A stretch of 64,000 nt of DNA from Chitinophagales bacterium (lineage in GTDB: Bacteria > Bacteroidota > Bacteroidia > Chitinophagales > Saprospiraceae): assembly GCA_013298955.1 (NCBI GenBank), contig JAAFJT010000010.1:1-64000 (forward strand). The letters are read 5' to 3'. The stretch's first letter is position 1; each line of letters begins with the position of its first letter. The position numbers and the translations under genes were made by a program. The notes beneath the pieces were generated by a model. The model saw only the letters and a list, made by a program, of their open reading frames with translations. It was not told the DNA's origin and ran no database searches. This document shows, piece by piece, positions 1 to 64,000 of this stretch.

Positions 1-99
1 TTAAGATTTTCCTTTTCGCTTTTGAGTATTTAAAAAGGCTTCTATATGTTGTCGAATGATGTCTTCATTGGGTAAAAAGGAGGTTAAATTCTGGTCCAA

Positions 100-387
100 A
101 AGGTCGGCGAGGTTGCAACCCTATCCAGTACCCACAGAATGATTATTGGCATTCAAAGGGTTTTGCAAAATAAAAAAGGTGCGTAGCACCACAACATTTG
201 TAGAAAAACGATGGACAATCCGATTGGAAGGTGCGACGCACCGTAACATTGGTAGAAACGGTTTGGATGTTACGGTGCGACGCACCTCAAACGCGGTTTT
301 TAATTCCGATTTGCTACCAATATTGCGGTGCGATGCACCTTTTTTTATTCTGTGGGTAGTGGATAGGGTTGCAACCTCGCCGACCTT
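100..387. repeat. Nested inverted-repeat element with 41-bp arms
   Basis: The arms 100-140 and 347-387 are inverted copies of 41 bases with one mismatch. They begin with AAGGTCGGCGAGGTTGCAAC. The outer part of each arm is half of the compact palindrome that also occurs at 28163-28194 and 32452-32483. Here the palindrome is split by about 250 bases carrying four copies of a second motif. There is no transposase and no clear target duplication. Confidence 0.85.
178..339. repeat. Array of four GGTGCG-nn-GCACC hairpin motifs
   Basis: Copies lie at 178-190, 230-242, 274-286 and 327-339. Each is a 13-base palindrome followed or preceded by a degenerate AACATT-GTAGAAA tail, in alternating orientation. 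Copies two and three with their tails form a perfect inverted repeat with 20-base arms (230-249 and 267-286). The open frame across this region is only a translation of the repeats. Confidence 0.8.
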
Positions 388-647
388 GATTCAAGTTCAT
401 TTATTGAACTTAAAAATGAAAGAAATGAAGTTGTAATTTTATTGGTTTCACGCACATAATTTTTGGAAGATAAAATACCTTTGTTATCCGCTTTTTGTAA
501 ACGATTATAGCTACTTATAAGTCCATCTAATTCTAAACTATTGGCTTCATTGTTAGGTAAATGCCCTCTTATATAGTCTAAAGCAGACTTCAAATGCCGC
601 TTTGTTGTTAACTTTTTCGCTTCATCAATTATTTTTTGTTCAATCAT

Positions 648-1084
648 CTTATGTGAGTAATTATAATCGTTAATATTCGTGTAACAAAAGTAAGCTATTT
701 TTTGTACATTAATATATTTTTTGATAAACTTTATGTTTGTTTTTTAATTGAAAGACAAAATACTATGGTACATGTCATTATTTTAATTAAGATGATGTTT
801 CTATCTTAGACAGATTTCACGAAAATATCGTAGGGGCAGGTCGTGACCTGCGCATTTAAAATTATTCATAATTTTATGATAATCAAGTGATTATGAATAT
901 TTTATTTAAATTATTCAAAATGAGCAGGTCGTTACCTACCTCTACGCGGCTTTCTGAAACAACAGCAGGTCATCGCTTGGAGGAATAATGACCTGTTTTT
1001 CTATCATTTTCAGTCGTTAAATCAATCATATCTTGGGTTTCTTCAATAGATTGTTTCTGATGCCCAACTTTCGCAAAGTTTTCA
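648..1084. other. Intergenic spacer with inverted repeats
   Basis: No convincing gene is seen. The region holds an imperfect inverted repeat (about 829-860 against 918-946: GGGGCAGGTCGTGACCTGC and its partner). A hairpin near 966-995 has 8-bp arms CAGGTCAT/ATGACCTG followed by a T-run, terminator-like on the plus strand. Confidence 0.5.
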
Positions 1085-2635
1085 TTATTTTATCAAGCGC
1101 AATTCTTTTTTCAAAATCTTGCCTGTCGCGGTCATTGGCAACGAATCCATCAATTGGACGAAACGCGGATATTTATACGCGGCAATTCGTTCTTTCGTCC
1201 AAGCGATTAATTCGGTTTCGGAAACGTGCGCACCTTGTTTCAAGACGACACATGCCTTGATTTCTTCCCCAAACTGCGCATCAGGCACCCCAATCACGGC
1301 AACTAACGAAACCGCAGGATGTTGAATCATCAATTCTTCCAATTCTCGCGGATAGACGTTGAAGCCGCCGCGAATAATCATATCTTTGGTTCGGTCAACG
1401 ATGTAATAAAACCCGTCAGCATCCTGAATCGCCACATCGCCCGAGTGTAACCAGCCATTTTGAATGGTTTCGGCAGTCGCTTTGGGGTTCTTATAATAAC
1501 CTTTCATCACATTATGACCGCGATAAAGCAATTCGCCTTTCTCGCCCACCGCGACAGGTTGCCCTTTATCATCTGCTAACATGACTTCTACGCCCCAAAC
1601 AGGTGTCCCAATACTGCCCGCTTTGCAACCCACTTCTTTTTGATTGAAAGTGACCACAGGCGAACCTTCCGACATGCCATAACCTTCCAAAATCGGCACT
1701 TCGTATTTTGCCTCAAACCCGCGCAAGACTTCCAAAGGTAAAGACGCGCCTCCAGAAAGGCAAATTCGCAAATTTTCTTTAATTTGAGCAGGGTCAAAAC
1801 TTGCTTTATTATAATTCAAAAGTCCCCAAAACATAGTTGGAACGCCTGCAAAAATGGTTACTTTTTCCTGAATCATGGCATTTGCAACCGTTTCGCCCTC
1901 AAAACGCGGGATTAAAACGGAAGTCGCACCTGATTTCAACCCTGCATTCATCAAAACCGTCATCCCAAAAATGTGGAATAAAGGCAGCACCAATAACAAA
2001 GTATCCTGATGCGTCATATCCGCCAAACCCACTGAAATATCGGTATTGAGGATGAGGTTGGCATGGGAAAGTTCCGCGCCTTTCGGTTTGCCTGTCGTGC
2101 CAGACGTATAAACGATGACCGCCGTATCGGTTTCCTTCGTGCGCACCGTTTCAAACACAGGCGATTGCCCCACCATGATTTGACCCAAGGTTTTCGTGCC
2201 TTCAATCGGACTTGGCGCAGCCGGGTTTGCCGTCATAACGATAAAATGTTCGCATTCATCCACTTTTTGGAACCCTGCATAACCCGTTTTCGACATCGGC
2301 AAATCGGCAGTGCCTTCAAAACAGAGATAGACTTTGGCATCCGAGTTTTGCAAATGATAGGTCACTTCATCGGATTTCAATAAAACGCTCAACGGCACTA
2401 CTGCCGCACCCGCTTTCAAAATCCCATAATAAGCCATCGGAAAATAGGGCAAATTGGGGCAAGAAAGGGCTACTTTATCGCCTTTTTGAACGCCTAATTT
2501 TTGGAGTCCTTGCGCAATTTGATTGGCTGCACCATTGATTTGGGCAAAACTATATCGGTTTGCGCCGAAAATGAAGGCGGCTTTATTCGGATACTTCCGC
2601 GCACCCGATTCTAATAAAACACTTAAATTTAACAT
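1085..2635 (-). CDS. Long-chain acyl-CoA ligase (AMP-forming)
   Basis: A 516-residue ANL-superfamily enzyme expected to adenylate a carboxylic acid, probably a fatty acid, and load it onto CoA. The P-loop motif YTSGTTGKPKG lies at about residues 176-186. GYGMSEGSP follows in the large domain, then the hinge and C-terminal domain (DRTKDMIIRGGFNVYPRELE) with the catalytic lysine in MTATGKILKK near the end. Length and motif order match FadD/LcfB-type ligases, and the cytoplasmic form is complete. Its start codon is 32 bases downstream of recR on the same strand with no obvious promoter between, so the two are probably cotranscribed. Chain-length preference cannot be read from the sequence. Confidence 0.9.
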   Translation of the reverse strand: MLNLSVLLESGARKYPNKAAFIFGANRYSFAQINGAANQIAQGLQKLGVQKGDKVALSCPNLPYFPMAYYGILKAGAAVVPLSVLLKSDEVTYHLQNSDAKVYLCFEGTADLPMSKTGYAGFQKVDECEHFIVMTANPAAPSPIEGTKTLGQIMVGQSPVFETVRTKETDTAVIVYTSGTTGKPKGAELSHANLILNTDISVGLADMTHQDTLLLVLPLFHIFGMTVLMNAGLKSGATSVLIPRFEGETVANAMIQEKVTIFAGVPTMFWGLLNYNKASFDPAQIKENLRICLSGGASLPLEVLRGFEAKYEVPILEGYGMSEGSPVVTFNQKEVGCKAGSIGTPVWGVEVMLADDKGQPVAVGEKGELLYRGHNVMKGYYKNPKATAETIQNGWLHSGDVAIQDADGFYYIVDRTKDMIIRGGFNVYPRELEELMIQHPAVSLVAVIGVPDAQFGEEIKACVVLKQGAHVSETELIAWTKERIAAYKYPRFVQLMDSLPMTATGKILKKELRLIK

Positions 2636-2667
2636 GATGAGTTATTTTGCTATATAACGAACTTTTT

Positions 2668-3309
2668 TTAAGGATTATTTTTATACGGAACGCGCCCTAC
2701 GATACTCCGACCCAAAGTCATTTCATCGGCATATTCCAACTCCCCACCAAACGAAATACCGCGTGATAAAGTGCTGACTTTAATCTTTTTATTCATTAAT
2801 TGTTTTGAAATATAATAAATCGTCGTATCGCCTTCAATCGTGGGCGAGATAGCCATAATCAATTCTTTCACCGCACTTGGAGCTTCGGAACCATCGGCTT
2901 TGACGGTCGGCGAAACGCGTTTCAACAAGGTGGTGAGATTCAAATCATAGGGACTCACGCCTTCAATCGGCGAAATCACGCCGCCCAAAACATGGTACAA
3001 ACCGCGATATTGGTTGGTTTCCTCAATCGCCATCACGTCGCGAATGGTTTCGACCACCATAATCAGGGTTTTATCGCGGCGCGTATCGGCGCAAATGCTG
3101 CAAATTTCCGCATCCGACAAATGATGACAATCTTTACAATGTTTGATTTGTTGGCGCATTTTGACAATGGCATCTGCAAAACTTTCTGTTGTATTTTTGT
3201 CTTGTTTGATGAGGTGTAACACCAATCGCAAAGCCGTTTTGCGCCCAATCCCGGGCAACATTGCAAACGCATTAACGGCTTGTTCAATCAATTTGGATGA
3301 AAAATTCAT
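2668..3309 (-). CDS. recR: Recombination mediator RecR
   Basis: RecR acts with RecO and RecF to load RecA at single-strand gaps. Visible in order are the helix-hairpin-helix (MLPGIGRKTALRLVLHLI), a four-cysteine zinc finger (CKDC...CSIC) and a Toprim domain (LIMVVETIRDVMAIEET). The frame is open 19 codons further upstream. I chose ATG 3309 because the family begins at about this point (MNFSSKLIEQAV), an AAGG lies just upstream, and a promoter-like TATCTTTA sits inside the longer frame. The resulting 213 residues fit RecR. It is the first gene of a likely recR-acyl-CoA ligase operon. Confidence 0.95.
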   Translation of the reverse strand: MNFSSKLIEQAVNAFAMLPGIGRKTALRLVLHLIKQDKNTTESFADAIVKMRQQIKHCKDCHHLSDAEICSICADTRRDKTLIMVVETIRDVMAIEETNQYRGLYHVLGGVISPIEGVSPYDLNLTTLLKRVSPTVKADGSEAPSAVKELIMAISPTIEGDTTIYYISKQLMNKKIKVSTLSRGISFGGELEYADEMTLGRSIVGRVPYKNNP

Positions 3310-3356
3310 ATTTTTTACCTTGTTTTTACAAGATGTAAAGATAGTATTTTCCTTCT

Positions 3357-3540
3357 TTAAAACCAAAAAATTGGCTTAAATCCTTTAAAACGCAAATTTT
3401 CACCTGATAGAATGTTCATTTTATCGGTATTTAGATATTTCACTTCCATTAAAATAGGCGCGGCAATCCATTCAGAACGGCTTTTTTCACTGGCAATCGT
3501 CATTTTAGCAGTTCGTTGAAGGGTAAAAAGCATAGGTTTC
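3357..3540 (-). pseudogene. Fragment of a conserved hypothetical protein
   Basis: The minus frame reads TIASEKSRSEWIAAPILMEV, then KYLNTDKMNILSGENLRF, before running out near 3370. This resembles the internal segment of a Bacteroidota/cyanobacterial hypothetical family recalled as 'SEKARSEFIIAPILLEV...SLFSG'. The expected N-terminus and the C-terminal half are missing. The upstream end of the frame is simply translated palindrome (3536-3564). It looks like leftover debris between recR and the repeat. The family recall is from memory. Confidence 0.45.
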
Positions 3541-3564
3541 GGAAACCTTGAAGGTTTCCGAAAC
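3536..3564. repeat. GTTTCGGAAAC-family palindrome
   Basis: A perfect inverted repeat, GTTTCGGAAACCTT-g-AAGGTTTCCGAAAC, that forms the boundary of the gene fragment next to recR. Relatives occur at 8163-8197, 41746-41777 and 63150-63184. Confidence 0.85.
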
Positions 3565-3611
3565 ATACCCTTTTCTGCGTAACATGAGTTCTTTAAAAAC
3601 AGTCACGCCCT

Positions 3612-3644
3612 AAGTTTCGGAAAATTTCCAATTTTCCGAAACTT
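3612..3644. repeat. AAGTTTCGGAAAATT palindrome
   Basis: A 15-bp perfect stem with a 3-base loop, in the spacer after the QueD-like gene. It is a variant of the same family, with two further copies at 23825-23857 and 23887-23931. Confidence 0.85.
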
Positions 3645-3652
3645 GTTTATGT

Positions 3653-4069
3653 TTAAGAATACGCGGGAAATTCGACATAATTGCGGGGCGTTTCGTACAA
3701 ACGCACTTGTAAATCAAACTTTTGAGGCAATTTGGAACGCAAAATCGTCCAAATCACATAACAAATATGTTCTGCAGTTGGATTTAAATCTTTAAATTCG
3801 GGACAATCCAAGTTTAAATTTTGATGGTCAAAACGCTTAACAATCTCTTTTTCAATCAAATCATTTAAAATTTTGAGGTCGATGACGTACCCCGTTATCG
3901 GGTCAATCTTGCCTACCACTTTGACTTCCAATTCGTAATTATGCCCGTGATAATTGGGATTATTGCACAAACCAAAATAATGGCGATTTTCGGCATCGGA
4001 TAACTTGGGATTGTGCAGGCGATGCGCCGCATTGAAATGGGCTTTTCGGAAAACAGCAATTTTCATCAT
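3653..4069 (-). CDS. 6-pyruvoyl-tetrahydropterin synthase / QueD-like enzyme
   Basis: A 138-residue T-fold enzyme of the PTPS/6-carboxytetrahydropterin synthase family. Zinc-binding histidines are visible in FNAAHRLHN and NYHGHNYELEV, the catalytic cysteine in GLCNNPNYHGH, and the later His/Glu in DHQNLN and TAEHICY. In most bacteria such a protein makes 6-carboxy-tetrahydropterin for queuosine/7-deazaguanine synthesis. No queC or queE neighbour is present, so the role is inferred from family. Two adjacent ATG codons allow a start at 4069 or 4066. Length is normal. Confidence 0.88.
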   Translation of the reverse strand: MMKIAVFRKAHFNAAHRLHNPKLSDAENRHYFGLCNNPNYHGHNYELEVKVVGKIDPITGYVIDLKILNDLIEKEIVKRFDHQNLNLDCPEFKDLNPTAEHICYVIWTILRSKLPQKFDLQVRLYETPRNYVEFPAYS

Positions 4070-4251
4070 TTTGCAATTAAAATAAGTTTAAATCATAAAA
4101 AGTTTGCATTTTTCGCTCAAAACAAGCATTTTTGCAAAACTTTTGCTTTCAACTATTAACCAATTAAAGCCAATATTGTTTGATGTGCCTTTTTAGAAAG
4201 CGGATTCAAACAATCTTTGTACACCTCACTATCTATCCAACCTCCTCTGTC

Positions 4252-6171
4252 ATGGGCGAATCGAAGGTTAAACACGTCAAAGACAAAAAACAAATGCAAC
4301 ATTTTGTGGGACAACTCCTGCGAGATGTGCAAGCATTGGAATACATGCTCGAACATGATTGGTTCGAAAGCGATATTGTGCGCATCGGCGCGGAACAAGA
4401 AATGTGCATCATTGATGCCCATTCGTTCAAACCCAAACCTTGTAATGTAGAGGTTTTGGAGCAAATGAAGGAGTATCCTTGGGTCGGCACCGAGTTGGCG
4501 CGTTTCAATTTGGAGACTAATATGAGTCCTTTGGAGTTTACAGGCGATTGTCTCCGACAGATGGAAGCAGAAAACCATGCGTTTTTAAGCAAAATCAAGG
4601 AAAAATTGAAGCCTTTTGATGCCGATATTTTATTGACAGGCATCTTGCCCACCCTCCGAAAGTTTGATTTGGAAGAACATAACCTTACGCCCAATGTGCG
4701 TTATGCCGCGTTGATGGCTTCCATCAAGGAGCAACGGATGGGTTCGTACGAATTGCGGATTTCGGGGATTGATGAAATGAATATTCAACATCAAACGGCT
4801 CTTTTGGAGGCTTGTAACACCAGTTTTCAGGTTCATTTACAAGTGTCGCCTCAGAATTTTGTTCAAATGTACAATATTGCGCAGATGTTGGCTGCGCCTG
4901 TGATTTCGATTGCTGCCAATTCGCCAATGGTTTTTGGCAAACGCCTTTGGCATGAAACGCGGATTGCCCTTTTCCAACAATCCTTAGATACGCGCAAAAC
5001 GTATGACCATATGCGGGAACGCAGTCCGCGAGTGAGTTTTGGGAATGGTTGGTTGCGGCAATCGGTGGTGGAGATTCATAAAGAGGATATTGCGCGGTTT
5101 CGCGTGTTGTTAGGAGACCATGTAACGGAAAATTCTTTAGAATCCATTGCGCAAGGCATTGTACCCAAATTACGCGCTTTGCAAATACATAATTCTACGA
5201 TATATCGTTGGAATAGACCTTGTTATGGCATCAGTCCGAATGGGAAACCCCATTTGCGGATTGAAAATCGCGTCTTACCTGCGGGTCCCACTATCTTAGA
5301 TGAAACGGCAAATGCAGCGTTTTGGATAGGAATGATGGAAGGCGTTTCCAACCATTATGGCGATATTACGAAACACATTTCGTTTGAAGATGTGCGCGAT
5401 AATTTCGATAAAGCCGCAAAATTTGGCATTGATACGCAATATACGTGGATGAAAGACCGTAAAACGAATGTTACAGACTTGGTTTTGAAAGAATTATTGC
5501 CTTTGGCGCAAGAAGGTTTGAAAAGTCGGAAGATTCCACAAGCGGATATTGACCGTTATTTGAGTCCGATTGAGGAACGCGCCAAACGGCATACAAACGG
5601 CGCAAGGTGGCAATTGCGCGCTTTTACAGATTTGAAAAAACAGGTCAGTGTGGATGAAGCGGTTGCAGTGATGTCGGCAGCGATGTTTAAAAATCAACAA
5701 GCGGAAATCCCTGTGCATTTATGGGAAATGCCGAAATTATCGGATTTGAAAAATTATGACCCCGGCAAATTGACGGTAGAAGAATGTATGGAAACCGACC
5801 TTTTTACGGTTCAAAAAGATGATATTGTGGATTTAGTGGCGCATTTGATGGATTGGCGCAAGGTGCGTTACCTGCCTGTGGAGGATTCGGAAGGCGCGTT
5901 GGTCGGTTTGGTGACTTCGCGGCTGTTGTTGCGGCATTATGCGAATCATCATGATGCCAAAAAAGTGCAAACCGTCAAGGAAATTATGATTCAAAATCCG
6001 CTTTCGATTACGCAAGATATGCTTTTATTGGATGCGATGCGGATGTTGCGCCACGAAAATATTGGTTGTTTGCCAGTGGTGAAAGGCAAAGAATTGGTGG
6101 GTTTGATTACTGAAATGACGGTTTTGCGTTTGTCGGTGCGGCTTTTGGAGCGATTGGAAACGAAAGCATGA
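4252..6171 (+). CDS. GCS2-type glutamate-cysteine ligase-like protein fused to CBS pair
   Basis: About 639 residues from the chosen start. The first 450 or so form a carboxylate-amine ligase of the GCS2 type: IRIGAEQEM is the conserved glutamate-rich start, with MSPLEF, HLQVSP and LRIENRVLPAGPT further on. The last 130 residues are two CBS domains (TVEECMETDLFTV... and TVKEIMIQNPLSI...), which usually sense adenine nucleotides. The substrate is unknown; glutathione-type synthesis is only one possibility. The frame is open 24 codons upstream of 4252, but those residues do not look like the family, which favours MGESKVKHV. It is followed by a terminator-like palindrome. Confidence 0.85.
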   Translation: MGESKVKHVKDKKQMQHFVGQLLRDVQALEYMLEHDWFESDIVRIGAEQEMCIIDAHSFKPKPCNVEVLEQMKEYPWVGTELARFNLETNMSPLEFTGDCLRQMEAENHAFLSKIKEKLKPFDADILLTGILPTLRKFDLEEHNLTPNVRYAALMASIKEQRMGSYELRISGIDEMNIQHQTALLEACNTSFQVHLQVSPQNFVQMYNIAQMLAAPVISIAANSPMVFGKRLWHETRIALFQQSLDTRKTYDHMRERSPRVSFGNGWLRQSVVEIHKEDIARFRVLLGDHVTENSLESIAQGIVPKLRALQIHNSTIYRWNRPCYGISPNGKPHLRIENRVLPAGPTILDETANAAFWIGMMEGVSNHYGDITKHISFEDVRDNFDKAAKFGIDTQYTWMKDRKTNVTDLVLKELLPLAQEGLKSRKIPQADIDRYLSPIEERAKRHTNGARWQLRAFTDLKKQVSVDEAVAVMSAAMFKNQQAEIPVHLWEMPKLSDLKNYDPGKLTVEECMETDLFTVQKDDIVDLVAHLMDWRKVRYLPVEDSEGALVGLVTSRLLLRHYANHHDAKKVQTVKEIMIQNPLSITQDMLLLDAMRMLRHENIGCLPVVKGKELVGLITEMTVLRLSVRLLERLETKA

Positions 6172-6173
6172 GC

Positions 6174-6224
6174 TTTTTTGAATTAGGAAGGAAGGAATCC
6201 TTCCTTCCTTCCTAATTCAAAAAG
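6174..6224. terminator. Long palindrome after the GCS2-CBS gene
   Basis: CTTTTTTGAATTAGGAAGGA and its inverted partner flank a 3-base centre. The stem starts three bases after the stop codon, with A and T runs at either end, as in a bidirectional intrinsic terminator. Confidence 0.7.
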
Positions 6225-6252
6225 TGGACTAATTTGATTTAATAGATACCAT

Positions 6253-7050
6253 ATGTTTCAATTTACTTTATTGGGTACAGGCACTTCTCAGGGGATTCCG
6301 GTGATAGGTTGCGCCTGTGCTGTCTGTACCTCTCGGGAACGGGCGGACAAACGCCTGCGCAGTGCCGCCATGTTGACCCTAAACGGCAAAAATATCATCA
6401 TTGATTCGGGTCCCGATTTTCGACAACAGATGTTGCGCGAAAAGGTACAAGATATTGAAGCCATCCTGTTTACACATGAACATAATGATCATACGATTGG
6501 ATTGGATGATGTACGCCCGTTTAATTTCAAATATGAAAAAAATATTGCTCTGTACGCCACTACATCCGTACAAGGCGATTTGAAGCGGCGATTTGCGTAT
6601 GCATTTGAAGCAAATCCGTATCCGGGTGCGCCGCGTTTTGACCTTCATTCTATTGATAAAAATACACCGTTTTGCATCCCGACTTTACCCGATTTAAACG
6701 TGATTCCCATTGAAATTCATCATGGGAAATTGCCCATTTTGGGATTCCGATTTGGTGATTTGGCGTATTTGACCGATTTCAAAACCATTGAAAACGATGA
6801 ATTTCAAAAATTAATCGGTATTAAAACCTTGATTATCAGCGCGTTGCACCATGAAGAACATCATTCACATCAAAATTTGGCGCAAGCCTTAGCCTTCATC
6901 GAACAGGTGCAACCTGAACGCAGTTATTTGATTCATATGAGCCACCGTTTTGGAAAACATCGGGTGATGCAGCGCAAATTGCCGAAAAAAGTCTTTTTAG
7001 GCTATGATGGATTGGTTTTAGAGTCGTTAAAACCCAAAATTTTTGCTTGA
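6253..7050 (+). CDS. PhnP-like MBL-fold metal-dependent hydrolase
   Basis: A 265-residue metallo-beta-lactamase-fold protein. It opens with LLGTGTSQGIPVIGCACAVC, which carries the Cys-x-Cys-x-x-Cys that binds an extra zinc in the PhnP group. The di-metal motif HEHNDH follows at about residues 78-83, then conserved histidines in the centre and the second half (IHHGKL, HMSHRF). PhnP is a cyclic-phosphate phosphodiesterase, but there is no phosphonate operon here, so the natural substrate is open. It lies between the GCS2-CBS gene and gldN on the same strand, separated from the former by a palindrome. Confidence 0.85.
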   Translation: MFQFTLLGTGTSQGIPVIGCACAVCTSRERADKRLRSAAMLTLNGKNIIIDSGPDFRQQMLREKVQDIEAILFTHEHNDHTIGLDDVRPFNFKYEKNIALYATTSVQGDLKRRFAYAFEANPYPGAPRFDLHSIDKNTPFCIPTLPDLNVIPIEIHHGKLPILGFRFGDLAYLTDFKTIENDEFQKLIGIKTLIISALHHEEHHSHQNLAQALAFIEQVQPERSYLIHMSHRFGKHRVMQRKLPKKVFLGYDGLVLESLKPKIFA

Positions 7051-7134
7051 AATACTAAAAGCCAAGTGTAAACGTTTTGAAATCATAATTACAACCATCT
7101 TTGTCATCACCTATCTTAAAAAATAACGAGCGTT

Positions 7135-8157
7135 ATGAAGTTTGCTCTTAAATTAGTTGGTTTTACGGCTTTGGTCACTTGGTCAGCGACAATTGCGGCG
7201 CAAACGCCTGAGTCTCCCGATGATGCGTTTCCCGATTATTCGACGATGCCTACACCCGGCACGAGTACGCCCGCATCGGGCGGCACAAGACCTTCGACCA
7301 CTACTACGCCTTCCACTCCCAAACCAGCTGGCGGTGGTGGCAGCAAAGCACCTGCTGGCATTAAAGTAGAGGAGTTGCGAGAAAATAAAATGTCTAAAGC
7401 AGACCCTGACGCGCCTTTGGACGGGATTGTGCAGAAAAGTACGATTATTGAAAAGCAAATTTTGCCCTATGAAGGCATTCGGGAAGCCGATATCATGTGG
7501 GAAAAACGCATTTGGCGCGTGTTAGATGTGCGCGAAAAAATGAATTTGCCATTCAGCTATCCTGAAGAACCGTTTATTGGTATCCTGATGAAGGGCGTGC
7601 AAGACACGGTTTTGAAAGCGTATAGTATTGAAGACGATAAATTTCACCATAAATTGTCACCGAGAGAGGTGATGGCTTTGGGCAGCAGCATTGACACGAT
7701 TCCGTATTTCGACCCTGTGACGTATGAACAAAAATTCCGCGTCGTGAAAAATCAAATGGACCCAGAATCGGTTAAACGGTTTCGGATGAAAGAAATTTGG
7801 TTTTTTGATAAAGAATCTTCGGTGTTGAAAGTTCGGATTTTGGGTATCGCCCCTTTGAAAGACCAAACGGATGAAGCGGGCAATTTTTTATATGAACAAC
7901 CTTTGTTTTGGGTCTATTACCCCGATTGCCGCGAATATTTGGCGAGACACCGCGTTTTCACAGAAGGCAATGACGCAAACCCGACTTCGTGGGAGGATTT
8001 GTTTGAACAACGCCATTTTTCAAGTTATATCTTCAAAGAATCAAATGTATATGACCGTCGTTTACAACAATATTTGAGTGGAATTGATATTTTATTGGAA
8101 GGCGAGAAAATCAAACAAGATATTTTTAATTACGAACATGATTTATGGTCGTATTAA
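7135..8157 (+). CDS. gldN: Gliding motility / type IX secretion protein GldN
   Basis: GldN (PorN) is a periplasmic ring partner of the outer-membrane lipoprotein GldK in the type IX secretion and gliding machine. An N-terminal signal peptide ends near AAQT (residue about 24). A Pro/Thr/Ser/Gly-rich linker follows, and from about residue 100 the typical GldN body (ADIMWEKRIWRVLDVREKMN, LMKGVQDTVLKAY). Length, 340 residues, is normal. gldN usually closes a gldKLMN cluster; here it stands alone beside a PhnP-like hydrolase. A near-consensus -7 box (CATCTTTG, 7096-7103) suggests its own promoter. Confidence 0.9.
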   Translation: MKFALKLVGFTALVTWSATIAAQTPESPDDAFPDYSTMPTPGTSTPASGGTRPSTTTTPSTPKPAGGGGSKAPAGIKVEELRENKMSKADPDAPLDGIVQKSTIIEKQILPYEGIREADIMWEKRIWRVLDVREKMNLPFSYPEEPFIGILMKGVQDTVLKAYSIEDDKFHHKLSPREVMALGSSIDTIPYFDPVTYEQKFRVVKNQMDPESVKRFRMKEIWFFDKESSVLKVRILGIAPLKDQTDEAGNFLYEQPLFWVYYPDCREYLARHRVFTEGNDANPTSWEDLFEQRHFSSYIFKESNVYDRRLQQYLSGIDILLEGEKIKQDIFNYEHDLWSY

Positions 8158-8162
8158 AGTTT

Positions 8163-8197
8163 TAGGTTTCGGAAACCTTTAAGGTTTCCGAAACCTA
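8163..8197. repeat. TAGGTTTCGGAAACCTT palindrome
   Basis: A perfect 17-bp stem with a 1-base centre, between the convergent ends of gldN and the coiled-coil protein gene. It may serve as terminator for both. Confidence 0.8.
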
Positions 8198-8229
8198 ATC
8201 TCCCGCTTTTTTTGGACAAAAATATTATC

Positions 8230-9111
8230 TTACTGTTGCGTCTTTCCGTACATACGGCGATTGGTAAAATACCCAAAAACCCATTGTTCTTTGTCGGAAA
8301 TCTTATAACAATAATCTTCTAATTCCATTGAAACGCCATTAATCGGCACTTTACGGCGCACAGGCATTGGCGACTGCGTGCGAATACGGAAACGCATGCC
8401 CGCTTCAACGCGTGCAACCTCCTTCGCTTTCGTATGAAAACCATTGCGCACCCGAGTCACACCAAGCGAATCGCCCGGAATGTCAATCACTAAATAACCC
8501 GGCTCTATCATCGTGCGCGAATGTGTTTTTTGGGTACTCATCGTATCTACCAAAGACACTGGTTTTGCTAATGGGTCAGGCTCTACAACAGGTTGATTTT
8601 CAAAGACTTTGGGCATTTCAGTCACCTGCTTTTCCACCGCATCGGTGATGCTCAAAGCGCGGGCTTGAATCGTTTTACCCACTTCAGGTAAGGCTTTTTG
8701 GACGGAAACGGGCGTTAACCACTTCACCCCCAAGATGACGGTCAACGCAATAATCGGCAACAAAAGCAATAACCAACGATAACTTGGCTCCGAAGCAGGT
8801 TTAGAAGACAATGTTTTGTGAAAAATATCCGCTCTAACGGCGGTGCTGTCAATCTCAGAAGAAGGCATTGCAATTAAAATCTGTAATTCTCTTACTTTTT
8901 GTTGGAGAGAAGTGGATTCCTGCCTTAATTTTTCATTGGTTGTTTGTAAAAACTCTACATTTTTCGTCAAACTGGCTTGATGCGTGTAAGCATTAGTAAG
9001 CTGTTTCCGCAGTTCTTCGGCTTGTACTTGGTATTGCTCCAATTGTTGAAGCAGCGTATCGGTCGAAAAAAAACTATCGCTCTCACGAATGCTTGATAAC
9101 TCATTTTTCAT
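8230..9111 (-). CDS. Coiled-coil single-pass membrane protein, unknown function
   Basis: A 293-residue protein not recognised as a named family. Residues about 15-80 are Glu/Gln/Leu-rich and predict a coiled coil. One hydrophobic helix lies at about 111-132 (WLLLLLPIIALTVILGVKWL). The last 100 residues (PGYLVIDIPGDSLG... to DKEQWVFGYFTNRR) have the alternating pattern of a small beta domain, possibly SH3-like. The likely topology is coiled coil in the cytoplasm and beta domain in the periplasm. It is convergent with gldN. A structural envelope role is a guess. Confidence 0.6.
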   Translation of the reverse strand: MKNELSSIRESDSFFSTDTLLQQLEQYQVQAEELRKQLTNAYTHQASLTKNVEFLQTTNEKLRQESTSLQQKVRELQILIAMPSSEIDSTAVRADIFHKTLSSKPASEPSYRWLLLLLPIIALTVILGVKWLTPVSVQKALPEVGKTIQARALSITDAVEKQVTEMPKVFENQPVVEPDPLAKPVSLVDTMSTQKTHSRTMIEPGYLVIDIPGDSLGVTRVRNGFHTKAKEVARVEAGMRFRIRTQSPMPVRRKVPINGVSMELEDYCYKISDKEQWVFGYFTNRRMYGKTQQ

Positions 9112-9675
9112 TGAGAAAGGTTTTAGTATATGATAAGCATTGTAAATTCTGGAATGCTGTTAGATAACAAACGCGGTGCAAATTTATACTTTTTTTTTCA
9201 GAAAAAAAAATACCTTTTTTGAGTGGCTTTTTTTTCAGAAAAAATTCGTTTCATAAGGCGAACAAGAAAAAAAAAGTTAGTTTTGCCCAATTTTTCCTAT
9301 TTACGCTTTTTGTGACAGACAAAAAAGCAAAAATAGTGCCTTTTATAAGGGTGAACGGACTTTTTGAATCGTTAACAATTATTAACATATCTTTAACATG
9401 CTATCAAATTGCAAAAAAATATATTAAATATAAAATTTTAATTTTGTTTTTATTTAAAAATAAAAATTTTAATTCAAAAAAATGCTTTTTCTAAAAATAA
9501 AAAAATATTTTTTTTTAAATATTTTTTTTATTCATATAAAAAAAATCAAAATTTTTACCCTAAAAAAGGTATAAAAATAGTTTCAACTATAAAGGCTATC
9601 TAATATATTAAAAAAATGTGATTACCTTTGTGGTACGAAACAACGTAATTATTAAATATTCAAAATTCATAAATT
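9112..9675. other. AT-rich intergenic region before lysS
   Basis: 564 bases dominated by A and T tracts. A 91-codon plus frame here (9219-9494) is Phe/Lys/Asn low complexity and is not believed. The only feature recognised is the promoter box at 9623-9630. Confidence 0.6.
9623..9630 (+). promoter_or_regulatory. Bacteroidota -7 box for lysS
   Basis: TACCTTTG matches the TAnnTTTG consensus exactly, 45 bases before the lysS start. Confidence 0.7.
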
Positions 9676-11208
9676 ATGTTGAGCGAACAAGAAATCGTGC
9701 GCCGAGAGGCTCTGCAAAAAATTCGGGCATTGGGCATTGACCCGTATCCCGCAGCAAAATTTGAAGTAACGGCTTATGCCGCTGATATAAAGCAGCATTA
9801 TAGTGAAACCGTTGCGGCGGATGGTACGAAACAGCGTTTGAATTATCAAGATATTGCGATTGCAGGGCGTTTGATGGCGAGTCGGGAAGCGGGAAAGGCT
9901 GCTTTCGGAGAAATTCAAGATTCAACAGGTCGGATTCAAATCTATATTCGGCGCGATGAAATTTGTCCTGATGCGGATAAATCTTTGTATAAAGAATTGT
10001 TTTTGAAGTTATTAGATATAGGTGATTTCATTGGTGTGAAAGGTTATGCGTTTCGCACGAAGATGGGTGAGATTACAGTGCATGTGACGGAATTTAAATT
10101 ATTGAGTAAATCGTTGCGTCCTTTGCCGATTGTGAAAAAAGATGCACAAGGCAATGTTTTTGATGCGTTTACAGACCCTGAGTTGCGGTATCGGCAGCGA
10201 TATGTGGATTTGACGGTGAATCCTGCGGTACGCGAAGTGTTTGTAAAACGAACCAAATTGGTGCAAGCGATGCGACAATTTTTTGTCGAAAAAGGTTGGT
10301 TGGAAGTGGAAACACCGATTTTGCAACCGATTCATGGCGGTGCGGCGGCTCGACCGTTTAAAACGCATCATAATTCGTTGGATACGGCTTTATACATGCG
10401 AATTGCCAATGAATTGTACTTGAAAAGGTTGATAGTAGGTGGTTTTGATGGGGTTTTTGAGTTCGGAAAAATGTTTAGAAATGAGGGCATGGATAGGACG
10501 CACAATCCCGAATTTACCGCAATGGAGATTTATGTGGCGTATAAAGATTATATTTGGATGATGGAAATGGTCGAAACTTGTTTAGAACGAGTGGCGATTG
10601 CGGTCAATGGCACTTCGGATGCGATGGTTGGAGACCGAAAAATCAGTTTTAAAGCACCGTATATTCGATTGAGCATGACTGATGCGATTTTAAAATATAC
10701 AGGTATTAACATTGATGCATTGGATGAAGCTGGTTTGCGAGCCGTTTGCAAACAACTGCATATTGAAACAGATGCTTCGATGGGCAAAGGCAAGTTGATT
10801 GATGCAATTTTCGGCGAAAAAGTCGAATCTCATTTGATTCAACCGACTTATATCACGGATTATCCTGTGGAAATGAGTCCTTTGGCGAAAAAACATCGGA
10901 CAAAAGCTGGTTTTGTAGAGCGATTTGAGTTATTTGTGAATGGAAAAGAGATTGCCAATGCCTATTCGGAGTTGAATGACCCGATTGACCAACGCGAGCG
11001 TTTCGAGGAACAAATGCGTTTGGCAGGGCGGGGCGATGATGAAGCGATGCCTTTGGATGAAGATTTTTTGCGGGCTTTGGAATATGGTATGCCTCCAACT
11101 TCGGGTTTGGGGATTGGAATTGACCGCTTGACGATGTTTTTAACCAATAATGTGTCGATTCAAGAAGTGCTTTTTTTCCCGCAGATGAAACCTGAAAAAG
11201 GTTCATAA
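9676..11208 (+). CDS. lysS: Lysyl-tRNA synthetase, class II
   Basis: Charges tRNA-Lys in the cytoplasm. The N-terminal OB-fold anticodon-binding domain (about residues 55-155, [20 protein letters not shown]) is followed by the class II core. Motif 2 is [20 protein letters not shown] and motif 3 is [14 protein letters not shown] near the C-terminus. The 510 residues match the bacterial family, with no extension or break. It is transcribed alone from the box at 9623, with a T-rich region after the stop. Confidence 0.97.
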
Positions 11209-11315
11209 GATGAAATGTTGACTACAAATGTAGTTTTTAATAAAAATTAAAGTGTTTATTTGTTCAGACCGTGCCTGATTCTTTGGAATTAGTTACGGTT
11301 TTTTTTTGTCCCTAT

Positions 11316-11332
11316 TAGGTTTCCGAAACCTA
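11316..11332. repeat. Half-size TAGGTTTCCGAAACCTA palindrome
   Basis: A short single-arm relative of the GTTTCGGAAAC family between lysS and the regulator. The following TGCGGCAA also follows the full copy at 63150-63184, so the two share flanks. Confidence 0.6.
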
Positions 11333-11393
11333 TGCGGCAACTCTGACGGCGTAACTTTTCCCGAATTAGTAAGCAAGAGTTTCTTTTTTTGCG

Positions 11394-11401
11394 TAACTTT
11401 G
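11394..11401 (+). promoter_or_regulatory. -7 box for the ScfR-like regulator
   Basis: TAACTTTG is an exact consensus match, 19 bases before ATG 11421. Confidence 0.65.
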
Positions 11402-11420
11402 CCCTAAAATACCGTAAAAT

Positions 11421-12926
11421 ATGGTGAATGAAAAATTGAGGTTAATCGTTGGCTTAAAAGTGTCGTACCTGCGCCGCCAACAAAAATTGACGTTTCAACA
11501 ATTGGCAGATGCCACAGGGTTATCGGTGGCGTATTTACACGACATCGAAAAAGGCAAAAAATATCCGCGAGCTGAGAAAATATATGCGTTGGCAAAAAGT
11601 TTGGGCGTTGAATACGATGAATTGGTCTCGCTGCATGCGGGTAAAAAGTTGCAACCCGTGATTGATTTATTGGATTCAGAGGTTTTTCAAATGTTTCCAT
11701 TGGATAAATTTGGCATTAATCGGGAGAAATTATTAGAACTTTTTTCAGAATCGCCCGAAAAATTGAATGCGTTTATCGGTACGATGCTCAAAATTGCCCG
11801 CAATTATCAGATGCAAAGTGATAATATTTATACAGCAGCCTTGCGCAGTTACCAAGATATGCATGATAATTATTTTGAACATTTGGAAAAAGCGGTTGCC
11901 CAATTTCGGTTAGAAAATAATATTTTGATAAAAATCGGTTTCAAACCCGATTATTTGGAAGATATTTTAAAACAAAGGTATCATGTCGAAGTCAATCGCA
12001 CGGAATTGCCCAAACGGGCGCAATTAAGTAACATTCGCTCTTTTTATGCAACGCATTGGAAAACCTTGTTTATCAATAAAGGCATGAGTGAAGCCCAAGA
12101 AAATTTCTTGATTGCCCGCGAAATTGGTTTTCAATACTTGCAATTGAACCCGCGCCCTGCGGAAACCATCATTCAAAAGGCAGAAAGTTTTGAAAAATTG
12201 TTTAATAATTTTCAAGCCTCTTATTTTGCTTCTGCGTTGTTGATGGATGAAACGGAGTGGTGTCTGGATTTTAAAAATTGGGCAGAACAAGCTAATTGGG
12301 ACGGTTACAGCTTATTACAAATGTTTGAAAAATATAATGTGACAGCTGAAATGTTTTTACAACGCTTGACCAATCTCTTGCCGAAGCATTTTAATATCAA
12401 TAATATTTTCTTTTTGCGGATTAAAAGTGATGACCGTTTGGCTGGCTATCGCATGACGAAAGAATTGCATTTATCGAAATCGCATCAACCGTATGCAACA
12501 GAGGCGCGAGAGGAACATTATTGTCGGCGGTGGGTTTCGGTCGGCGTGATTCAGCAATTTCAGACGTTGCGACAGATTGACCAATCCAAACATGTGTTGG
12601 CAGATGTGCAAATTTCCAAATATTGGGAAACGGATAAAGAATATTTATGTATTTCGGTGGCAAAACCTGCGAATCCGAATCCGAGAGAGAGCGTGAGCGT
12701 CACAGTGGGTTTGCTCATAGATGACGCAGTGAAAGCGCATTTTAAATTTTTGACCGACCCAAAAGTGAAGCGAAAAATTGTACATACGACGTGTGAACGT
12801 TGTTCTATCCCTGATTGTGGAAGTCGTGCCATCGCGCCGTCCGTGATTGAGGCGGAGAATTGGCGCAAATCCATCGAATCCGAATTGGCAAGTATGGGCG
12901 CGATGAATGATATGAAAATTGTGTAA
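11421..12926 (+). CDS. XRE-family regulator of the ScfR/RamB type
   Basis: A 501-residue regulator. Residues about 8-65 are a lambda-repressor-like helix-turn-helix (LTFQQLADATGLSVAYLHDIE). The middle resembles the ImmA/IrrE (M78) domain, but its expected HExxH is replaced (NNFQASYFASALLMDE), so it is probably not a protease. The C-terminal domain ends with a conserved Cys cluster (CERCSIPDCGSRAIAPS), as in short-chain acyl-CoA-responsive regulators that control propionyl/acetyl-CoA metabolism. Effector and targets are inferred from family only. It has its own promoter, and a long palindrome (12963-13020) closes the transcript. Confidence 0.8.
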   Translation: MVNEKLRLIVGLKVSYLRRQQKLTFQQLADATGLSVAYLHDIEKGKKYPRAEKIYALAKSLGVEYDELVSLHAGKKLQPVIDLLDSEVFQMFPLDKFGINREKLLELFSESPEKLNAFIGTMLKIARNYQMQSDNIYTAALRSYQDMHDNYFEHLEKAVAQFRLENNILIKIGFKPDYLEDILKQRYHVEVNRTELPKRAQLSNIRSFYATHWKTLFINKGMSEAQENFLIAREIGFQYLQLNPRPAETIIQKAESFEKLFNNFQASYFASALLMDETEWCLDFKNWAEQANWDGYSLLQMFEKYNVTAEMFLQRLTNLLPKHFNINNIFFLRIKSDDRLAGYRMTKELHLSKSHQPYATEAREEHYCRRWVSVGVIQQFQTLRQIDQSKHVLADVQISKYWETDKEYLCISVAKPANPNPRESVSVTVGLLIDDAVKAHFKFLTDPKVKRKIVHTTCERCSIPDCGSRAIAPSVIEAENWRKSIESELASMGAMNDMKIV

Positions 12927-12962
12927 TGTTCAATTAGAAAAAAAATTTAAGGAGCTGAAAGT

Positions 12963-13020
12963 AAGGTTTCGATAACAACGGTTTAAGGGGTTTGAAACCA
13001 ACCGTTGTTGTCGAAACCTT
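12963..13020. terminator. Palindrome between convergent genes
   Basis: AAGGTTTCGATAACAACGG pairs with CCGTTGTTGTCGAAACCTT around an 18-20 base centre. It sits between the convergent regulator and CotH genes. Confidence 0.65.
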
Positions 13021-13075
13021 GAAAATCAACCTTTTAGTAGGTATCTCTTAGGGTCTATTTTTTCATTTCAAGCCC

Positions 13076-14656
13076 TTAATGCACAAGCAATTTTCCTGAT
13101 TGCCACATGAAATCATTTTGCCATATCTGATAAAAATACGCACCACTTACCTTTGGTTTATTCCAAATCCATTCCTGTCTGCCATTGGTTTGTTGCGCTT
13201 CCATCGTTTCCACCACTTGACCCAAAGCATTGTAAATCAATATTTTAACGGTCGCTGCATTGAATAAATAGTAATAAAAATGCACGTCTCCAAAAGCTGG
13301 ATTAGGGAAAACTTCGAGTGTACTCCACTCTCTTGGATGAGGTGTTACAATGCCAGTGTTCAAACTCCCATCCAGCCAAATCAAGCGATTTTCCATCCAT
13401 TTTTTCAAATAATTAATTTCACCATTATACGTACCCGGAACGGTCGCATTGGGCCAAACCCATTGCGTTAAAATATTCCATCGTTGAAAATTACGTCCTT
13501 GTGAAGCATTTACAACTCCTGACAACGAATCCGCTAAACCCATAATATAGGCATTTGTCCACTTTGTTTGGCGCAATTCCGTCCAACGCGCTTTCATTTT
13601 TTTGCGAAAAGCGGGCTCTTCCGCCAATTTAGTCCACCAAAAAGGCACTTTTAAACCATCTGCGGGACAAACTACATTAAAATCCCATGCCCAGCCACTT
13701 GTACTCTGCCCTTCACAATAGTTGGCATTGCCCAATGCAATGTTAAAATCCCAAACAGGTCCCGCTTTTAAATGCCCATTAATGCTATCACGGTCTTTGT
13801 GCAAGTAGGTACTGATTCGATAACCATCCACATTCCGAGCCAGCTCATTCAATAAAATAAAATTTATAAAGGTATTGATACCCAAATACTTAGGATAACC
13901 TGTCAAGGAATCAGCGTATTGAGTCGATTGCATGACGCGTTCAAAATTGGCAAAATAATTTTGAATATACGTTTTTTGCGCTGCCGAAATATCAGTTAGA
14001 TTGGGATAATGATATAAATAATTGGTTTGTCTGGCAGAAACCCAACCACCCGAAATGCCCGTACTTTTATCAATTTTGATAATAAAACCACTTTCCGCAG
14101 GATTCGTCGGATTGGATTTGGCAATATCAACCCGCCCACCATCTCGCTTTATTTTTTCAGTTAATACGTAAACGCCTTGATATGAACCATTTAAAACCAA
14201 TTCACAAAAGCGCGTACGCGGAGCCCAATTCAGCACATCTTCCGCCAATCGGTACATAAGCGCGTCCCGAATCAACGATTTATCCGAATACGGGGCGATT
14301 AACGACCAATCACTTTCTTTCGACATGCCTAAAATACGGTCTTGGCGTTCCAGATTGGTTGCCGAATCGCGGAGTTCGATACTATATGGTTTTTTAGCAG
14401 AAATGGATTGCGAAGTACTGCCGCGCATTTCAATCCCAATCGTACTTTTGAAATGCACAGCATCGGTTACGGCATTGGTGAGCCCGACTCCATTATAAAT
14501 AATGCTCATACGAGCCGTAATTTTCGGTTCGTCCAGAATCGTTAGCCCATTCGTATTGATTAAAACGATAGGCAAATTGGAAGTTGTCAACGTTTGCGCA
14601 TGGCTAAACGTTAAATGAATGCAAAAACTAACTAATAGGCAATAGATTCTATACAT
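13076..14656 (-). CDS. Secreted CotH-kinase-family protein with T9SS sorting domain
   Basis: A 526-residue protein with a signal peptide (cleavage near SHAQ, residue 20). The CotH-like domain spans roughly residues 25-400: LPIVLINTNG at its start, IEMRGSTSQSISAKKPY, the active-site region SDWSLIAPYSDKSLIRD, and VYVLTEKIKRDGGRVDI. CotH proteins phosphorylate secreted proteins or spore coat. A C-terminal type IX sorting domain begins at about residue 450 (LEVFPNPAFGDVHFY) and ends in GKLLVH. It is therefore predicted to be exported across the outer membrane by T9SS. It is transcribed from the box at 14676-14683. Confidence 0.88.
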   Translation of the reverse strand: MYRIYCLLVSFCIHLTFSHAQTLTTSNLPIVLINTNGLTILDEPKITARMSIIYNGVGLTNAVTDAVHFKSTIGIEMRGSTSQSISAKKPYSIELRDSATNLERQDRILGMSKESDWSLIAPYSDKSLIRDALMYRLAEDVLNWAPRTRFCELVLNGSYQGVYVLTEKIKRDGGRVDIAKSNPTNPAESGFIIKIDKSTGISGGWVSARQTNYLYHYPNLTDISAAQKTYIQNYFANFERVMQSTQYADSLTGYPKYLGINTFINFILLNELARNVDGYRISTYLHKDRDSINGHLKAGPVWDFNIALGNANYCEGQSTSGWAWDFNVVCPADGLKVPFWWTKLAEEPAFRKKMKARWTELRQTKWTNAYIMGLADSLSGVVNASQGRNFQRWNILTQWVWPNATVPGTYNGEINYLKKWMENRLIWLDGSLNTGIVTPHPREWSTLEVFPNPAFGDVHFYYYLFNAATVKILIYNALGQVVETMEAQQTNGRQEWIWNKPKVSGAYFYQIWQNDFMWQSGKLLVH

Positions 14657-14675
14657 GATGAGTTATATTTTGACA

Positions 14676-14683
14676 CAAATGTA
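14676..14683 (-). promoter_or_regulatory. -7 box for the CotH gene
   Basis: On the minus strand TACATTTG matches the consensus exactly, 20 bases upstream of the start codon. Confidence 0.65.
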
Positions 14684-14690
14684 AGCAATT

Positions 14691-14775
14691 TTTAGATGTG
14701 GATTGACTGGATTTATTGGATGCTGTGGATAGGTCATCCACAGCATCCAATAAATCCGACCAATCCACCTCTAAA
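14691..14775. repeat. Long palindrome upstream of CotH gene
   Basis: TGGATTTATTGGATGCTGTG pairs with an inverted copy across a short centre (GATaggtcATC), giving arms of about 40 bases with few mismatches. It lies just upstream of the CotH promoter and next to the orphan signal peptide frame. Confidence 0.75.
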
Positions 14776-14804
14776 ATCATTGTTTAAATTAAAATAAAAT
14801 CAAT

Positions 14805-14900
14805 ATGACAAAACAACTTTTAGCATTTTTGCTTCTTTTAAGCGTTTCAGCCGATTTTTCGGCGTTAAAATATGGTTTTCGATATATTTTAGAAAATTAG
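14805..14900 (+). CDS. Orphan signal-peptide frame, 31 residues
   Basis: An ATG opens a 31-codon frame, MTKQLLAFLLLLSVSADFSA and a short tail, which looks like a complete Sec signal peptide and then stops. It could be the stump of a secreted protein whose body was lost, or a tiny exported peptide. It directly follows the palindrome at 14691-14775. The next 120 bases have no open frame. Low certainty. Confidence 0.3.
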   Translation: MTKQLLAFLLLLSVSADFSALKYGFRYILEN

Positions 14901-15024
14901 CATATGATGGTATTCAAAATTTAAATTACAAAAATTCAAAAATAATTTAAAAAAACTATTTTGATTCCTAAATCAATAAAAAAAGTGTATTCCTGCTGTA
15001 TCCCAAATCTGACAACAAGTCGGG

Positions 15025-16050
15025 CTAATTATTAGCACTTTGCCCCTCCGTCACAGGTGCAATAGGTGGTGCGCTGATTTCGCCCCCTTTTTTACGCAAA
15101 AAGGTCTTATGGTCTGGAAAAAAGACATTTGCTGAATCCATTTTGAAAAAGGCATGTTGATTTTGAGTTGATTGCAATAAATATTGGTCTGCATATTTAT
15201 ACGTCGTCAAAGTCAATTTCAAGCTATCTTTCACATACACAATCAATTGATTATCAATATAATTGCTCACATCAAAGGTAATATTTTCTTGAAAATGCGT
15301 TCCAGAGGTATGCCCAATTTCGGTCAAATATTGATTGAAAGTAGGTTGTAAAACTTCATAATCTTCATTGACCGATTCCCAAATTTGATTTTTATTTTTA
15401 AAAAATTTATAAACGATTTTTTTATCCAACCAACATTCAACCCGTTGTATATCCGCCGCTTCCCAATTAAAAATGGTTGTATTCCGCAATTCATTGAAAT
15501 TTTTATCCAATAAACCCACCAAATCACCTTTCACATAATGCGCAACGCGCTCGCCCGGAAGGGAAACGATGGTGAATAAATGTCCCGTAGTTGCTTCTTT
15601 TTCCAATTTTTGGACATAAAAAGTCTGAACCGCACCCGAATCGGGTGTAATTTGAACCATAATCGGTGCTGTTTCTGCTGTATTTTGCACCCAATCCGCG
15701 CCCACACTCCGCAAGGATTCCAAACCTGCAAAAATGTGTAAATAGGCTTGGATGGATTGCGCCGATATTTTGGCAGAAACGCTGTTTTTCACGGCAATCC
15801 AATCTTGATTTTGGCGCACAAAGATTAATTCATCGCCTGTACTCTGTCGAATCGAAAATGTTTTGACTTGGGCTGGCGGCACTGCCACCAAAAGGGCGGT
15901 CAAAACCGTATCGCGCCGCTTCAAACAACCTTCACTTACCTTCACTGTCATATATAACAAAAAGCACACGCTCCATAAAATCCGAAAAGGTCGATTTTTA
16001 ACTACCAAACGATATAGAAATCGGAGTATCTTTGCTAAAAGTTTTCCCAT
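15025..16050 (-). CDS. DUF4340-type membrane-anchored protein
   Basis: 341 residues. A basic start is followed by a hydrophobic helix at about residues 22-40 (RILWSVCFLLYMTVKV). The rest is predicted to be extracytoplasmic and beta-rich. The segment KGDLVGLLDKNFNELRNTTI and IQRVECWLD recalls DUF4340 proteins, often found beside gliding-type ABC transporter genes (gldG-like). No such transporter is present here. The C-terminus is Pro/Asn rich. Function unknown. The gene is divergent from ndh, and the 75-base spacer must hold both promoters. Confidence 0.6.
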   Translation of the reverse strand: MGKLLAKILRFLYRLVVKNRPFRILWSVCFLLYMTVKVSEGCLKRRDTVLTALLVAVPPAQVKTFSIRQSTGDELIFVRQNQDWIAVKNSVSAKISAQSIQAYLHIFAGLESLRSVGADWVQNTAETAPIMVQITPDSGAVQTFYVQKLEKEATTGHLFTIVSLPGERVAHYVKGDLVGLLDKNFNELRNTTIFNWEAADIQRVECWLDKKIVYKFFKNKNQIWESVNEDYEVLQPTFNQYLTEIGHTSGTHFQENITFDVSNYIDNQLIVYVKDSLKLTLTTYKYADQYLLQSTQNQHAFFKMDSANVFFPDHKTFLRKKGGEISAPPIAPVTEGQSANN

Positions 16051-16125
16051 TTTTGAAACTATTTTTGGAAAATATTTGTTAGTTTAAATATAAAACTATC
16101 TAATTAAAAATTAAAAATCAAAGTT

Positions 16126-17427
16126 ATGCCACTCAATATTCCAGACCCTACTTTTGAGCGAGTCGTCATTGTCGGCGGCGGTTTTGCAGGCTTGACATTG
16201 GCGCGACAACTCGTCGATACGCAATATCAAGTCGTTTTGTTAGACAAAAACAATTATCATCAGTTCCAACCCTTGTTTTACCAAGTGGCGATGGCAGGTT
16301 TGGAGCCGAGTAGCATCGTTTTTCCCTTTCGCAAAGTGTTTCAGAAAAGTGAGAACGTCTTATTTCGGGTCGCGGAAGTGACCGAAATCCTAACCGATGA
16401 AAATGCACTTATCACCGACAAAGGTAGGATGAAATACAATCATTTAGTCATCTGTGTGGGCGCGGACACGAATTATTACGGCAATCAAAAGGTTGCTGAA
16501 TTTGCGATACCGATGAAATCCGTTGCAGAAGCCTTGTTTTTGCGCAATGCGATTTTGGACGATTACGAAAAGGCTTTGTTATGTTCAGATGAAAGTGAAC
16601 GCGAAAGTTTGATGGATATTGTCATTGTTGGCGGCGGTCCGACGGGCGTTGAAGTGGCGGGCGCACTCGCTGAAATGCGTGAAAATGTCATGCCAAAAGA
16701 ATATAAAGAATTGAATTACAAGGGAATTGATATTTATTTAATTCAAAGTGGTGATATGTTATTAAAAGGTATGTCCGATAATGCGGGCATTCAATCCGAG
16801 AAATTTTTGAAAAAAATGGGCGTTATCATCCAAAAAAATAGTCTTGTGACCGATTATGATGGCGAAACAGTGACGCTCAAAGATAATACGAATCAAACGG
16901 TTTCGACGATTCGGAGTAAAAAAGTGATTTGGGCGGCGGGCATTATTGGCAATGCGTTGAATGGAATGCCGAAAACAGCCTATGGTGCTGGTAGAAGATT
17001 AAAAACCAATGAATTACATCAAGTTGAAGGTTTTAATAATATCTATGCGTTGGGCGATATTGCCCTTTTGAACGAAGGCAAATTTGACAAAGGACATCCA
17101 CAAGTGGCGCAAGTGGCGATTCAAATGGCAGCTAATTTAGCTAAAAATTTCAAAAATCGATTGAAAAACAAACCCGAAACGGCTTTTGCTTATCGAGATT
17201 TAGGTTCTATGGCAACGGTGGGAAGACATAAAGCCGTAGTTGATTTGTCTTTTTGGAAATTTCAAGGTGTTTTTGCTTGGTTTGTGTGGTTATTTGTGCA
17301 TTTGTTTGCACTGATTGGATTGAAAAATAAAGTATTTGTTTTTATCAATTGGTTGTGGAGTTACATGACCTATGACCAAGCCTTGCGGCTGATTATTCGA
17401 CCGCGTGTAAAAAAACGAGCCGTGTAA
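16126..17427 (+). CDS. ndh: Type II NADH:quinone oxidoreductase
   Basis: A 433-residue non-proton-pumping NADH dehydrogenase feeding electrons to quinone at the inner face of the membrane. The FAD-binding glycine motif (VVIVGGGFAGLTLARQL) is near residue 12 and the NADH-binding motif (IVIVGGGPTGVEVAGALAEM) near 165. The FAD ribityl-binding YALGDIA lies near 308, and the quinone-site region shows AAGII and QVAIQMA. The last 70 residues are very hydrophobic (FAWFVWLFVHLFALIG, VFVFINWLWSYM), consistent with monotopic membrane attachment. It is divergent from the DUF4340 gene. Confidence 0.93.
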   Translation: MPLNIPDPTFERVVIVGGGFAGLTLARQLVDTQYQVVLLDKNNYHQFQPLFYQVAMAGLEPSSIVFPFRKVFQKSENVLFRVAEVTEILTDENALITDKGRMKYNHLVICVGADTNYYGNQKVAEFAIPMKSVAEALFLRNAILDDYEKALLCSDESERESLMDIVIVGGGPTGVEVAGALAEMRENVMPKEYKELNYKGIDIYLIQSGDMLLKGMSDNAGIQSEKFLKKMGVIIQKNSLVTDYDGETVTLKDNTNQTVSTIRSKKVIWAAGIIGNALNGMPKTAYGAGRRLKTNELHQVEGFNNIYALGDIALLNEGKFDKGHPQVAQVAIQMAANLAKNFKNRLKNKPETAFAYRDLGSMATVGRHKAVVDLSFWKFQGVFAWFVWLFVHLFALIGLKNKVFVFINWLWSYMTYDQALRLIIRPRVKKRAV

Positions 17428-17533
17428 ACGGCAAAAGATTCACGCCAATAAACGATTTTAAAAAAAATCTTCTGTACATGACAATAAGGATGGATGTACG
17501 GATTTCACCACATCATTGTTCGGTAAGAAGGGG

Positions 17534-17550
17534 TCGGTTTCGGAAACCGA
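17534..17550. repeat. Short TCGGTTTCGGAAACCGA palindrome
   Basis: A 7-bp stem with a CGG loop, 107 bases after ndh. It is a minimal relative of the GTTTCGGAAAC family. Confidence 0.5.
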
Positions 17551-17609
17551 TTCTCCCGAAAAACAAAATTAGAGTTGCCGACCGAAATACAACTGCGTAA
17601 CATGAGTAT

Positions 17610-17800
17610 TACCGCGCAACTTAGGCTCATTAACCCAAGTTGCGCGGTAGGCGGCTTGCCGCCAAAAAAAAGGGAGATAAGGGCGTGTGTGTTTTGTTTT
17701 TAAAATTTTGCTTCGCAAAATTTTAAAAACAAAACACACACGCCCTTGAAAAAACGTTTTGCCACCGTAGGCGGCATTACCGCGCAACTTGGGTTAATTA
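17610..17800. repeat. Complex repeat element with a perfect 33-bp hairpin
   Basis: In order: an ACCGCGCAACTT inverted pair (about 17610-17648), a GGCGGCTTGCCGCC mini-hairpin, an A-run and GGGAG. Then comes a perfect 33-bp stem with a TTC loop (17679-17747), an AACGTTTTGCC stretch and a final ACCGCGCAACTTGGGTTAAT. A second element at 24872-25020 has the same parts in opposite orientation but a hairpin of unrelated sequence. The rest of 17428-17835 shows no gene. Confidence 0.8.
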
Positions 17801-17835
17801 TAAAAATTTCAGCGAAAACCAAAAGGATACGTATT

Positions 17836-18777
17836 TTATGACTTAAATATTTTATCTAATAATATTTTTGCCAAATTATATTTGCTTTCATGAGTCCAAC
17901 CTGCGATATGCGGACTTAAAACCGTATTTTTAAAACCATACAAAGTATCGTATAGACGATGTTCTGCTGCCGAAAACGTTTCCACTTTTTCATTTTCAAA
18001 AACATCCAGACACACGCCGCGCAATTTCCCAGTCGTACAGCCTGCAATCACGGCTTTCAAATCTACCACTTTGCCGCGTGATGTATTGATTAAAATAATA
18101 TTTTTAATGCAATGATTTAAAAACGATTCATTGAAAAAATGATGCGTTTCTTGCGTCAAGGGCAAGTGAAAGGAGATAATATCGGCTTGATTTTGAATGG
18201 TTTGTATATCGGTTTCAATACTATTTTTCAAATCATACGGTTGCGTGTAACCTGCGGGCAAATATTTGTCATAAGTCAAAATTTTCATATCAAAACCTAC
18301 CAATTTCCTTGCGAAACGCGCACCAGTATGCCCAAAACCAATGATGCCAACCGTCAAACCTTCGATTTCAAAACCACGCCGCGCTTCACGTTGCCAAATT
18401 TTTTGGCGCACTTGATTGTCTGACGTTACGAGTTGATTCGCCAATGCCAATAACATTCCAATCGCATGTTCCGCAACCGCATTTCGATTCCCTTCAGGCG
18501 AATTGTAAACCGCAATACCTTTTTCCGCCGCATACACACGGTCAATAATCTCCATACCAGAACCCAATCTGCCGACAAATTCGAGTTGAACGGCGCGGTC
18601 GATAAGTTCTTTATGAACAAAAATCTTGCTATTGACGATTAACCCATGATACGCTTGAATGCAGTGAAGTACTTTTGAATGATTTATATTTGGCTGATAA
18701 TCAACAAGATAGCCTTTGTTTTCAAATCCTTCCAACATCAAAGGATGTACATCATCCGTAATTAAAACTTTTTTCAT
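17836..18777 (-). CDS. D-2-hydroxyacid / phosphoglycerate dehydrogenase-like enzyme
   Basis: A 313-residue NAD-dependent D-2-hydroxyacid dehydrogenase. The nucleotide-binding motif VGIIGFGHTGARFARKL is near residue 143. Catalytic-region motifs are LINTSRGKVVDLKAV (Arg), LDVFENEK (Glu) and SPHIAGWT (His). It has no ACT regulatory domain, so it is a short form. SerA (3-phosphoglycerate to 3-phosphohydroxypyruvate) is the closest plausible role and would fit with serC at 61886, but related 2-hydroxyacids cannot be excluded. It is monocistronic, with the hairpin element at 17610-17800 just beyond its stop. Confidence 0.85.
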   Translation of the reverse strand: MKKVLITDDVHPLMLEGFENKGYLVDYQPNINHSKVLHCIQAYHGLIVNSKIFVHKELIDRAVQLEFVGRLGSGMEIIDRVYAAEKGIAVYNSPEGNRNAVAEHAIGMLLALANQLVTSDNQVRQKIWQREARRGFEIEGLTVGIIGFGHTGARFARKLVGFDMKILTYDKYLPAGYTQPYDLKNSIETDIQTIQNQADIISFHLPLTQETHHFFNESFLNHCIKNIILINTSRGKVVDLKAVIAGCTTGKLRGVCLDVFENEKVETFSAAEHRLYDTLYGFKNTVLSPHIAGWTHESKYNLAKILLDKIFKS

Positions 18778-18870
18778 TTTTCAAAAAATAAAGTTATTGA
18801 AAAGACAGGGTCTTCTGCAACTTTTTTAACAACAACGTTTCCGCAGCATACGCTCACCTACTCAGAAAGA

Positions 18871-19554
18871 TTACACAAAGAGTTTGTAAGCAACGAATTG
18901 CATCAAAAATCCTAAGGCAAAACCCGACAAAAGTTCTCGCAAATTGTGTGCATTCAAGACCAGTCGAGACGTGCCGACCAAGCCTGCACTTAAAATCCCG
19001 ATGAGTAATAAAAATGTCATGCTCACATTATACACGCCCAAAAAGGGAATGTGCATGGAAAATGTATTGTAACTAAAAACGCGCATCGTGATGTAAATCA
19101 TCCCTATCAAACCGCCCATTCCTGCGGCATGTAGGCTGATTTTAAAAAATATATTGACTACAAACATAATGAATAGCGAAATCGTCGCGCCCAAAACGCA
19201 CATGCCAAAGGCACGCGGCACAATATTATTGTCTTTGACGCTGAGGAATATCCACAGGTAAAAGATACCTGTGGCGATAAATGGACCAATGCGGTCTTGC
19301 CGATTCGCCATGCTCCAAGTTTCGACCATCCCTAACCGTTTCATTAGGAAAACAGCCGTTACAGGCAAGAAAAAACTCGCCGCAAATACGCCTAATATCA
19401 ATAATTTGCTATCCGTCCATCGATTGACCCCAAAAAGATAGGGATTTACAGCGAGCAAAATCATCAACATATAAGTGATAATCAGCAACGGATGAAATAT
19501 TAAAGAAACGGCTTGTGCCATTCTGCGTATTAAATGATTGACATCTATAATCAT
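18871..19554 (-). CDS. PAP2-like polytopic membrane protein
   Basis: 227 residues with about six hydrophobic helices. The motifs KISLHAAGMGG and SRLVLNAHNLRELLSGFALG correspond in position to the second and third phosphatase motifs of PAP2 lipid phosphatases. The first motif (KxxxxxxRP) is not clear, so catalytic activity is uncertain. In PAP2 enzymes this architecture removes phosphate from undecaprenyl pyrophosphate or phosphatidate. It is predicted to sit in the inner membrane. No close neighbour on its strand. Confidence 0.6.
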   Translation of the reverse strand: MIIDVNHLIRRMAQAVSLIFHPLLIITYMLMILLAVNPYLFGVNRWTDSKLLILGVFAASFFLPVTAVFLMKRLGMVETWSMANRQDRIGPFIATGIFYLWIFLSVKDNNIVPRAFGMCVLGATISLFIMFVVNIFFKISLHAAGMGGLIGMIYITMRVFSYNTFSMHIPFLGVYNVSMTFLLLIGILSAGLVGTSRLVLNAHNLRELLSGFALGFLMQFVAYKLFV

Positions 19555-19822
19555 CGGATTCTCGGATTCTTTCTAAATGGACACTTGATATTAAAATAGA
19601 CTTTTTCGTTTTACAGGCACAAGTTACAGCCTTTTTTGTAATTTGAAAATTTATTTTTTAGGGTAGCCCTGAAATCAAATACAGTTTGTTAAAAAATTAT
19701 ATGTTTTAAAATAAAATTTTAATTTTTTTTGAAAATAAAAATTAAATTTTTGCACCTTTGCGATGTGAAAGATAGCAAGTGCTATCCATTATTGAATCCT
19801 GCCATGCGCTAAACCATTCGAT
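19555..19822. other. Divergent promoter region
   Basis: An AT-rich spacer between divergent genes. CACCTTTG at 19754-19761, one base off the -7 consensus, lies about 62 bases before the plus-strand gene. Nothing else is recognised. Confidence 0.4.
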
Positions 19823-20275
19823 ATGAAAAAATTATTTTTATATATAGGGCTTTTCTGCACGTTTAGTTTGTTACCGACCTTGATTTCGGCGCAAGGTTTG
19901 AAGGAAAATGCTTGGCGATTGTTAGCAAAATTGACCTATTCCAAAAAAATGGACTCCATTTTGGGGTTCAAAGTGGATGTTCCTGTGTATAGCAAGGAAG
20001 TACAGGCGATGGAAGGAAAAGAAATTAGTATTCGCGGGTACATCATTCCGACAGATGGTTATAAAAGTACGAGTGCCTTTATATTATCCGCATTTCCGTA
20101 TAATATGTGCTTTTTTTGTGGCGGTGCGGGACCCGAAACCGTGATTGAAGTGGTTTGTAAATCGCCGATTCCATATTCAGCAGACCCTGTGACGTTAAAA
20201 GGAATGCTGCATTTGAATGGTGGCGATGTCAATACCTTGTTATATACGTTAAAAAACGCTGTAAAAGCGAATTAA
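19823..20275 (+). CDS. Secreted DUF3299-like protein
   Basis: 150 residues with a signal peptide (cleavage near ISAQ, residue 24). The mature part reads like DUF3299 / OB-fold-like exported proteins: GYIIPTDG followed by NMCFFCGGAGPETVIEV, a Cys-x-x-Cys that may bind metal or heme-related cofactor, and a small beta domain. Function is not established. The stop codon is six bases before the nitroreductase start, so the two are almost certainly cotranscribed. Confidence 0.65.
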   Translation: MKKLFLYIGLFCTFSLLPTLISAQGLKENAWRLLAKLTYSKKMDSILGFKVDVPVYSKEVQAMEGKEISIRGYIIPTDGYKSTSAFILSAFPYNMCFFCGGAGPETVIEVVCKSPIPYSADPVTLKGMLHLNGGDVNTLLYTLKNAVKAN

Positions 20276-20281
20276 AAGAAT

Positions 20282-20854
20282 ATGAATCCAGTAGATTTCA
20301 ACGAATTAGTCAAAAATCGTCGGTCGATTTTCACTAAAAGTTATAATAAAAAAAATATTCCTCGCGCCATTGTTGCGCAAATTGTGGAAAATGCGAACTG
20401 GGCTCCCACCCATAAATTGACCGAACCTTGGCGTTTTAAAATATTGAGAGCCAAAGGGTTACAAGATTTTTCAGCTTTTTTAGCCAAGGATTATGTCAAA
20501 CATACGCCTTTGGAAAAACAATCTGAAATCGGGATGAAAAAATTTATTGAAAACCCATTGAATGCCAATACGGTTATCCTTCTTTGTGTGCAGCGCGACC
20601 CTGAAACACGCGTTCCAGAATGGGAGGAAATGGCTGCGGTGGCTGCCGCAGTGCAAAATATGTGGTTAACTTGTACTGCGTATCAAGTTGGTGCTTATTG
20701 GAGTACGCCGGGAGTGATTCATCGGATGGGCGATTTTGTACCGCTTGCAGCAGGTGAAAAATGTATTGGTATTTTTTATATGGGTTATACGGACGCGCCG
20801 CAACCTGCGGGAAAACGCACGCCGATTGAAACTAAAATTCAGTGGATTGAGTAA
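20282..20854 (+). CDS. Nitroreductase-family flavoprotein
   Basis: A 190-residue FMN-dependent oxidoreductase of the nitroreductase fold. The N-terminal RRSIFTKSY binds FMN phosphate. WAPTHKLTEPWRF is the conserved W/P-x-x-x-x-x-P-W segment, and the C-terminal half carries GIFYMGY before a basic end. Members reduce nitro compounds, quinones or enones with NAD(P)H; the substrate here is unknown. It is the second gene of a three-gene run (19823-21516). Confidence 0.88.
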   Translation: MNPVDFNELVKNRRSIFTKSYNKKNIPRAIVAQIVENANWAPTHKLTEPWRFKILRAKGLQDFSAFLAKDYVKHTPLEKQSEIGMKKFIENPLNANTVILLCVQRDPETRVPEWEEMAAVAAAVQNMWLTCTAYQVGAYWSTPGVIHRMGDFVPLAAGEKCIGIFYMGYTDAPQPAGKRTPIETKIQWIE

Positions 20855-20883
20855 GTCGCAGCACCCTTCTCTCTTACTTCTGA

Positions 20884-21516
20884 TTGAAAACATTTTTTTA
20901 TACACAATCCAAACTGTTTCAAAAACAGTTTGGTTCAGCAAAACCATTTGACTCGACCGTGATTTCAAGTTTTTTAGACAAGGTAGAAAGTTATTTTGAG
21001 CTGGAGCAGCCCAAATTTGACAGCTTGGATGAGGCGATTGATACCGTCGTCCCCAAAGTGCAAGGTTATAGCTCCGACCTGCGCGATGAAAACAGCTATT
21101 TGGATAAACGTTGGGTGGAAATCCGTGATACAGATGATTTTCACGAAGCCGTCTTATATATTTTTCGCAAGGGCGGTGAATGCCTTATCTCATTGGAAGG
21201 CAATATCGTGAAAGGGAGTTGGAAATATTTGCAGGAATCGAATACGTGGTTGTGGTCTTCGGGCAAAGGAGAAGAATTATATGATTTGATTTTCCTCAAT
21301 TCCACCTTTTTTATCCTCAAAAAGCATGGTAATAAACAACGACATCGCAAATATTTTGTCTTAGTTACGGAGGGCATGGCGCGGCGATTCAATTGGCGCG
21401 ATATGTTCCTTTCTTTGCACAATCAGTATTTGGATTCTGCCAAATTCCGATTGTGGACGGTGATATTAGTGGCATTTATCGTTTTTATTTTGGTATTGAC
21501 CATTTCGTGGCGATAA
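20884..21516 (+). CDS. Tail-anchored protein of unknown function
   Basis: 210 residues with no recognised family. The first 180 residues are soluble with an alternating beta/alpha pattern (YLDKRWVEIRDTDDFHEAVLYIF, FFILKKHGNKQRHRKYFVLV). The last 20 or so (LWTVILVAFIVFILVLTISW) form a single C-terminal membrane helix, giving a tail-anchored topology with the body in the cytoplasm. It starts 29 bases after the nitroreductase stop and probably shares its transcript. Confidence 0.65.
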   Translation: MKTFFYTQSKLFQKQFGSAKPFDSTVISSFLDKVESYFELEQPKFDSLDEAIDTVVPKVQGYSSDLRDENSYLDKRWVEIRDTDDFHEAVLYIFRKGGECLISLEGNIVKGSWKYLQESNTWLWSSGKGEELYDLIFLNSTFFILKKHGNKQRHRKYFVLVTEGMARRFNWRDMFLSLHNQYLDSAKFRLWTVILVAFIVFILVLTISWR

Positions 21517-22087
21517 AAGATTCGGAGCAAAGCAAATCGATAGACTTTGCGTCGAGGTGGTTTTGCGATACAATTGGAACGCGGATGACACGGATTAGGC
21601 GAATTTTTCACGAATTTTGAACTAAATTTCAAAAAAAGCCGTGCTTACCCGTTCAATCCCTTTCATCCGTGTTCCAATTGTATCCAAAACCACTTCGACG
21701 CAACGTATATTTTGAAAAAAAAAGTATGCCTTTTACCAAACTATAACCCACAAATGAAACAGCCCTACAAAAATCATTTTTTTACTTTTTTTGCGAGAGC
21801 CCTTTTTCCTTAGTTGTTTCGGGCTTAATGCACGATAAGCAACAATTTTAGACCAAACGCCGTTTCAAGGCGTATTGTAACTTAGCGTAAGGATTGGCAA
21901 TTGCCCAAGTCAACAGCCTGACTTGTACATTTTTTCAATTTTTTTAAAAAATTGTAAATAAAAAGTTATTGTTTTCTGCAAAAAATCCAATATTTTGCGC
22001 CCGAATTAACAATTAGCTCGGAATGACCCACTAATTGTACCGAAATTACACACATCTTGTTCACTGAAAAATTAACAAAAAATTTCC
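21517..22087. other. Intergenic region with a long inverted repeat
   Basis: Bases about 21547-21702 form an inverted repeat. The left arm runs through GTCGAGGTGGTTTTGCGATA and AATTGGAACGCGGATGA, and the right arm is its complement ending GACGCAAC. This belongs to the family also at 33764-33907 and 40051-40217. The remaining 380 bases are AT-rich, with no gene and no clear promoter seen. Confidence 0.65.
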
Positions 22088-22789
22088 ATGGGACCTGGAA
22101 CCGTTAGAAATTTGACCTACTTGGCAGTAGGACTTTGCGTTTTTGCATTGATTTATTTGATTAATCAATCCATCAAGAAAAAAGAGCGTGACCGTTTGGC
22201 AGTAGCGGAAGGCAGTATGAGTGGCTCTATGGGCGATTCGGCTTCTACAATGGCAGTGACGACGACTTTAGGCGGTGGTTCTCCTGCAACCAATGAGCAA
22301 TTGGGCGCGGCAGCAGTAGGGGCGGCGGGCAGCAGTGCAGCAGCAGCAGGGTCTTTGGTGAAGCCTGTTGCACCAACAGCAACAACAACAACAACTGTGC
22401 GTTCTGCTCCTGCTTCTACGACGGCAGCAGCAGGAAATCTTGCGGAAGCATCTCCTGTCAACCACTCTAAAACGGGTTTGACGGCAAAAGGCGGCGCGGG
22501 TTCAAGCGGCGCGAAAACAGCGACGGCAACAGAGACTAAAACGTACACGACTGCGGGCGATAAAGGCAATTTTTGGGTTATCGCAGGTAGTTTTAAAGAT
22601 GCGGCAGGTGCAAATGCACGCGTGACGGATTTGAAAAAGAAGGGGTTTGCGTATGCAACGGCTGTCAAAGATGAAACTTCAGGTAATGTGCGGGTTGTAG
22701 CGGCAAAATTCCCTTACAATGGCGGTGCGGAAGCGGAAGTACGCAATTTGAAAGCAAAGCAAGTGGATGCGTTTATTTCCAAACAATAA
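22088..22789 (+). CDS. SPOR-domain membrane protein
   Basis: 233 residues. One N-terminal membrane helix (about 8-27, LTYLAVGLCVFALIYLI), a long Ala/Thr/Gly/Ser-rich linker (about 40-155), and a C-terminal SPOR domain from about 158 (GNFWVIAGSFKDAAGANARV). SPOR domains bind denuded peptidoglycan at division sites. The layout, anchor then flexible linker then SPOR, matches FtsN-like or DamX-like proteins, but the partner is unknown. A large open frame on the opposite strand is only an antisense echo of the repetitive linker. Confidence 0.85.
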   Translation: MGPGTVRNLTYLAVGLCVFALIYLINQSIKKKERDRLAVAEGSMSGSMGDSASTMAVTTTLGGGSPATNEQLGAAAVGAAGSSAAAAGSLVKPVAPTATTTTTVRSAPASTTAAAGNLAEASPVNHSKTGLTAKGGAGSSGAKTATATETKTYTTAGDKGNFWVIAGSFKDAAGANARVTDLKKKGFAYATAVKDETSGNVRVVAAKFPYNGGAEAEVRNLKAKQVDAFISKQ

Positions 22790-22822
22790 TCTTTTGGGTT
22801 GGCAATAAACACCCCAAATGGA

Positions 22823-22962
22823 TGTAAACAAATGAGTCGCCAGGAAATTTATTTCCCGACGACTCATCTTGTTTACACCCGACCTACATCAGTTGGTAAA
22901 ATATACGTTGCGTCGTCCGTGTTCCCATTGTATCGCAAAACCACCCGACGCAACGTATAAGT
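22823..22962. repeat. Two palindromes after the SPOR gene
   Basis: 22823-22877 pairs TGTAAACAAatGAGTCG with its inverse around GGAAATttATTTCC. About 22904-22960 pairs ATACGTTGCGTCG with CGACGCAACGTAT around GTGTTCCCATTGTATCGC. The second shares pieces with the 21547-21702 repeat. Confidence 0.7.
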
Positions 22963-23012
22963 AGGGAATGCACTTTTTTTTCAGTGTTTAGAAAGAAAAT
23001 TAAATTTTTTTA

Positions 23013-23020
23013 TACCTTTG
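23013..23020 (+). promoter_or_regulatory. -7 box deciding the hydrolase start
   Basis: TACCTTTG matches exactly and lies inside the longest possible frame. The true start must therefore be downstream, at 23035 or 23041. Confidence 0.7.
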
Positions 23021-23034
23021 CTCCAAAGAAATTT

Positions 23035-23814
23035 ATGTCAATGAATTACACGCTGAAAGAAGAGGGAAAATTTAAATACATCGAAACTGGCACCAATCAT
23101 CCAGAAACGTTGGTATTATTACATGGTTTAATGGGTGCGTTGAGCAATTTTACCGCAGTTATCAACCATTTTTCCAAGACGCATAACGTAGTCGTGCCGA
23201 TGTTGCCCATCTACGAATTGCCCATTTACAATGTCTCGATTCAAGGTTTTGTTGATTATGTAGTTGATTTTGTCGAATTTAAACATTACGATAAAATACA
23301 TTTATTAGGCAATTCTTTGGGTGGTCACATTGCCTTGCTCTATACGCTTGCGTGTCCGAATCGGGTGCAATCCGTGATTTTGACGGGTAGTTCTGGATTG
23401 TTTGAGAGCGCGATGGGCAACACGTTTCCTCGACGCGGCGATTATGAATACATCGCTAACAAAGCGCGCGAGACGTTTTATGACCCTGCGGTGGCAGACC
23501 AAGCATTGATTGATGATATTTTTTCGACGGTCAATGACCGTTCCAAAGCGATTCGGATTGTAGCCACTTCTAAATCCGCGATTCGACACAATTTGGCAGA
23601 TAAATTACACCAAATCAAAGCACCGACTTTGCTGATTTGGGGTAAAAATGATATTGTTACGCCTCCATTCGTAGGGGAAAAATTCAAGGAATTGATTGAA
23701 AATGCCCAATTAGTTTGGTTTGATAAGTGCGGTCATGCGCCAATGATGGAGCATCCGATTCTTTTCAATCGCCATTTAGAACTTTTTTTGAATGCACATG
23801 CCGTTACAGCGTGA
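23035..23814 (+). CDS. Alpha/beta hydrolase
   Basis: About 259 residues. The oxyanion-hole HGLMG is near residue 30 and the nucleophile elbow GNSLGG near 92. The acid Asp is in WGKNDIVTP and the histidine in CGHAPMMEHP. All catalytic elements are present, so it should be an active esterase, lipase or C-C hydrolase of the MhpC/BioH type; the substrate is not evident. I placed the start after the promoter box at 23013, since the 17 extra residues upstream (MFRKKIKFFYTF...) fall on it. Monocistronic. Confidence 0.87.
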   Translation: MSMNYTLKEEGKFKYIETGTNHPETLVLLHGLMGALSNFTAVINHFSKTHNVVVPMLPIYELPIYNVSIQGFVDYVVDFVEFKHYDKIHLLGNSLGGHIALLYTLACPNRVQSVILTGSSGLFESAMGNTFPRRGDYEYIANKARETFYDPAVADQALIDDIFSTVNDRSKAIRIVATSKSAIRHNLADKLHQIKAPTLLIWGKNDIVTPPFVGEKFKELIENAQLVWFDKCGHAPMMEHPILFNRHLELFLNAHAVTA

Positions 23815-23824
23815 ACCGTTGAAA

Positions 23825-23931
23825 AAGTTTCGGAAAATTTTCAATTTTCCGAAACTTACGGCGTAACCTCCCTTATAGAGAAGCTACGCCATAAGTTTCG
23901 GAAAATTTTCAATTTTCCGAAACTTATGGCG
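23825..23931. repeat. Two tandem copies of the AAGTTTCGG palindrome
   Basis: 23825-23857 and 23887-23931 carry the same 33-base hairpin core, separated by 29 bases. The second has extra CGCCAT/ATGGCG arms. They lie immediately after the hydrolase stop codon. Confidence 0.85.
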
Positions 23932-24013
23932 CAACGCGAAGTGATTACCGTCTTAAATCATTTTTTTAGCCCCATTTGTCGAAAAAGGGGAATGATTTTT
24001 ACAGAATAGTTGT

Positions 24014-24021
24014 TATTTTTG
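24014..24021 (+). promoter_or_regulatory. -7 box for TM2-TPR gene
   Basis: TATTTTTG matches the consensus, 31 bases before ATG 24053. Confidence 0.6.
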
Positions 24022-24052
24022 CATCTAAATCAATCGAAAATCATTCTTTTTT

Positions 24053-24868
24053 ATGAAAAATAAAACAACTGCGGGTTTATTGAGCCTGTTTCTGGGCGTT
24101 TTTGGGGTACAATTTTTTTATTTAGGCAATTTTGGCTTAGGCATCATGGCATTGGCGTTCACGTTTTCGCACCTTGCTAAATGGTCTGTTATGATTGGAC
24201 TGATTCAAGGTGTATTGCTTTTTGCGATGGACAAACTCGAATTTGACCGAAAATACAATTCTAAATGGGGTAAAAATCCTCAAAATCGCAACAATCAAGG
24301 GCATCCGCCGCAACAACAACCCGAATATCCGCCTCAGTTTCCACCAAAACAACAGTATCCACCACAATATCCACCACAATATCCGCCTAAACAGCAGCCG
24401 CAAACGCAACCACAACAGCCGTCTGTGAATGGTTTGACGAGTCAACAACGCGTTCAAATAGAGGCTTTGCGCCAAGACGGTTTGAAAAAGCAAGCTGATT
24501 ATGATTTCAAAGGGGCGATTGATGCTTTTGGAAAAGGCATTGATATAGATGCAAAAGATAATTTATTGCATTTTCACTTGGCTTGTTGTTATTCGTCGGA
24601 GGAAAATACGAATATGGCATTATATCATTTGGAAAAAGCGGTGCAATACGGTTTTAAAGATTTTGAAAAAATTAAGAAAGAAGATACTTTAGCTTTTTTG
24701 CGGATTCAAACAGAGTTTGAATCGTTTGTCAGCAATGGTTATAAACGATTGGAAACCATTGAAAATCAAGGGCTTTTGGAACGATTGAAACATTTAGCGA
24801 GTTTGCGGGAGCGCGGCATGTTGAGCGAGAAAGATTTTGCAGACCAGTCAAAACGATTATTTCAATAA
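24053..24868 (+). CDS. TM2 - Pro/Gln linker - TPR - SHOCT protein
   Basis: 271 residues. A TM2 domain with two membrane helices occupies residues about 1-60 (GLLSLFLGVFGVQFFYLG). A linker rich in PPQYPP repeats spans about 85-125. A TPR-like helical region covers about 135-220 (GAIDAFGKGIDIDAKDNL). The end, LLERLKHLASLRERGMLSEK, fits a SHOCT oligomerisation motif. It is probably an inner-membrane scaffold with a cytoplasmic protein-interaction tail. Function unknown. It has its own promoter; an element with a 34-bp hairpin follows. Confidence 0.75.
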   Translation: MKNKTTAGLLSLFLGVFGVQFFYLGNFGLGIMALAFTFSHLAKWSVMIGLIQGVLLFAMDKLEFDRKYNSKWGKNPQNRNNQGHPPQQQPEYPPQFPPKQQYPPQYPPQYPPKQQPQTQPQQPSVNGLTSQQRVQIEALRQDGLKKQADYDFKGAIDAFGKGIDIDAKDNLLHFHLACCYSSEENTNMALYHLEKAVQYGFKDFEKIKKEDTLAFLRIQTEFESFVSNGYKRLETIENQGLLERLKHLASLRERGMLSEKDFADQSKRLFQ

Positions 24869-24871
24869 TTA

Positions 24872-25020
24872 ACCTAAGTTGCGCGGTAAAACCGTTTTGG
24901 GCAGAAAAAGACTTTCTGGGGACGGGTGTTTGTTGTTTTGTTGAATGGGGCTTTGCCCCATTCAACAAAACAACAAACACCCGTCCCCGTCTCCCTCTTT
25001 TCGGCAGCTTTGCCGCCTAA
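24872..25020. repeat. Complex repeat element with a perfect 34-bp hairpin
   Basis: Begins ACCTAAGTTGCGCGGTAAAA, then CCGTTTTGGGC. Then comes a perfect 34-bp stem with a TTT loop (24918-24988), CTCCC, and a CGGCAGCTTTGCCGCC mini-hairpin. The order is that of 17610-17800 read on the other strand, but the hairpin sequence is entirely different. Confidence 0.8.
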
Positions 25021-25093
25021 ACGCTCCCTCTCCTTTTTCTGTTGGCATGACCCAAAATAAAACATAAATGGCTTAAAGCATTAAACTAAGTCG

Positions 25094-25101
25094 TATATTT
25101 G
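25094..25101 (+). promoter_or_regulatory. -7 box for fibronectin-type cargo gene
   Basis: TATATTTG, an exact match 80 bases before ATG 25181. Confidence 0.6.
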
Positions 25102-25180
25102 CAAGTCTAATTCAAATAGTCTATACAGCCTTCACTGCCTAATCCATTCAAATTATTTTTTCATAATCCTATTTTTCTAC

Positions 25181-27187
25181 ATGAAAAAATTGTTCTTTTT
25201 AATTGCTTTGATATTAAGCATTTCGATTCCAATTTTACAAGCACAAGTAGCTTGCGCAACGCCTCAAAATTTGGCAGCGCATCCCCGCGATAGTGTGGCA
25301 TTATTGTATTGGGCAGGCACAGCAACTTCCTATCAAGTGCAATATCGGGCAGCAGATGCGGCAACGTTTACGACTGTAACCGTGACCACTCCGAATGCGA
25401 CGTTGACAGGATTATTGCCATGCCGGTATTACGAATTTAAAGTAAAAGCCATTTGTGCCAACACATTTAGCGAATTTAGTGGCGTAACTCGTTTTAAAAC
25501 AACGGGTTGTGCGGGTACAGCGACTTGTGGTGTACCGCGCATTAGTGCATTGAGCGTTAGCGGAACGGTTGTAAGTGTTACTTGGGTAAGCACGAGTGCG
25601 GCAACTTATCAATTGCGCTACAAAAAAGTAGCGGATACCAGTTGGACGACCCTTAATGCTGCCTTGCCGACCGTACAAATTGGGAATTTGGCTGCCTGCA
25701 CCGCTTATCAATTCCAAGTCAGAAGCGTTTGCACGGGCAATGTATATAGTGAGTACAGTGTTTCAAGTTCGATTGCCACAGCAGGTTGCACCCCTGTTTC
25801 GTATTGTATGGCACCGCGCCGATTGAGTTTCACAACGACCCAGAACGTAGCAGTTTTGCGGTGGGATTCTACGGGCGCGGCTTCGTATGATGTGCAATGG
25901 ATGGCTCCCCGCGATTCTGCTTGGCGGACGGTGCGGGCAACTACGAATCGATTAGAATTGGGCAGTTTGACGGCTTGCACGATTTATCAATTTAGGGTTC
26001 GGGCAAACTGTGCTGCAAACAATGTGGCGTATAGTGCCGTCGCTCGTTTTGCTACAACAGGTTGTGTATCAACCATTTGTGCCGCGCCAACCAATGTACT
26101 TATATCTGCAATGGACACGTTGGCTGTCGTTACTTGGAATGCGAATGGGGCAACTTCTTTCCGTGTGCAATATAAATCGACGACGGATAGCCTTTTTACA
26201 ACGATTACGACGACCAGCAATTTAGTGACCTTGACTCATTTATTGCGCTGTAAAGCGTATCAAGTGAAAGTGCAAGCCATTTGCAGCAATAATATTGCAA
26301 GTGCGTACACAGAACCAATTCGTTTTGAAACACGCGGTTGCATCGCACCGTCCAATGCCTGTGCGATGCCGTTGAATGTGACTCCGTATTTGGTGGATTC
26401 TTTGAATGCAGTGATTCGATGGAATCATATGGCAAATACTGCTTATGTGGTTGAATATTATGCCACAGACGCGCCCAATGCCATCACAACCCGAACGACT
26501 TCGGATACATTAGTTCGTTTGACAGGTTTGACGCGTTGTAAAACCTATGTTTTGAGGGTGCGCCGTGCTTGTGCAAGCAACTTATTTAGCGAATGGGCAA
26601 CCACTCGTTTTACGACAACAGGTTGTGTATCAATCGTTTGTACAACTCCTACGCAAGTGACATACGACCGCATTTTGGACAGTTTGACATGGCAATCAAC
26701 AGGTTATACAACCTTGATTCGATGGAGATTGGCAGGCACAGCAGGTTGGGCATATGATTCGATAGGGCGTTTATCGCGCTATGGTTTTGGACAATCGTTA
26801 CAAGCATGCCAAACTTATACGTGTCAAGTGCAAAATATTTGTCCAACTGGATTCAGTGATTGGAGTGCGGAACTCGTATTCCGTGCTCGCGGCGCGAACT
26901 GTTTGGATGACGGTGGCGTTCAAATTAGAGATTTTGGCATTTATCCGAATCCGGGGAAGGATGTCGTGCAAGTGATGTACAAATTAGAACAAATAGCAAT
27001 GTCGGTTCGGTTGGATTTGGTTGATTTACAAGGCAGAATCATTCATCAATTGGATGGTGGTCAACAAGGTATAGGTAATTATATTCAATCATTTGAAGGA
27101 TTGGAAACGTTGAACACAGGGGTCTATCTAATTGCCTTGCGCGTCGATGGCAAAGTGGCTATGACTCAAAAATGGGTAAAAGAATAA
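25181..27187 (+). CDS. Secreted fibronectin type III repeat protein, T9SS cargo
   Basis: 668 residues. A signal peptide ends near LQAQ (residue 22). Six repeats of about 90 residues follow. Each has the fibronectin type III pattern (a W-containing strand, Y-x-V-Q-Y, then L-x-x-C-x-x-Y-x-F-x-V) and begins with a cysteine-containing CxxP-like segment. Two cysteines recur per repeat and may form disulfides. The last 80 residues (FGIYPNPGKDVVQVMY to QKWVKE) are a type IX sorting domain. It is therefore predicted to be a surface adhesin or extracellular scaffold. It is closed by the terminator at 27215-27246. Confidence 0.87.
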   Translation: MKKLFFLIALILSISIPILQAQVACATPQNLAAHPRDSVALLYWAGTATSYQVQYRAADAATFTTVTVTTPNATLTGLLPCRYYEFKVKAICANTFSEFSGVTRFKTTGCAGTATCGVPRISALSVSGTVVSVTWVSTSAATYQLRYKKVADTSWTTLNAALPTVQIGNLAACTAYQFQVRSVCTGNVYSEYSVSSSIATAGCTPVSYCMAPRRLSFTTTQNVAVLRWDSTGAASYDVQWMAPRDSAWRTVRATTNRLELGSLTACTIYQFRVRANCAANNVAYSAVARFATTGCVSTICAAPTNVLISAMDTLAVVTWNANGATSFRVQYKSTTDSLFTTITTTSNLVTLTHLLRCKAYQVKVQAICSNNIASAYTEPIRFETRGCIAPSNACAMPLNVTPYLVDSLNAVIRWNHMANTAYVVEYYATDAPNAITTRTTSDTLVRLTGLTRCKTYVLRVRRACASNLFSEWATTRFTTTGCVSIVCTTPTQVTYDRILDSLTWQSTGYTTLIRWRLAGTAGWAYDSIGRLSRYGFGQSLQACQTYTCQVQNICPTGFSDWSAELVFRARGANCLDDGGVQIRDFGIYPNPGKDVVQVMYKLEQIAMSVRLDLVDLQGRIIHQLDGGQQGIGNYIQSFEGLETLNTGVYLIALRVDGKVAMTQKWVKE

Positions 27188-27214
27188 TTTGTAAATGTTT
27201 CTTTTAAAAAATGC

Positions 27215-27246
27215 AAAGTGCGGCAAGTTGAAACTTGCCGCACTTT
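27215..27246. terminator. GTGCGGCAAGTT terminator palindrome
   Basis: AAAGTGCGGCAAGTT-ga-AACTTGCCGCACTTT followed by a T-run, 28 bases after the stop. The same hairpin occurs at 55445-55476. Confidence 0.85.
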
Positions 27247-27281
27247 TTTTACTCTTTTTTAATTGTTGTTTTATTTTTTTT

Positions 27282-27289
27282 TATCTTTG
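27282..27289 (+). promoter_or_regulatory. -7 box deciding the Omp28 start
   Basis: TATCTTTG, an exact match inside the longest open frame. The start is therefore ATG 27307, 18 bases downstream. Confidence 0.75.
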
Positions 27290-27306
27290 ATGAAAAATTC
27301 AATAAA

Positions 27307-28119
27307 ATGAAAAATAAAATTTCAATAATTGCTATTTTAGCAACTTTTAATATCGGTTGCAACGAAATTGAACCTACCATTCCATCTTTAAGTGGGGCGA
27401 TAGGTGGCGAACGCAAGGTTTTAATCGAAGAATTTACAGGGGTTCGATGCGTCAATTGTCCTGATGGCAGTGCTGAAATTGAAAATATTCGCAGTCGTTA
27501 TCCTGATAGAGTGGTCGCGGTGTCGATTCACGCAGGTTTTTTTGCGAATCCGTATCCTGAAAATCGGTTCGATTTTCGCACAGACGCGGGGACGCAATTG
27601 CAAACCTATCTCGAAGAACCGCAAGGTTATCCGTCTGCGGTGGTCAATCGCAAAAAATTTGCAGGGCAAACGGGTTTGCAAGTGGGTCAATCCAGTTGGG
27701 CGAGTTTGATAGAGGGCGAATTGCGTCAAAATCCGTTGTTGAAATTATTTTTTATTAAAAATTATAATGCCAATACTCGAAATTTAGATTTGAAAATACG
27801 CATCAATCCAGAACAAAATATTGCAACCAATGATTTGCGCCTCACCGTTTTAATCACTGAAAATAATGTAGCGGATGCTCAATTGACTTCAAGTGGTAAA
27901 AAATTGGATTACAAGCATAAACATATTTTAAGAAAAATCATTACGAATTACGATGGCAATCTTTTAGAGAATCTTTCAGCAGGGAATTTAGTCGAAAAAG
28001 CATTCAACTTGACCTTACCCGCCACTTGGCAATCAAATCAATGCACGATTATTGCCTTTGTAAGTCGTGCGGGCGCGACGAAAGAAGTTTTGCAAGTAGG
28101 CGAAATCGCAGTTGAATAA
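27307..28119 (+). CDS. Omp28-family lipoprotein
   Basis: 270 residues from ATG 27307. The lipobox FNIGC near residue 18 makes it a lipoprotein. The frame is open further upstream, but that part carries a terminator tail and the promoter box. The body resembles Omp28-related outer-membrane proteins: a thioredoxin-like start (KVLIEEFTGVRCVNCPDGSA, with C-x-x-C) followed by a beta-rich C-terminal domain. The C-x-x-C suggests a redox or metal role outside the inner membrane, unproven. A palindrome (28163-28194) follows. Confidence 0.82.
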   Translation: MKNKISIIAILATFNIGCNEIEPTIPSLSGAIGGERKVLIEEFTGVRCVNCPDGSAEIENIRSRYPDRVVAVSIHAGFFANPYPENRFDFRTDAGTQLQTYLEEPQGYPSAVVNRKKFAGQTGLQVGQSSWASLIEGELRQNPLLKLFFIKNYNANTRNLDLKIRINPEQNIATNDLRLTVLITENNVADAQLTSSGKKLDYKHKHILRKIITNYDGNLLENLSAGNLVEKAFNLTLPATWQSNQCTIIAFVSRAGATKEVLQVGEIAVE

Positions 28120-28162
28120 GCAAAACGTAAGTCATTGGTAATCAGCATATTCGTGTCGAATT

Positions 28163-28194
28163 AAGGTCGGCGAGGTTACAACCTCGCCGACCTT
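28163..28194. repeat. AAGGTCGGCGAGGTT palindrome
   Basis: A perfect 15-bp stem with a 2-base centre, followed by TTTTGGAT. It is the intact form of the palindrome split at 100-387. Probably acts as terminator after the Omp28 gene. Confidence 0.85.
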
Positions 28195-28255
28195 TTGGAT
28201 TAGTTAAGTTAAACGAAAATTTTTTTTTTAAAATTAAAACCTCATATTCATTAAA

Positions 28256-31093
28256 ATGAACAAATACCAACTAAAATGTTGTCTTTTTACCATGCTTTTC
28301 GCCCATTCCTTGTGCGCACAAGACGAATTTGGCGGACATCCATCTGGTTTGGATTGGCAAATCTTGTCCTCAGAAGCGGTACGCGTGATTTACCCAAAAG
28401 GCATGGAGCCGCAAGCGCAACGCGTTGCAAATGTCATCAATTACATGGATCAAAACAATCGGCGTTCGATTGGGACTCAAAAACGTCGATTTGACTTGGT
28501 TTTGCGCAATCAAACCGTCAATGCCAATGGTTACGTCTCGTTGAGTCCGCTTCGGAGTGAGTTTTTTTGTACGCCGCCGCAAACCCATTTAGCATTGGGG
28601 AGCAATGATTGGTTAGATGTATTGTCGATTCATGAGTATCGACATATTATGCAATATTTGAATGCGAAACGCGGGTTGACCCAATTTATGTATTGGATAC
28701 AGGGCGAGTTGGTCTGGAGCGCGTTCCAAGATTTGAGCGTTCCCGATTGGTATTTTGAAGGCGATGCGGTGGTTGCCGAGACTGCGTTGACGCAGGCAGG
28801 GCGCGGACGGATGCCATTTTTCACGGTTTCGCAACGCACTTTGGCGTTTTCGGGCAAAAATTACAGCTATACCAAGCATCGAAATGGCTCTTATCACGAT
28901 TTATTGCCCAATTGGTATCAATTTGGGTACATGATGCTTTCCAAAACCAGACAAGATTTTGGCAATGACGTGACGGCAAAAGTCTTGCATCAAGGCGCGA
29001 GTTATCGGTATTTTCCGTATCCATTTTCAAAAGCCATGAAAAAAAATACGGGACATTCGACCGAATCCATTTATAATTTGGCTTGGGCGGAAAAAAAAGC
29101 GGATTGGGCGCAACAATTGAAAAACACAACCTTAATTCCCACTACGCCTGTCACTCCAAAATCGAAAAAAGGGGTGACGAATTATTATTATCCGCGTTTT
29201 TTAGCGGATAGTAGCATGGTGGCATGGAAGACGAGTTTTGAAAAAACGGACGCGCTTGTTTGGTTGAAAGACGGAAAAGAAACCGAATTGACCACAATCG
29301 GCTTGAATATAGACCGCAATCTAACTTTGGGCAAGGATATTTTGGCTTGGTGCGAATGGACTAAAGATGCTCGATGGGGTTATAAAGATTTTTCAGATAT
29401 TTTTATTTATAATTTAAAAACCAATGAACGGCAACGATTAACGCATCAAACGCGTTATTTTTCGCCGTCTATGGCTCCTGATGGAACGTTATTAGCCGCG
29501 ATTTCGATTGCGCCCAATCAAGAAAACCAAATTCACTTGCTCGACCCCAAAACGGGACAAGTGGTTCGCAAACTTGAAAATCCTAAAAATTATGCTTTAT
29601 CGCGCACGGCTTGGAGTGCAGATGGCAAAAATATGGTTGCGATTGCCCATCAAAATAGTCAATTAGCCCTTGTAAAATTCGATTTAACCGAAAATACCAT
29701 CACCGAATTGACGCAATGGACGCGTCATACGATGGAATCGCCTACGATAAAGGGCGATTTGGTGTATTTCAATGGCAGTTTTTCAGGAATTGATAATATT
29801 TTTTACACGGATTTGAAGGGTTCCAAATCGATTTATGCCGTTACATCCGTTCCTATCGGTGCTTTTGAAGCCGATATTGCGGCAGATGGCAAAAAAATCG
29901 TTTTCACCGAACCAACCGAAATGGGCAGAATCATCTCGCAACAATCGTTGAATCTCGTTGATAATCAACCGATTACGATTATAGAGCCGAAAGAGATGCC
30001 TATTTTTAAATCGGCTGCGAATGAATTGGAAGGCGGCAGCATTTTGGATAAACCTTTAAATCAAACGTATGCATCGGAGTCTTATCATGGTTTGTTGCAA
30101 GGTTTGAAACTGCATGGTTGGGTGCTTTCGCCTTCGATTGCAGCCCCTGCGATGAATTTCGATTTCACCAATATTTTGAATGATGTACAGATGAATCTTG
30201 AAACGGGCATTAATTTGAATGAAGGCAATACGCCTTTTTATAATGCGTCTGCGAGTATTGCGCGTTACTACCCCGTTTTTACACTGAGTGCAGGGCAAAA
30301 TAAACGGCGAGCCGCTTTTTACACCGATTCTGATACGATTGCCCTTCAAAAAATGGATGAAAATAAGGTCAGTGGCAATGTTTCAATTCCATTCAAATGG
30401 TTGAATGGGAATTTCACGACTCGGTTCAAACCAACGCTTGGAATTACTTTTCGGAACTTAACCAATATCGTTGCAGAAGGTAAAGCATTGGATAACAAGG
30501 TTTTACCAACTTATGATATGGCTCTTTCATTCAGTCATTTGCGACGGACGGCTGTTCAAAATGTTGGTACGCGATGGGGTTTCAAATTAGATTTGAATTA
30601 TACACAAGCATTGAATGCCATTCGCAATGAAAAAATAGGCGCGAAGACAAAAGTTTATCTACCCGGTTTGTATCCGAATCATCATATTGAGTTGAAAGCG
30701 GCGTATCAAAAAGAATTGTTGAAAAATCCATATCAATATGCCGATGATTTTGAATATCCGCGCGGTTACGCTGCGCCGACAAATGATGCTTTTCAAAATA
30801 TGTCTATAACCTATGGTTTGCCATTGGCTTATCCCGATTGGGGCTTTTTGGGGTTGGTCTATTTCAAGCGGATTCGAGCGAATTTATTTTTCGATACGGG
30901 CGTTGCAGAGAATTATCATTTAAATCGCAAAACAAATTACCGTTCTACGGGTTATGAATTGGTGTTGGACAATCAATATTTCAATTTGATACCGATAAGT
31001 TTGGGCTTGCGCCAATCTTTTTTGTTGGAAAAGGATCCGCGCAATCCAAATAAAAAATCTATATTTGATTTTTATTTGACCGCTAATTTTTAA
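28256..31093 (+). CDS. Metalloprotease-like / beta-propeller / outer-membrane barrel protein
   Basis: 945 residues. A signal peptide ends near LCAQ (residue 22). Residues about 30-270 look like a zinc peptidase of the gluzincin type: HEYRH (an HExxH motif) near residue 125, and a downstream WYFEGDAVVAET that can supply the third ligand. Residues about 300-580 have TolB/WD-like propeller strands (FSPSMAPDGTLLAAISI, SRTAWSADGKNMVAI). The last 330 or so alternate like a beta barrel and end in phenylalanine (FDFYLTANF). The layout suggests a surface or outer-membrane protease. The substrate is unknown. Domain limits are approximate. Confidence 0.7.
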   Translation: MNKYQLKCCLFTMLFAHSLCAQDEFGGHPSGLDWQILSSEAVRVIYPKGMEPQAQRVANVINYMDQNNRRSIGTQKRRFDLVLRNQTVNANGYVSLSPLRSEFFCTPPQTHLALGSNDWLDVLSIHEYRHIMQYLNAKRGLTQFMYWIQGELVWSAFQDLSVPDWYFEGDAVVAETALTQAGRGRMPFFTVSQRTLAFSGKNYSYTKHRNGSYHDLLPNWYQFGYMMLSKTRQDFGNDVTAKVLHQGASYRYFPYPFSKAMKKNTGHSTESIYNLAWAEKKADWAQQLKNTTLIPTTPVTPKSKKGVTNYYYPRFLADSSMVAWKTSFEKTDALVWLKDGKETELTTIGLNIDRNLTLGKDILAWCEWTKDARWGYKDFSDIFIYNLKTNERQRLTHQTRYFSPSMAPDGTLLAAISIAPNQENQIHLLDPKTGQVVRKLENPKNYALSRTAWSADGKNMVAIAHQNSQLALVKFDLTENTITELTQWTRHTMESPTIKGDLVYFNGSFSGIDNIFYTDLKGSKSIYAVTSVPIGAFEADIAADGKKIVFTEPTEMGRIISQQSLNLVDNQPITIIEPKEMPIFKSAANELEGGSILDKPLNQTYASESYHGLLQGLKLHGWVLSPSIAAPAMNFDFTNILNDVQMNLETGINLNEGNTPFYNASASIARYYPVFTLSAGQNKRRAAFYTDSDTIALQKMDENKVSGNVSIPFKWLNGNFTTRFKPTLGITFRNLTNIVAEGKALDNKVLPTYDMALSFSHLRRTAVQNVGTRWGFKLDLNYTQALNAIRNEKIGAKTKVYLPGLYPNHHIELKAAYQKELLKNPYQYADDFEYPRGYAAPTNDAFQNMSITYGLPLAYPDWGFLGLVYFKRIRANLFFDTGVAENYHLNRKTNYRSTGYELVLDNQYFNLIPISLGLRQSFLLEKDPRNPNKKSIFDFYLTANF

Positions 31094-31103
31094 ACCATTG
31101 CAC

Positions 31104-31391
31104 ATGCAGAAATTTACGAATCCGAATGACCCTGATAATGTTCAAACCCTTGCTTGGATTCAAAAACAGGCGAGTCTCGCGCTCGAAACCGCAGCAGAGG
31201 CGATTTCGGTGGAAGAATTAGCTTGTAAGGAGTCGAGTTGCCTTCATGCGACGGTTGTAATTGGTTGGTCGAATGATGCTAATATTAAATATTTTAAAAT
31301 ACCGAAACCATTGGTTTTCATCCGAAAAGGAGATATTGAACGCGCTTTGAAACAACCGATATTTGAAAAACCATTACATCAACATCTATGA
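31104..31391 (+). CDS. Small conserved hypothetical protein with ACKESSC motif
   Basis: 95 residues from ATG 31104; a TTG six bases upstream is a weaker alternative. The centre reads CKESSCLHATVVIGW, then YFKIPKPLVFIRKGDIERAL. This resembles a widespread family of about 100 residues (C-x4-C, then KIPKP and an acidic end) sometimes found near metal or GTPase genes. Function unknown. It begins 11 bases after the stop of the 945-residue protein and so is probably on the same transcript. A palindrome follows its stop. Confidence 0.6.
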   Translation: MQKFTNPNDPDNVQTLAWIQKQASLALETAAEAISVEELACKESSCLHATVVIGWSNDANIKYFKIPKPLVFIRKGDIERALKQPIFEKPLHQHL

Positions 31392-31408
31392 AGCACGATA
31401 GATAATCT

Positions 31409-31431
31409 TTGGAGGGTTTCAAACCCTCCAA
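31409..31431. repeat. TTGGAGGGTTT palindrome
   Basis: 11-bp arms with a 1-base centre, between the small gene and lpxD-like gene. Family members occur at 44579-44611, 45772-45804 and 63069-63101. Confidence 0.8.
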
Positions 31432-31461
31432 TGGTTTGATAGGTGTTAAAAAAATGATTCA

Positions 31462-32412
31462 ATGAAATTACCTTACCCAATCCCTGTCAAACAGCTTGCT
31501 GAAAACATTGGTGCAACCATTCTCGGCGGTGATGAAATGCTTTTTGTATTCGGTATCAATGAGATACATAAGGCTGAAAAAGGCGATTTAATCTTTTGCG
31601 ATGCGGCAAAATATTTTGAAAAATCCCTTCAATCGGAAGCTACTTTTGTGCTTTTGAATGAAAAAGTAAGCATTCCAGACGGAAAAGTCGTATTATTACA
31701 TCCCAAACCGTTTGAGGCGTACAATCGATTGGTTCAAAAATACCGTCCTTTTGAACCGTTGAACAATCGAAATCAGGGCATTAGCGAATCGGCGGTCATT
31801 CATCCGTCGGTCATCATCGAACCGGGGGTTGTGATTGGCAATCACGTCCGAATTGATGCGGGAACGTACATTCGCGCCAATGCTTTCATTGATGATTACA
31901 CGATTATTGGCAAAAATGTGGTCATTGGCGCGGGTGCGCTCATTGGAACGGATGCTTTTTATTACAAAAAACATCCGCCGACAGTGGAAAAACGATATGA
32001 AAAATGGCGGTCAGGCGGGCGCGTCATCTTGGAAGCAAATACCGATATTGGCGCGGGTTGCACGATTAATAAAGGCGTTTCGGGCGATACGATTATTGGC
32101 GCGGGGACGAAATTGGATTGCCAAGTGCATATCGGACATGGCGTTGTGGTGGGCAAAAACTGTCTTTTTGCGGCGCAAGTAGGTGTTGCAGGCAAGGTCA
32201 AAATTGGAGATGACGTAATTTTATATGGACAAGTGGGCGTTGCGCAGAATGTAACAATCGGAAAAGGGGCAATTATCTTAGCAAAATCAGGTGTTGCAAA
32301 AAGTGTAGAAGGTGGTAAAACGTATTTTGGCATTCCCGCGAGAGAGGCAAAAGAAACGCTGCGCGAAATGGCAACTTTGAGACAAATCACCGCGAAAAAA
32401 ATAATTGTCTGA
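31462..32412 (+). CDS. lpxD: UDP-3-O-acylglucosamine N-acyltransferase (LpxD-like)
   Basis: 316 residues. The N-terminal uridine-binding domain (about 1-100) is followed by a left-handed beta helix of hexapeptide repeats (VIIEPGVVIGNHVRIDAGTY onward). The catalytic histidine region is QVHIGHGVVVGKNCLFAAQV, and the C-terminal helix is short. LpxD adds the second acyl chain in lipid A synthesis at the inner membrane. No lpx neighbours are present, and Bacteroidota often have a second LpxD-like paralogue, so this may be the paralogue rather than the essential enzyme. Confidence 0.8.
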   Translation: MKLPYPIPVKQLAENIGATILGGDEMLFVFGINEIHKAEKGDLIFCDAAKYFEKSLQSEATFVLLNEKVSIPDGKVVLLHPKPFEAYNRLVQKYRPFEPLNNRNQGISESAVIHPSVIIEPGVVIGNHVRIDAGTYIRANAFIDDYTIIGKNVVIGAGALIGTDAFYYKKHPPTVEKRYEKWRSGGRVILEANTDIGAGCTINKGVSGDTIIGAGTKLDCQVHIGHGVVVGKNCLFAAQVGVAGKVKIGDDVILYGQVGVAQNVTIGKGAIILAKSGVAKSVEGGKTYFGIPAREAKETLREMATLRQITAKKIIV

Positions 32413-32451
32413 ATTAGGATTTTCGGGTAATCAAGCAATTCGGATCGAATC

Positions 32452-32483
32452 AAGGTCAGCGAGGTTGCAACCTCGCCGACCTT
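32452..32483. repeat. AAGGTCAGCGAGGTT palindrome
   Basis: The same palindrome as 28163-28194 with one base change in the left arm (CAGC for CGGC). It lies 39 bases after the lpxD-like stop. Confidence 0.85.
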
Positions 32484-32517
32484 TTGGATACATTTATACC
32501 TATAATTTTATTTAAAA

Positions 32518-33669
32518 ATGAAAATATTTTACGCATTTAGTTTACTCACTATATTGCCGACTTGGTGCATCGCGCAAATCACGCTGACAGCTGCCAATTA
32601 TTTTCCGAATGCAGGCGATTCGCTGCGTACGGTCAATGCCAGCGCATTGACTACGAAAAATATTATTATGACTCCTGCCAGTGCAACCCAACAAAATTGG
32701 GATTATTCAGCATTGCGCAATACGCCTATCATCAATGTTCAAAAATTTTTGGATGCGGCAACCGATACAGCAGCTCAAAGAGCGTTTGCGGGCGTTGATT
32801 TGGTCACGCAACAAGGCGCGGCGCAGCAACAAACGGCTTGTTATAACAAAACATTGACGCGTTTTGAATTGATGGGTTATAAAGGGGTGAATATCCAAGC
32901 CTTGAGTTTGAATTTGACCCCGACTTTCGCACCTTTTGTTCCTGAACGACGTGCGCCGTTGTTGTACAACACGGGCAGTAATAATTTGCGGTATTCCTTT
33001 TTGTTGCCTTTTCCGTCAACCCTTTTGCCGAGTACATTATTGGATTCTCTGCCGATTCGCCCCGATTCATTGCGGGTTGATTTTGTAACGATTCGGACGG
33101 ATAAAGTGGATGCTTGGGGAACGTTGAAAATTCCGGGCGGAACTTTTGACGTATTGCGAGAACGCAGATATACGATTGATGAAACGCGTATTGAAATGAA
33201 AATCAATTTATTACGTATTTGGGTTGATGTTACTTCATTGATTTTTAATACGGCACAAGGCAATCCGAGTCGGGATACAACGATTAGTTATCATTTTTGG
33301 AGCAATACGGCGAAAGAACCAATTGCAGTGGTTACGGTCAAACCGACTTCTGATTCGGCAGCGCAAATTCAATACAAATATTTTCCACTCACGCCTGTTG
33401 AAAATACTGTATCTCAAAATAAGGATATAAAGCTATATCCAAACCCTGTAAATTCGGAATTTTATTTGGACAATGTACCAAATGGCAGCTTTATGTTAAC
33501 CTTGACAGATATTACAGGCAGGATTTTATTAAAACAAAATATTGAAAGTATCGGTAATCAGTCGATTCGAGTCCCTGTACAAACATTATCGGAAGGGATG
33601 TATTGGAGCATTTTGCAGGATGCGACAGGACAACGCATTTTTGCAAAACCGATTTTAAAAACGAATTGA
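32518..33669 (+). CDS. Secreted T9SS cargo protein of unknown function
   Basis: 383 residues. The signal peptide ends near CIAQ (residue 20). The central 280 residues match no family I recognise and are beta-rich with Asn/Thr. A type IX sorting domain begins at about residue 305 (KLYPNPVNSEFYL) and ends KPILKTN. Exported by T9SS, so extracellular or surface-bound. A nested inverted repeat begins just after the stop. Confidence 0.82.
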   Translation: MKIFYAFSLLTILPTWCIAQITLTAANYFPNAGDSLRTVNASALTTKNIIMTPASATQQNWDYSALRNTPIINVQKFLDAATDTAAQRAFAGVDLVTQQGAAQQQTACYNKTLTRFELMGYKGVNIQALSLNLTPTFAPFVPERRAPLLYNTGSNNLRYSFLLPFPSTLLPSTLLDSLPIRPDSLRVDFVTIRTDKVDAWGTLKIPGGTFDVLRERRYTIDETRIEMKINLLRIWVDVTSLIFNTAQGNPSRDTTISYHFWSNTAKEPIAVVTVKPTSDSAAQIQYKYFPLTPVENTVSQNKDIKLYPNPVNSEFYLDNVPNGSFMLTLTDITGRILLKQNIESIGNQSIRVPVQTLSEGMYWSILQDATGQRIFAKPILKTN

Positions 33670-33684
33670 ATTTATTTTCGTTTT

Positions 33685-33989
33685 GGAAAATTTTTGAAAT
33701 AGGATGCTTATAATTTTAAGGATTGGAAGGATTTTTTTGAATTCTATACTTTACGTCGGGTGTTTTTGGGATACAATGGGAACGCGGATGACGCGGATTG
33801 GGCGGATTTTCACGGATTTTTTTGATTTTGCTTGCTTTTAAAGTTGAATTTAAAAAAAATCCGTGAAAATCCGCCCAATCCGTGTCATCCGCGTTCCCAT
33901 TGTATCGCAAAAGTATTGTGTGCGAAGCATAGAACTCAAAAAATCCTTCCAATCCTTGAAATCATAAGCATCCTATTTCAAAAATTTCC
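33685..33989. repeat. Nested inverted repeat of about 305 bases
   Basis: The outer arms run GGAAAATTTTTGAAATAGGA, then TGCTTA and AAGGATTGGAAGGATTTTTT, and return inverted at 33933-33989. The inner arms (33764-33817 and 33857-33907) carry GATACAATGGGAACGCGGAT followed by ACGCGGATTGGGCGGATT. This is a palindrome inside a palindrome, with no coding capacity. Confidence 0.8.
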
Positions 33990-34007
33990 CGACTCCGAAC
34001 CATTTAA

Positions 34008-34289
34008 CTATTGTGCTTCTATTTTCAAAGCCGCTTTTTCCGCTTTTGCAGCACAACATGCTTTGCTTTTTTCACATGCTTTTTCTTTCGCTACCACATT
34101 GTTTGTGGGAGTCGCTGCGACATTTGCGGAGGCAGTTCCCTGCATTTTCACGCAACAAGCGGCTGTTTTGTTGACGCAACCTGCTTTTTCAACGGCACAA
34201 CAAGCAGCCGTTTTGTTAACGCAAACCGTCTGTGCAGCTGCGAATGTTGCAAATCCTGCAAAAGCAAAAAGTAATGCTAATTTTTTCAT
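34008..34289 (-). CDS. Small exported cysteine-rich repeat protein
   Basis: 93 residues from MKKLALL. A signal peptide ends near AAAQ (residue 20). The mature part holds CVNKTAACC twice, 14 residues apart, and a third related CEKSKACCA. It therefore has vicinal cysteine pairs, with Lys/Ala-rich spacers in the second half. This may bind a soft metal or form disulfides. I know no named family. A -7-like CATCTTTG lies just upstream and excludes the longer start at 34322. The gene sits between dnaX and a nested repeat. Confidence 0.65.
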   Translation of the reverse strand: MKKLALLFAFAGFATFAAAQTVCVNKTAACCAVEKAGCVNKTAACCVKMQGTASANVAATPTNNVVAKEKACEKSKACCAAKAEKAALKIEAQ

Positions 34290-34349
34290 TATATCAAAGA
34301 TGATTTTGTTAAAAAATAACAATTGTAACGCTTATTTTCTTAAAAAAGT

Positions 34350-36050
34350 CTAATCTGCATCTGGTTTCAGGTTAAATTTGACCGCAAATTCGCGGACTAA
34401 GGGATTGATTTTCATCATTTCCATTAAAATCCCTCTCGGAGAAATCAGTTTGGTCGGTACTTCCACGATTTCGACTTTGGGCGCGAGTGATTCATCATAT
34501 AAAACCATAATATTTAAAAACGCATCAGACAATTCTGTTTTCAAAAAATCCAATAATTTCAAACCTTCTGTTTGCAATATCGTCACCGAAACGTTAGAAC
34601 CCAATTTGGCAACTATTTTTTTGCCTTCCAAAGCCAATTTTGCGGCATTCATAGCCGATTTGGTGGATTCAGAAGGCATTTGTTCGCCATATTTTTGCCA
34701 AGCTGACATTAAATTTTCAAAATTTAATTTTGAAACAACGCTCGCTTTTGCTTTTTCTTCCATTTCAATGGCTTTTTCTGCTGCTTCAATACTTAAAATC
34801 ATCGGCGCGAGTACAGGCAAAGTCCCTTTTGTAATCCCTTTTTCGGTTGTTAAAACGGGGTTTGTCCCTCCATTTTCACCTATTTTAAGGCTTTTTTCAC
34901 CACTTATGCTTCCGTTAGGCGTTTTTTTTTCAAGGGCAGCCCGCAAACTATCAGTCATTCGGTGAATATAAGTCATTTTAATCAGACTCATTTCTACATG
35001 CAGTCGTTTATTCCGCGCCGTTTTGTAATGAATATCACAATCATTGCAAAGATTCAACGCCGTCAACAACAACGCTAACGATGATAAAACCGATTGTTGC
35101 CGATACCTTTCGCGCAAATTGCCGCCCGCTTCCAACAATTCAAGGGTTTGCACATCTTTGGCAACCAATAATTGTCGCAAATGTTCGGCTAAACCAGTGA
35201 TAAACAAATCCGCGTCAAAGCCTTTTTTCAAAATATCATCGAAAATCAACAAGATTTTCGCCATATCTTCCGCCAATAACGCATCGACCGTCTTGAAAAA
35301 GTAATCGTAATCCAACACATTCAGATTTTCAATCACATCCGTATAAGTGACTTTTTTGCCACCCGCACTCACGATTCGGTCAAAAATACTCAATGCATCC
35401 CGCAACGCGCCATCCGCTTTTTGGGCAATGATGTGCAATGCGTCGGGTTCGGCTACGATACCTTCTTTCAAACAAATTTTTTGTAAATGCGCTACCATAT
35501 CAGGGATTTGGATGCGCCGAAAATCAAAAATTTGGCAACGACTCAATATCGTCGGAATAATCTTATGTTTTTCCGTCGTAGCCAGAATAAAAATCGCATA
35601 CGAAGGCGGTTCTTCCAACGTTTTTAAAAACGCATTGAAAGCCGCCGTTGACAACATATGGACTTCATCTATAATAAAAATTTTATATTTACCTTGTTGC
35701 GGGGCGAAGCGAACTTGTTCCACGAGACCGCGAATATGTTCCACACTATTGTTGCTCGCCGCATCCAATTCCGTGATGTTGAAAGACGCATTTCGCTCGA
35801 AAGCCGTGCAGGAATCGCACTGCCCACAGGCTTCATAATCCGCATCTCGGTTCGTGCAGTTGAGGATTTTAGCCAAAATCCGCGCATTTGTCGTTTTTCC
35901 AACCCCTCTTGGACCACAAAACAGGAAAGCATGCGCCAGATGATCGCTTTGCAACGCATTTTTAAGCGTTTGCGAAACATGCGCTTGTCCGACAACATCC
36001 TTAAAGCGGGTCGGACGGTATTTTCGTGCCGATACAATAAATTGACTCAT
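34350..36050 (-). CDS. dnaX: DNA polymerase III subunit gamma/tau
   Basis: 566 residues of the clamp-loader ATPase. Walker A is GPRGVGKTTNARILA (about 46-60), the zinc-binding cysteines are in CTNRDADYEACGQCDSC, Walker B is IFIIDEVHML, and the arginine-finger SRC motif is ILSRCQIF. Domain III follows, then a less conserved tau-type tail (about 370-566) that would contact polymerase. The promoter box 36055-36062 ends five bases before the ATG, so the mRNA may be leaderless or nearly so. Confidence 0.95.
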   Translation of the reverse strand: MSQFIVSARKYRPTRFKDVVGQAHVSQTLKNALQSDHLAHAFLFCGPRGVGKTTNARILAKILNCTNRDADYEACGQCDSCTAFERNASFNITELDAASNNSVEHIRGLVEQVRFAPQQGKYKIFIIDEVHMLSTAAFNAFLKTLEEPPSYAIFILATTEKHKIIPTILSRCQIFDFRRIQIPDMVAHLQKICLKEGIVAEPDALHIIAQKADGALRDALSIFDRIVSAGGKKVTYTDVIENLNVLDYDYFFKTVDALLAEDMAKILLIFDDILKKGFDADLFITGLAEHLRQLLVAKDVQTLELLEAGGNLRERYRQQSVLSSLALLLTALNLCNDCDIHYKTARNKRLHVEMSLIKMTYIHRMTDSLRAALEKKTPNGSISGEKSLKIGENGGTNPVLTTEKGITKGTLPVLAPMILSIEAAEKAIEMEEKAKASVVSKLNFENLMSAWQKYGEQMPSESTKSAMNAAKLALEGKKIVAKLGSNVSVTILQTEGLKLLDFLKTELSDAFLNIMVLYDESLAPKVEIVEVPTKLISPRGILMEMMKINPLVREFAVKFNLKPDAD

Positions 36051-36054
36051 GCGG

Positions 36055-36062
36055 CAAATTTA
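36055..36062 (-). promoter_or_regulatory. -7 box abutting the dnaX start
   Basis: TAAATTTG on the minus strand, an exact match with only GCCGC between it and ATG. Confidence 0.6.
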
Positions 36063-36166
36063 CAACTTTCTAACCGAAAAATCCAATAAAGATTTGCCCA
36101 ATCAAAGCGGAGGCGATAGAAAATAAATTCTATCAGTACAGGTAAATCAATGAATCAGTTGATTTT

Positions 36167-39073
36167 TTATCCACCACCCTTATTTGTGGAAGCATATGCA
36201 TTTTCTAATTTTGCACGTAAAAACTGCCCTGTTAAGGATTCAGAGATTGTAATCAGTCCTTCGGGCGTGCCTTGATAGACCAAGTTGCCGCCCAAATCGC
36301 CGCCTTCGGGTCCTAAATCAATGACCCAATCGGCTGATTTTATCACTTCGCCATTGTGTTCTATCACTAAAACCGTATGTCCGCGCTCCACTAAGGCGTT
36401 GAACGAATCTAATAATTTTTTAATGTCATGGAAATGCAAACCCGTTGTGGGTTCATCAAAAAAGAAGAAAATCTTTTCTCGATTGCCCTCTTTGCCCAAA
36501 AATGACGCTAATTTCACGCGTTGCGCCTCTCCGCCCGAAAGCGTATTCGACGATTGCCCCAATTGAACATATCCTAAACCAACGTTATACAATGGTTTGA
36601 TTTTTTGAACAATGGCTTTTTCCGCACTGAAAAAATCTAAAGCCGCTTCAATGCTCAAATGCAAAATATCCGATATGTTTTTACCGTGATACGTGACTTC
36701 TAACACTTCTTGTTTGAAACGTTTGCCCTTACAATCTTCACATTCCAAATGAATATCCGCTAAAAACTGCATTTCCACCGTTTGTTCGCCTTCGCCTTTG
36801 CAAGATTCGCACCGACCGCCATCGACATTGAACGAAAAATGCGCAGGTGTGTAACCGCGTACTTTCGACAACGATTGTTTGGAAAACAAATCTCGAATTT
36901 CATCATACGCTTTCACATACGTCACAGGATTGGAACGCGATGATTTCCCAATCGGACTTTGACTAATCATTTCAATCGCCTTAATCGCTTGAATATCACC
37001 TGTCAAAGATTCAAAATTGCCTAATACGACATTCGCAGTCGGGTCTATTTGTTTTTGCAAAGCAGGATATAAAACCTGTTTTATCAAAGTCGTCTTTCCA
37101 GAACCCGATACGCCTGTCACCACCGTCAACGTGCCTAATGGAATTTTAATGCTTACATTTTTCAAATTATGCTGTTTTGCACCTGTCAAATATAACCAAT
37201 TTGGTGCTTTTCGGCGAAACGCAGGCACAGGGATTTGTCGCGTCCCATTCATATATTGGGTCGTCAAACTCTCGCTGGCTTCTGTAAATATCTTGTTATA
37301 CGCGCCTGCAAACACGACTTTGCCGCCATGAATGCCCGCTTCGGGACCCATATCGACCAAATAATCGGCATTTTTAATCATTTCCTCCTCATGTTCGACC
37401 ACAATCACGGTATTGCCCAAATCGCGCAAGGCTTTCAAAACGCTTATCAATCGCCCCGTATCTCGCGGATGCAGCCCGACACTCGGCTCATCCAACAAGT
37501 ACATACTACTCGTCAAATTGCTCCCAAGCGTCCGCGTCAACTGAATGCGTTGCGTTTCGCCCCCACTCAATGTCGAAGAAATACGGCTTAAATTCAAATA
37601 ATTCAACCCCAAATCCATCATAAATTTCAATCGCATTTCGATTTCACCTATCAATCGTTTGCCAATAGAAATATCATATTCAGAAAGTTTGATATTTTTA
37701 AAAAAATCATAAACCATTGATATAGGCATTTCTATCAACTCCGTAATCGATTTTTGTTCGATTTTAACTGCAATCGCTTCTTTGCGTAAGCGCAATCCAT
37801 TACAACTCGTACAAGCCACTTTGCCGCGATACCGCGCTATCATCACCCGATTTTGAATTTTATGCGGTTCGGATTCCAACATATTGAAAAAACTATCAAT
37901 AGATGAACCTCCATTTGAGTCGCCTTTCCACAACAACTCGCGTTGCGCATCCGTCAATTTTTCATACGGTTGATGCACTGGAAAATCATATAAATGCGCC
38001 CGATTAAGAAATAAATGGAGCCACATTTTCGATTTTTCGCCATTCCAACAGGCAACTGCGCCTTCAAAAACCGATTTGGAGGGGTCGGGAATCACTTTTG
38101 CCGCATCAATATTCATCGTTTTTCCATAACCTTCACAAACAGGACACGCGCCAAACGGATTATTATAATTGAACAATTGAGGAGTCGGCTCCAAAAAATC
38201 AATGCCATCCACTTCAAACCGATTGTTAAATGGGTGCATTTTCCCGCCCACCAAGTGAATCAAACAACTGCCATCGCCTTCTTCCAAAGCCGTTTGAACC
38301 GAATCCGCAATGCGTTTTTGATTTTCATCCTCCATTTTGACCACAAAACGGTCTATCAAAACTTGAATCGTTTCACCGCCAAAAAAGGATAATGGTTTTT
38401 GTATATCCAATGAAACCGCACTCGTTTTTGCCAAAATGCTTTCGATTTCAATCAAATTGCCTTGAAAAACGAGCCTCGAATACCCTTTTTTCAACAATAA
38501 ATCCAATTGCATTGCCAAAGTTCTATCCGCATAGCGAATCGGCAGTGGAATCAATAATTGGATTTTTGTACCAATAGGTTGTTCAAATACAAAATTGATA
38601 ATATCTGTAACTTCATGTTTTTTAACCAATTGTCCACTTGCCGTATAAGTTTTTCCAATCCGAGCATATAATAATCGCAAAAAATCATAGATTTCCGTCA
38701 TCGTTCCAACCGTAGAACGCGCATTGCCAGTCGTCACTTTTTGTTCGACGGCAATCGCAGGGCATAAACCAGTAATGGAATCCACTTCTGGTTTTTTCAT
38801 CCGCATTAAAAACTGTCGCGCATACGACGAAAGGCTTTCGACATACCGCCGCTGCCCTTCCGCGTAGAGCGTATCCATCGTAATCGACGATTTGCCACTG
38901 CCCGAAACGCCCGTCACCACCACCAATTGATTGCGCGGAATCCTTAAATCGACATTTTGAAGATTATTGCTACGCGCCCCTTTGATGAAAATATCGGCAG
39001 ATTTGCCATTTGGATTCAAAGGCGTGGCTTGCTCAATAGATAGGTTGGTTGTTCCTGCTGAATCTTGCTTCAT
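36167..39073 (-). CDS. uvrA: Excinuclease ABC subunit A
   Basis: The 968-residue damage-recognition ATPase of nucleotide excision repair. Two ABC modules are visible: Walker A GVSGSGKSS (about 55) and GVSGSGKTT (about 660), and signature motifs LSGGETQRIQL and LSGGEAQRVKL. Zinc modules show CPVCEGYGK, CTSCNGLR, CESCKGEGE and CEDCKGKR. Length is typical. The last 15 residues are a low-complexity tail. It follows the same strand as dnaX with a 116-base gap; no promoter was identified. uvrB and uvrC are not in the window. Confidence 0.97.
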   Translation of the reverse strand: MKQDSAGTTNLSIEQATPLNPNGKSADIFIKGARSNNLQNVDLRIPRNQLVVVTGVSGSGKSSITMDTLYAEGQRRYVESLSSYARQFLMRMKKPEVDSITGLCPAIAVEQKVTTGNARSTVGTMTEIYDFLRLLYARIGKTYTASGQLVKKHEVTDIINFVFEQPIGTKIQLLIPLPIRYADRTLAMQLDLLLKKGYSRLVFQGNLIEIESILAKTSAVSLDIQKPLSFFGGETIQVLIDRFVVKMEDENQKRIADSVQTALEEGDGSCLIHLVGGKMHPFNNRFEVDGIDFLEPTPQLFNYNNPFGACPVCEGYGKTMNIDAAKVIPDPSKSVFEGAVACWNGEKSKMWLHLFLNRAHLYDFPVHQPYEKLTDAQRELLWKGDSNGGSSIDSFFNMLESEPHKIQNRVMIARYRGKVACTSCNGLRLRKEAIAVKIEQKSITELIEMPISMVYDFFKNIKLSEYDISIGKRLIGEIEMRLKFMMDLGLNYLNLSRISSTLSGGETQRIQLTRTLGSNLTSSMYLLDEPSVGLHPRDTGRLISVLKALRDLGNTVIVVEHEEEMIKNADYLVDMGPEAGIHGGKVVFAGAYNKIFTEASESLTTQYMNGTRQIPVPAFRRKAPNWLYLTGAKQHNLKNVSIKIPLGTLTVVTGVSGSGKTTLIKQVLYPALQKQIDPTANVVLGNFESLTGDIQAIKAIEMISQSPIGKSSRSNPVTYVKAYDEIRDLFSKQSLSKVRGYTPAHFSFNVDGGRCESCKGEGEQTVEMQFLADIHLECEDCKGKRFKQEVLEVTYHGKNISDILHLSIEAALDFFSAEKAIVQKIKPLYNVGLGYVQLGQSSNTLSGGEAQRVKLASFLGKEGNREKIFFFFDEPTTGLHFHDIKKLLDSFNALVERGHTVLVIEHNGEVIKSADWVIDLGPEGGDLGGNLVYQGTPEGLITISESLTGQFLRAKLENAYASTNKGGG

Positions 39074-39163
39074 ATTTTGCTTAGTTGATACTTTTAGTTG
39101 AATTAAAAATCATTGGCGTTAAAAAGATTTGATTTTAATAACATAATTTGTTTTTAATCCAAT

Positions 39164-39937
39164 TTAAATGCCTTTAAAAGTCGGAATCCGTTTTTGTACA
39201 AACGCATTTACGCCTTCTTTATAATCTGCGGTACTCGCCGCTTCGCCTTGCCATTGCGTTTCAAGCGACAATTGCGTTTTAAAATCATTTGTAAAAGATT
39301 GGTTTAAAGCACGTTTGATAAGCCCCAATGCTTTGGTAGGCATTTGCGCCAAGTGTGCCGCTTGCTGTTCGACCGTTGCAACAAAGGCAGCATCTGGAAC
39401 CCATTTGTAAATCATCCCCATTTTTTCAGCCGCTTGCGCCGATACTTTTTCGCCCGTCATCATCAATGCCGCCGCTTTTTGCCAACCTATCAAACGAGGT
39501 AATATATACGTCCCGCCATTATCAGGAATCAACCCAATTTTGGAAAAGGCTTGGATGAAACTCGCCGACTCTGCTGCTATGACCAAATCGCAGGCTAAGG
39601 CAATATTCGCACCCGCGCCCGCCGCTACGCCATTGACTGCGGCGATGACAGGTTTCTCTAATGCCCTGATTTTCAACACAATAGGATTATAACCATCATC
39701 TAAAATTTGTTGAAAAGTGGGCGGATTGTCTCCTGTAATTTCGCCTAAATCCTGTCCTGCACAAAACGCTCTGCCCGCACCTGTCAACACAATGCACCGA
39801 ATATCGGCATCTTGCGCACAATCGTCTAAGGCTTTTTGCATCGCCTGACAAAGACTGACGTTAAAAGCATTGAACGATTTGGGGCGATTGAAAGTCAATG
39901 TCGCAATATGATGTTGCTTGGTAACGATTAATTCCAT
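39164..39937 (-). CDS. Enoyl-CoA hydratase/isomerase family protein (PaaG-like)
   Basis: 257 residues of the crotonase fold. The oxyanion-hole segments are AFCAGQDLGE (about 60) and GVAAGAGANIAL (about 105). The catalytic-region IPDNGGTYILPRLIG resembles PaaG/PaaB of the aerobic phenylacetate pathway more than classical enoyl-CoA hydratase, which has EVTLG-type residues. No paa neighbours are present, so the substrate is undetermined. It ends in a helical tail. Followed on its strand by uvrA, 90 bases on. Confidence 0.82.
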   Translation of the reverse strand: MELIVTKQHHIATLTFNRPKSFNAFNVSLCQAMQKALDDCAQDADIRCIVLTGAGRAFCAGQDLGEITGDNPPTFQQILDDGYNPIVLKIRALEKPVIAAVNGVAAGAGANIALACDLVIAAESASFIQAFSKIGLIPDNGGTYILPRLIGWQKAAALMMTGEKVSAQAAEKMGMIYKWVPDAAFVATVEQQAAHLAQMPTKALGLIKRALNQSFTNDFKTQLSLETQWQGEAASTADYKEGVNAFVQKRIPTFKGI

Positions 39938-39961
39938 TTTTTATCTTTTTGTAATTTTTTC

Positions 39962-40280
39962 AACACATAGGGCATATAGATTCCATAGGAAACATAGGGG
40001 CAATCTTTATAGGTGTACTTCCAGCAATTTCCGCTTTGAAAAAGGGTCGATACAATTGGAACGCGGATGACGCGGATTAGGCGGATTTTCACGGATTTTT
40101 TTCGATTCAATTGAAATTTTATTTTTGAATAAGCATAAAAAATTAAATAAAATTTTGTATAAAATAAAAAATCCGTGAAAATCCGCCCAATCCGCGTCAT
40201 CCGCGTTCCAATTGTATCAACTTTTTCCAAAGCGGAAATTGCGCCTATGTGCCCTATGAAATCTATATGTCCTATGTGTT
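39962..40280. repeat. Nested inverted repeat of about 320 bases
   Basis: The outer arms are built of AACACATAGGGCATATAGAT-type repeats plus TTTCCGCTTTG. The inner arms (40051-40104 and about 40168-40217) carry GATACAATTGGAACGCGGAT followed by GACGCGGATTAGG. The inner part is the family seen at 33764-33907 and 21569-21684. The minus frame reported across it is not a gene. Confidence 0.8.
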
Positions 40281-40288
40281 ATAAAATT

Positions 40289-40714
40289 TTAATGTGTCAT
40301 TGCCGGTACTAAGGTAGCAGTTAATGTAATTTCCGTTTTCAATAATTTTGAAATCGGACAATTGGTTTTAGCATCTTCCGCCGCTTTTGCAAATTGTTCT
40401 GCCGAAATTGTAGGAACAGTTGCCTTTACCGTGAGGTGAATATTCGGAATTTCGCCATTCAAAAAAGTCACAACGGACTTTGCATCTATATGATCCGCCG
40501 TGAAACCTGCTTCGTTTAACACAAAACTCAATTTCATGCTGAAACAACCTGCATGTGCTGCGGCAATCAATTCTTCAGGATTCGTACCTTTGCCATCTGC
40601 AAAACGAGCGTTGAACGAGTTTGCAACATTGTGTAAAACACCGCTTTGCGTCGAAATGGTTCCTTTGCCTTCTTTGCCTGTGCCTTTCCATTGGGCAGTC
40701 GCGCTTCTTTTCAT
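40289..40714 (-). CDS. OsmC-family peroxiredoxin
   Basis: 141 residues. The two redox cysteines are in AAAHAGCFSM (about 57) and NCPISKLL (about 119), the positions found in OsmC/Ohr thiol peroxidases that reduce organic hydroperoxides. The arrangement (KGTISTQSGVL, NPEELIAAAHAGC) is closer to OsmC than to Ohr. Cytoplasmic. Its own transcription unit; a nested repeat lies beyond the stop. Confidence 0.92.
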   Translation of the reverse strand: MKRSATAQWKGTGKEGKGTISTQSGVLHNVANSFNARFADGKGTNPEELIAAAHAGCFSMKLSFVLNEAGFTADHIDAKSVVTFLNGEIPNIHLTVKATVPTISAEQFAKAAEDAKTNCPISKLLKTEITLTATLVPAMTH

Positions 40715-40794
40715 TGGTCAATTTTTTTTTGTTTAAGAATGGATTTTTAAACCCTTTTAACAAGAAAAACAGTAGTTGGTTCAAAAAAAAATGA

Positions 40795-40961
40795 CAACAT
40801 AGGGAACATCGGTTTCATAGGAGACATAGAGGCATTCTTTATTTGATTTGTTCATTTGGGGATTTAAACCTTAAAAATACCATAGATTGAACCGAAAAAA
40901 CAAAGAATAGCTATAAAAATGAACCCTATGTGTCCTATGAACCCTATGTTCCCTATGTGTT
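40795..40961. repeat. CATAGGGAACATAGG inverted repeat
   Basis: The left arm (ACATAGGGAACATCGGTTTC, ATAGGAGACATAG) and right arm (CTATGTGTCCTATGAACC, CTATGTTCCCTATGTGTT) pair with mismatches around an AT-rich centre. The motif is shared with the outer arms at 39962-40280 and with 57711-57862. The rest of the spacer to 41085 shows no gene. Confidence 0.7.
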
Positions 40962-41085
40962 AAAATAATTAAAAAAAACAAATTGTGACATATTATAAAT
41001 GCAATATTTACATTTTTGGCTTCGTTATTGTATTGATAATCAATAATTTTTTAATCGGATTGAAACAAACTTTTGAATGACAGTA

Positions 41086-41613
41086 ATGAAACTATTTCCT
41101 ATTTTTTTGTGTAGTGCTTTATTAGCCACTTCATGTGCGCCTGCGATTCGGCAAGTCGGCACGATTAATATGATGTCCACTCGGAATGTGGATGCCAATT
41201 TGAAATACAAACCGCTGAGTTCCTACATTGGCGGTAGTGTTACCGAATTGAAAAAATCACGCGCTAAGACGATGGAAGATGCCATCACCCAAACGGTGAA
41301 ACGCGTTCCGGGCGGCGAGTTTTTAATGAATATTAAAGTGTATATGATTAAGAATCAATACTTTGCGGTCGAGGGCGATGTTTGGGGTTCTGCCGAAGCG
41401 CCGATTAGTTATCGCGGATTTAAGATAGGAGACCGTATTGCGTGGAAAAAAGGCGATAAGATTTTAAATGGCACGATTCAAGCGTTGAAAGATGATAAAA
41501 CGTGTTATGTCAAACAAGATGCTGAGAAAACAGGGGAAAAAGGGAAAGAAAAAATTAAAGTCGAGGAGAAAACCATCGAATTGGCTTATGAAATCCTTGT
41601 GAGAGCGAATTAA
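41086..41613 (+). CDS. Conserved Bacteroidota lipoprotein
   Basis: 175 residues from ATG 41086; another ATG nine bases upstream is possible. The lipobox LLATSC near residue 17 gives a lipoprotein. The mature part contains GTINMMSTRNVDANLKY, a pattern I recall from uncharacterised Bacteroidota lipoproteins, then a compact beta-rich region and a Lys/Glu-rich stretch (AEKTGEKGKEKIKVEEK). Function unknown. It appears to be a single-gene unit in a repeat-rich neighbourhood. Confidence 0.7.
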   Translation: MKLFPIFLCSALLATSCAPAIRQVGTINMMSTRNVDANLKYKPLSSYIGGSVTELKKSRAKTMEDAITQTVKRVPGGEFLMNIKVYMIKNQYFAVEGDVWGSAEAPISYRGFKIGDRIAWKKGDKILNGTIQALKDDKTCYVKQDAEKTGEKGKEKIKVEEKTIELAYEILVRAN

Positions 41614-41745
41614 TCCAGATGCAATTGCAACACAGATGACCAAAAGGCAGTTTTTAGGAGGCACGATGCCGCCTAATCATTGCCTTTTTTGACTTGGATT
41701 CACGCAGTCGTTTTTAAAACCAAAATATGATTTGGTAAAAGGCGT

Positions 41746-41777
41746 AGGTTTCGGAAACCTTCAAGGTTTCCGAAACT
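41746..41777. repeat. GTTTCGGAAAC-family palindrome
   Basis: AGGTTTCGGAAACCTT-c-AAGGTTTCCGAAACTT, one mismatch at the end. Same family as 3536-3564. Confidence 0.85.
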
Positions 41778-42313
41778 TATTCTCTCACATCCAACGAATC
41801 CAAAAAATCTAAGTCAAAAAAAAAGGTTTTAAAGTGCCATTGTTCTACAAATACACACATATAGATAGATTGATGTGTCACAGATTGAATAAAATTAACA
41901 GTTCACAATGTTAACGATTTTTAAATTTTTTTTTATATTTTTTTTATAACCTTACAATCCTCTTATTTAGGCATAATTAATTGTTCATAAATGAATTATA
42001 AAATGCAAAAAACTGCTTTTTATGGTTAATAACGTTAACAAAATGTAAATATTGCAACCTTTTTTTGTGCCTTTTCTACCTCTAAGCCGTCCAAAAGGTG
42101 ACTTCCAAATCAAGGTAGGCGAAAAAAAAATGCGCCTTTCTGAAAAAAACCTTGCAAACTTTGTCACAAAAAAAGTGACAATTAAGAAAAAGTTCCTTAA
42201 ATTTGTGACCAATAGGGGAGCAATCGCCGAAATACACGAATTTGTTTTTGCCGCGAAAAATTATATTCTATAATTACAACCGAAAAACGATTCAACCGTA
42301 TCAAGTTAAAAAA

Positions 42314-42321
42314 TATATTTG
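42314..42321 (+). promoter_or_regulatory. -7 box for the ECF sigma factor
   Basis: TATATTTG, an exact match 25 bases before the TTG start. A ribosome-binding-like AAGGA follows at 42338-42342. Confidence 0.65.
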
Positions 42322-42345
42322 TTCACTAAAGGTCATTAAGGAATT

Positions 42346-42927
42346 TTGCTGAGAAAACAAGCACCATCTGTGGAATTACCCGATGCCGATGTCATCCGGC
42401 GATACCTAAGTACGCAAGATCCTGCGTATTTTAGCATCCTTTACCGCAAATATGCTGGTAAGGTGTATGGCAAATGCCTCTCTATTCTGAAAGAAGAGGA
42501 GTTGGCACGAGACGCAATGCAAGAGATTTTTATGAAAATATTGTTAAATCTAAGTGCTTTTGGCGAGAAATCAATGTTTTCTACTTGGATTTATTCTATT
42601 ACGTATAATTATTGTATTGATATGATTCGACGCAAAAAGAAGGAGCAAACGTTGTTTACGGACGACATTGAACGCGCTCCGGATGTGGCAGAAGAGGAAA
42701 TTCCAGACGAATACCTCATGGAAATGGATGTCAAACAACTAAAAGTGGTGTTGGCAACCTTGCCTGAAGGCGATAGAGTCATCCTGCTGATGAAGTATCA
42801 AGATGAACGTTCGATTAAAGAAATCGCAGAAGCGTTGAAAAAAACGGAGAGTGCGATTAAAATGAAAATTAAGCGGGCTAAACAAAAAGCAGTTGAAATT
42901 TTTAAACAAAAATTTCCTGTAACGTAA
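42346..42927 (+). CDS. ECF-type RNA polymerase sigma factor
   Basis: 193 residues. Region 2 spans about 25-95 (AYFSILYRKYAGKVYGKCLS to FSTWIYSITYNYCIDMIRR, which contacts the -10). An acidic linker follows. Region 4 spans about 128-185 (LKVVLATLPEGDRVILL, ERSIKEIAEALKKTESAIKM). No ATG is in frame before the stop codon at 42337, so it starts at TTG 42346 (CTG 42349 possible). No classical anti-sigma factor is adjacent; two small proteins and an MscS-like channel follow on the same strand, and regulation by them is only a guess. Confidence 0.87.
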   Translation: MLRKQAPSVELPDADVIRRYLSTQDPAYFSILYRKYAGKVYGKCLSILKEEELARDAMQEIFMKILLNLSAFGEKSMFSTWIYSITYNYCIDMIRRKKKEQTLFTDDIERAPDVAEEEIPDEYLMEMDVKQLKVVLATLPEGDRVILLMKYQDERSIKEIAEALKKTESAIKMKIKRAKQKAVEIFKQKFPVT

Positions 42928-43012
42928 ATTAAACCGATGCCCTAAAAACAACTCAAACAACCGAAATGAATGGCTTTCAAAGTTTTATTCATTCAAAAAA
43001 AATTAAACTATC

Positions 43013-43270
43013 ATGAAACAGCAAGCAATTACTAAAAAAGAAAAGCAAGCAAATAGTTTCAAACAACTTGAAAAAGAATATGAAAAAGCGTTTTTCAAAA
43101 GAGAAAAAGCGCGAAAAGGGGAGTTTACTTTCCTTGATAAATTAGAAGATCAGTTCTGGGCTGCGGTCGAGGCGAAAAATATAGGGATTCAAACACCTGA
43201 CCAAGATTTTCAACGCAAACCTGCGGTGTATCCTATCGGTCATTTGATGGGCAACTCTATGATGGCGTAA
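43013..43270 (+). CDS. Small charged protein with NSFKxLE motif (twin 1)
   Basis: 85 residues, Lys/Glu-rich. The N-terminal helix ANSFKQLEKEYEKAFFKREK matches the next gene's start, NSFKLLEAEHEHEFFRIPE, at 9 of 14 core positions. The C-terminus ends in AVYPIGHLMGNSMMA. No signal peptide or membrane segment. It lies 85 bases after the sigma gene and 61 before twin 2. It could be an anti-sigma or adaptor peptide; nothing proves it. Confidence 0.6.
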   Translation: MKQQAITKKEKQANSFKQLEKEYEKAFFKREKARKGEFTFLDKLEDQFWAAVEAKNIGIQTPDQDFQRKPAVYPIGHLMGNSMMA

Positions 43271-43331
43271 ACAGATGGACAGCAAAGAACCCCAAGTAAA
43301 CCTTTTTTCAAAAACATAATATTGGTATTCA

Positions 43332-43643
43332 ATGAACTCGGAATTTAAAAAACCAAATAGTTTTAAACTATTAGAAGCGGAACATGAGCATGAATTTTTT
43401 CGGATTCCTGAAATGAGTACAAACGTCCGCTTTTTTGGGGCGCGCTCCCAATCAAAAGCGCAGGAGATGCACGAAAAAATTACGCGCTCATTGCGCATGT
43501 ATCAATCGACAGGCACTTTATTAGATGCTTTTTTTTCAGGCATGGTGAGTACGGCGATTGGAATGTCAGGCGGTAGTGCGCCGCACACAGGCGGTCGCAA
43601 AAAAGTGACCCCTGATATGGATATGACGGGCGCAGGTCGATAG
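43332..43643 (+). CDS. Small protein with NSFKxLE motif (twin 2)
   Basis: 103 residues. It shares the N-terminal NSFKLLEAEHEHEFF helix with twin 1, then differs: an amphipathic centre (KAQEMHEKITRSLRMYQSTG) and a Gly/Ser-rich end (GMSGGSAPHTGGRKKVTP). Soluble by appearance. It looks like a duplicate that has diverged. The MscS-like gene starts 112 bases downstream. Confidence 0.55.
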   Translation: MNSEFKKPNSFKLLEAEHEHEFFRIPEMSTNVRFFGARSQSKAQEMHEKITRSLRMYQSTGTLLDAFFSGMVSTAIGMSGGSAPHTGGRKKVTPDMDMTGAGR

Positions 43644-43755
43644 ACTTTTCACAAAATAGTGATAAAAAGGTATCATCACAAACAAAATCAATTTAAAATC
43701 AATTTAAAATTGAGTAAAAATCATACAAACAATACTCTGAAAGACCAATTCAAGC

Positions 43756-44559
43756 ATGGGTGATTTATTGACAGAATTAGTAAAATCGTTCGGACAAGCG
43801 ATTCCGAGTATCATAGCTGCTTTTACAGTGGCAGTGGTGGGCAGCATAGTGGCATCTATGCTTGGTAAATTGATTACACAGTTGTTGAGCAAAACGGGTG
43901 TGGATGCTTTAGCTGACAAAATCAATCAGATAGACTTTATCAGTAGTTATAATATTAAAATTTTGCCGAGTCGGTTGATTGGTAAGATTGTATATTATAT
44001 TTTGATGTTGGTGGTTTTAATTATTGCCACCGATTTATTGGGCATGCCTGCGGTCTCGCAGTTGGTGCGCGACTTGATTAATTATGTGCCGATACTGATT
44101 TCGGGTGTAATTGTCTTGTTATTTGGTTTAGTGATTGCAGATGCTGTTAAAGATGCCACAGCGACTGCTTGTAAATCATTGGGTATTCCGTCTGGAAAAA
44201 TCATTGCAAATTTTTTATTTTACTTTATATTTTTGACCGCATTGATAAGTGCGTTGTCGCAAGCTAAAATTGATACCGATTTTATCAAATCGAATTTGAA
44301 TATTTTGTTGGGTGCGGCAGTTGGCGCGTTTGGGTTGGGATATGGATTGGCATCGAAAGATATGATGTCCAATTTTTTAGCCTCTTTTTACAGCCGAGAC
44401 AAAATTAAAATGGGCGATTTAGTAGCAATAGATGGCGTAAAAGGCGTGATTATTGATATGGATAATACATCTTTGGCATTACAATTGGAGGAAAGTGTGG
44501 TGATTATTCCGTTGAGCAAAGTAGCAACGAGCAAAGTTGAAATTTTTCAAATAAGTTAA
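43756..44559 (+). CDS. MscS-like mechanosensitive channel protein
   Basis: 267 residues. Hydrophobic segments lie at about 15-40 (AFTVAVVGSIVASMLGKLI), 75-95 and 108-133 (VPILISGVIVLLFGLVIADAV), with another at about 145-165. A glycine-rich helix (LLGAAVGAFGLGYGLASKDM) at about 190-212 resembles TM3 of MscS. A short beta domain (MGDLVAIDGVKGVIIDM) follows. The C-terminal cytoplasmic cage is truncated compared with E. coli MscS. Likely an inner-membrane channel or relative. It follows the twin small genes; a palindrome follows the stop. Confidence 0.75.
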   Translation: MGDLLTELVKSFGQAIPSIIAAFTVAVVGSIVASMLGKLITQLLSKTGVDALADKINQIDFISSYNIKILPSRLIGKIVYYILMLVVLIIATDLLGMPAVSQLVRDLINYVPILISGVIVLLFGLVIADAVKDATATACKSLGIPSGKIIANFLFYFIFLTALISALSQAKIDTDFIKSNLNILLGAAVGAFGLGYGLASKDMMSNFLASFYSRDKIKMGDLVAIDGVKGVIIDMDNTSLALQLEESVVIIPLSKVATSKVEIFQIS

Positions 44560-44578
44560 GATAGATTTTAATTGCAAC

Positions 44579-44611
44579 AACCTTTGGAGGGTTTTAAACC
44601 CTCCAAAGGTT
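44579..44611. repeat. AACCTTTGGAGGGTTT palindrome
   Basis: 16-bp perfect arms with one central base, 19 bases after the channel gene. Same family as 31409-31431. Confidence 0.85.
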
Positions 44612-44782
44612 TGATAATCAATTATTTATACTATTCGGTAGGTCTTCTTCATCAATTATAACAAAACCATTATTTTAGAACCAGAATTATTTTTTTTAAA
44701 CCTTATTTTATCAATCATTCTATGCCGCCAAAAGCGGAAAAGATTTTTTTAGAAAACAATTAACAAACAAAACGTAACAAAC

Positions 44783-45748
44783 ATGATGTTGAGAAACTTC
44801 TTCGCATGTGCAGCATTGACCCTTGCTGTCACAGGTACTTCGGTTGCCCAAAAAATATTGGATGCCAAATCCGAAGTCAAAGAAATGTCCACTGATGCCA
44901 AAGATGGCTGGACGACTAATGGCGGTCTTGGTTTAGATTTCACTTCCCTTTGGTTGAGCAATCCAAGACCAGGTTCGGGCGATAGTCGCTTCGGCGCAGG
45001 TGGCTTGTTGAGCTATGTTGCCAATTACAAAGGTGGCAATTTCCTTTGGGACACCAAAGCAGGGCTTCAACTTTCAGTGATTAAAAATGGTGCAGAACCC
45101 TATACCAAAGCGATTGATGCCGTGCAAGTCACGACTCGGATGGGGCGTTTGATTAGCGGCAAATTGTATGGGGCGGTTTTAGGCGATTTGCAAACCCAAA
45201 TTTTGCCTACGTATTCCAAAAATTTACTACAAGAAACAGTCAATGGTGTTCGCAATTCATTGACATCCAACTTCTTAGCTCCCGGTATTGTCAAAGTTGC
45301 ACCTGGTGTGATTTATCGTGCAGATGAGCATTTGAGCATTTTGTATTCTCCTTTTGCGTACAAAGGTATCATTGTCCGCGACTCGGTTTTAGCGGCAAAA
45401 GGACTTTTTTTTACGCCTGAAGTGGTGAATGGCAAACGCAAAATCATGGATCATCAAGCAGGTTCTGAGATTCGGGTCGATTATGCACGCAAATTTTTGA
45501 CGAATCGATTGAGTTATGTGGGTACGTTGGACTTGTATTCCAATTATTTCCGTGATTTTCAAAATGTTGACGTAGAGGTCTATCACACCTTAGATTATTT
45601 GATTTGGAAAAACCTTTCTTTAAACTTTAAATCGGATTGGTTTTATGACCATGATTTATTGGTTTATAAAGGGGGCGATTTGACTAAGTTAGGTCGGGAT
45701 GTGTTTATGCGGAATGCTTTATTTTTGAAATATTCGCAAGTATTTTAA
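44783..45748 (+). CDS. DUF3078 outer-membrane beta-barrel protein
   Basis: 321 residues. A signal peptide ends near SVAQ (residue 23). The rest alternates hydrophobic and polar residues with aromatic girdles (GGLGLDFTSLWLSN, FRDFQNVDVEVYHTLDYLIW) and ends in FLKYSQVF with a terminal phenylalanine, typical of outer-membrane barrels. This pattern matches DUF3078. Function unknown; presumably a small porin-like protein of about 12 strands. It stands alone, followed by two palindromes. Confidence 0.78.
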   Translation: MMLRNFFACAALTLAVTGTSVAQKILDAKSEVKEMSTDAKDGWTTNGGLGLDFTSLWLSNPRPGSGDSRFGAGGLLSYVANYKGGNFLWDTKAGLQLSVIKNGAEPYTKAIDAVQVTTRMGRLISGKLYGAVLGDLQTQILPTYSKNLLQETVNGVRNSLTSNFLAPGIVKVAPGVIYRADEHLSILYSPFAYKGIIVRDSVLAAKGLFFTPEVVNGKRKIMDHQAGSEIRVDYARKFLTNRLSYVGTLDLYSNYFRDFQNVDVEVYHTLDYLIWKNLSLNFKSDWFYDHDLLVYKGGDLTKLGRDVFMRNALFLKYSQVF

Positions 45749-45771
45749 ATAATTGTTTTTCAAGTAATTAC

Positions 45772-45804
45772 ACCGTTTGGAGGGTTTAAAACCCTCCAAA
45801 CGGT
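45772..45804. repeat. ACCGTTTGGAGGGTTT palindrome
   Basis: 16-bp perfect arms with one central A. Outer bases ACCG/CGGT differ from the other family copies but still pair, so the stem is conserved by compensation. Confidence 0.85.
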
Positions 45805-45857
45805 AAGTTCGATTTTTTTTAATTGAATTACACTTGTAATGATTGTGTAAAACAATA

Positions 45858-45908
45858 AAAAGCCTTTTGGAGCGTGTTTTAAAAAGCATGACCACTCCAA
45901 AAGGCTTT
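45858..45908. terminator. AAAAGCCTTTTGGAG terminator-like hairpin
   Basis: AAAGCCTTTTGGAG and CTCCAAAAGGCTTT pair around a 20-base loop that ends in a T-rich stretch. Confidence 0.6.
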
Positions 45909-45928
45909 CTTTGTTAATTTTAGAAAAA

Positions 45929-45970
45929 ATTAACAAAATCTTAACTAAAATTAACAAAATCTTAACTAAA
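45929..45970 (+). promoter_or_regulatory. Tandem 21-bp direct repeat upstream of the methyltransferase
   Basis: ATTAACAAAATCTTAACTAA plus one base occurs twice back to back. The spacing is two helical turns. It lies just upstream of a near-consensus box TACCTTTA (45977-45984), so it may be an operator. Confidence 0.5.
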
Positions 45971-45999
45971 ACCGATTACCTTTACAAAAATTTTTATTG

Positions 46000-46710
46000 A
46001 TGAACAACGTAACCGAAGCAAAAAACATCCTTATGCGATTTAGTATGAATCATTGGCAAGGGCTATGCTGTAGTTTTATCTTGGTCTTCCTGCTACAGGG
46101 TTGTAAAAACGACTCCAAAACACCCCCCATAAACCAATCTTCAAAACCGATTCCAGTCGTTCCGCATGATTTGCAAGACTTGACTCGGGTGATTTGGCAA
46201 AAACCAGAAATGGTGATTAATATTTTTGGAGATTTAAGCAATAAAGTGGTAGCAGATATTGGTGCAGGGACGGGTTTTTTTGCTTTTCGCCTGTTGCCTA
46301 AGTGTAAAAAAGTATTAGCTTTGGATATTGACCCGCGTTTCATTACTATCATTGATAGTGCGCGCTCAAGATTGCGTCCCGATTTGCGGGTGCGGTTGAT
46401 TCCGCGCTTAGTAGAGTCGAATGACCCCCAATTACTCCCCGAAGAAACCGATAATGTGTTGATTGTCAATACCTATATGTATATTGCCAATCGTGTGGCG
46501 TATTTGAATACGTTGAAAAAAGGGATGAAAAAAGGAGGGAAAATTGTGATTGTGGATTATAAAGAGAAAAAAATCCCCGAAGGACCCAAAGTTGAATTAA
46601 AATTGCCTTTGAGTGTCGTGGAAAAAGAATTGTTGCAAGCAGGTTTTCAAAAAATTACGACTGATGATACTTCTTTGGATTATCAATATATTGTGACGGC
46701 TATTTATTGA
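46000..46710 (+). CDS. Lipoprotein-type SAM-dependent methyltransferase
   Basis: 236 residues from ATG 46000 (a TTG lies just before; ATG 46033 would give a cleaner signal peptide). The hydrophobic stretch and lipobox FLLQGC near residue 34 suggest a lipoprotein. After a Lys/Pro linker comes a Rossmann methyltransferase: VADIGAGTGFFAF (motif I), LALDIDP and VLIVNTYMYI. Methyltransferases use SAM, which is not expected in the periplasm, so either the signal is not used or the protein acts unusually. Substrate unknown. Confidence 0.72.
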   Translation: MNNVTEAKNILMRFSMNHWQGLCCSFILVFLLQGCKNDSKTPPINQSSKPIPVVPHDLQDLTRVIWQKPEMVINIFGDLSNKVVADIGAGTGFFAFRLLPKCKKVLALDIDPRFITIIDSARSRLRPDLRVRLIPRLVESNDPQLLPEETDNVLIVNTYMYIANRVAYLNTLKKGMKKGGKIVIVDYKEKKIPEGPKVELKLPLSVVEKELLQAGFQKITTDDTSLDYQYIVTAIY

Positions 46711-46740
46711 AACATGACGATACTCGTTACCAATTGAATT

Positions 46741-46797
46741 GCGCAAAATGCTTAGTAATCGGAAAATTCATTTTCCGACTACTAAGCATTCTTGCGC
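46741..46797. repeat. ATGCTTAGTA palindrome
   Basis: GCGCaaaATGCTTAGTAATCGG pairs with its inverse around TTC. It lies between the methyltransferase and a C-terminal remnant. Confidence 0.75.
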
Positions 46798-46809
46798 ACG
46801 TTTGAATAA

Positions 46810-47019
46810 TTATCGTTTGGGTGTTACGGTTATAATCAAACTTAGGATTTCGGTTCGTTTGGACATTTGCGCCGTAGGCGATTGAACGCTGATTTGGTAC
46901 GACCCATTTTGACGGATGTATAGGTGCCAAGTTACGATTGTGCAGAGAGCGTCACAAGTGAAAAAGCAGTTGTAAATAGACTTTGTATTAAAAAAAATCA
47001 AATGTAAGTAATTTTTCAA
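46810..47019 (-). pseudogene. Possible C-terminal remnant of a secreted protein
   Basis: The last 45 or so residues read TWHLYIRQNGSYQISVQSPT...RTEILSLIITVTPKR, an alternating beta pattern like a carbohydrate-binding or Ig-like module, ending at a stop beside the palindrome 46741-46797. The N-terminal part is not protein-like. No family is assigned. Confidence 0.25.
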
Positions 47020-47035
47020 ATTATACGCCTTTCCA

Positions 47036-47944
47036 TCATAATTTTAAACCTAAAACCAATGCCCAAGTCACCAAAAAGCTGATAATCATTGACGCATTCA
47101 CTAATAAACCTGCAATGCGACTATCATATTGAAATTCATCAGAGAATGGCATGATGGTCAAACCTACGGGTAATAAAACACAAACAATTAATACACTGCG
47201 TTCTACACTTGGCAACATAAAATGATATAATAAAAATGCTAAGGTCAATCCTGCGGCATATCGAATCATCAAAACTTTGCTCACCGCTTTTAATTGTTGT
47301 TTTTCAAAAATAAAATTTAAATAAATACCCATTAAAATTAAAACAACGGGTTTATTTGCCTTGCCTAATACATCTAAAAAATCAATACAAATTTTAGGAA
47401 TTGGAATGGATAAAGCATTGATTATCAATCCAATCAACATGGCTTGCAATGGGCGCAACTGTATCACTTTTTTTAAAACAGTCATCGCATGGGTTTGACC
47501 CGAAAGTGCAAAATAGCTGCCGATAGGATACACGAGCGCGAAAACGACGATGGTATTGCCCAAATCGAATAGGACGGCATATGTCAGCGCATCGCGCCCC
47601 CAAATGCCTTCCACAATCGGAAATCCAAACATCACGGTATTCAATCCGCCCGCGCCCATCGTGAGGATGCCGCGCAAAGCATTTGGATACGTTTTGAACG
47701 CAAACCAAGCAATCGTCAACATCGTACTCCCAAAGCCAATTGCCAACCCAGTACGGGTGAAAAGATGGGGTTCAAAATGAACTTGCATGAATAAAAGCAG
47801 CACCAATGCAGGGAAAGAGGTCTGCATCATGAATTTAGAAAGGGTTTTGCCATCCTGTTCCGTGATAAGTCCCCCTTTTTTGAGCGCGTACCCAAAGGCG
47901 ATAAAGGCAAAAGTGAGTAGAAAGGTACTATTAGTTGGATTCAT
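47036..47944 (-). CDS. AEC-family auxin-efflux-type transporter
   Basis: About 302 residues from MNPTNSTF, with ten hydrophobic segments in the two-times-five-helix pattern of the AEC family. FGYALKKGGLITEQDGKTL opens it, and VMFGFPIVEGIWG and GLLVNASMIISFLVTWAL lie in the later helices. AEC proteins export organic acids or auxin-like compounds; the substrate is unknown here. The frame is open 74 codons upstream, but those residues translate repeats, and the box 47970-47977 supports the start at 47944. Confidence 0.85.
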   Translation of the reverse strand: MNPTNSTFLLTFAFIAFGYALKKGGLITEQDGKTLSKFMMQTSFPALVLLLFMQVHFEPHLFTRTGLAIGFGSTMLTIAWFAFKTYPNALRGILTMGAGGLNTVMFGFPIVEGIWGRDALTYAVLFDLGNTIVVFALVYPIGSYFALSGQTHAMTVLKKVIQLRPLQAMLIGLIINALSIPIPKICIDFLDVLGKANKPVVLILMGIYLNFIFEKQQLKAVSKVLMIRYAAGLTLAFLLYHFMLPSVERSVLIVCVLLPVGLTIMPFSDEFQYDSRIAGLLVNASMIISFLVTWALVLGLKL

Positions 47945-47969
47945 ATGATGATTTTGAAACGAAAGAGGG

Positions 47970-47977
47970 CAAAGGTA
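47970..47977 (-). promoter_or_regulatory. -7 box for the AEC transporter
   Basis: Minus-strand TACCTTTG, an exact match 25 bases before the start codon at 47944. Confidence 0.7.
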
Positions 47978-48005
47978 TGATGAGCATGCAATAATATGAC
48001 GTAGT

Positions 48006-48194
48006 TGGGAAATAAATTTCCCATGATTCGCAGGAAATTTATTTCCCGATGGCGAATCAAGGAATTGGGTTGGCTTAAAAACTTTTAGAGAACGTTGTTT
48101 TGCGGTTTTTTGGAGTGGTATGCAACGTAAAAAAGAGCTGTATTGCTTAAACACCCTGTGCAGCAAGTTGCAACTTGCTACACAGGGTGTTTAA
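48006..48194. repeat. Cluster of three palindromes
   Basis: 48006-48023 (TGGGAAATaaATTTCCCA), 48025-48058 (GATTCGC arms around a GGAAATTTATTTCC core) and 48147-48194 (TTAAACACCCTGTG arms with one mismatch). The first two share the GGAAATAAATTTCC core with 61247-61294 and 22823-22877. Confidence 0.75.
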
Positions 48195-48257
48195 AATGAT
48201 TTTCAATTTAAAAATTATCTGATGAGAAATGGTTGCCAAAGCCTCTAAACATTTTAC

Positions 48258-49817
48258 TTATTTAGAACGCAAGCGTATCACAGGGCAAATCAATTCTTCC
48301 AAAGAAATCCCTCCATGTTGGAAAGTGTTTTTATAATAATTGTTAAAATAATTATAATTATTCGGATATAAGAAAAACGTATCTTCTTTCGCAAAGATAT
48401 AAGTCGAACTCACATTCGGGCGCGGCAAACCTGCCATTTTCGGGTCGCGCACTTCCAATACATCTTTCCTATCATATTGCAAATTTCTTCCAACTTTATA
48501 CCGCAAATTCGTCGTCGTTTCCTTATCGCCCACCACCCGCGAAGGCGTTTTGACGCGAATCGTACCATGATCGGTCGTAATAATCAATCGAATATTTTTT
48601 TCTGCCAAGCGTTGCAAAGCCGACCAAATCGGTGAATGGATAAACCATGAGCGCGTCAAAGACCGATACGCCGTTTCATCGCCTGCCAATTCTTTTAAGA
48701 CTTCCATCTCTGTCCGTGCATGAGAAAGCATATCAATAAAATTATATACGATAACACTTAAATCATTGTTTGCATAGCGTATAATATTGTCATTCAATTG
48801 TTTAGCTGCCGCAACATTGGTAATTTTAACATAATCAAATTTAATATCTTTGCGCAAGGTGCGTTTCAATTGGTCGCCCAGAAACTCGTGTTCATGCAAA
48901 TTTTTACCGCCATCTTCCGAATCGTTCAACCATTTATCGGGAAAACGCGCCTCAATATCCGCAGGCAGCAAGCCTGAAAAAATCGCATTTCGACTGTATT
49001 GCGTACTCGCGGGCAGAATCGAACAAAAATAATCTTCTTCTTCCACTCGATATAATTCAGAAATAATCGGTTCTAAAACCTTCCATTGGTCAAAACGAAG
49101 GTTATCTAACAATAACATTACAGTCGGAACGCCATCGCCCAAGTACGGCAAAACCTTGTTACGCATCAATTGATGCGACATCAAAGGCGCGTTATGCTTG
49201 TTTTTGCCCAACCAATCCACATAATTTTTAGCCACATATTTAGAAAAAGCCTTATTTGCTTCACTTTTTTGGTCGGTTAGGATTTCAACCATTTCGGTAT
49301 TATTGCCTGCGTCCATGCGCAATTCCCAACTAATGATTTTTTTATAGACTTCGACCCATTCCGACATATTCAATCCAGCATTAATTTGATTGAATAATTC
49401 GATGAAATTTTGTTGATAATCCGCATTGGTTTTTTCGTTGATAAGGCGTTTTTTATCCGTAATGCGTTTCAAAGTCATCAATATTTGATTGGGATTGACG
49501 GGTTTTATCAAATAATCTTTGATTTGTGCGCCAATTGCAGAATCCATGACATGTTCTGCCTCATTTTTGGTAATCATGACGACGGGCAAATGCGGAAAAT
49601 TTTCCTTCAACCGTGCCAATGTTTCCAAACCCGTCAAACCGGGCATGGATTCATCCAAAAAGACCACATCAAAATCACGTTGCGTTTCGCACTCTTCCAG
49701 CGCGTCATGCCCATTCGTGACCGTCACCACATCATATCCTTTTTGTTTTAAAAAAAAAGTATGCGGTTTCAATAAATCAATTTCATCATCTGCCCACAAA
49801 ATTCTAATTTTGTCCAT
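48258..49817 (-). CDS. porX: T9SS two-component regulator PorX
   Basis: 519 residues. The receiver domain (about 1-125) has DDE, the phospho-Asp in VFLDESMP and the lysine in YLIKPVN. The rest is an alkaline-phosphatase-like PglZ domain (LLLDNLRFDQW, TTDHGTIR), as in PorX, which with PorY and SigP regulates type IX secretion genes and cleaves nucleotide signals. Length is normal. It complements gldN at 7135 and the three T9SS cargos in this window. Confidence 0.93.
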   Translation of the reverse strand: MDKIRILWADDEIDLLKPHTFFLKQKGYDVVTVTNGHDALEECETQRDFDVVFLDESMPGLTGLETLARLKENFPHLPVVMITKNEAEHVMDSAIGAQIKDYLIKPVNPNQILMTLKRITDKKRLINEKTNADYQQNFIELFNQINAGLNMSEWVEVYKKIISWELRMDAGNNTEMVEILTDQKSEANKAFSKYVAKNYVDWLGKNKHNAPLMSHQLMRNKVLPYLGDGVPTVMLLLDNLRFDQWKVLEPIISELYRVEEEDYFCSILPASTQYSRNAIFSGLLPADIEARFPDKWLNDSEDGGKNLHEHEFLGDQLKRTLRKDIKFDYVKITNVAAAKQLNDNIIRYANNDLSVIVYNFIDMLSHARTEMEVLKELAGDETAYRSLTRSWFIHSPIWSALQRLAEKNIRLIITTDHGTIRVKTPSRVVGDKETTTNLRYKVGRNLQYDRKDVLEVRDPKMAGLPRPNVSSTYIFAKEDTFFLYPNNYNYFNNYYKNTFQHGGISLEELICPVIRLRSK

Positions 49818-50340
49818 CTTTTTTTCTACCTTAAAAAGGGTTTAAAATATATATCTTTGATTATCAATGTAATACAGTGTATGCCAAAATAATATTTGGA
49901 ACGGTATTTGCGAAATTGGCTTAACCTTGTTTAAGCCCAACAAAAGTAATCAAGTTGGACTTGGATTTTTTAGATAAAAGGGATTCTTTTACAAAAAAAT
50001 GCCTCTTATCTCGGATACCCTCCCTCTTTAGGAAATTCCATGCCGTCTGAGTGGGATAACAGCCAAAAAATTTGTTTTTTGATTTTTTTGCAAAACAAAT
50101 GAAAGCACAAATGGAAGGTCTTTTTTTCTATTTTTTGAAAATAATTGCTTTTAAATTTCTTAAAACGAGATTTTTTTTAAAAAATTTGCAGTACGAAACG
50201 GGCTAAATTAGAAATAATAAAAAAAAGTTATTTTTTTTTAAAAATTTTTGAATAAAAGATACGTTGTAATAATTTTTTATCCTAAATTTACATCGTGATT
50301 TTGTTGAGGGCATTTATGTTAATATTTAGTTAAAAATCAA
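49818..50340. other. AT-rich intergenic region with an isolated promoter box
   Basis: No gene seen in 523 bases. TATCTTTG (plus strand, 49852-49859) is an exact -7 match that would transcribe toward the HD gene with a leader of about 480 bases. No other signal was recognised. Confidence 0.5.
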
Positions 50341-51558
50341 ATGCAAAAAAAGGTCAAAATTTTCAACGATCCCGTTTACGGATTCATTAGTGTTCCTGTT
50401 GGTATTGTGTTGGAAATCATAGAACATCCTTTTTTTCAACGTTTGCGGCGTATTTCACAATTAGGATTGACTTCTTACGTTTATCCTGGAGCGTTACACA
50501 CCCGCTTTCACCACGCACTCGGGGCGTATCATTTGATGACCCGCGCAGTTGAAGTATTGCGCAATAAGGGTGTTGACATTTCAGAGATAGAAGCTGAGGC
50601 GGTTTGTATAGCCATTTTGTTGCATGATGTCGGTCATGGTCCCTTCTCACACGCGCTCGAACATACGATTATTGACATTCATCACGAAGAAATGTCGATT
50701 TTATTTATGGAACAGCTCAATCAACATTTCAAGGGACAATTACAATTAGCGATAACGATTTTCAAAGGAACGTATTCCAGAAAATTTTTACATCAATTGG
50801 TTTCTGGACAATTGGATATGGATAGATTGGATTATTTGTCTCGCGACAGTTTTTTTACAGGTGTGACAGAAGGTTCGGTTGGACACAATCGATTGATACA
50901 AATGTTGAATGTGTTTGAAGGCGAATTGGTCGTTGAAGAAAAAGGTATATACAGTGTTGAGCATTTTTTAATCGCACGACGACTGATGTATTGGCAAGTT
51001 TATTTGCATAAAACAGTATTGTCCGCAGAGCAGATGTTGATTAAAACATTGCAACGCGCTAAACAATTAGTTCAAGAAGGCACACGCATCGAAAGTTTTG
51101 GTAATTTAAATTATTTTTTAAATCAATCTTTTACAGATATTGATAAAAAAAATATTAAAAATTTGCCGAATCATTTTGCCATGTTAGATGATATTGATAT
51201 TATTGCATCGTTAAAACAATGGACCATACACGGCGACCTCATTTTATCCTATCTGGCGAAGTGCATACTACATCGAAAACTGTTTAAAATTCGCTTGCAA
51301 AATACGGTGATAACACCTTCGGACATTGCGGCGGCGGAAGCACTCATTAAACAACAGTTTTCACAACTATCTGAGGCAGAAATCCGTTATTGGGTTTTTA
51401 CGGGCAAAGAAAGTAATCGTACCTATAATAAGAAAAAAGACGACATTAAAATATTGATGAAGAACGGAAACGTCCGTTCCTTTTCCGAGAGCGCGGATTA
51501 TGAGTTGCAAACAAAAATAATTTCGAGATATTATATCTGTTTTCCAAAAAGTTTTTAA
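50341..51558 (+). CDS. HD-domain dNTP triphosphohydrolase-like protein
   Basis: 405 residues of the SAMHD1/dGTPase-like HD superfamily. The conserved start is FFQRLRRISQLGLTSYVYPG, then the metal-binding histidine in TRFHHALG and the HD pair in LLHDVGHGPFSHALE (about 97-111). The downstream QLDMDRLDYLSRDSFFTG holds the third metal-binding Asp. It may hydrolyse dNTPs to control pools, but nucleotide specificity is not readable. Monocistronic, with a large palindrome beyond its stop. Confidence 0.85.
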   Translation: MQKKVKIFNDPVYGFISVPVGIVLEIIEHPFFQRLRRISQLGLTSYVYPGALHTRFHHALGAYHLMTRAVEVLRNKGVDISEIEAEAVCIAILLHDVGHGPFSHALEHTIIDIHHEEMSILFMEQLNQHFKGQLQLAITIFKGTYSRKFLHQLVSGQLDMDRLDYLSRDSFFTGVTEGSVGHNRLIQMLNVFEGELVVEEKGIYSVEHFLIARRLMYWQVYLHKTVLSAEQMLIKTLQRAKQLVQEGTRIESFGNLNYFLNQSFTDIDKKNIKNLPNHFAMLDDIDIIASLKQWTIHGDLILSYLAKCILHRKLFKIRLQNTVITPSDIAAAEALIKQQFSQLSEAEIRYWVFTGKESNRTYNKKKDDIKILMKNGNVRSFSESADYELQTKIISRYYICFPKSF

Positions 51559-51660
51559 ATTTGCATGAGTATTCGTTCTGTCGAAACCGTTTTCTGTTTA
51601 AAATAGTGTTAATAAAAGGTTATATGATTGTAAATCAATGGATTAACAATCGCGTTGTAA

Positions 51661-51763
51661 GTTTGAGGTAGGATTTTTTAAGATTATTGGGATTAAAATT
51701 AGGAGCGTTTTTAAAAAAAAATCCTAATTTTAGTGCAGATAATCTTAAAATCCTACCTCAAAC
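51661..51763. repeat. GTTTGAGGTAGGATTTT inverted repeat
   Basis: GTTTGAGGTAGGATTTTTTA pairs with its inverse at 51738-51763, and inner ATTAAAATTAGGA with TCCTAATTTTAGT, around a GAGCG-(T)n-(A)n centre. It lies between the HD gene and the repeat protein. Confidence 0.75.
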
Positions 51764-51859
51764 CGAATCATTCAAACGGCTAAATATTTTAAAATAATAT
51801 TTACGTGCAATTCATTCATTAAAATTTTTCTAATTCATTCTTAAACCAAACTCAGAGTT

Positions 51860-53383
51860 ATGAGAAGATTAAACCTGATTCTTTCTGCAGCTATGTCTTT
51901 CGGTGCAGTAATGGCTTTCGCGCAAGATACGCCACCGAATGCTCAGCCTGGTAAGTGCTATGCAAAGTGTATGATTCCAGATCAGTACGAAACTAAAACA
52001 GAAACCGTTGAAACGAAGGGTGCATCTATCCGTCGTGAAGCCGTTCCTGCTCAATATGGTAGCGTGTCTGACCAAGTTTTAGTCAAAGCGGAAAGCAAAC
52101 GCGTTACTGCGGTTCCTGCTACGTATGAGACTGTAACGGAAACTATCATGACGAAGCCAGAAAGCAAGCGTTTAATTTCAGTACCTGCAACCTACGAAAC
52201 AGTTACTGAGAAAGTGATGACTAAAGGCGAAAGTAAGCGTTTGGTGCCAGTGCCTGCAACTTACGAAACGATTTCTGAAACTGTAATGGTTAAACCAGAA
52301 GCGAAGCGTTTGATTCCAGTACCTGCTACTTTTGAAACGGTTACAGAGACTATCCAAAGCAAAGCGGAAAGTAAGCGTGTAGTGGAAGTGCCTGCAACTT
52401 ATGAAACGGCTACTGAGCAGTACGAAGCGGAAGGTCCAAGCGAAAGAGTGGAAGTCATGCAACCTCGTTTTGAAGCAATGACAGAGCGTGTGAAAGTAAG
52501 AGAAAAAGAAACAAAATGGGTTAAAAAACAAGGTGACAAAGCATGTTTGTCAAGTGACCCGAACGATTGTTTGGTTTGGTGTTTGGTTGAAGTGCCAGAA
52601 GAGTACAAAACTATCACTAAAATGATTAACAAAGGTTGTGATGCAACAGGTGTTGCGGATGCTGGTTGTGTTAAAAAAACACCTATTCCTGCAAGAATGG
52701 CAACTCGTACAGTTCAAAAAGTAGCTACGCCAGCAGGTGTTAAGGAAGAAGTGATTCCAGCTGAATACAGAACGGTCACGAAACAAGTGTTGAAAACGCC
52801 TGAAACGGTGAAAGAAGAATCAACTCCAGCGGAGTACAGAACGGTAACGCGCCAAGTGGTTAAAACACCTGCGACTTTCCGTGAAGAAACAATCCCTGCT
52901 GAGTATGGTACTATCACGAAACAAGTGTTGAAAACACCTGCGACTACTAAAGAAGAAAGCATTCCTGCACAGTATTCTACAGTAACGAAACAAGTTGTTA
53001 AAACGCCTGCAACGTACACTGAAACAACCATTCCTGCTCAATATTCAACTCAAACACGCCGTCAAATGACAAGTGCGCCTGCTACACGTGACGTAAACGT
53101 GCCTGCTGAGTACTCTACATACACACGTCGTCAGTTGGTAAAAGCAGGTGGTTTCTCTGAGTGGAGAGAAGTTGTTTGTGGTACAACCATGAACAATCCA
53201 TCAAACATCCGTGCTTTACAACACGCTTTGAAAACACGTGGTTATGACCCAGGTCCTGCTGACAACGTTTTCGGTGCGCAAACTAAAGCTGCGTTAGTCA
53301 AGTACCAAAAAGACAAAGGTTTGCCTGTTGGTAACTTAGATATGGAAACAATGAAGTCTTTAGGTTTGAATTTCAATAACTAA
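51860..53383 (+). CDS. Secreted repeat protein with peptidoglycan-binding end
   Basis: 507 residues. A signal peptide ends near AFAQ (residue 22). About 13 repeats of 23-24 residues follow in two blocks: VPATYETVTE-x-(I/V)-x-x-K-x-ESKRL (about 55-190) and IPAEYRTVTKQVLKTPATxKEE (about 290-430). They are separated by a segment with six cysteines. The last 60 residues (RALQHALKTRGYDPGPADNV, FGAQTKAALVKYQKDKGLP) are a PG_binding_1 domain. The repeats look like an elongated beta stalk tethered to the cell wall. Arg is mostly CGT and Gly GGT, unlike neighbours, suggesting high expression. Function unknown. Confidence 0.8.
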   Translation: MRRLNLILSAAMSFGAVMAFAQDTPPNAQPGKCYAKCMIPDQYETKTETVETKGASIRREAVPAQYGSVSDQVLVKAESKRVTAVPATYETVTETIMTKPESKRLISVPATYETVTEKVMTKGESKRLVPVPATYETISETVMVKPEAKRLIPVPATFETVTETIQSKAESKRVVEVPATYETATEQYEAEGPSERVEVMQPRFEAMTERVKVREKETKWVKKQGDKACLSSDPNDCLVWCLVEVPEEYKTITKMINKGCDATGVADAGCVKKTPIPARMATRTVQKVATPAGVKEEVIPAEYRTVTKQVLKTPETVKEESTPAEYRTVTRQVVKTPATFREETIPAEYGTITKQVLKTPATTKEESIPAQYSTVTKQVVKTPATYTETTIPAQYSTQTRRQMTSAPATRDVNVPAEYSTYTRRQLVKAGGFSEWREVVCGTTMNNPSNIRALQHALKTRGYDPGPADNVFGAQTKAALVKYQKDKGLPVGNLDMETMKSLGLNFNN

Positions 53384-53412
53384 TTGAGAATCAAGGCTTA
53401 ATGCTCCATAAA

Positions 53413-53450
53413 AAAAGCGGCGTAACTGATGTGTCAGTTATGCCGCTTTT
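53413..53450. terminator. AAAAGCGGC terminator hairpin
   Basis: AAAAGCGGCGTAACTGA and TCAGTTATGCCGCTTTT around TGTG, with a following T-rich run, 30 bases after the repeat protein gene. Confidence 0.8.
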
Positions 53451-53512
53451 CTTTTCTTAAAAAAAACTTTCACAGAAAGCAAAATTTTAAAAAAATCCAT
53501 ACAAAAACCTTC

Positions 53513-53560
53513 ATTTTTTTAAAATGATTTTTTTTGTAAAAAAAATCATTTTAAAAAAAT
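53513..53560. repeat. 23-bp AT-rich palindrome
   Basis: ATTTTTTTAAAATGATTTTT is the start of a perfect 23-bp arm with a GT centre. It lies between the terminator and the response regulator. Confidence 0.7.
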
Positions 53561-53617
53561 TTGCTCCCTCTATCCCTCTGGGCGCGAATCATCCACAAAT
53601 CTTATTTGTGATAGCAC

Positions 53618-54049
53618 TTAGTTGACCACAGGTAGAATATTTACCGAAGTCCAAAACTCTACAATCGAGCGAATCGAATCATTGAAATCATTAATATCCA
53701 ATGGTTTACAAACAAAGGCTTTCGCACCTAATTCATAACATTTCATAATATCCGTTCGACTATTGGAAGTTGTGAACATGACAACTGGGATTTTATTCAA
53801 TGCGGGATCTTTGTGCATATGGCGCAAAACATCCAATCCACTCACTCTTGGCATATTCAAATCCAAGAGAATGACTCCGATATCATTTAGAATGGTACTC
53901 GTTTTCAAGAAACGAAGCAATTCTTGACCATCGCCTACGTGAATCAGTTCAACGGGCATGGTCAATTCGCGGACAGAAATTTTGACTAATTCTACATCCG
54001 CCAAATTATCTTCTACAAGGATAACTTTTTTATGTTGTCGAGTTGCCAT
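53618..54049 (-). CDS. Single-domain response regulator (CheY/Rcp1-like)
   Basis: 143 residues from ATG 54049. The receiver fold shows VILVEDNLADVELVKI, the phospho-acceptor Asp in ILLDLNMPRVSG, MFTTSN, and the lysine AFVCKPLD. No output domain is present, so it signals by protein contact, as in Rcp1-type regulators. The frame is open 77 codons further upstream, but that part holds a hairpin (54193-54226) and Lys/Phe-rich sequence. No histidine kinase is adjacent. Confidence 0.87.
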   Translation of the reverse strand: MATRQHKKVILVEDNLADVELVKISVRELTMPVELIHVGDGQELLRFLKTSTILNDIGVILLDLNMPRVSGLDVLRHMHKDPALNKIPVVMFTTSNSRTDIMKCYELGAKAFVCKPLDINDFNDSIRSIVEFWTSVNILPVVN

Positions 54050-54192
54050 TTTTTTTAGAACGTATGCGTCCGATGTAAAACTATTGTGCATCGTAATCGG
54101 TTGGGAGTTACAATTTAAAGTTTTGAGTGAATTAATCTTTAACAGATTAGAATTTCGTGCCAATTTAAGGTTTTTTTTTAACTTGACCAAAA

Positions 54193-54226
54193 AAAGGACT
54201 TTAAGAACACTTACGTAAAGTCCTTT
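54193..54226. repeat. AAAGGACTTT hairpin between divergent genes
   Basis: AAAGGACTTTA pairs with TAAAGTCCTTT around AGAACACTTACG, 18 bases before the -7 box of the site-2 protease gene. Could be regulatory. Confidence 0.5.
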
Positions 54227-54243
54227 ACGATAAAAAAATAGTT

Positions 54244-54251
54244 TATCTTTG
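54244..54251 (+). promoter_or_regulatory. -7 box close to site-2 protease start
   Basis: TATCTTTG, an exact match whose last base is 12 bases before ATG 54263. The leader can be only about six bases long. Confidence 0.7.
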
Positions 54252-54262
54252 CCGAAAAATAT

Positions 54263-55441
54263 ATGAAATATACCATTCAAATTGCGCGTATCGCAGGCAT
54301 TCCTATTTTATTGCATAGTTCTTTCGTTTTATTATTGGCATTTCCCGCCTACCTCCATTTCGTACGACACGCGCCGCCTAAAACATTGATATTATTTGTT
54401 TTATTTATCATTGCTTTATTCGGGTGTGTCTTGTTACACGAATTGGGGCATGCTTTGGCGGCTCGTTATTACAAGATTAAAACCAAAGATATTATTTTAT
54501 TGCCTGTTGGCGGGGTAGCGCGGTTGGAAAATACATTCCATCGCCCAATGCAAGAAGCAGTTGTAGCTATTGCAGGTCCCTTTGTAAATTTTTTTTTATT
54601 TTTAATAATAAGTATCTTACTATTAATTTTTTACGGATATAAATTAACGTTTATAGAAAGTTTAATGGGGCAACCCAATGCCTTGATTACACAACCTGAT
54701 TTGCTTTTATGGATCGCTTTGTTGCAAGCAAATGGTGCATTAGCCGTATTCAACATGTTCCCTGCGTTTCCGATGGATGGTTCTCGGGTTTTTCGCGCCT
54801 TAGCCGCTACGCAATTGGGTAGGACTCGTGCGACGCAACTTGCCGCAGGAATTAGTTATGCAGTGGTGGTGGTTTTATTGGTGCATAGCACTGGTTTATG
54901 GCATTATTTTAAAACAGGTTTTTTTAAAACAGAATGGTTGTTGGTCGGTTTCAGCCTTTTTATGTGGCGCGCGACTCAGAAAGAATATCAACAAGTTGTT
55001 TTAGATGAATTGTTAAAACGACATACGGTTGCCAACGTTTTGCGGACGCAATTCACCACTTTTCAAGGGTCAGACCCAATGCACTTACCGATTACAGCGT
55101 TGACAAAAGGGATTGAAAGTGATTTTTTACTTGTTTCCGGCGAGCATATAGTAGGCATTCTTGCTCGGGAAACTTTAATTGAGGCTTCCAATCAAAAAAA
55201 AGCGGCTGATACGATTGATGACTTTTTAAGTCAACAAGCTATTAAAAATAGGGATGTTCCTTATCAAATCGCTTCTAAACAAGATACAATTAAAACAATT
55301 TATATTAAAATGTCAGAAACAGAACAATATTTACTACCTGTTTTTGAACCCAATGCAGAGCGAAATAGGGGCAATTTGCAAGGCGTAGTGGATATGAATA
55401 TGATTCAAAATTATATTAAAATTCAAAAGCAATTGCGGTAG
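54263..55441 (+). CDS. Site-2 protease (M50) family membrane protein
   Basis: 392 residues. Six hydrophobic segments. The zinc-binding HELGH is at about residue 60 and the third-ligand motif NMFPAFPMDGSR near 168, so it should be an active intramembrane metalloprotease. The last 130 residues are soluble, resembling degenerate CBS repeats (FLLVSGEHIVGILAR, LQGVVDMNMIQNYI). Such proteases cut membrane-bound anti-sigma factors or signal peptides. A target is not evident, though an ECF sigma factor lies at 42346. The terminator 55445-55476 follows directly. Confidence 0.88.
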   Translation: MKYTIQIARIAGIPILLHSSFVLLLAFPAYLHFVRHAPPKTLILFVLFIIALFGCVLLHELGHALAARYYKIKTKDIILLPVGGVARLENTFHRPMQEAVVAIAGPFVNFFLFLIISILLLIFYGYKLTFIESLMGQPNALITQPDLLLWIALLQANGALAVFNMFPAFPMDGSRVFRALAATQLGRTRATQLAAGISYAVVVVLLVHSTGLWHYFKTGFFKTEWLLVGFSLFMWRATQKEYQQVVLDELLKRHTVANVLRTQFTTFQGSDPMHLPITALTKGIESDFLLVSGEHIVGILARETLIEASNQKKAADTIDDFLSQQAIKNRDVPYQIASKQDTIKTIYIKMSETEQYLLPVFEPNAERNRGNLQGVVDMNMIQNYIKIQKQLR

Positions 55442-55444
55442 TTC

Positions 55445-55476
55445 AAAGTGCGGCAAGTTTCAACTTGCCGCACTTT
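55445..55476. terminator. GTGCGGCAAGTT terminator shared by convergent genes
   Basis: Same hairpin as 27215-27246 (AAAGTGCGGCAAGTT-tc-AACTTGCCGCACTTT). It starts four bases after the site-2 protease stop and ends ten before the parE stop, with T-runs both ways. Confidence 0.85.
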
Positions 55477-55486
55477 TTTCCACCTC

Positions 55487-57376
55487 TTATACGGCTGCTT
55501 GCATCGCTTCTTTAATTTCGATAGCATCTTCAATTTCTTCCAACTCCAACCGCAAATTTTCAATGATAAAATCTTGTCGTTCAGGCGTATTTTTGCCCAT
55601 ATAATATTCCAAAGTCTGGTCAATATTACAATCTTCGGTCAAAACGACGGGTTCGAGTCGAATGTCTTCGCCGATAAATGCTCCAAATTCATCAGGTGAA
55701 ATCTCGCCCAATCCTTTAAACCGTGTAATTTCAGCATTGCCTTTTAACTTGCGAATCGCCGCCTGTTTTTCGCCTTCGGAATAGCAATAATACGTATTTT
55801 TCTTATCGCGCACCCTAAAAAGTGGGGTTTGTAGGATGTATAAATGCCCATTTCGCACCAAATCAGGGAAAAATTGTAAGAAAAACGTCAACATCAACAA
55901 CCGGATGTGCATGCCGTCCACATCCGCATCCGTCGAAATCACAACCCGATTATATCGTAAATACTCAATTCCATCTTCAATATTCAGTGCGTGTTGCAAA
56001 AGATTAAATTCTTCATTCTGATAAACGACCTTTTTGGTCAATCCATAACAATTCAACGGTTTACCGCGCAAGCTAAAAACCGCTTGCGTCTCCACATTCC
56101 GCGATTTAGTAATCGACCCACTCGCCGAATCGCCCTCTGTAATGAATAAAGTCGATTGTGCATTTTTGACAGCATCCCCCTTTTCGCCCCAATGAAAACG
56201 GCAATCTCTCAATTTTTTATTGTGAATATTGGCTTTTTTGGCGCGTTCTGTCGCAATTTTCTTGATTCCTGCGATTTCTTTGCGTTCTCGCTCGTTTTGT
56301 TCGATGCGGCGTTTGAGCGCGTCTGCAACCGTTTTATTTTTATGTAAAAAATCGTCTAATGCTTTTTTCAAAAAATCGCTTACAAAGGTGCGCAAAGACG
56401 CACCTTCGGGCGCGATATTTTGCGAACCCAGTTTAGTTTTAGTTTGCGATTCAAAAACGGGTTCTTCAATGCGAACACTAATCGCGGCGATAATCGAAGC
56501 GCGAATATCTTGCGGTTCATAGGTTTTATTGAAATGTTCGCGCACTACCCGCACAACGGCTTCCTTGAATGCCATCAAATGCGTCCCACCCTGAGTCGTA
56601 TTTTGCCCGTTGACAAAGGTGTGATATTGCTCGCCGTAATGCCTGCCATGGGTCATTGCGATTTCAATATCCGCGCCTTTAAGGAAAATCACAGGATATT
56701 CGACCGCATCCTCTCCAATTTTTCGCGTTAATAAGTCAAGTAAACCATTGTTAGAAGCAAAAGTTTTGCCATTGAAAAGGAGTTTCAACCCAGAATTTAA
56801 ATAGGCATAATTCCACAATTGGCTTTCAATAAACTCCGTTTTAAACTTAAATTGTTTAAAAATAGTGTTATCGGGCTTAAATTGCATCAACGTACCATTG
56901 GGCAAATCCGTTTTTTGGAGTGGATGCTCTTTCGATAGTTCGCCGCCTGTAAATTCTGCAACTTTCATTTGTCCGTCCCGAATCGCTACCACTTTGAAGT
57001 AGGAAGCTAACGCATTGACCGCTTTTGTCCCGACTCCATTCAAACCCACCGACTTTTTAAATGCTTTTGAATCATATTTGCCGCCCGTATTGATTTGCGA
57101 AACGCATTCAATCACCTTGCCCAAAGGAATCCCGCGACCGAAATCTCGTACCGAAATATGGCTGTCTTCCAATCGAATTTCAACTGTTTTACCATAACCC
57201 ATGACAAATTCATCGATTGAATTGTCAATAATTTCTTTGATGAGGACATAAATTCCATCATCCGGAGCCGCGCCATCGCCTAATTTTCCAATATACATGC
57301 CCGGTCGAAGGCGAATGTGTGCTTTCCAATCTAAGGATTGAATATTATCTTCGTTGTACGCTACTTCTTGATTCAT
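55487..57376 (-). CDS. parE: DNA topoisomerase IV subunit B
   Basis: 629 residues. A GHKL ATPase region ([31 protein letters not shown]) is followed by the transducer, then the Toprim domain ([31 protein letters not shown]) and [13 protein letters not shown]. It decatenates daughter chromosomes together with ParC, which is not in the window. Length and the MYIGK motif near residue 28 favour a ParE rather than GyrB assignment. The promoter box is at 57453-57460. Confidence 0.9.
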
Positions 57377-57452
57377 GTCTTAGTGGTTTACAATAAATTG
57401 ATAATCAACGTCTTATGAAAGACCTTTCGCAGTAAAGGTTTTAAAATAAGAA

Positions 57453-57460
57453 CAAAGATA
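57453..57460 (-). promoter_or_regulatory. -7 box for parE
   Basis: Minus-strand TATCTTTG, an exact match 76 bases before the parE start. Confidence 0.65.
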
Positions 57461-57559
57461 AGCATTTATCCAAAATTTGACCACTTTTTAAATAATTTGT
57501 TGTGAAAAACAAAAAAATTGTTTTAAAAATATATAAAATTTGAATCAAGCAATGGATAG

Positions 57560-57736
57560 ATGTCTGGCAATTATTTCAATGATAAAGAAAATACATTAAG
57601 ATATTTTTTAATCAATAATCAAATACAAGTGATTAGTTTAAGTATTGTTGAAAATAATATGAGAATAGTTTGTGCGGCATGCACTTGTTTAGGCAATTTA
57701 CGTGCTTGTGAAACACATAGTTCACATAAATATTAA
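57560..57736 (+). CDS. Possible small Cys-rich protein, 58 residues
   Basis: The frame MSGNYFNDKENTLRYFLINN is followed by a beta-like stretch and ends IVCAACTCLGNLRACETHSS before a stop. A TAG precedes the ATG in frame. The four closely spaced cysteines in its last third are unlike random AT-rich translation. It might be a remnant or a small metal-binding protein. The far end overlaps the left arm of an inverted repeat. Confidence 0.3.
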   Translation: MSGNYFNDKENTLRYFLINNQIQVISLSIVENNMRIVCAACTCLGNLRACETHSSHKY

Positions 57737-57862
57737 TAATTATACATACCTTAATTATTTCAACTTAATTCATTCATTTTTAATTATTTATAAATAATTA
57801 AAAATGAATGAATAATGATTTACCTATGTGTTCTATCTCCTCCTATGTGAACTATGTGTTTT
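57711..57862. repeat. AAACACATAGTTCACATA inverted repeat
   Basis: The left arm 57711-57728 and right arm 57845-57862 pair around a 116-base centre that itself contains a palindrome. The CACATAG motif is shared with 39962-40280 and 40795-40961. Confidence 0.7.
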
Positions 57863-57875
57863 AAAAATACCCTAA

Positions 57876-60800
57876 TCATTCATCCCAACTCGCCGTCACA
57901 ACACTCCCTTTGCCATTCAAACTGACTTTCAAATGGCAATCAATTTCTTGCTGCATCTCCTCGACGTGCGAAATAATGCCCACAATCCGATTTTCGCGGC
58001 GCAATCCTTTCAATGTTTCAAACACAATTTGTAGTGAATCCTTATCCAAAGAGCCAAAACCTTCATCCAAAAAGAAAAAATGTTGTTTCGCTTGTGTTAA
58101 ACTTTGAATATTATCCGCCAATGCCAATGCCAAACACAACGACGCTTGAAAGAGTTGACCACCCGACAAGGTATCAATGCTGCGTTTTTCGCCCCCATTG
58201 AGTCGGTCAATCACCATAAATTGATTATCATGATTCACATCCAACTCCAATTGATGCCGCGTGAGGGTCAAAAAACGGTCATTCGCATTCCGACAGATGT
58301 TTTTCAGATGCACCGAAGACGCATAATTCACAAAACCACTGCCTTTGAATAAATTCCGCATCGTTTTCAAATGTTCAATTCGAGTATTCAACGCCGTTTT
58401 TTCCGTTTCAATCTGCGCTTGCTTTGCCACTTTTTCCCGAATCGCCTCCATTTCGGTGCTTAATTTTCCAATCATTTGATACGCTGCTTGCAAACGCCCA
58501 TTCATTGCCCCGATTTCGGTAAGACAAGTTTCATAAGATTGTGGAATATAGATTTGATTTGCCAATTTTTGCGCCCCTTCTTGAACCATTTTTTCAATGC
58601 TAATCCATTGAATTTCAAAGGTTTGTATTTGTTTTTTGGCAGCCATAAGGTTTATGGGTTGCTCCAAAACGCGCAAAAGAGCCGCTTCATTTTCAAAAGG
58701 CGCGTTTGCGAGTGCCGCTGTCCAAGCCGTTGCAGCAACGTCCGCAGCCGTTTCCGCAGCCATCACTTCGGTTTCAAAAACGGCTAAACCCCCTTTTAAA
58801 CTGCTGATTTGCGCATTCAAATGACGATATTGTTGTTCAAATTCGATATATTTTGTTTCAATTTCTTTGCGCAAATTTCTTTTGGAATCAATCAAAGTGG
58901 TCAACTCCATTTCCGATTGAACAGACCAAAGTGCAACGTTTTCAACGGTTATTTTTTTTTGTAAATCATTGATTAACAATGTTTTCGTTTTAATATCGTT
59001 TTTGATAACTTGCAATTTATCTTTGCCTGCTTGTTCAAATTGCGTTGCTTTATCCAATGCTTGACGCGCTGTTTGCACCGATTTTGATAATACTTTTTGT
59101 TTATTTTCGATTTGCGACAACGTTGCGAAAGCCTGCTCCACCGCCGCCAAATCAGTGGTCGTATAAGTTGGAGTCCATGCAAAACGCATTAAATGTTTTT
59201 GAATTTCTAATTGTTTATCTGTCAATGAGTTCGTGTGTTTGGTACGCGTTTCTTTCCAATTCGTTTTTTGGCGCGATTGATTCAATAATTCTTGAATCGT
59301 ATTATTCAAACGAGCTACATCTGTCTTGATTTTATTAATTTTCTCCGTACAAATTTTAACATTTTGTTTTACATTGGATAAATTAAACACATTCGGATGA
59401 TGCGTCCCCCCACAAAGGGGACAATTATCGCCTTCTTTCAAGTTTTTTGCCCAAATTTCTAACTTTTCAGACGCTTTTAAATGCGCCAATTCATTTTCGA
59501 GCGAAGATTGATTTTCAATCCATTTGTTTTTAAAGTTTTTAATAAATTCAATCGCTTCCGCCAATTTGGTTTGAAAAGGCAATTGCCATTTAAACGCGTA
59601 CCATTCCAATTTTAATAAATTTTCCTTCGCGGTCTCAATATCGTCCATTCGTTGCGTCGCTTCTGCCATATCCATTTCCAAATTCAAAGCCTCTTTTTTC
59701 AAAACATCCATTTGGTTAAACCACTTTTGAACCAAATTTAAAATTTCAATAGCTGGTTTTTCCAAAATAAGTTGTTCCAATTCCGTGTTTTTGAATTGTA
59801 ACGCTTGTTGTGCATTGGCAACCACTTGACGTTGTTCTACTAAAAAATCATCTCCTTTTTTGGCTGAAATTTCCAAAACCGCTTGTTCGCGGGCATGTGC
59901 CTGTATTTCTAAAATCCGATTTAAATCCTCAACTTCGCGTTGCAATAATTCCCGTTCTTCATATTTGGGTTTCCAAAACAAATAGTTTACTTGTGCCGTT
60001 TCAAACAAGGCTGATTGTTGTTGAAACGCCTTTTGCTTCCGCGCTAAATCCTGTTTTTTGGCAGTCGATAAACGCGAAGATTCCACTTTTGTCGTCCAAA
60101 TCGGTTTAAATTGGTGCAAAACCAACTCATAATCCGCCACTTCTTGCGTCAAACGCGTGATGATAGGTTGCTCTTCTTTTAATTTTTCAAACTTTTTTAA
60201 AACTTTTTGTTGATTTTCAAAATCCAATTTCAACTGTTTCAACCCTTGCGCCAATGCCTGTTTTTCCAATAATTCCGCATTCAACACCTCAATTGTTTGT
60301 TCACAAACGGCTTTTTCGACGATTTTGGCTTCCATGATTTCGGCAGAAGCGTCTTTGATTTGCAACAATTGTCCCTCTAAATTCTCTAATACTTTTTCTG
60401 TTTTTTCAAACAATTTATTGGTTTTCGCACTCAAATTATACGCATGCAGCCCAAAAATTTCAGACATCATATCGGAACGCTCCTTGCCTTTCATTTTCAA
60501 AAACTCTTGAAAGGAATTTTGAGGAATCACCACCGCTTTTTTGAAATCATGCACACTCAACCCAATCGCTTTTTGAATCGCCTTGATACCATTTTCCAAC
60601 GGTCGCCATTCCTCCTCCACCCACTCGTCATAACGGCGTAGAAAAGTGCCGACTTTTCGTTTTTTATCCCGTTTTGCAGACACCCGCGAGCGATATAACT
60701 TATCTTTTGCTTCAAATTCAAACACAATTTCCAATTGATCCGACTGTAAATTCATCAAATCATGGCGTTGATACGCATGCAATCGTTGCACTTCGTCGTA

Positions 60801-60956
60801 CAAAGCGAACATCATTGCTTCCAAAATCGTCGATTTACCCGTTCCGACTTTGCCGAAAATACCAAAAATATTCGCTTCCTGCAACCGCGAAAAATCGATG
60901 ATTTGCGTATTTTGATAAGAATATACGCCTTTGATAGTCAATCTTTTAGGAATCAT
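57876..60956 (-). CDS. sbcC: SbcC/Rad50-type nuclease ATPase
   Basis: 1026 residues. Walker A GKVGTGKSTILEA lies near residue 38. Two long coiled-coil arms (about 200-480 and 560-870) are separated by the zinc-hook CPLC near 517. The signature LSGGQLFQASL and Walker B FFFLDEGFGSLD close the ATPase. With SbcD it opens hairpins and blocked ends, which is notable in this palindrome-rich genome. The partner sbcD is not adjacent here, although the two normally lie together. No promoter was identified; a leucine-rich-repeat fragment sits 22 bases upstream. Confidence 0.92.
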   Translation of the reverse strand: MIPKRLTIKGVYSYQNTQIIDFSRLQEANIFGIFGKVGTGKSTILEAMMFALYDEVQRLHAYQRHDLMNLQSDQLEIVFEFEAKDKLYRSRVSAKRDKKRKVGTFLRRYDEWVEEEWRPLENGIKAIQKAIGLSVHDFKKAVVIPQNSFQEFLKMKGKERSDMMSEIFGLHAYNLSAKTNKLFEKTEKVLENLEGQLLQIKDASAEIMEAKIVEKAVCEQTIEVLNAELLEKQALAQGLKQLKLDFENQQKVLKKFEKLKEEQPIITRLTQEVADYELVLHQFKPIWTTKVESSRLSTAKKQDLARKQKAFQQQSALFETAQVNYLFWKPKYEERELLQREVEDLNRILEIQAHAREQAVLEISAKKGDDFLVEQRQVVANAQQALQFKNTELEQLILEKPAIEILNLVQKWFNQMDVLKKEALNLEMDMAEATQRMDDIETAKENLLKLEWYAFKWQLPFQTKLAEAIEFIKNFKNKWIENQSSLENELAHLKASEKLEIWAKNLKEGDNCPLCGGTHHPNVFNLSNVKQNVKICTEKINKIKTDVARLNNTIQELLNQSRQKTNWKETRTKHTNSLTDKQLEIQKHLMRFAWTPTYTTTDLAAVEQAFATLSQIENKQKVLSKSVQTARQALDKATQFEQAGKDKLQVIKNDIKTKTLLINDLQKKITVENVALWSVQSEMELTTLIDSKRNLRKEIETKYIEFEQQYRHLNAQISSLKGGLAVFETEVMAAETAADVAATAWTAALANAPFENEAALLRVLEQPINLMAAKKQIQTFEIQWISIEKMVQEGAQKLANQIYIPQSYETCLTEIGAMNGRLQAAYQMIGKLSTEMEAIREKVAKQAQIETEKTALNTRIEHLKTMRNLFKGSGFVNYASSVHLKNICRNANDRFLTLTRHQLELDVNHDNQFMVIDRLNGGEKRSIDTLSGGQLFQASLCLALALADNIQSLTQAKQHFFFLDEGFGSLDKDSLQIVFETLKGLRRENRIVGIISHVEEMQQEIDCHLKVSLNGKGSVVTASWDE

Positions 60957-60978
60957 TCCAATAATTATTTTAATTTTT

Positions 60979-61236
60979 TCAAATATATTGAACCCTGTCC
61001 CCTACATTATAATAATTCAAACGCGTTTTTAAAACTTCAAAATCCTTTGGTAAAGTGGTTACATAATGCACATGCAAAGATTTTAAAGATTTCATATGTA
61101 AAATGCTGTTAGGCAATGTATTTATATAGGTATTCCGCAAATCCAATCGTATTAATTGTTGTAATTGACCGATTTCATCAAGAATGATTTTGCCTCTAAA
61201 TTCAATAATTAAACTTTCAAATGCAAATATAAGCAT
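60979..61236 (-). pseudogene. Leucine-rich-repeat gene fragment
   Basis: 85 residues, of which about 60 are leucine-rich repeats (LQQLIRLDLRNTYINTLPNS, LKSLHVHYVTTLPKDF). Real LRR proteins contain many more repeats and an intact start. The start here is not convincing, and a 48-base palindrome lies right upstream. It ends ...VGDRVQYI just before sbcC. Probably the tail of a deleted gene. Confidence 0.5.
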
Positions 61237-61246
61237 TTGGGCATAT

Positions 61247-61294
61247 AACCCATTTAGTAGTCGGGAAATAAATTTCCCGACTACTAAATGGGTT
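61247..61294. repeat. Perfect 23-bp palindrome AACCCATTTAGTAGTCGGG
   Basis: 23-bp arms with an AA centre. Its core GGGAAAT-aa-ATTTCCC is shared with 48006-48058 and 22823-22877. It lies between the LRR fragment and the acetyltransferase gene. Confidence 0.85.
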
Positions 61295-61322
61295 ATCCTT
61301 GCAATTTTAGTTTAATTGTATG

Positions 61323-61330
61323 TATTTTTG
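61323..61330 (+). promoter_or_regulatory. -7 box deciding the acetyltransferase start
   Basis: TATTTTTG, an exact match inside the longest open frame, 21 bases before ATG 61351. Confidence 0.65.
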
Positions 61331-61350
61331 CGGGATTAAAAAAAACGTCT

Positions 61351-61824
61351 ATGCAAATTTCCGTTCGCCCCGCCGTCAAAGCTGATTTGCCTGCCATTCA
61401 CGCACTCGTTTATGAACTCGCTGTGTTTGAACACGCCCCTGACTCGCACACGGCTACGATTGCCGATTATGAAAAAGATTATGATGCGGGTATTTTCCAA
61501 GTGCATGTTGCCGAAACCATTGATAATCATATCGTTGGGATGATATTTTATCATATTGCCTACTCTACTTGGCGCGGCAGACAGATGTATTTAGAAGATT
61601 TTGTGGTAACTGCTGCCTACCGCCGTTTTGGTGTAGGACAATTGTTATTTAGCAAAATGGTTGAAATTGCGCGATTGAAAGGTTGTCGTTTGTTAAAATG
61701 GCAAGTTTTGGATTGGAATACGGACGCAATCGAATTTTACAAAAAGCAAAATGCCGAAATCGAAAACAATTGGTTGACGGGAAAATGCTTTTTTATCAAA
61801 CCTGATGGTACGCCGATTGGATAA
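61351..61824 (+). CDS. GNAT-family N-acetyltransferase
   Basis: 157 residues. The acetyl-CoA-binding motif is FVVTAAYRRFGVGQLLFSKM (the R-x-x-G-x-G/A type), and the last strand-helix ends DWNTDAIEFYKKQNAE. This resembles the diamine/polyamine N-acetyltransferase subgroup (SAT-like), but the substrate is not proven. I excluded the first 21 residues of the longer frame because a promoter box falls there and a palindrome lies upstream. serC follows on the same strand after 43 bases to its outer start. Confidence 0.85.
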   Translation: MQISVRPAVKADLPAIHALVYELAVFEHAPDSHTATIADYEKDYDAGIFQVHVAETIDNHIVGMIFYHIAYSTWRGRQMYLEDFVVTAAYRRFGVGQLLFSKMVEIARLKGCRLLKWQVLDWNTDAIEFYKKQNAEIENNWLTGKCFFIKPDGTPIG

Positions 61825-61885
61825 TTTTATCAATACAATCATTTAATAAATTTTAAAACCAATTAATATGAACCCGACAGTCGCA

Positions 61886-62959
61886 ATGAAAATTCATAAT
61901 TTTAGTGCGGGACCAGCGATTCTCCCCGCCAGCGTCATCCGTGAATCGGCGCAAGCAGTCGCTAATTTTAACAATTCTGGTTTGTCGATTCTGGAATTAT
62001 CGCATCGCGGTCCCGAGTTGACCGCCGTTTTCAATGAAGCAACCGCGTTGACGCGAGAACTGTTGCAATTGCCTTCTGATTATGAAGTCCTGTTTATGAC
62101 GGGTGGCGCAAGTACGCAATTTTTCATCGCTGCCATGAATCTTCTGGATAAGGACGAAACCGCAGGTTATTTGGACACTGGTACTTGGGCGAGCAAGGCG
62201 ATTGAAGCGGCGCGTCCTTTTGGACATGTGCAAGTGTTAGCTTCGTCTAAATCGACGACTTATGACCACATACCCACAGGTTATTACATACCTAAATCAT
62301 TGAAATACTTGCACTTAACGTCCAACAACACGATTTATGGAACGCAAATCCATGAATATCCAGATGCGGGTCAAGTGCCAGTTCTTTGTGATATGTCTTC
62401 GGATTTTATGAGTCGCCCTGTGGATGTCAAGCGTTTTGGGATGATTTACGCAGGTGCGCAAAAAAATCTGGGACCTGCGGGCGTGACGATGGTGATTATT
62501 CGCAAAGATTTATTGGGCAAAGTGGATAGAAAAATCCCTGTAATGTTGGATTATCGCACGTTCATCAAAGAAAAATCGTTGTATAACACGCCACCTGTTT
62601 TTCCGATTTATGTGTCGATGTTGACCATGAGATGGATTAAAGAAATGGGCGGTCTGACCGCGATGGCGAAACATAATGAAATGAAAGCCAACATTTTATA
62701 CAAAGAAATTGATGCAAATCCATTATTCAAAGGCAATGTTGCAGTGCAAGATAGGTCGTTGATGAACGTTTGTTTTACGATGCATGACCGCAGTTTAGAA
62801 CCGAAATTTGCGGCGTTTGCAAAGGAAAATGGTTGTAATGGTTTGGAAGGACACCGTTCCGTAGGTGGTTTCCGAGCGTCGATTTACAATGCGATGCCGC
62901 CGTCAAGCATTCAATTTTTAGTAGATTTGATGCGCGAGTTTAGTAAAAAACAAGGTTAA
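61886..62959 (+). CDS. serC: Phosphoserine aminotransferase
   Basis: 357 residues of a PLP fold-type I aminotransferase that converts 3-phosphohydroxypyruvate to phosphoserine. The N-terminal signature is NFSAGPAILPASV, the PLP-lysine is in YAGAQKNLGPAG (about 197), and the phosphate-binding HRSVGGFRASIYN lies near the end. An ATG at 61868 gives six extra residues (MNPTVA); 61886 fits the family better. It pairs functionally with the SerA-like enzyme at 17836-18777 and with gcvT downstream. Confidence 0.93.
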   Translation: MKIHNFSAGPAILPASVIRESAQAVANFNNSGLSILELSHRGPELTAVFNEATALTRELLQLPSDYEVLFMTGGASTQFFIAAMNLLDKDETAGYLDTGTWASKAIEAARPFGHVQVLASSKSTTYDHIPTGYYIPKSLKYLHLTSNNTIYGTQIHEYPDAGQVPVLCDMSSDFMSRPVDVKRFGMIYAGAQKNLGPAGVTMVIIRKDLLGKVDRKIPVMLDYRTFIKEKSLYNTPPVFPIYVSMLTMRWIKEMGGLTAMAKHNEMKANILYKEIDANPLFKGNVAVQDRSLMNVCFTMHDRSLEPKFAAFAKENGCNGLEGHRSVGGFRASIYNAMPPSSIQFLVDLMREFSKKQG

Positions 62960-63068
62960 AAAAAATGAATCAGGAATGAATAAATTTCAGGAATTAAGGA
63001 AACCTTTATGCGGGTGAAGTTTAAAAAATGACAAAAAAGCATACATGCTAAAATATTGATTATCAATA

Positions 63069-63101
63069 TCATATAACGTTTGGAGGGTTTGAAACCCTCC
63101 A
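63069..63101. repeat. AACGTTTGGAGGGTTT palindrome
   Basis: 16-bp perfect arms with one central G, between serC and gcvT. Its outer bases differ from the other copies yet pair. Confidence 0.85.
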
Positions 63102-63149
63102 AACGTTGTTGTCGATTATTTAAATTTTAACTACTTATTTGGAAAAGAG

Positions 63150-63184
63150 TAGGTTTCGGAAACCTTCAAGGTTTCCGAAACCTA
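63150..63184. repeat. TAGGTTTCGGAAACCTT palindrome
   Basis: A perfect 17-bp stem with a C centre, followed by TGCGGCAA as at 11333. Same family as 8163-8197. Confidence 0.85.
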
Positions 63185-63241
63185 TGCGGCAATTCCTACT
63201 ATTCATTCATTCCTGATTTAAAATATTAATATACAAAAAAT

Positions 63242-64000
63242 ATGCAAACTATCCAAGTAAAATCTACGCCTTTAACGCAAAAACACCTTGCGTTGAAAGC
63301 GAAAATGTCCGCTTTTGCTGGTTACAATATGCCCATTTCTTATGCTGGCATTAAAGAAGAACATATATGTGTGCGCACGAATGTAGGCGTTTTCGACGTG
63401 TCGCACATGGGCGAATTTATCGTCAAAGGCATGGATGCACTCGCTTTGGTGCAGCGCGTTACTTCCAATGATGCCTCGAAATTGGTTGCAGGCGGCATTC
63501 AATATGCGTGTTTGCCCAATGGAAAAGGTGGTATTGTGGATGATTTATTGGTTTATCGGTTGGCGGACGATATGTGTGCCGCAGGCGAACAAGCCTTTAT
63601 GTTGGTCGTGAACGCTTCCAATATTGAAAAAGATTGGAGTTGGATAATGTCCCATGCTGCTGATTTTGAAGTAACGATGCAAGATATTTCTGAAAAAACA
63701 GGTTTGCTTGCCCTACAAGGTCCGAATGCCACCAAAGTATTAGAAAAATTAACATCTGTAAAAATCGGTGATTTAAAGTATTACACCTTTGCAAAAGGCA
63801 AAGTAGCAGGTTTGGATAATGTGTTGATTTCGGCAACGGGTTACACAGGTGCGGGCGGCTACGAGTTGTATGCACGCAATAGTCAAATGGAAAAATTGTG
63901 GGATGCTCTTTTTGAAGCGGGGCGCGAATTTAACATTCAACCGATTGGCTTGGGTGCGCGGGATACGTTGCGTTTGGAAAAGGGGTATTGCCTTTACGGG
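63242..64000 (+). CDS. gcvT: Aminomethyltransferase (glycine cleavage T protein), partial
   Basis: The first 253 codons of GcvT, running off the window. It transfers the methylene of glycine to tetrahydrofolate in the glycine cleavage complex. Visible are [29 protein letters not shown] (with the folate-binding region), [11 protein letters not shown] and the second-domain start [15 protein letters not shown]. The full protein should be about 360 residues. It follows serC after two palindromes; a shared serine/glycine theme is plausible, though whether they are cotranscribed is not shown. Confidence 0.95.

Follow-up and report, generated by a model that had tools for sequence, protein, structure and literature searches.

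A hairpin-bearing element in the window

The window analysed here, 64,000 nucleotides at the start of contig JAAFJT010000010.1 of a Chitinophagales bacterium, encodes proteins of which two of the five scanned had T9SS sorting domains, a feature indicative of Bacteroidota. A 162-bp non-autonomous element with the 17-bp terminal inverted repeats ACCYAAGTTGCGCGGTA was located at 17633-17794 (Table 1). Its parts follow one another in the order of left repeat, mini-hairpin (GGCGGC..GCCGCC), A-run with GGGAG and long hairpin, after which come a T-rich spacer, a second mini-hairpin and the right repeat. An earlier note on this DNA, made from the letters alone, had drawn the element from 17610 to 17800; the hairpin element is real, and its bounds are corrected here, the segment 17610-17622 being an extra solo end that is probably a remnant of another copy's end. 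The left flank, TCATTA, is a probable decayed 6-bp target duplication. A second copy, extending in minus orientation from 24872 to about 25017, shows the same order of parts with one end only. The flanking modules do recur there in opposite orientation, and both window copies carry perfect long hairpins with a 3-nt loop, as the note had claimed. It had also held that the two central hairpins differ completely in sequence, which was not borne out: of 34 aligned positions in their 5' arms, 21 are identical, and the stems are diverged relatives, not unrelated. The transposon nature of the element, with its terminal repeats and target duplications, had been missed.

Table 1 Features of the two element copies in the window.
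Feature	Position	Strand	Remarks
Solo terminal-repeat core	17610..17622	-	Exact match to AAGTTGCGCGGTA
Left flank TCATTA	17627..17632	.	5/6 identical with right flank TAATTA; family consensus TAWWTA
Left terminal inverted repeat ACCCAAGTTGCGCGGTA	17633..17649	+	
Left GC-rich mini-hairpin GGCGGC-TT-GCCGCC	17650..17663	+	From sequence; helix 1 of covariation analysis
A-run and GGGAG spacer	17664..17677	+	Common to the elements of the sister species
Central perfect hairpin, 33-bp arms	17679..17747	+	Arms 17679-17711 and 17715-17747, 33 bp each; 3-nt loop TTC 17712-17714; helix 2
Right mini-hairpin GCCACC-GTA-GGCGGC, one imperfect pair	17761..17775	+	From sequence; helix 3
Right terminal inverted repeat	17778..17794	-	
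Right flank TAATTA	17795..17800	.	Probable target duplication
Second copy, sole intact terminal repeat ACCTAAGTTGCGCGGTA	24872..24888	+	
Second copy (subfamily B), central perfect hairpin, 34-bp arms	24918..24988	-	Arms 24918-24951 and 24955-24988, 34 bp each; 3-nt loop 24952-24954
Second copy, GGGAG spacer and mini-hairpin	24989..25017	-	Terminal repeat beyond it lost

Other repeats were also observed in the window. A nearly perfect inverted repeat at 33764-33912 (60-nt arms, 97%) lies within a second, outer pair of arms (53 nt, 94%, 33685-33990) and looks like a further foldback element. Long inverted repeats were seen at 40041-40226, 39953-40289 and 40797-40958, of which the last two are built of ACATAGGG / CCTATGT-like units and probably represent other repeat families. 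Short palindromes of the AAGTTTCGGAAA..TTTCCGAAACTT type recur at 23825-23925 and 3536-3642 in the window and, with 16-bp perfect arms, at loci L010 and L024; palindromes at L054 and L058, also with 16-bp perfect arms, have another sequence.

The element belongs to a multi-copy MITE family

The terminal core AAGTTGCGCGGTA had 105 matches with at most one mismatch in the 4.68-Mb assembly, as compared with 32 for the reversed control pattern, and 63 among the matches listed were exact; these numbers count ends, not copies. Within the window alone, the core was unremarkable at two mismatches (five matches, equalled in 4 of 100 shuffles). In the window and 60 further stretches of the assembly, 37 copies were found to have both ends at no more than three mismatches. 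An exact 6-bp target duplication flanked 15 of these 37 copies (mispaired-flank control: mean 1.0, maximum 4), and the consensus of the duplications of two-ended copies was TAWWTA. When the context of 38 copies was analysed with a simple ORF finder (at least 90 aa), 30 lay between ORFs, one overlapped an ORF and seven were unplaced. Convergent genes flanked 14 of the 30 placed copies, as compared with 7 of the window's 47 gaps (p 0.004 by Fisher's test), an enrichment that can equally be explained by purifying selection. Dozens of copies, common ends formed by terminal inverted repeats, target site duplications, a short non-coding sequence and a mainly intergenic position are the properties of a MITE, and the family is a new one of this kind, in which template switching is recorded with unusual clarity, as described below.

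The same ends also enclose a third type of interior, found at L039 (622-786), where the whole element is palindromic with 81-bp perfect arms. In the related copies at L029, L034, L021 and L028, one arm carries a heterologous block, which would fit a homogenisation of L039. At L041 (686-1124, contig C126), three tandem copies in the same orientation were observed about 142 bp apart, only one of which has both terminal repeats.

The terminal repeat at up to one mismatch was absent from all 59 relatives searched, and its exact form was absent from viral contigs; 12 single exact matches in named genomes were taken as chance. An empty orthologous site was not found, the best sister-species alignment covering the left-hand gene only.

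Related interiors are found in other genomes

The interior of the element had at least 40 BLAST places in the sister species (G001), 16 of them with E <= 0.001, and all 40 listed places begin at query position 18, just inside the terminal repeat. The element ends in this species are CAATASTTCGGTAATT. Among its 33 two-ended copies, exact duplications of 5 bp were found in 19 (control mean 0.16, maximum 2) and of 6 bp in four (control mean 0.00, maximum 0). Fifteen of the 33 copies were shorter than 150 bp, and 10 of these 15 had an exact duplication; one 140-bp form was present at four places (L153, L167, L170 and L181). The short copies among those listed have no intact long hairpin, which suggests that movement may not require the hairpin, although a duplication would also survive a deletion after insertion.

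A covariance model of the interior had matches in 6 of 150 genomes of the family, including the window's own genome (G000) and the sister species, with two of the six at chance level: the single matches in G060 and G154 (E about 0.009 each) were dropped. The four matches in G086 were not counted as a MITE, as terminal repeats were not apparent by eye. In G114, which belongs to another genus, the three-hairpin interior lies within TTCTACTTTGGCACTTTA ends, and an exact 4-bp duplication (TTAG, TTAA or CTAA) was present in five of nine distinct paired copies, a count without a shuffled control; two of these five contain the long hairpin. By eye, two additional types of ends (L204/L207 and L230) were seen to enclose the interior in G114 as well. 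A 196-bp element with G114 ends and a non-hairpin interior was observed at L217 (1501-1696, G114:C52) and may have arisen by deletion from a parent insertion sequence.

The duplication length varied with the host, being 6 bp in G000, mostly 5 bp in G001 and 4 bp in G114. We tentatively consider, as a possibility that we rate below even, that the three-hairpin interior (mini-hairpin, A/G spacer, long perfect hairpin and mini-hairpin) may be a portable cassette set inside the ends of several unrelated transposons of this bacterial family. This reading would draw on two likenesses, the architecture and a short module common to the elements (GGCGGC..GCCGCC plus A/G spacer), and these may have arisen by convergence. 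If it were true, the hairpin cassette would be selected in its own right, not as a by-product of one transposon, with a role such as that of a transcription insulator or of an RNase target making insertions tolerable.

An IS982-type transposase is a likely mover

The element itself encodes no transposase, and a transposase with these ends was not found in G000, where PF01609 (DDE_Tnp_1), PF13358 and PF13546 had no matches. PF01609 had three matches in G001 and six in G114, and PF13546 had none in G001 and three in G114. One of the G001 loci, L237, is an insertion sequence that encodes a 280-aa IS982 transposase (NF033520, 181 bits, cut-off 130), and ATTCAAGTTGCTAGTTA, found within its perfect inverted ends, matches the 17-bp terminal repeat in register at 12 of 17 positions, CAAGTTGC included. 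This match has a binomial p of 1e-4, uncorrected for the number of transposase loci (12) and of end types (5) that were compared. End matches with 4-5 mismatches were common at the 12 loci, and a coincidence with the insertion sequence's own inverted ends was seen for L237 only; among the PF01609 loci of G001 and G114, L237 alone had ends like those of the element. No confirmed relative of the IS982 protein was found in viral contigs.

TAATTA adjoins both ends of L237, as the target consensus of the element would predict. This hexamer is its own reverse complement and may be part of a longer inverted repeat rather than a target duplication; if it is counted as flank, L237 starts with AT, not AC. 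The ends of IS982 elements mostly begin with AC, and the length of their direct repeats is variable (PMC7335449). The ends of the element likewise begin with AC, and they agree in part (AC, T9 and T16) with the end consensus given there, 5'-AC(N)6T(N)5TT-3' (PMC7335449). Given the similar ends (12/17) of the IS982 in the sister species, an IS982-type transposase is, as judged from sequence, the best candidate and a likely, though not demonstrated, mover. Spread of the element would have depended on a transposase supplied in trans, most likely one of the IS982 family.

The two arms of each hairpin have changed together

Central hairpins were collected by a regular expression that missed some copies (such as L011, L031 and L059); 69 were obtained, 7 unrelated or duplicate rows were removed, and the remaining 62 were oriented by their flanks. 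One lacked full arms, leaving 61. The arms were perfect over 32 nt in 33 of the 61 full hairpins and imperfect in 28. The earlier note had proposed that structure is conserved while sequence is not, and this holds across subfamilies and species, with the qualification that nearly half of the hairpins (28/61) are imperfect. It had named imperfect or absent hairpins and identical stems as observations against its reading, and these are borne out in part, since hairpin-less copies exist and some copies share identical stems; yet both arms are affected in many of the differing stems.

In each of the four subfamilies of the 61 hairpins, the two arms of the same copy were more alike than arms shuffled among copies (within-copy edits versus shuffled mean: A, 18 vs 56.3; B, 37 vs 91.8; G1a, 4 vs 11.0; G1b, 11 vs 59.8). 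The observed likeness was reached in 0 of 20,000 shuffles in three subfamilies and in 0.3% in G1a; the copies have common descent, a few of the hairpins that lie at contig ends in G001 may be a single physical copy, and after deduplication the result stands, G1a being weakest at 1.9%.

We also aligned the stems, as the note had proposed for detecting compensatory change. In the central helix of 30 copies, both sides had changed in 25 of 34 pairs and 98.2% of the cells were paired, a percentage inflated by the choice of these 30 of the 62 sequences for their intact hairpins. The helix had 251 cells with both-side changes (shuffled mean 72.9, 0 of 500 shuffles as high), 5 with one-side changes and 18 unpaired. 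For the whole structure, paired cells, both-side cells and the covariation score all exceeded 500 of 500 shuffles, and when the partners were slid by 1-3 columns, pairing fell to 42-50%, as compared with 97.9% in register. Two other measures barely rose above shuffling, as is to be expected when shuffling changes only how the arms are dealt out: 25 pairs had changed on both sides (22.9 in shuffles, with 57 of 500 reaching the observed number), and 56 pair types were present (51.7 in shuffles, reached in 27 of 500). The two mini-hairpins had no both-side change in the 30-sequence alignment.

Arm recopying by template switching and its alternatives

Among the 62 hairpins, we counted 50 distinct edits present in both arms, 34 of them private to one copy, and 53 distinct edits in one arm, although some near-loop edits (L038, L061 and L062) are alignment artefacts and the edits are not independent events. 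The 53 one-arm edits that remain indicate that correction is far from instantaneous. Mirrored indels in both arms were found at L045, L064, L134, L137, L142 and L183. Both loop orientations relative to the flanks were present in all four subfamilies: in element orientation, the loops were TTC (10), GAA (5) and others (4) in A; AAA (7), TTT (7) and others (2) in B; TGC (9) and GCA (4) in G1a; and GCA (6), TGC (6) and others (2) in G1b. The loops of G114 also occur in both orientations (AAA in L186 and TTT in L192). A study on yeast inverted repeats attributes homogenised arms and an inverted spacer to template switching (PMC8604942), and both were observed here, as within-copy arm likeness in all four subfamilies and as inversion of the loop. 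From these footprints, which are plainly present, we infer the enzymology. A mutation would strike one arm of the central hairpin; DNA synthesis would sometimes switch template at the palindrome and recopy one arm from the other, so that the mutation would be erased or spread to both arms; a switch running through the hairpin tip would invert the 3-nt loop; and the corrected versions would then be multiplied by transposition. We are confident of the explanation as a whole, that of a MITE moved in trans whose hairpin is kept perfect by template-switch arm recopying.

When both sides of a hairpin pair change in a compensatory way, the usual interpretation is selection on an RNA: transcripts must fold, and substitutions are chosen pair by pair. 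The strong covariation and the predicted stability of the fold (-99 kcal/mol for the plus strand) would suit this reading, which we regard as unlikely. The central helix has only 5 one-side cells against 251 both-side cells, the mini-hairpins are without both-side change, hairpin-less copies persist, and symmetric indels and inverted loops would be unexpected if pairs were selected one at a time. Of the 26 one-arm mismatches in copies with at most three differences, 15 are A.C and 6 are G.T on the plus strand, and plus-strand RNA is therefore unsupported and minus-strand RNA possible, as the same mismatches would read 15 G.U vs 6 A.C on the minus strand (p 0.08), a lean that falls to p 0.17 (13 vs 6) after removal of repeats. 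No Rfam family reached its threshold: in 17300-25300 there were 37 matches at E <= 1, mostly to microRNA-precursor models, and none over the gathering score. A function as intrinsic terminators was also considered and found unconvincing (2 sites, one at the right mini-hairpin, vs 0.8 in shuffles, over 551 bases). On the strength of both-arm changes private to single copies, of indels mirrored between the arms and of inverted loops, arm recopying at the DNA level is favoured over selection on RNA, and nothing observed here requires an RNA function. The earlier note had invoked selection or gene conversion; a gene-conversion-like process, arm-templated DNA recopying, is supported, and selection on a plus-strand RNA gained no positive support. 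A mobile hairpin with no known function can yield the same covariation signal as a selected RNA, and covariation alone is thus no proof of RNA function.

Ordinary ectopic gene conversion, by which copies would correct each other without arm-to-arm copying, could draw on the many similar copies and the identical stems; we consider it very unlikely, as no donor is known for the 34 of 50 distinct both-arm edits that are private to one of the 62 copies, and conversion by itself creates no symmetric changes and does not invert the loop alone. The perfection and the loop flips might also be artefacts of assembling palindromes. The assemblies are drafts able to mishandle palindromes, arms of 33-35 bp exceed small k-mers, and contigs end inside copies, many of them in G001; in G000, contigs C18 (L018 1-71) and C112 (L032 660-814) end in what is seemingly one copy, their right flanks being identical, a sign that the hairpin may interrupt the assembly. 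Against this, imperfect copies are kept in the same assemblies (28/61), private variants stand on both arms, and the same pattern is found in G001 and G114, which makes an artefact highly improbable as the source of the pattern.

Comparison with known systems

A MITE of Cardinium, which also belongs to the Bacteroidota, offers a comparison. MITECca01 is derived from IS982 and carries IS982 inverted repeats, and like the present element it is short (about 240 bp), non-coding and multi-copy; its parent insertion sequence is described as intact in the same genome, whereas that of the element was not found in G000 (PMC9769881). The words 'hairpin' and 'secondary structure' do not appear in its text (PMC9769881), and the available part describes no central perfect hairpin or arm covariation, unlike what is seen here. 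Other prokaryotic MITEs, such as QMITE2, share with the element AT-rich intergenic targets, terminal repeats, target duplications and very stable stem-loops; as far as the available part of that account extends, they differ in that no perfect stems with changing sequence and no loop inversion are reported (PMC10969869). In the parts of the open-access literature covered, no MITE with template-switched or covarying hairpin arms was recognised.

The cases closest in mechanism are RNA hairpins (PMC8794818) and yeast inverted repeats (PMC8604942), for which the available parts describe the same arm homogenisation and inversion of the loop or spacer. Those cases are genes compared across a tree, whereas the element presents one hairpin in many genomic copies. 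In RNA genes, compensatory change with loop inversion is called 'extremely rare' in the part of that study available (PMC8794818), whereas both loop orientations are common in the element. With dozens of palindrome copies per genome, the family amounts to a natural mutation-accumulation experiment on bacterial template switching, and counts across copies can give the proportion of mutations that were corrected to those that were not. The element naturally preserves the traces of a slip in DNA copying that is seldom easy to observe.
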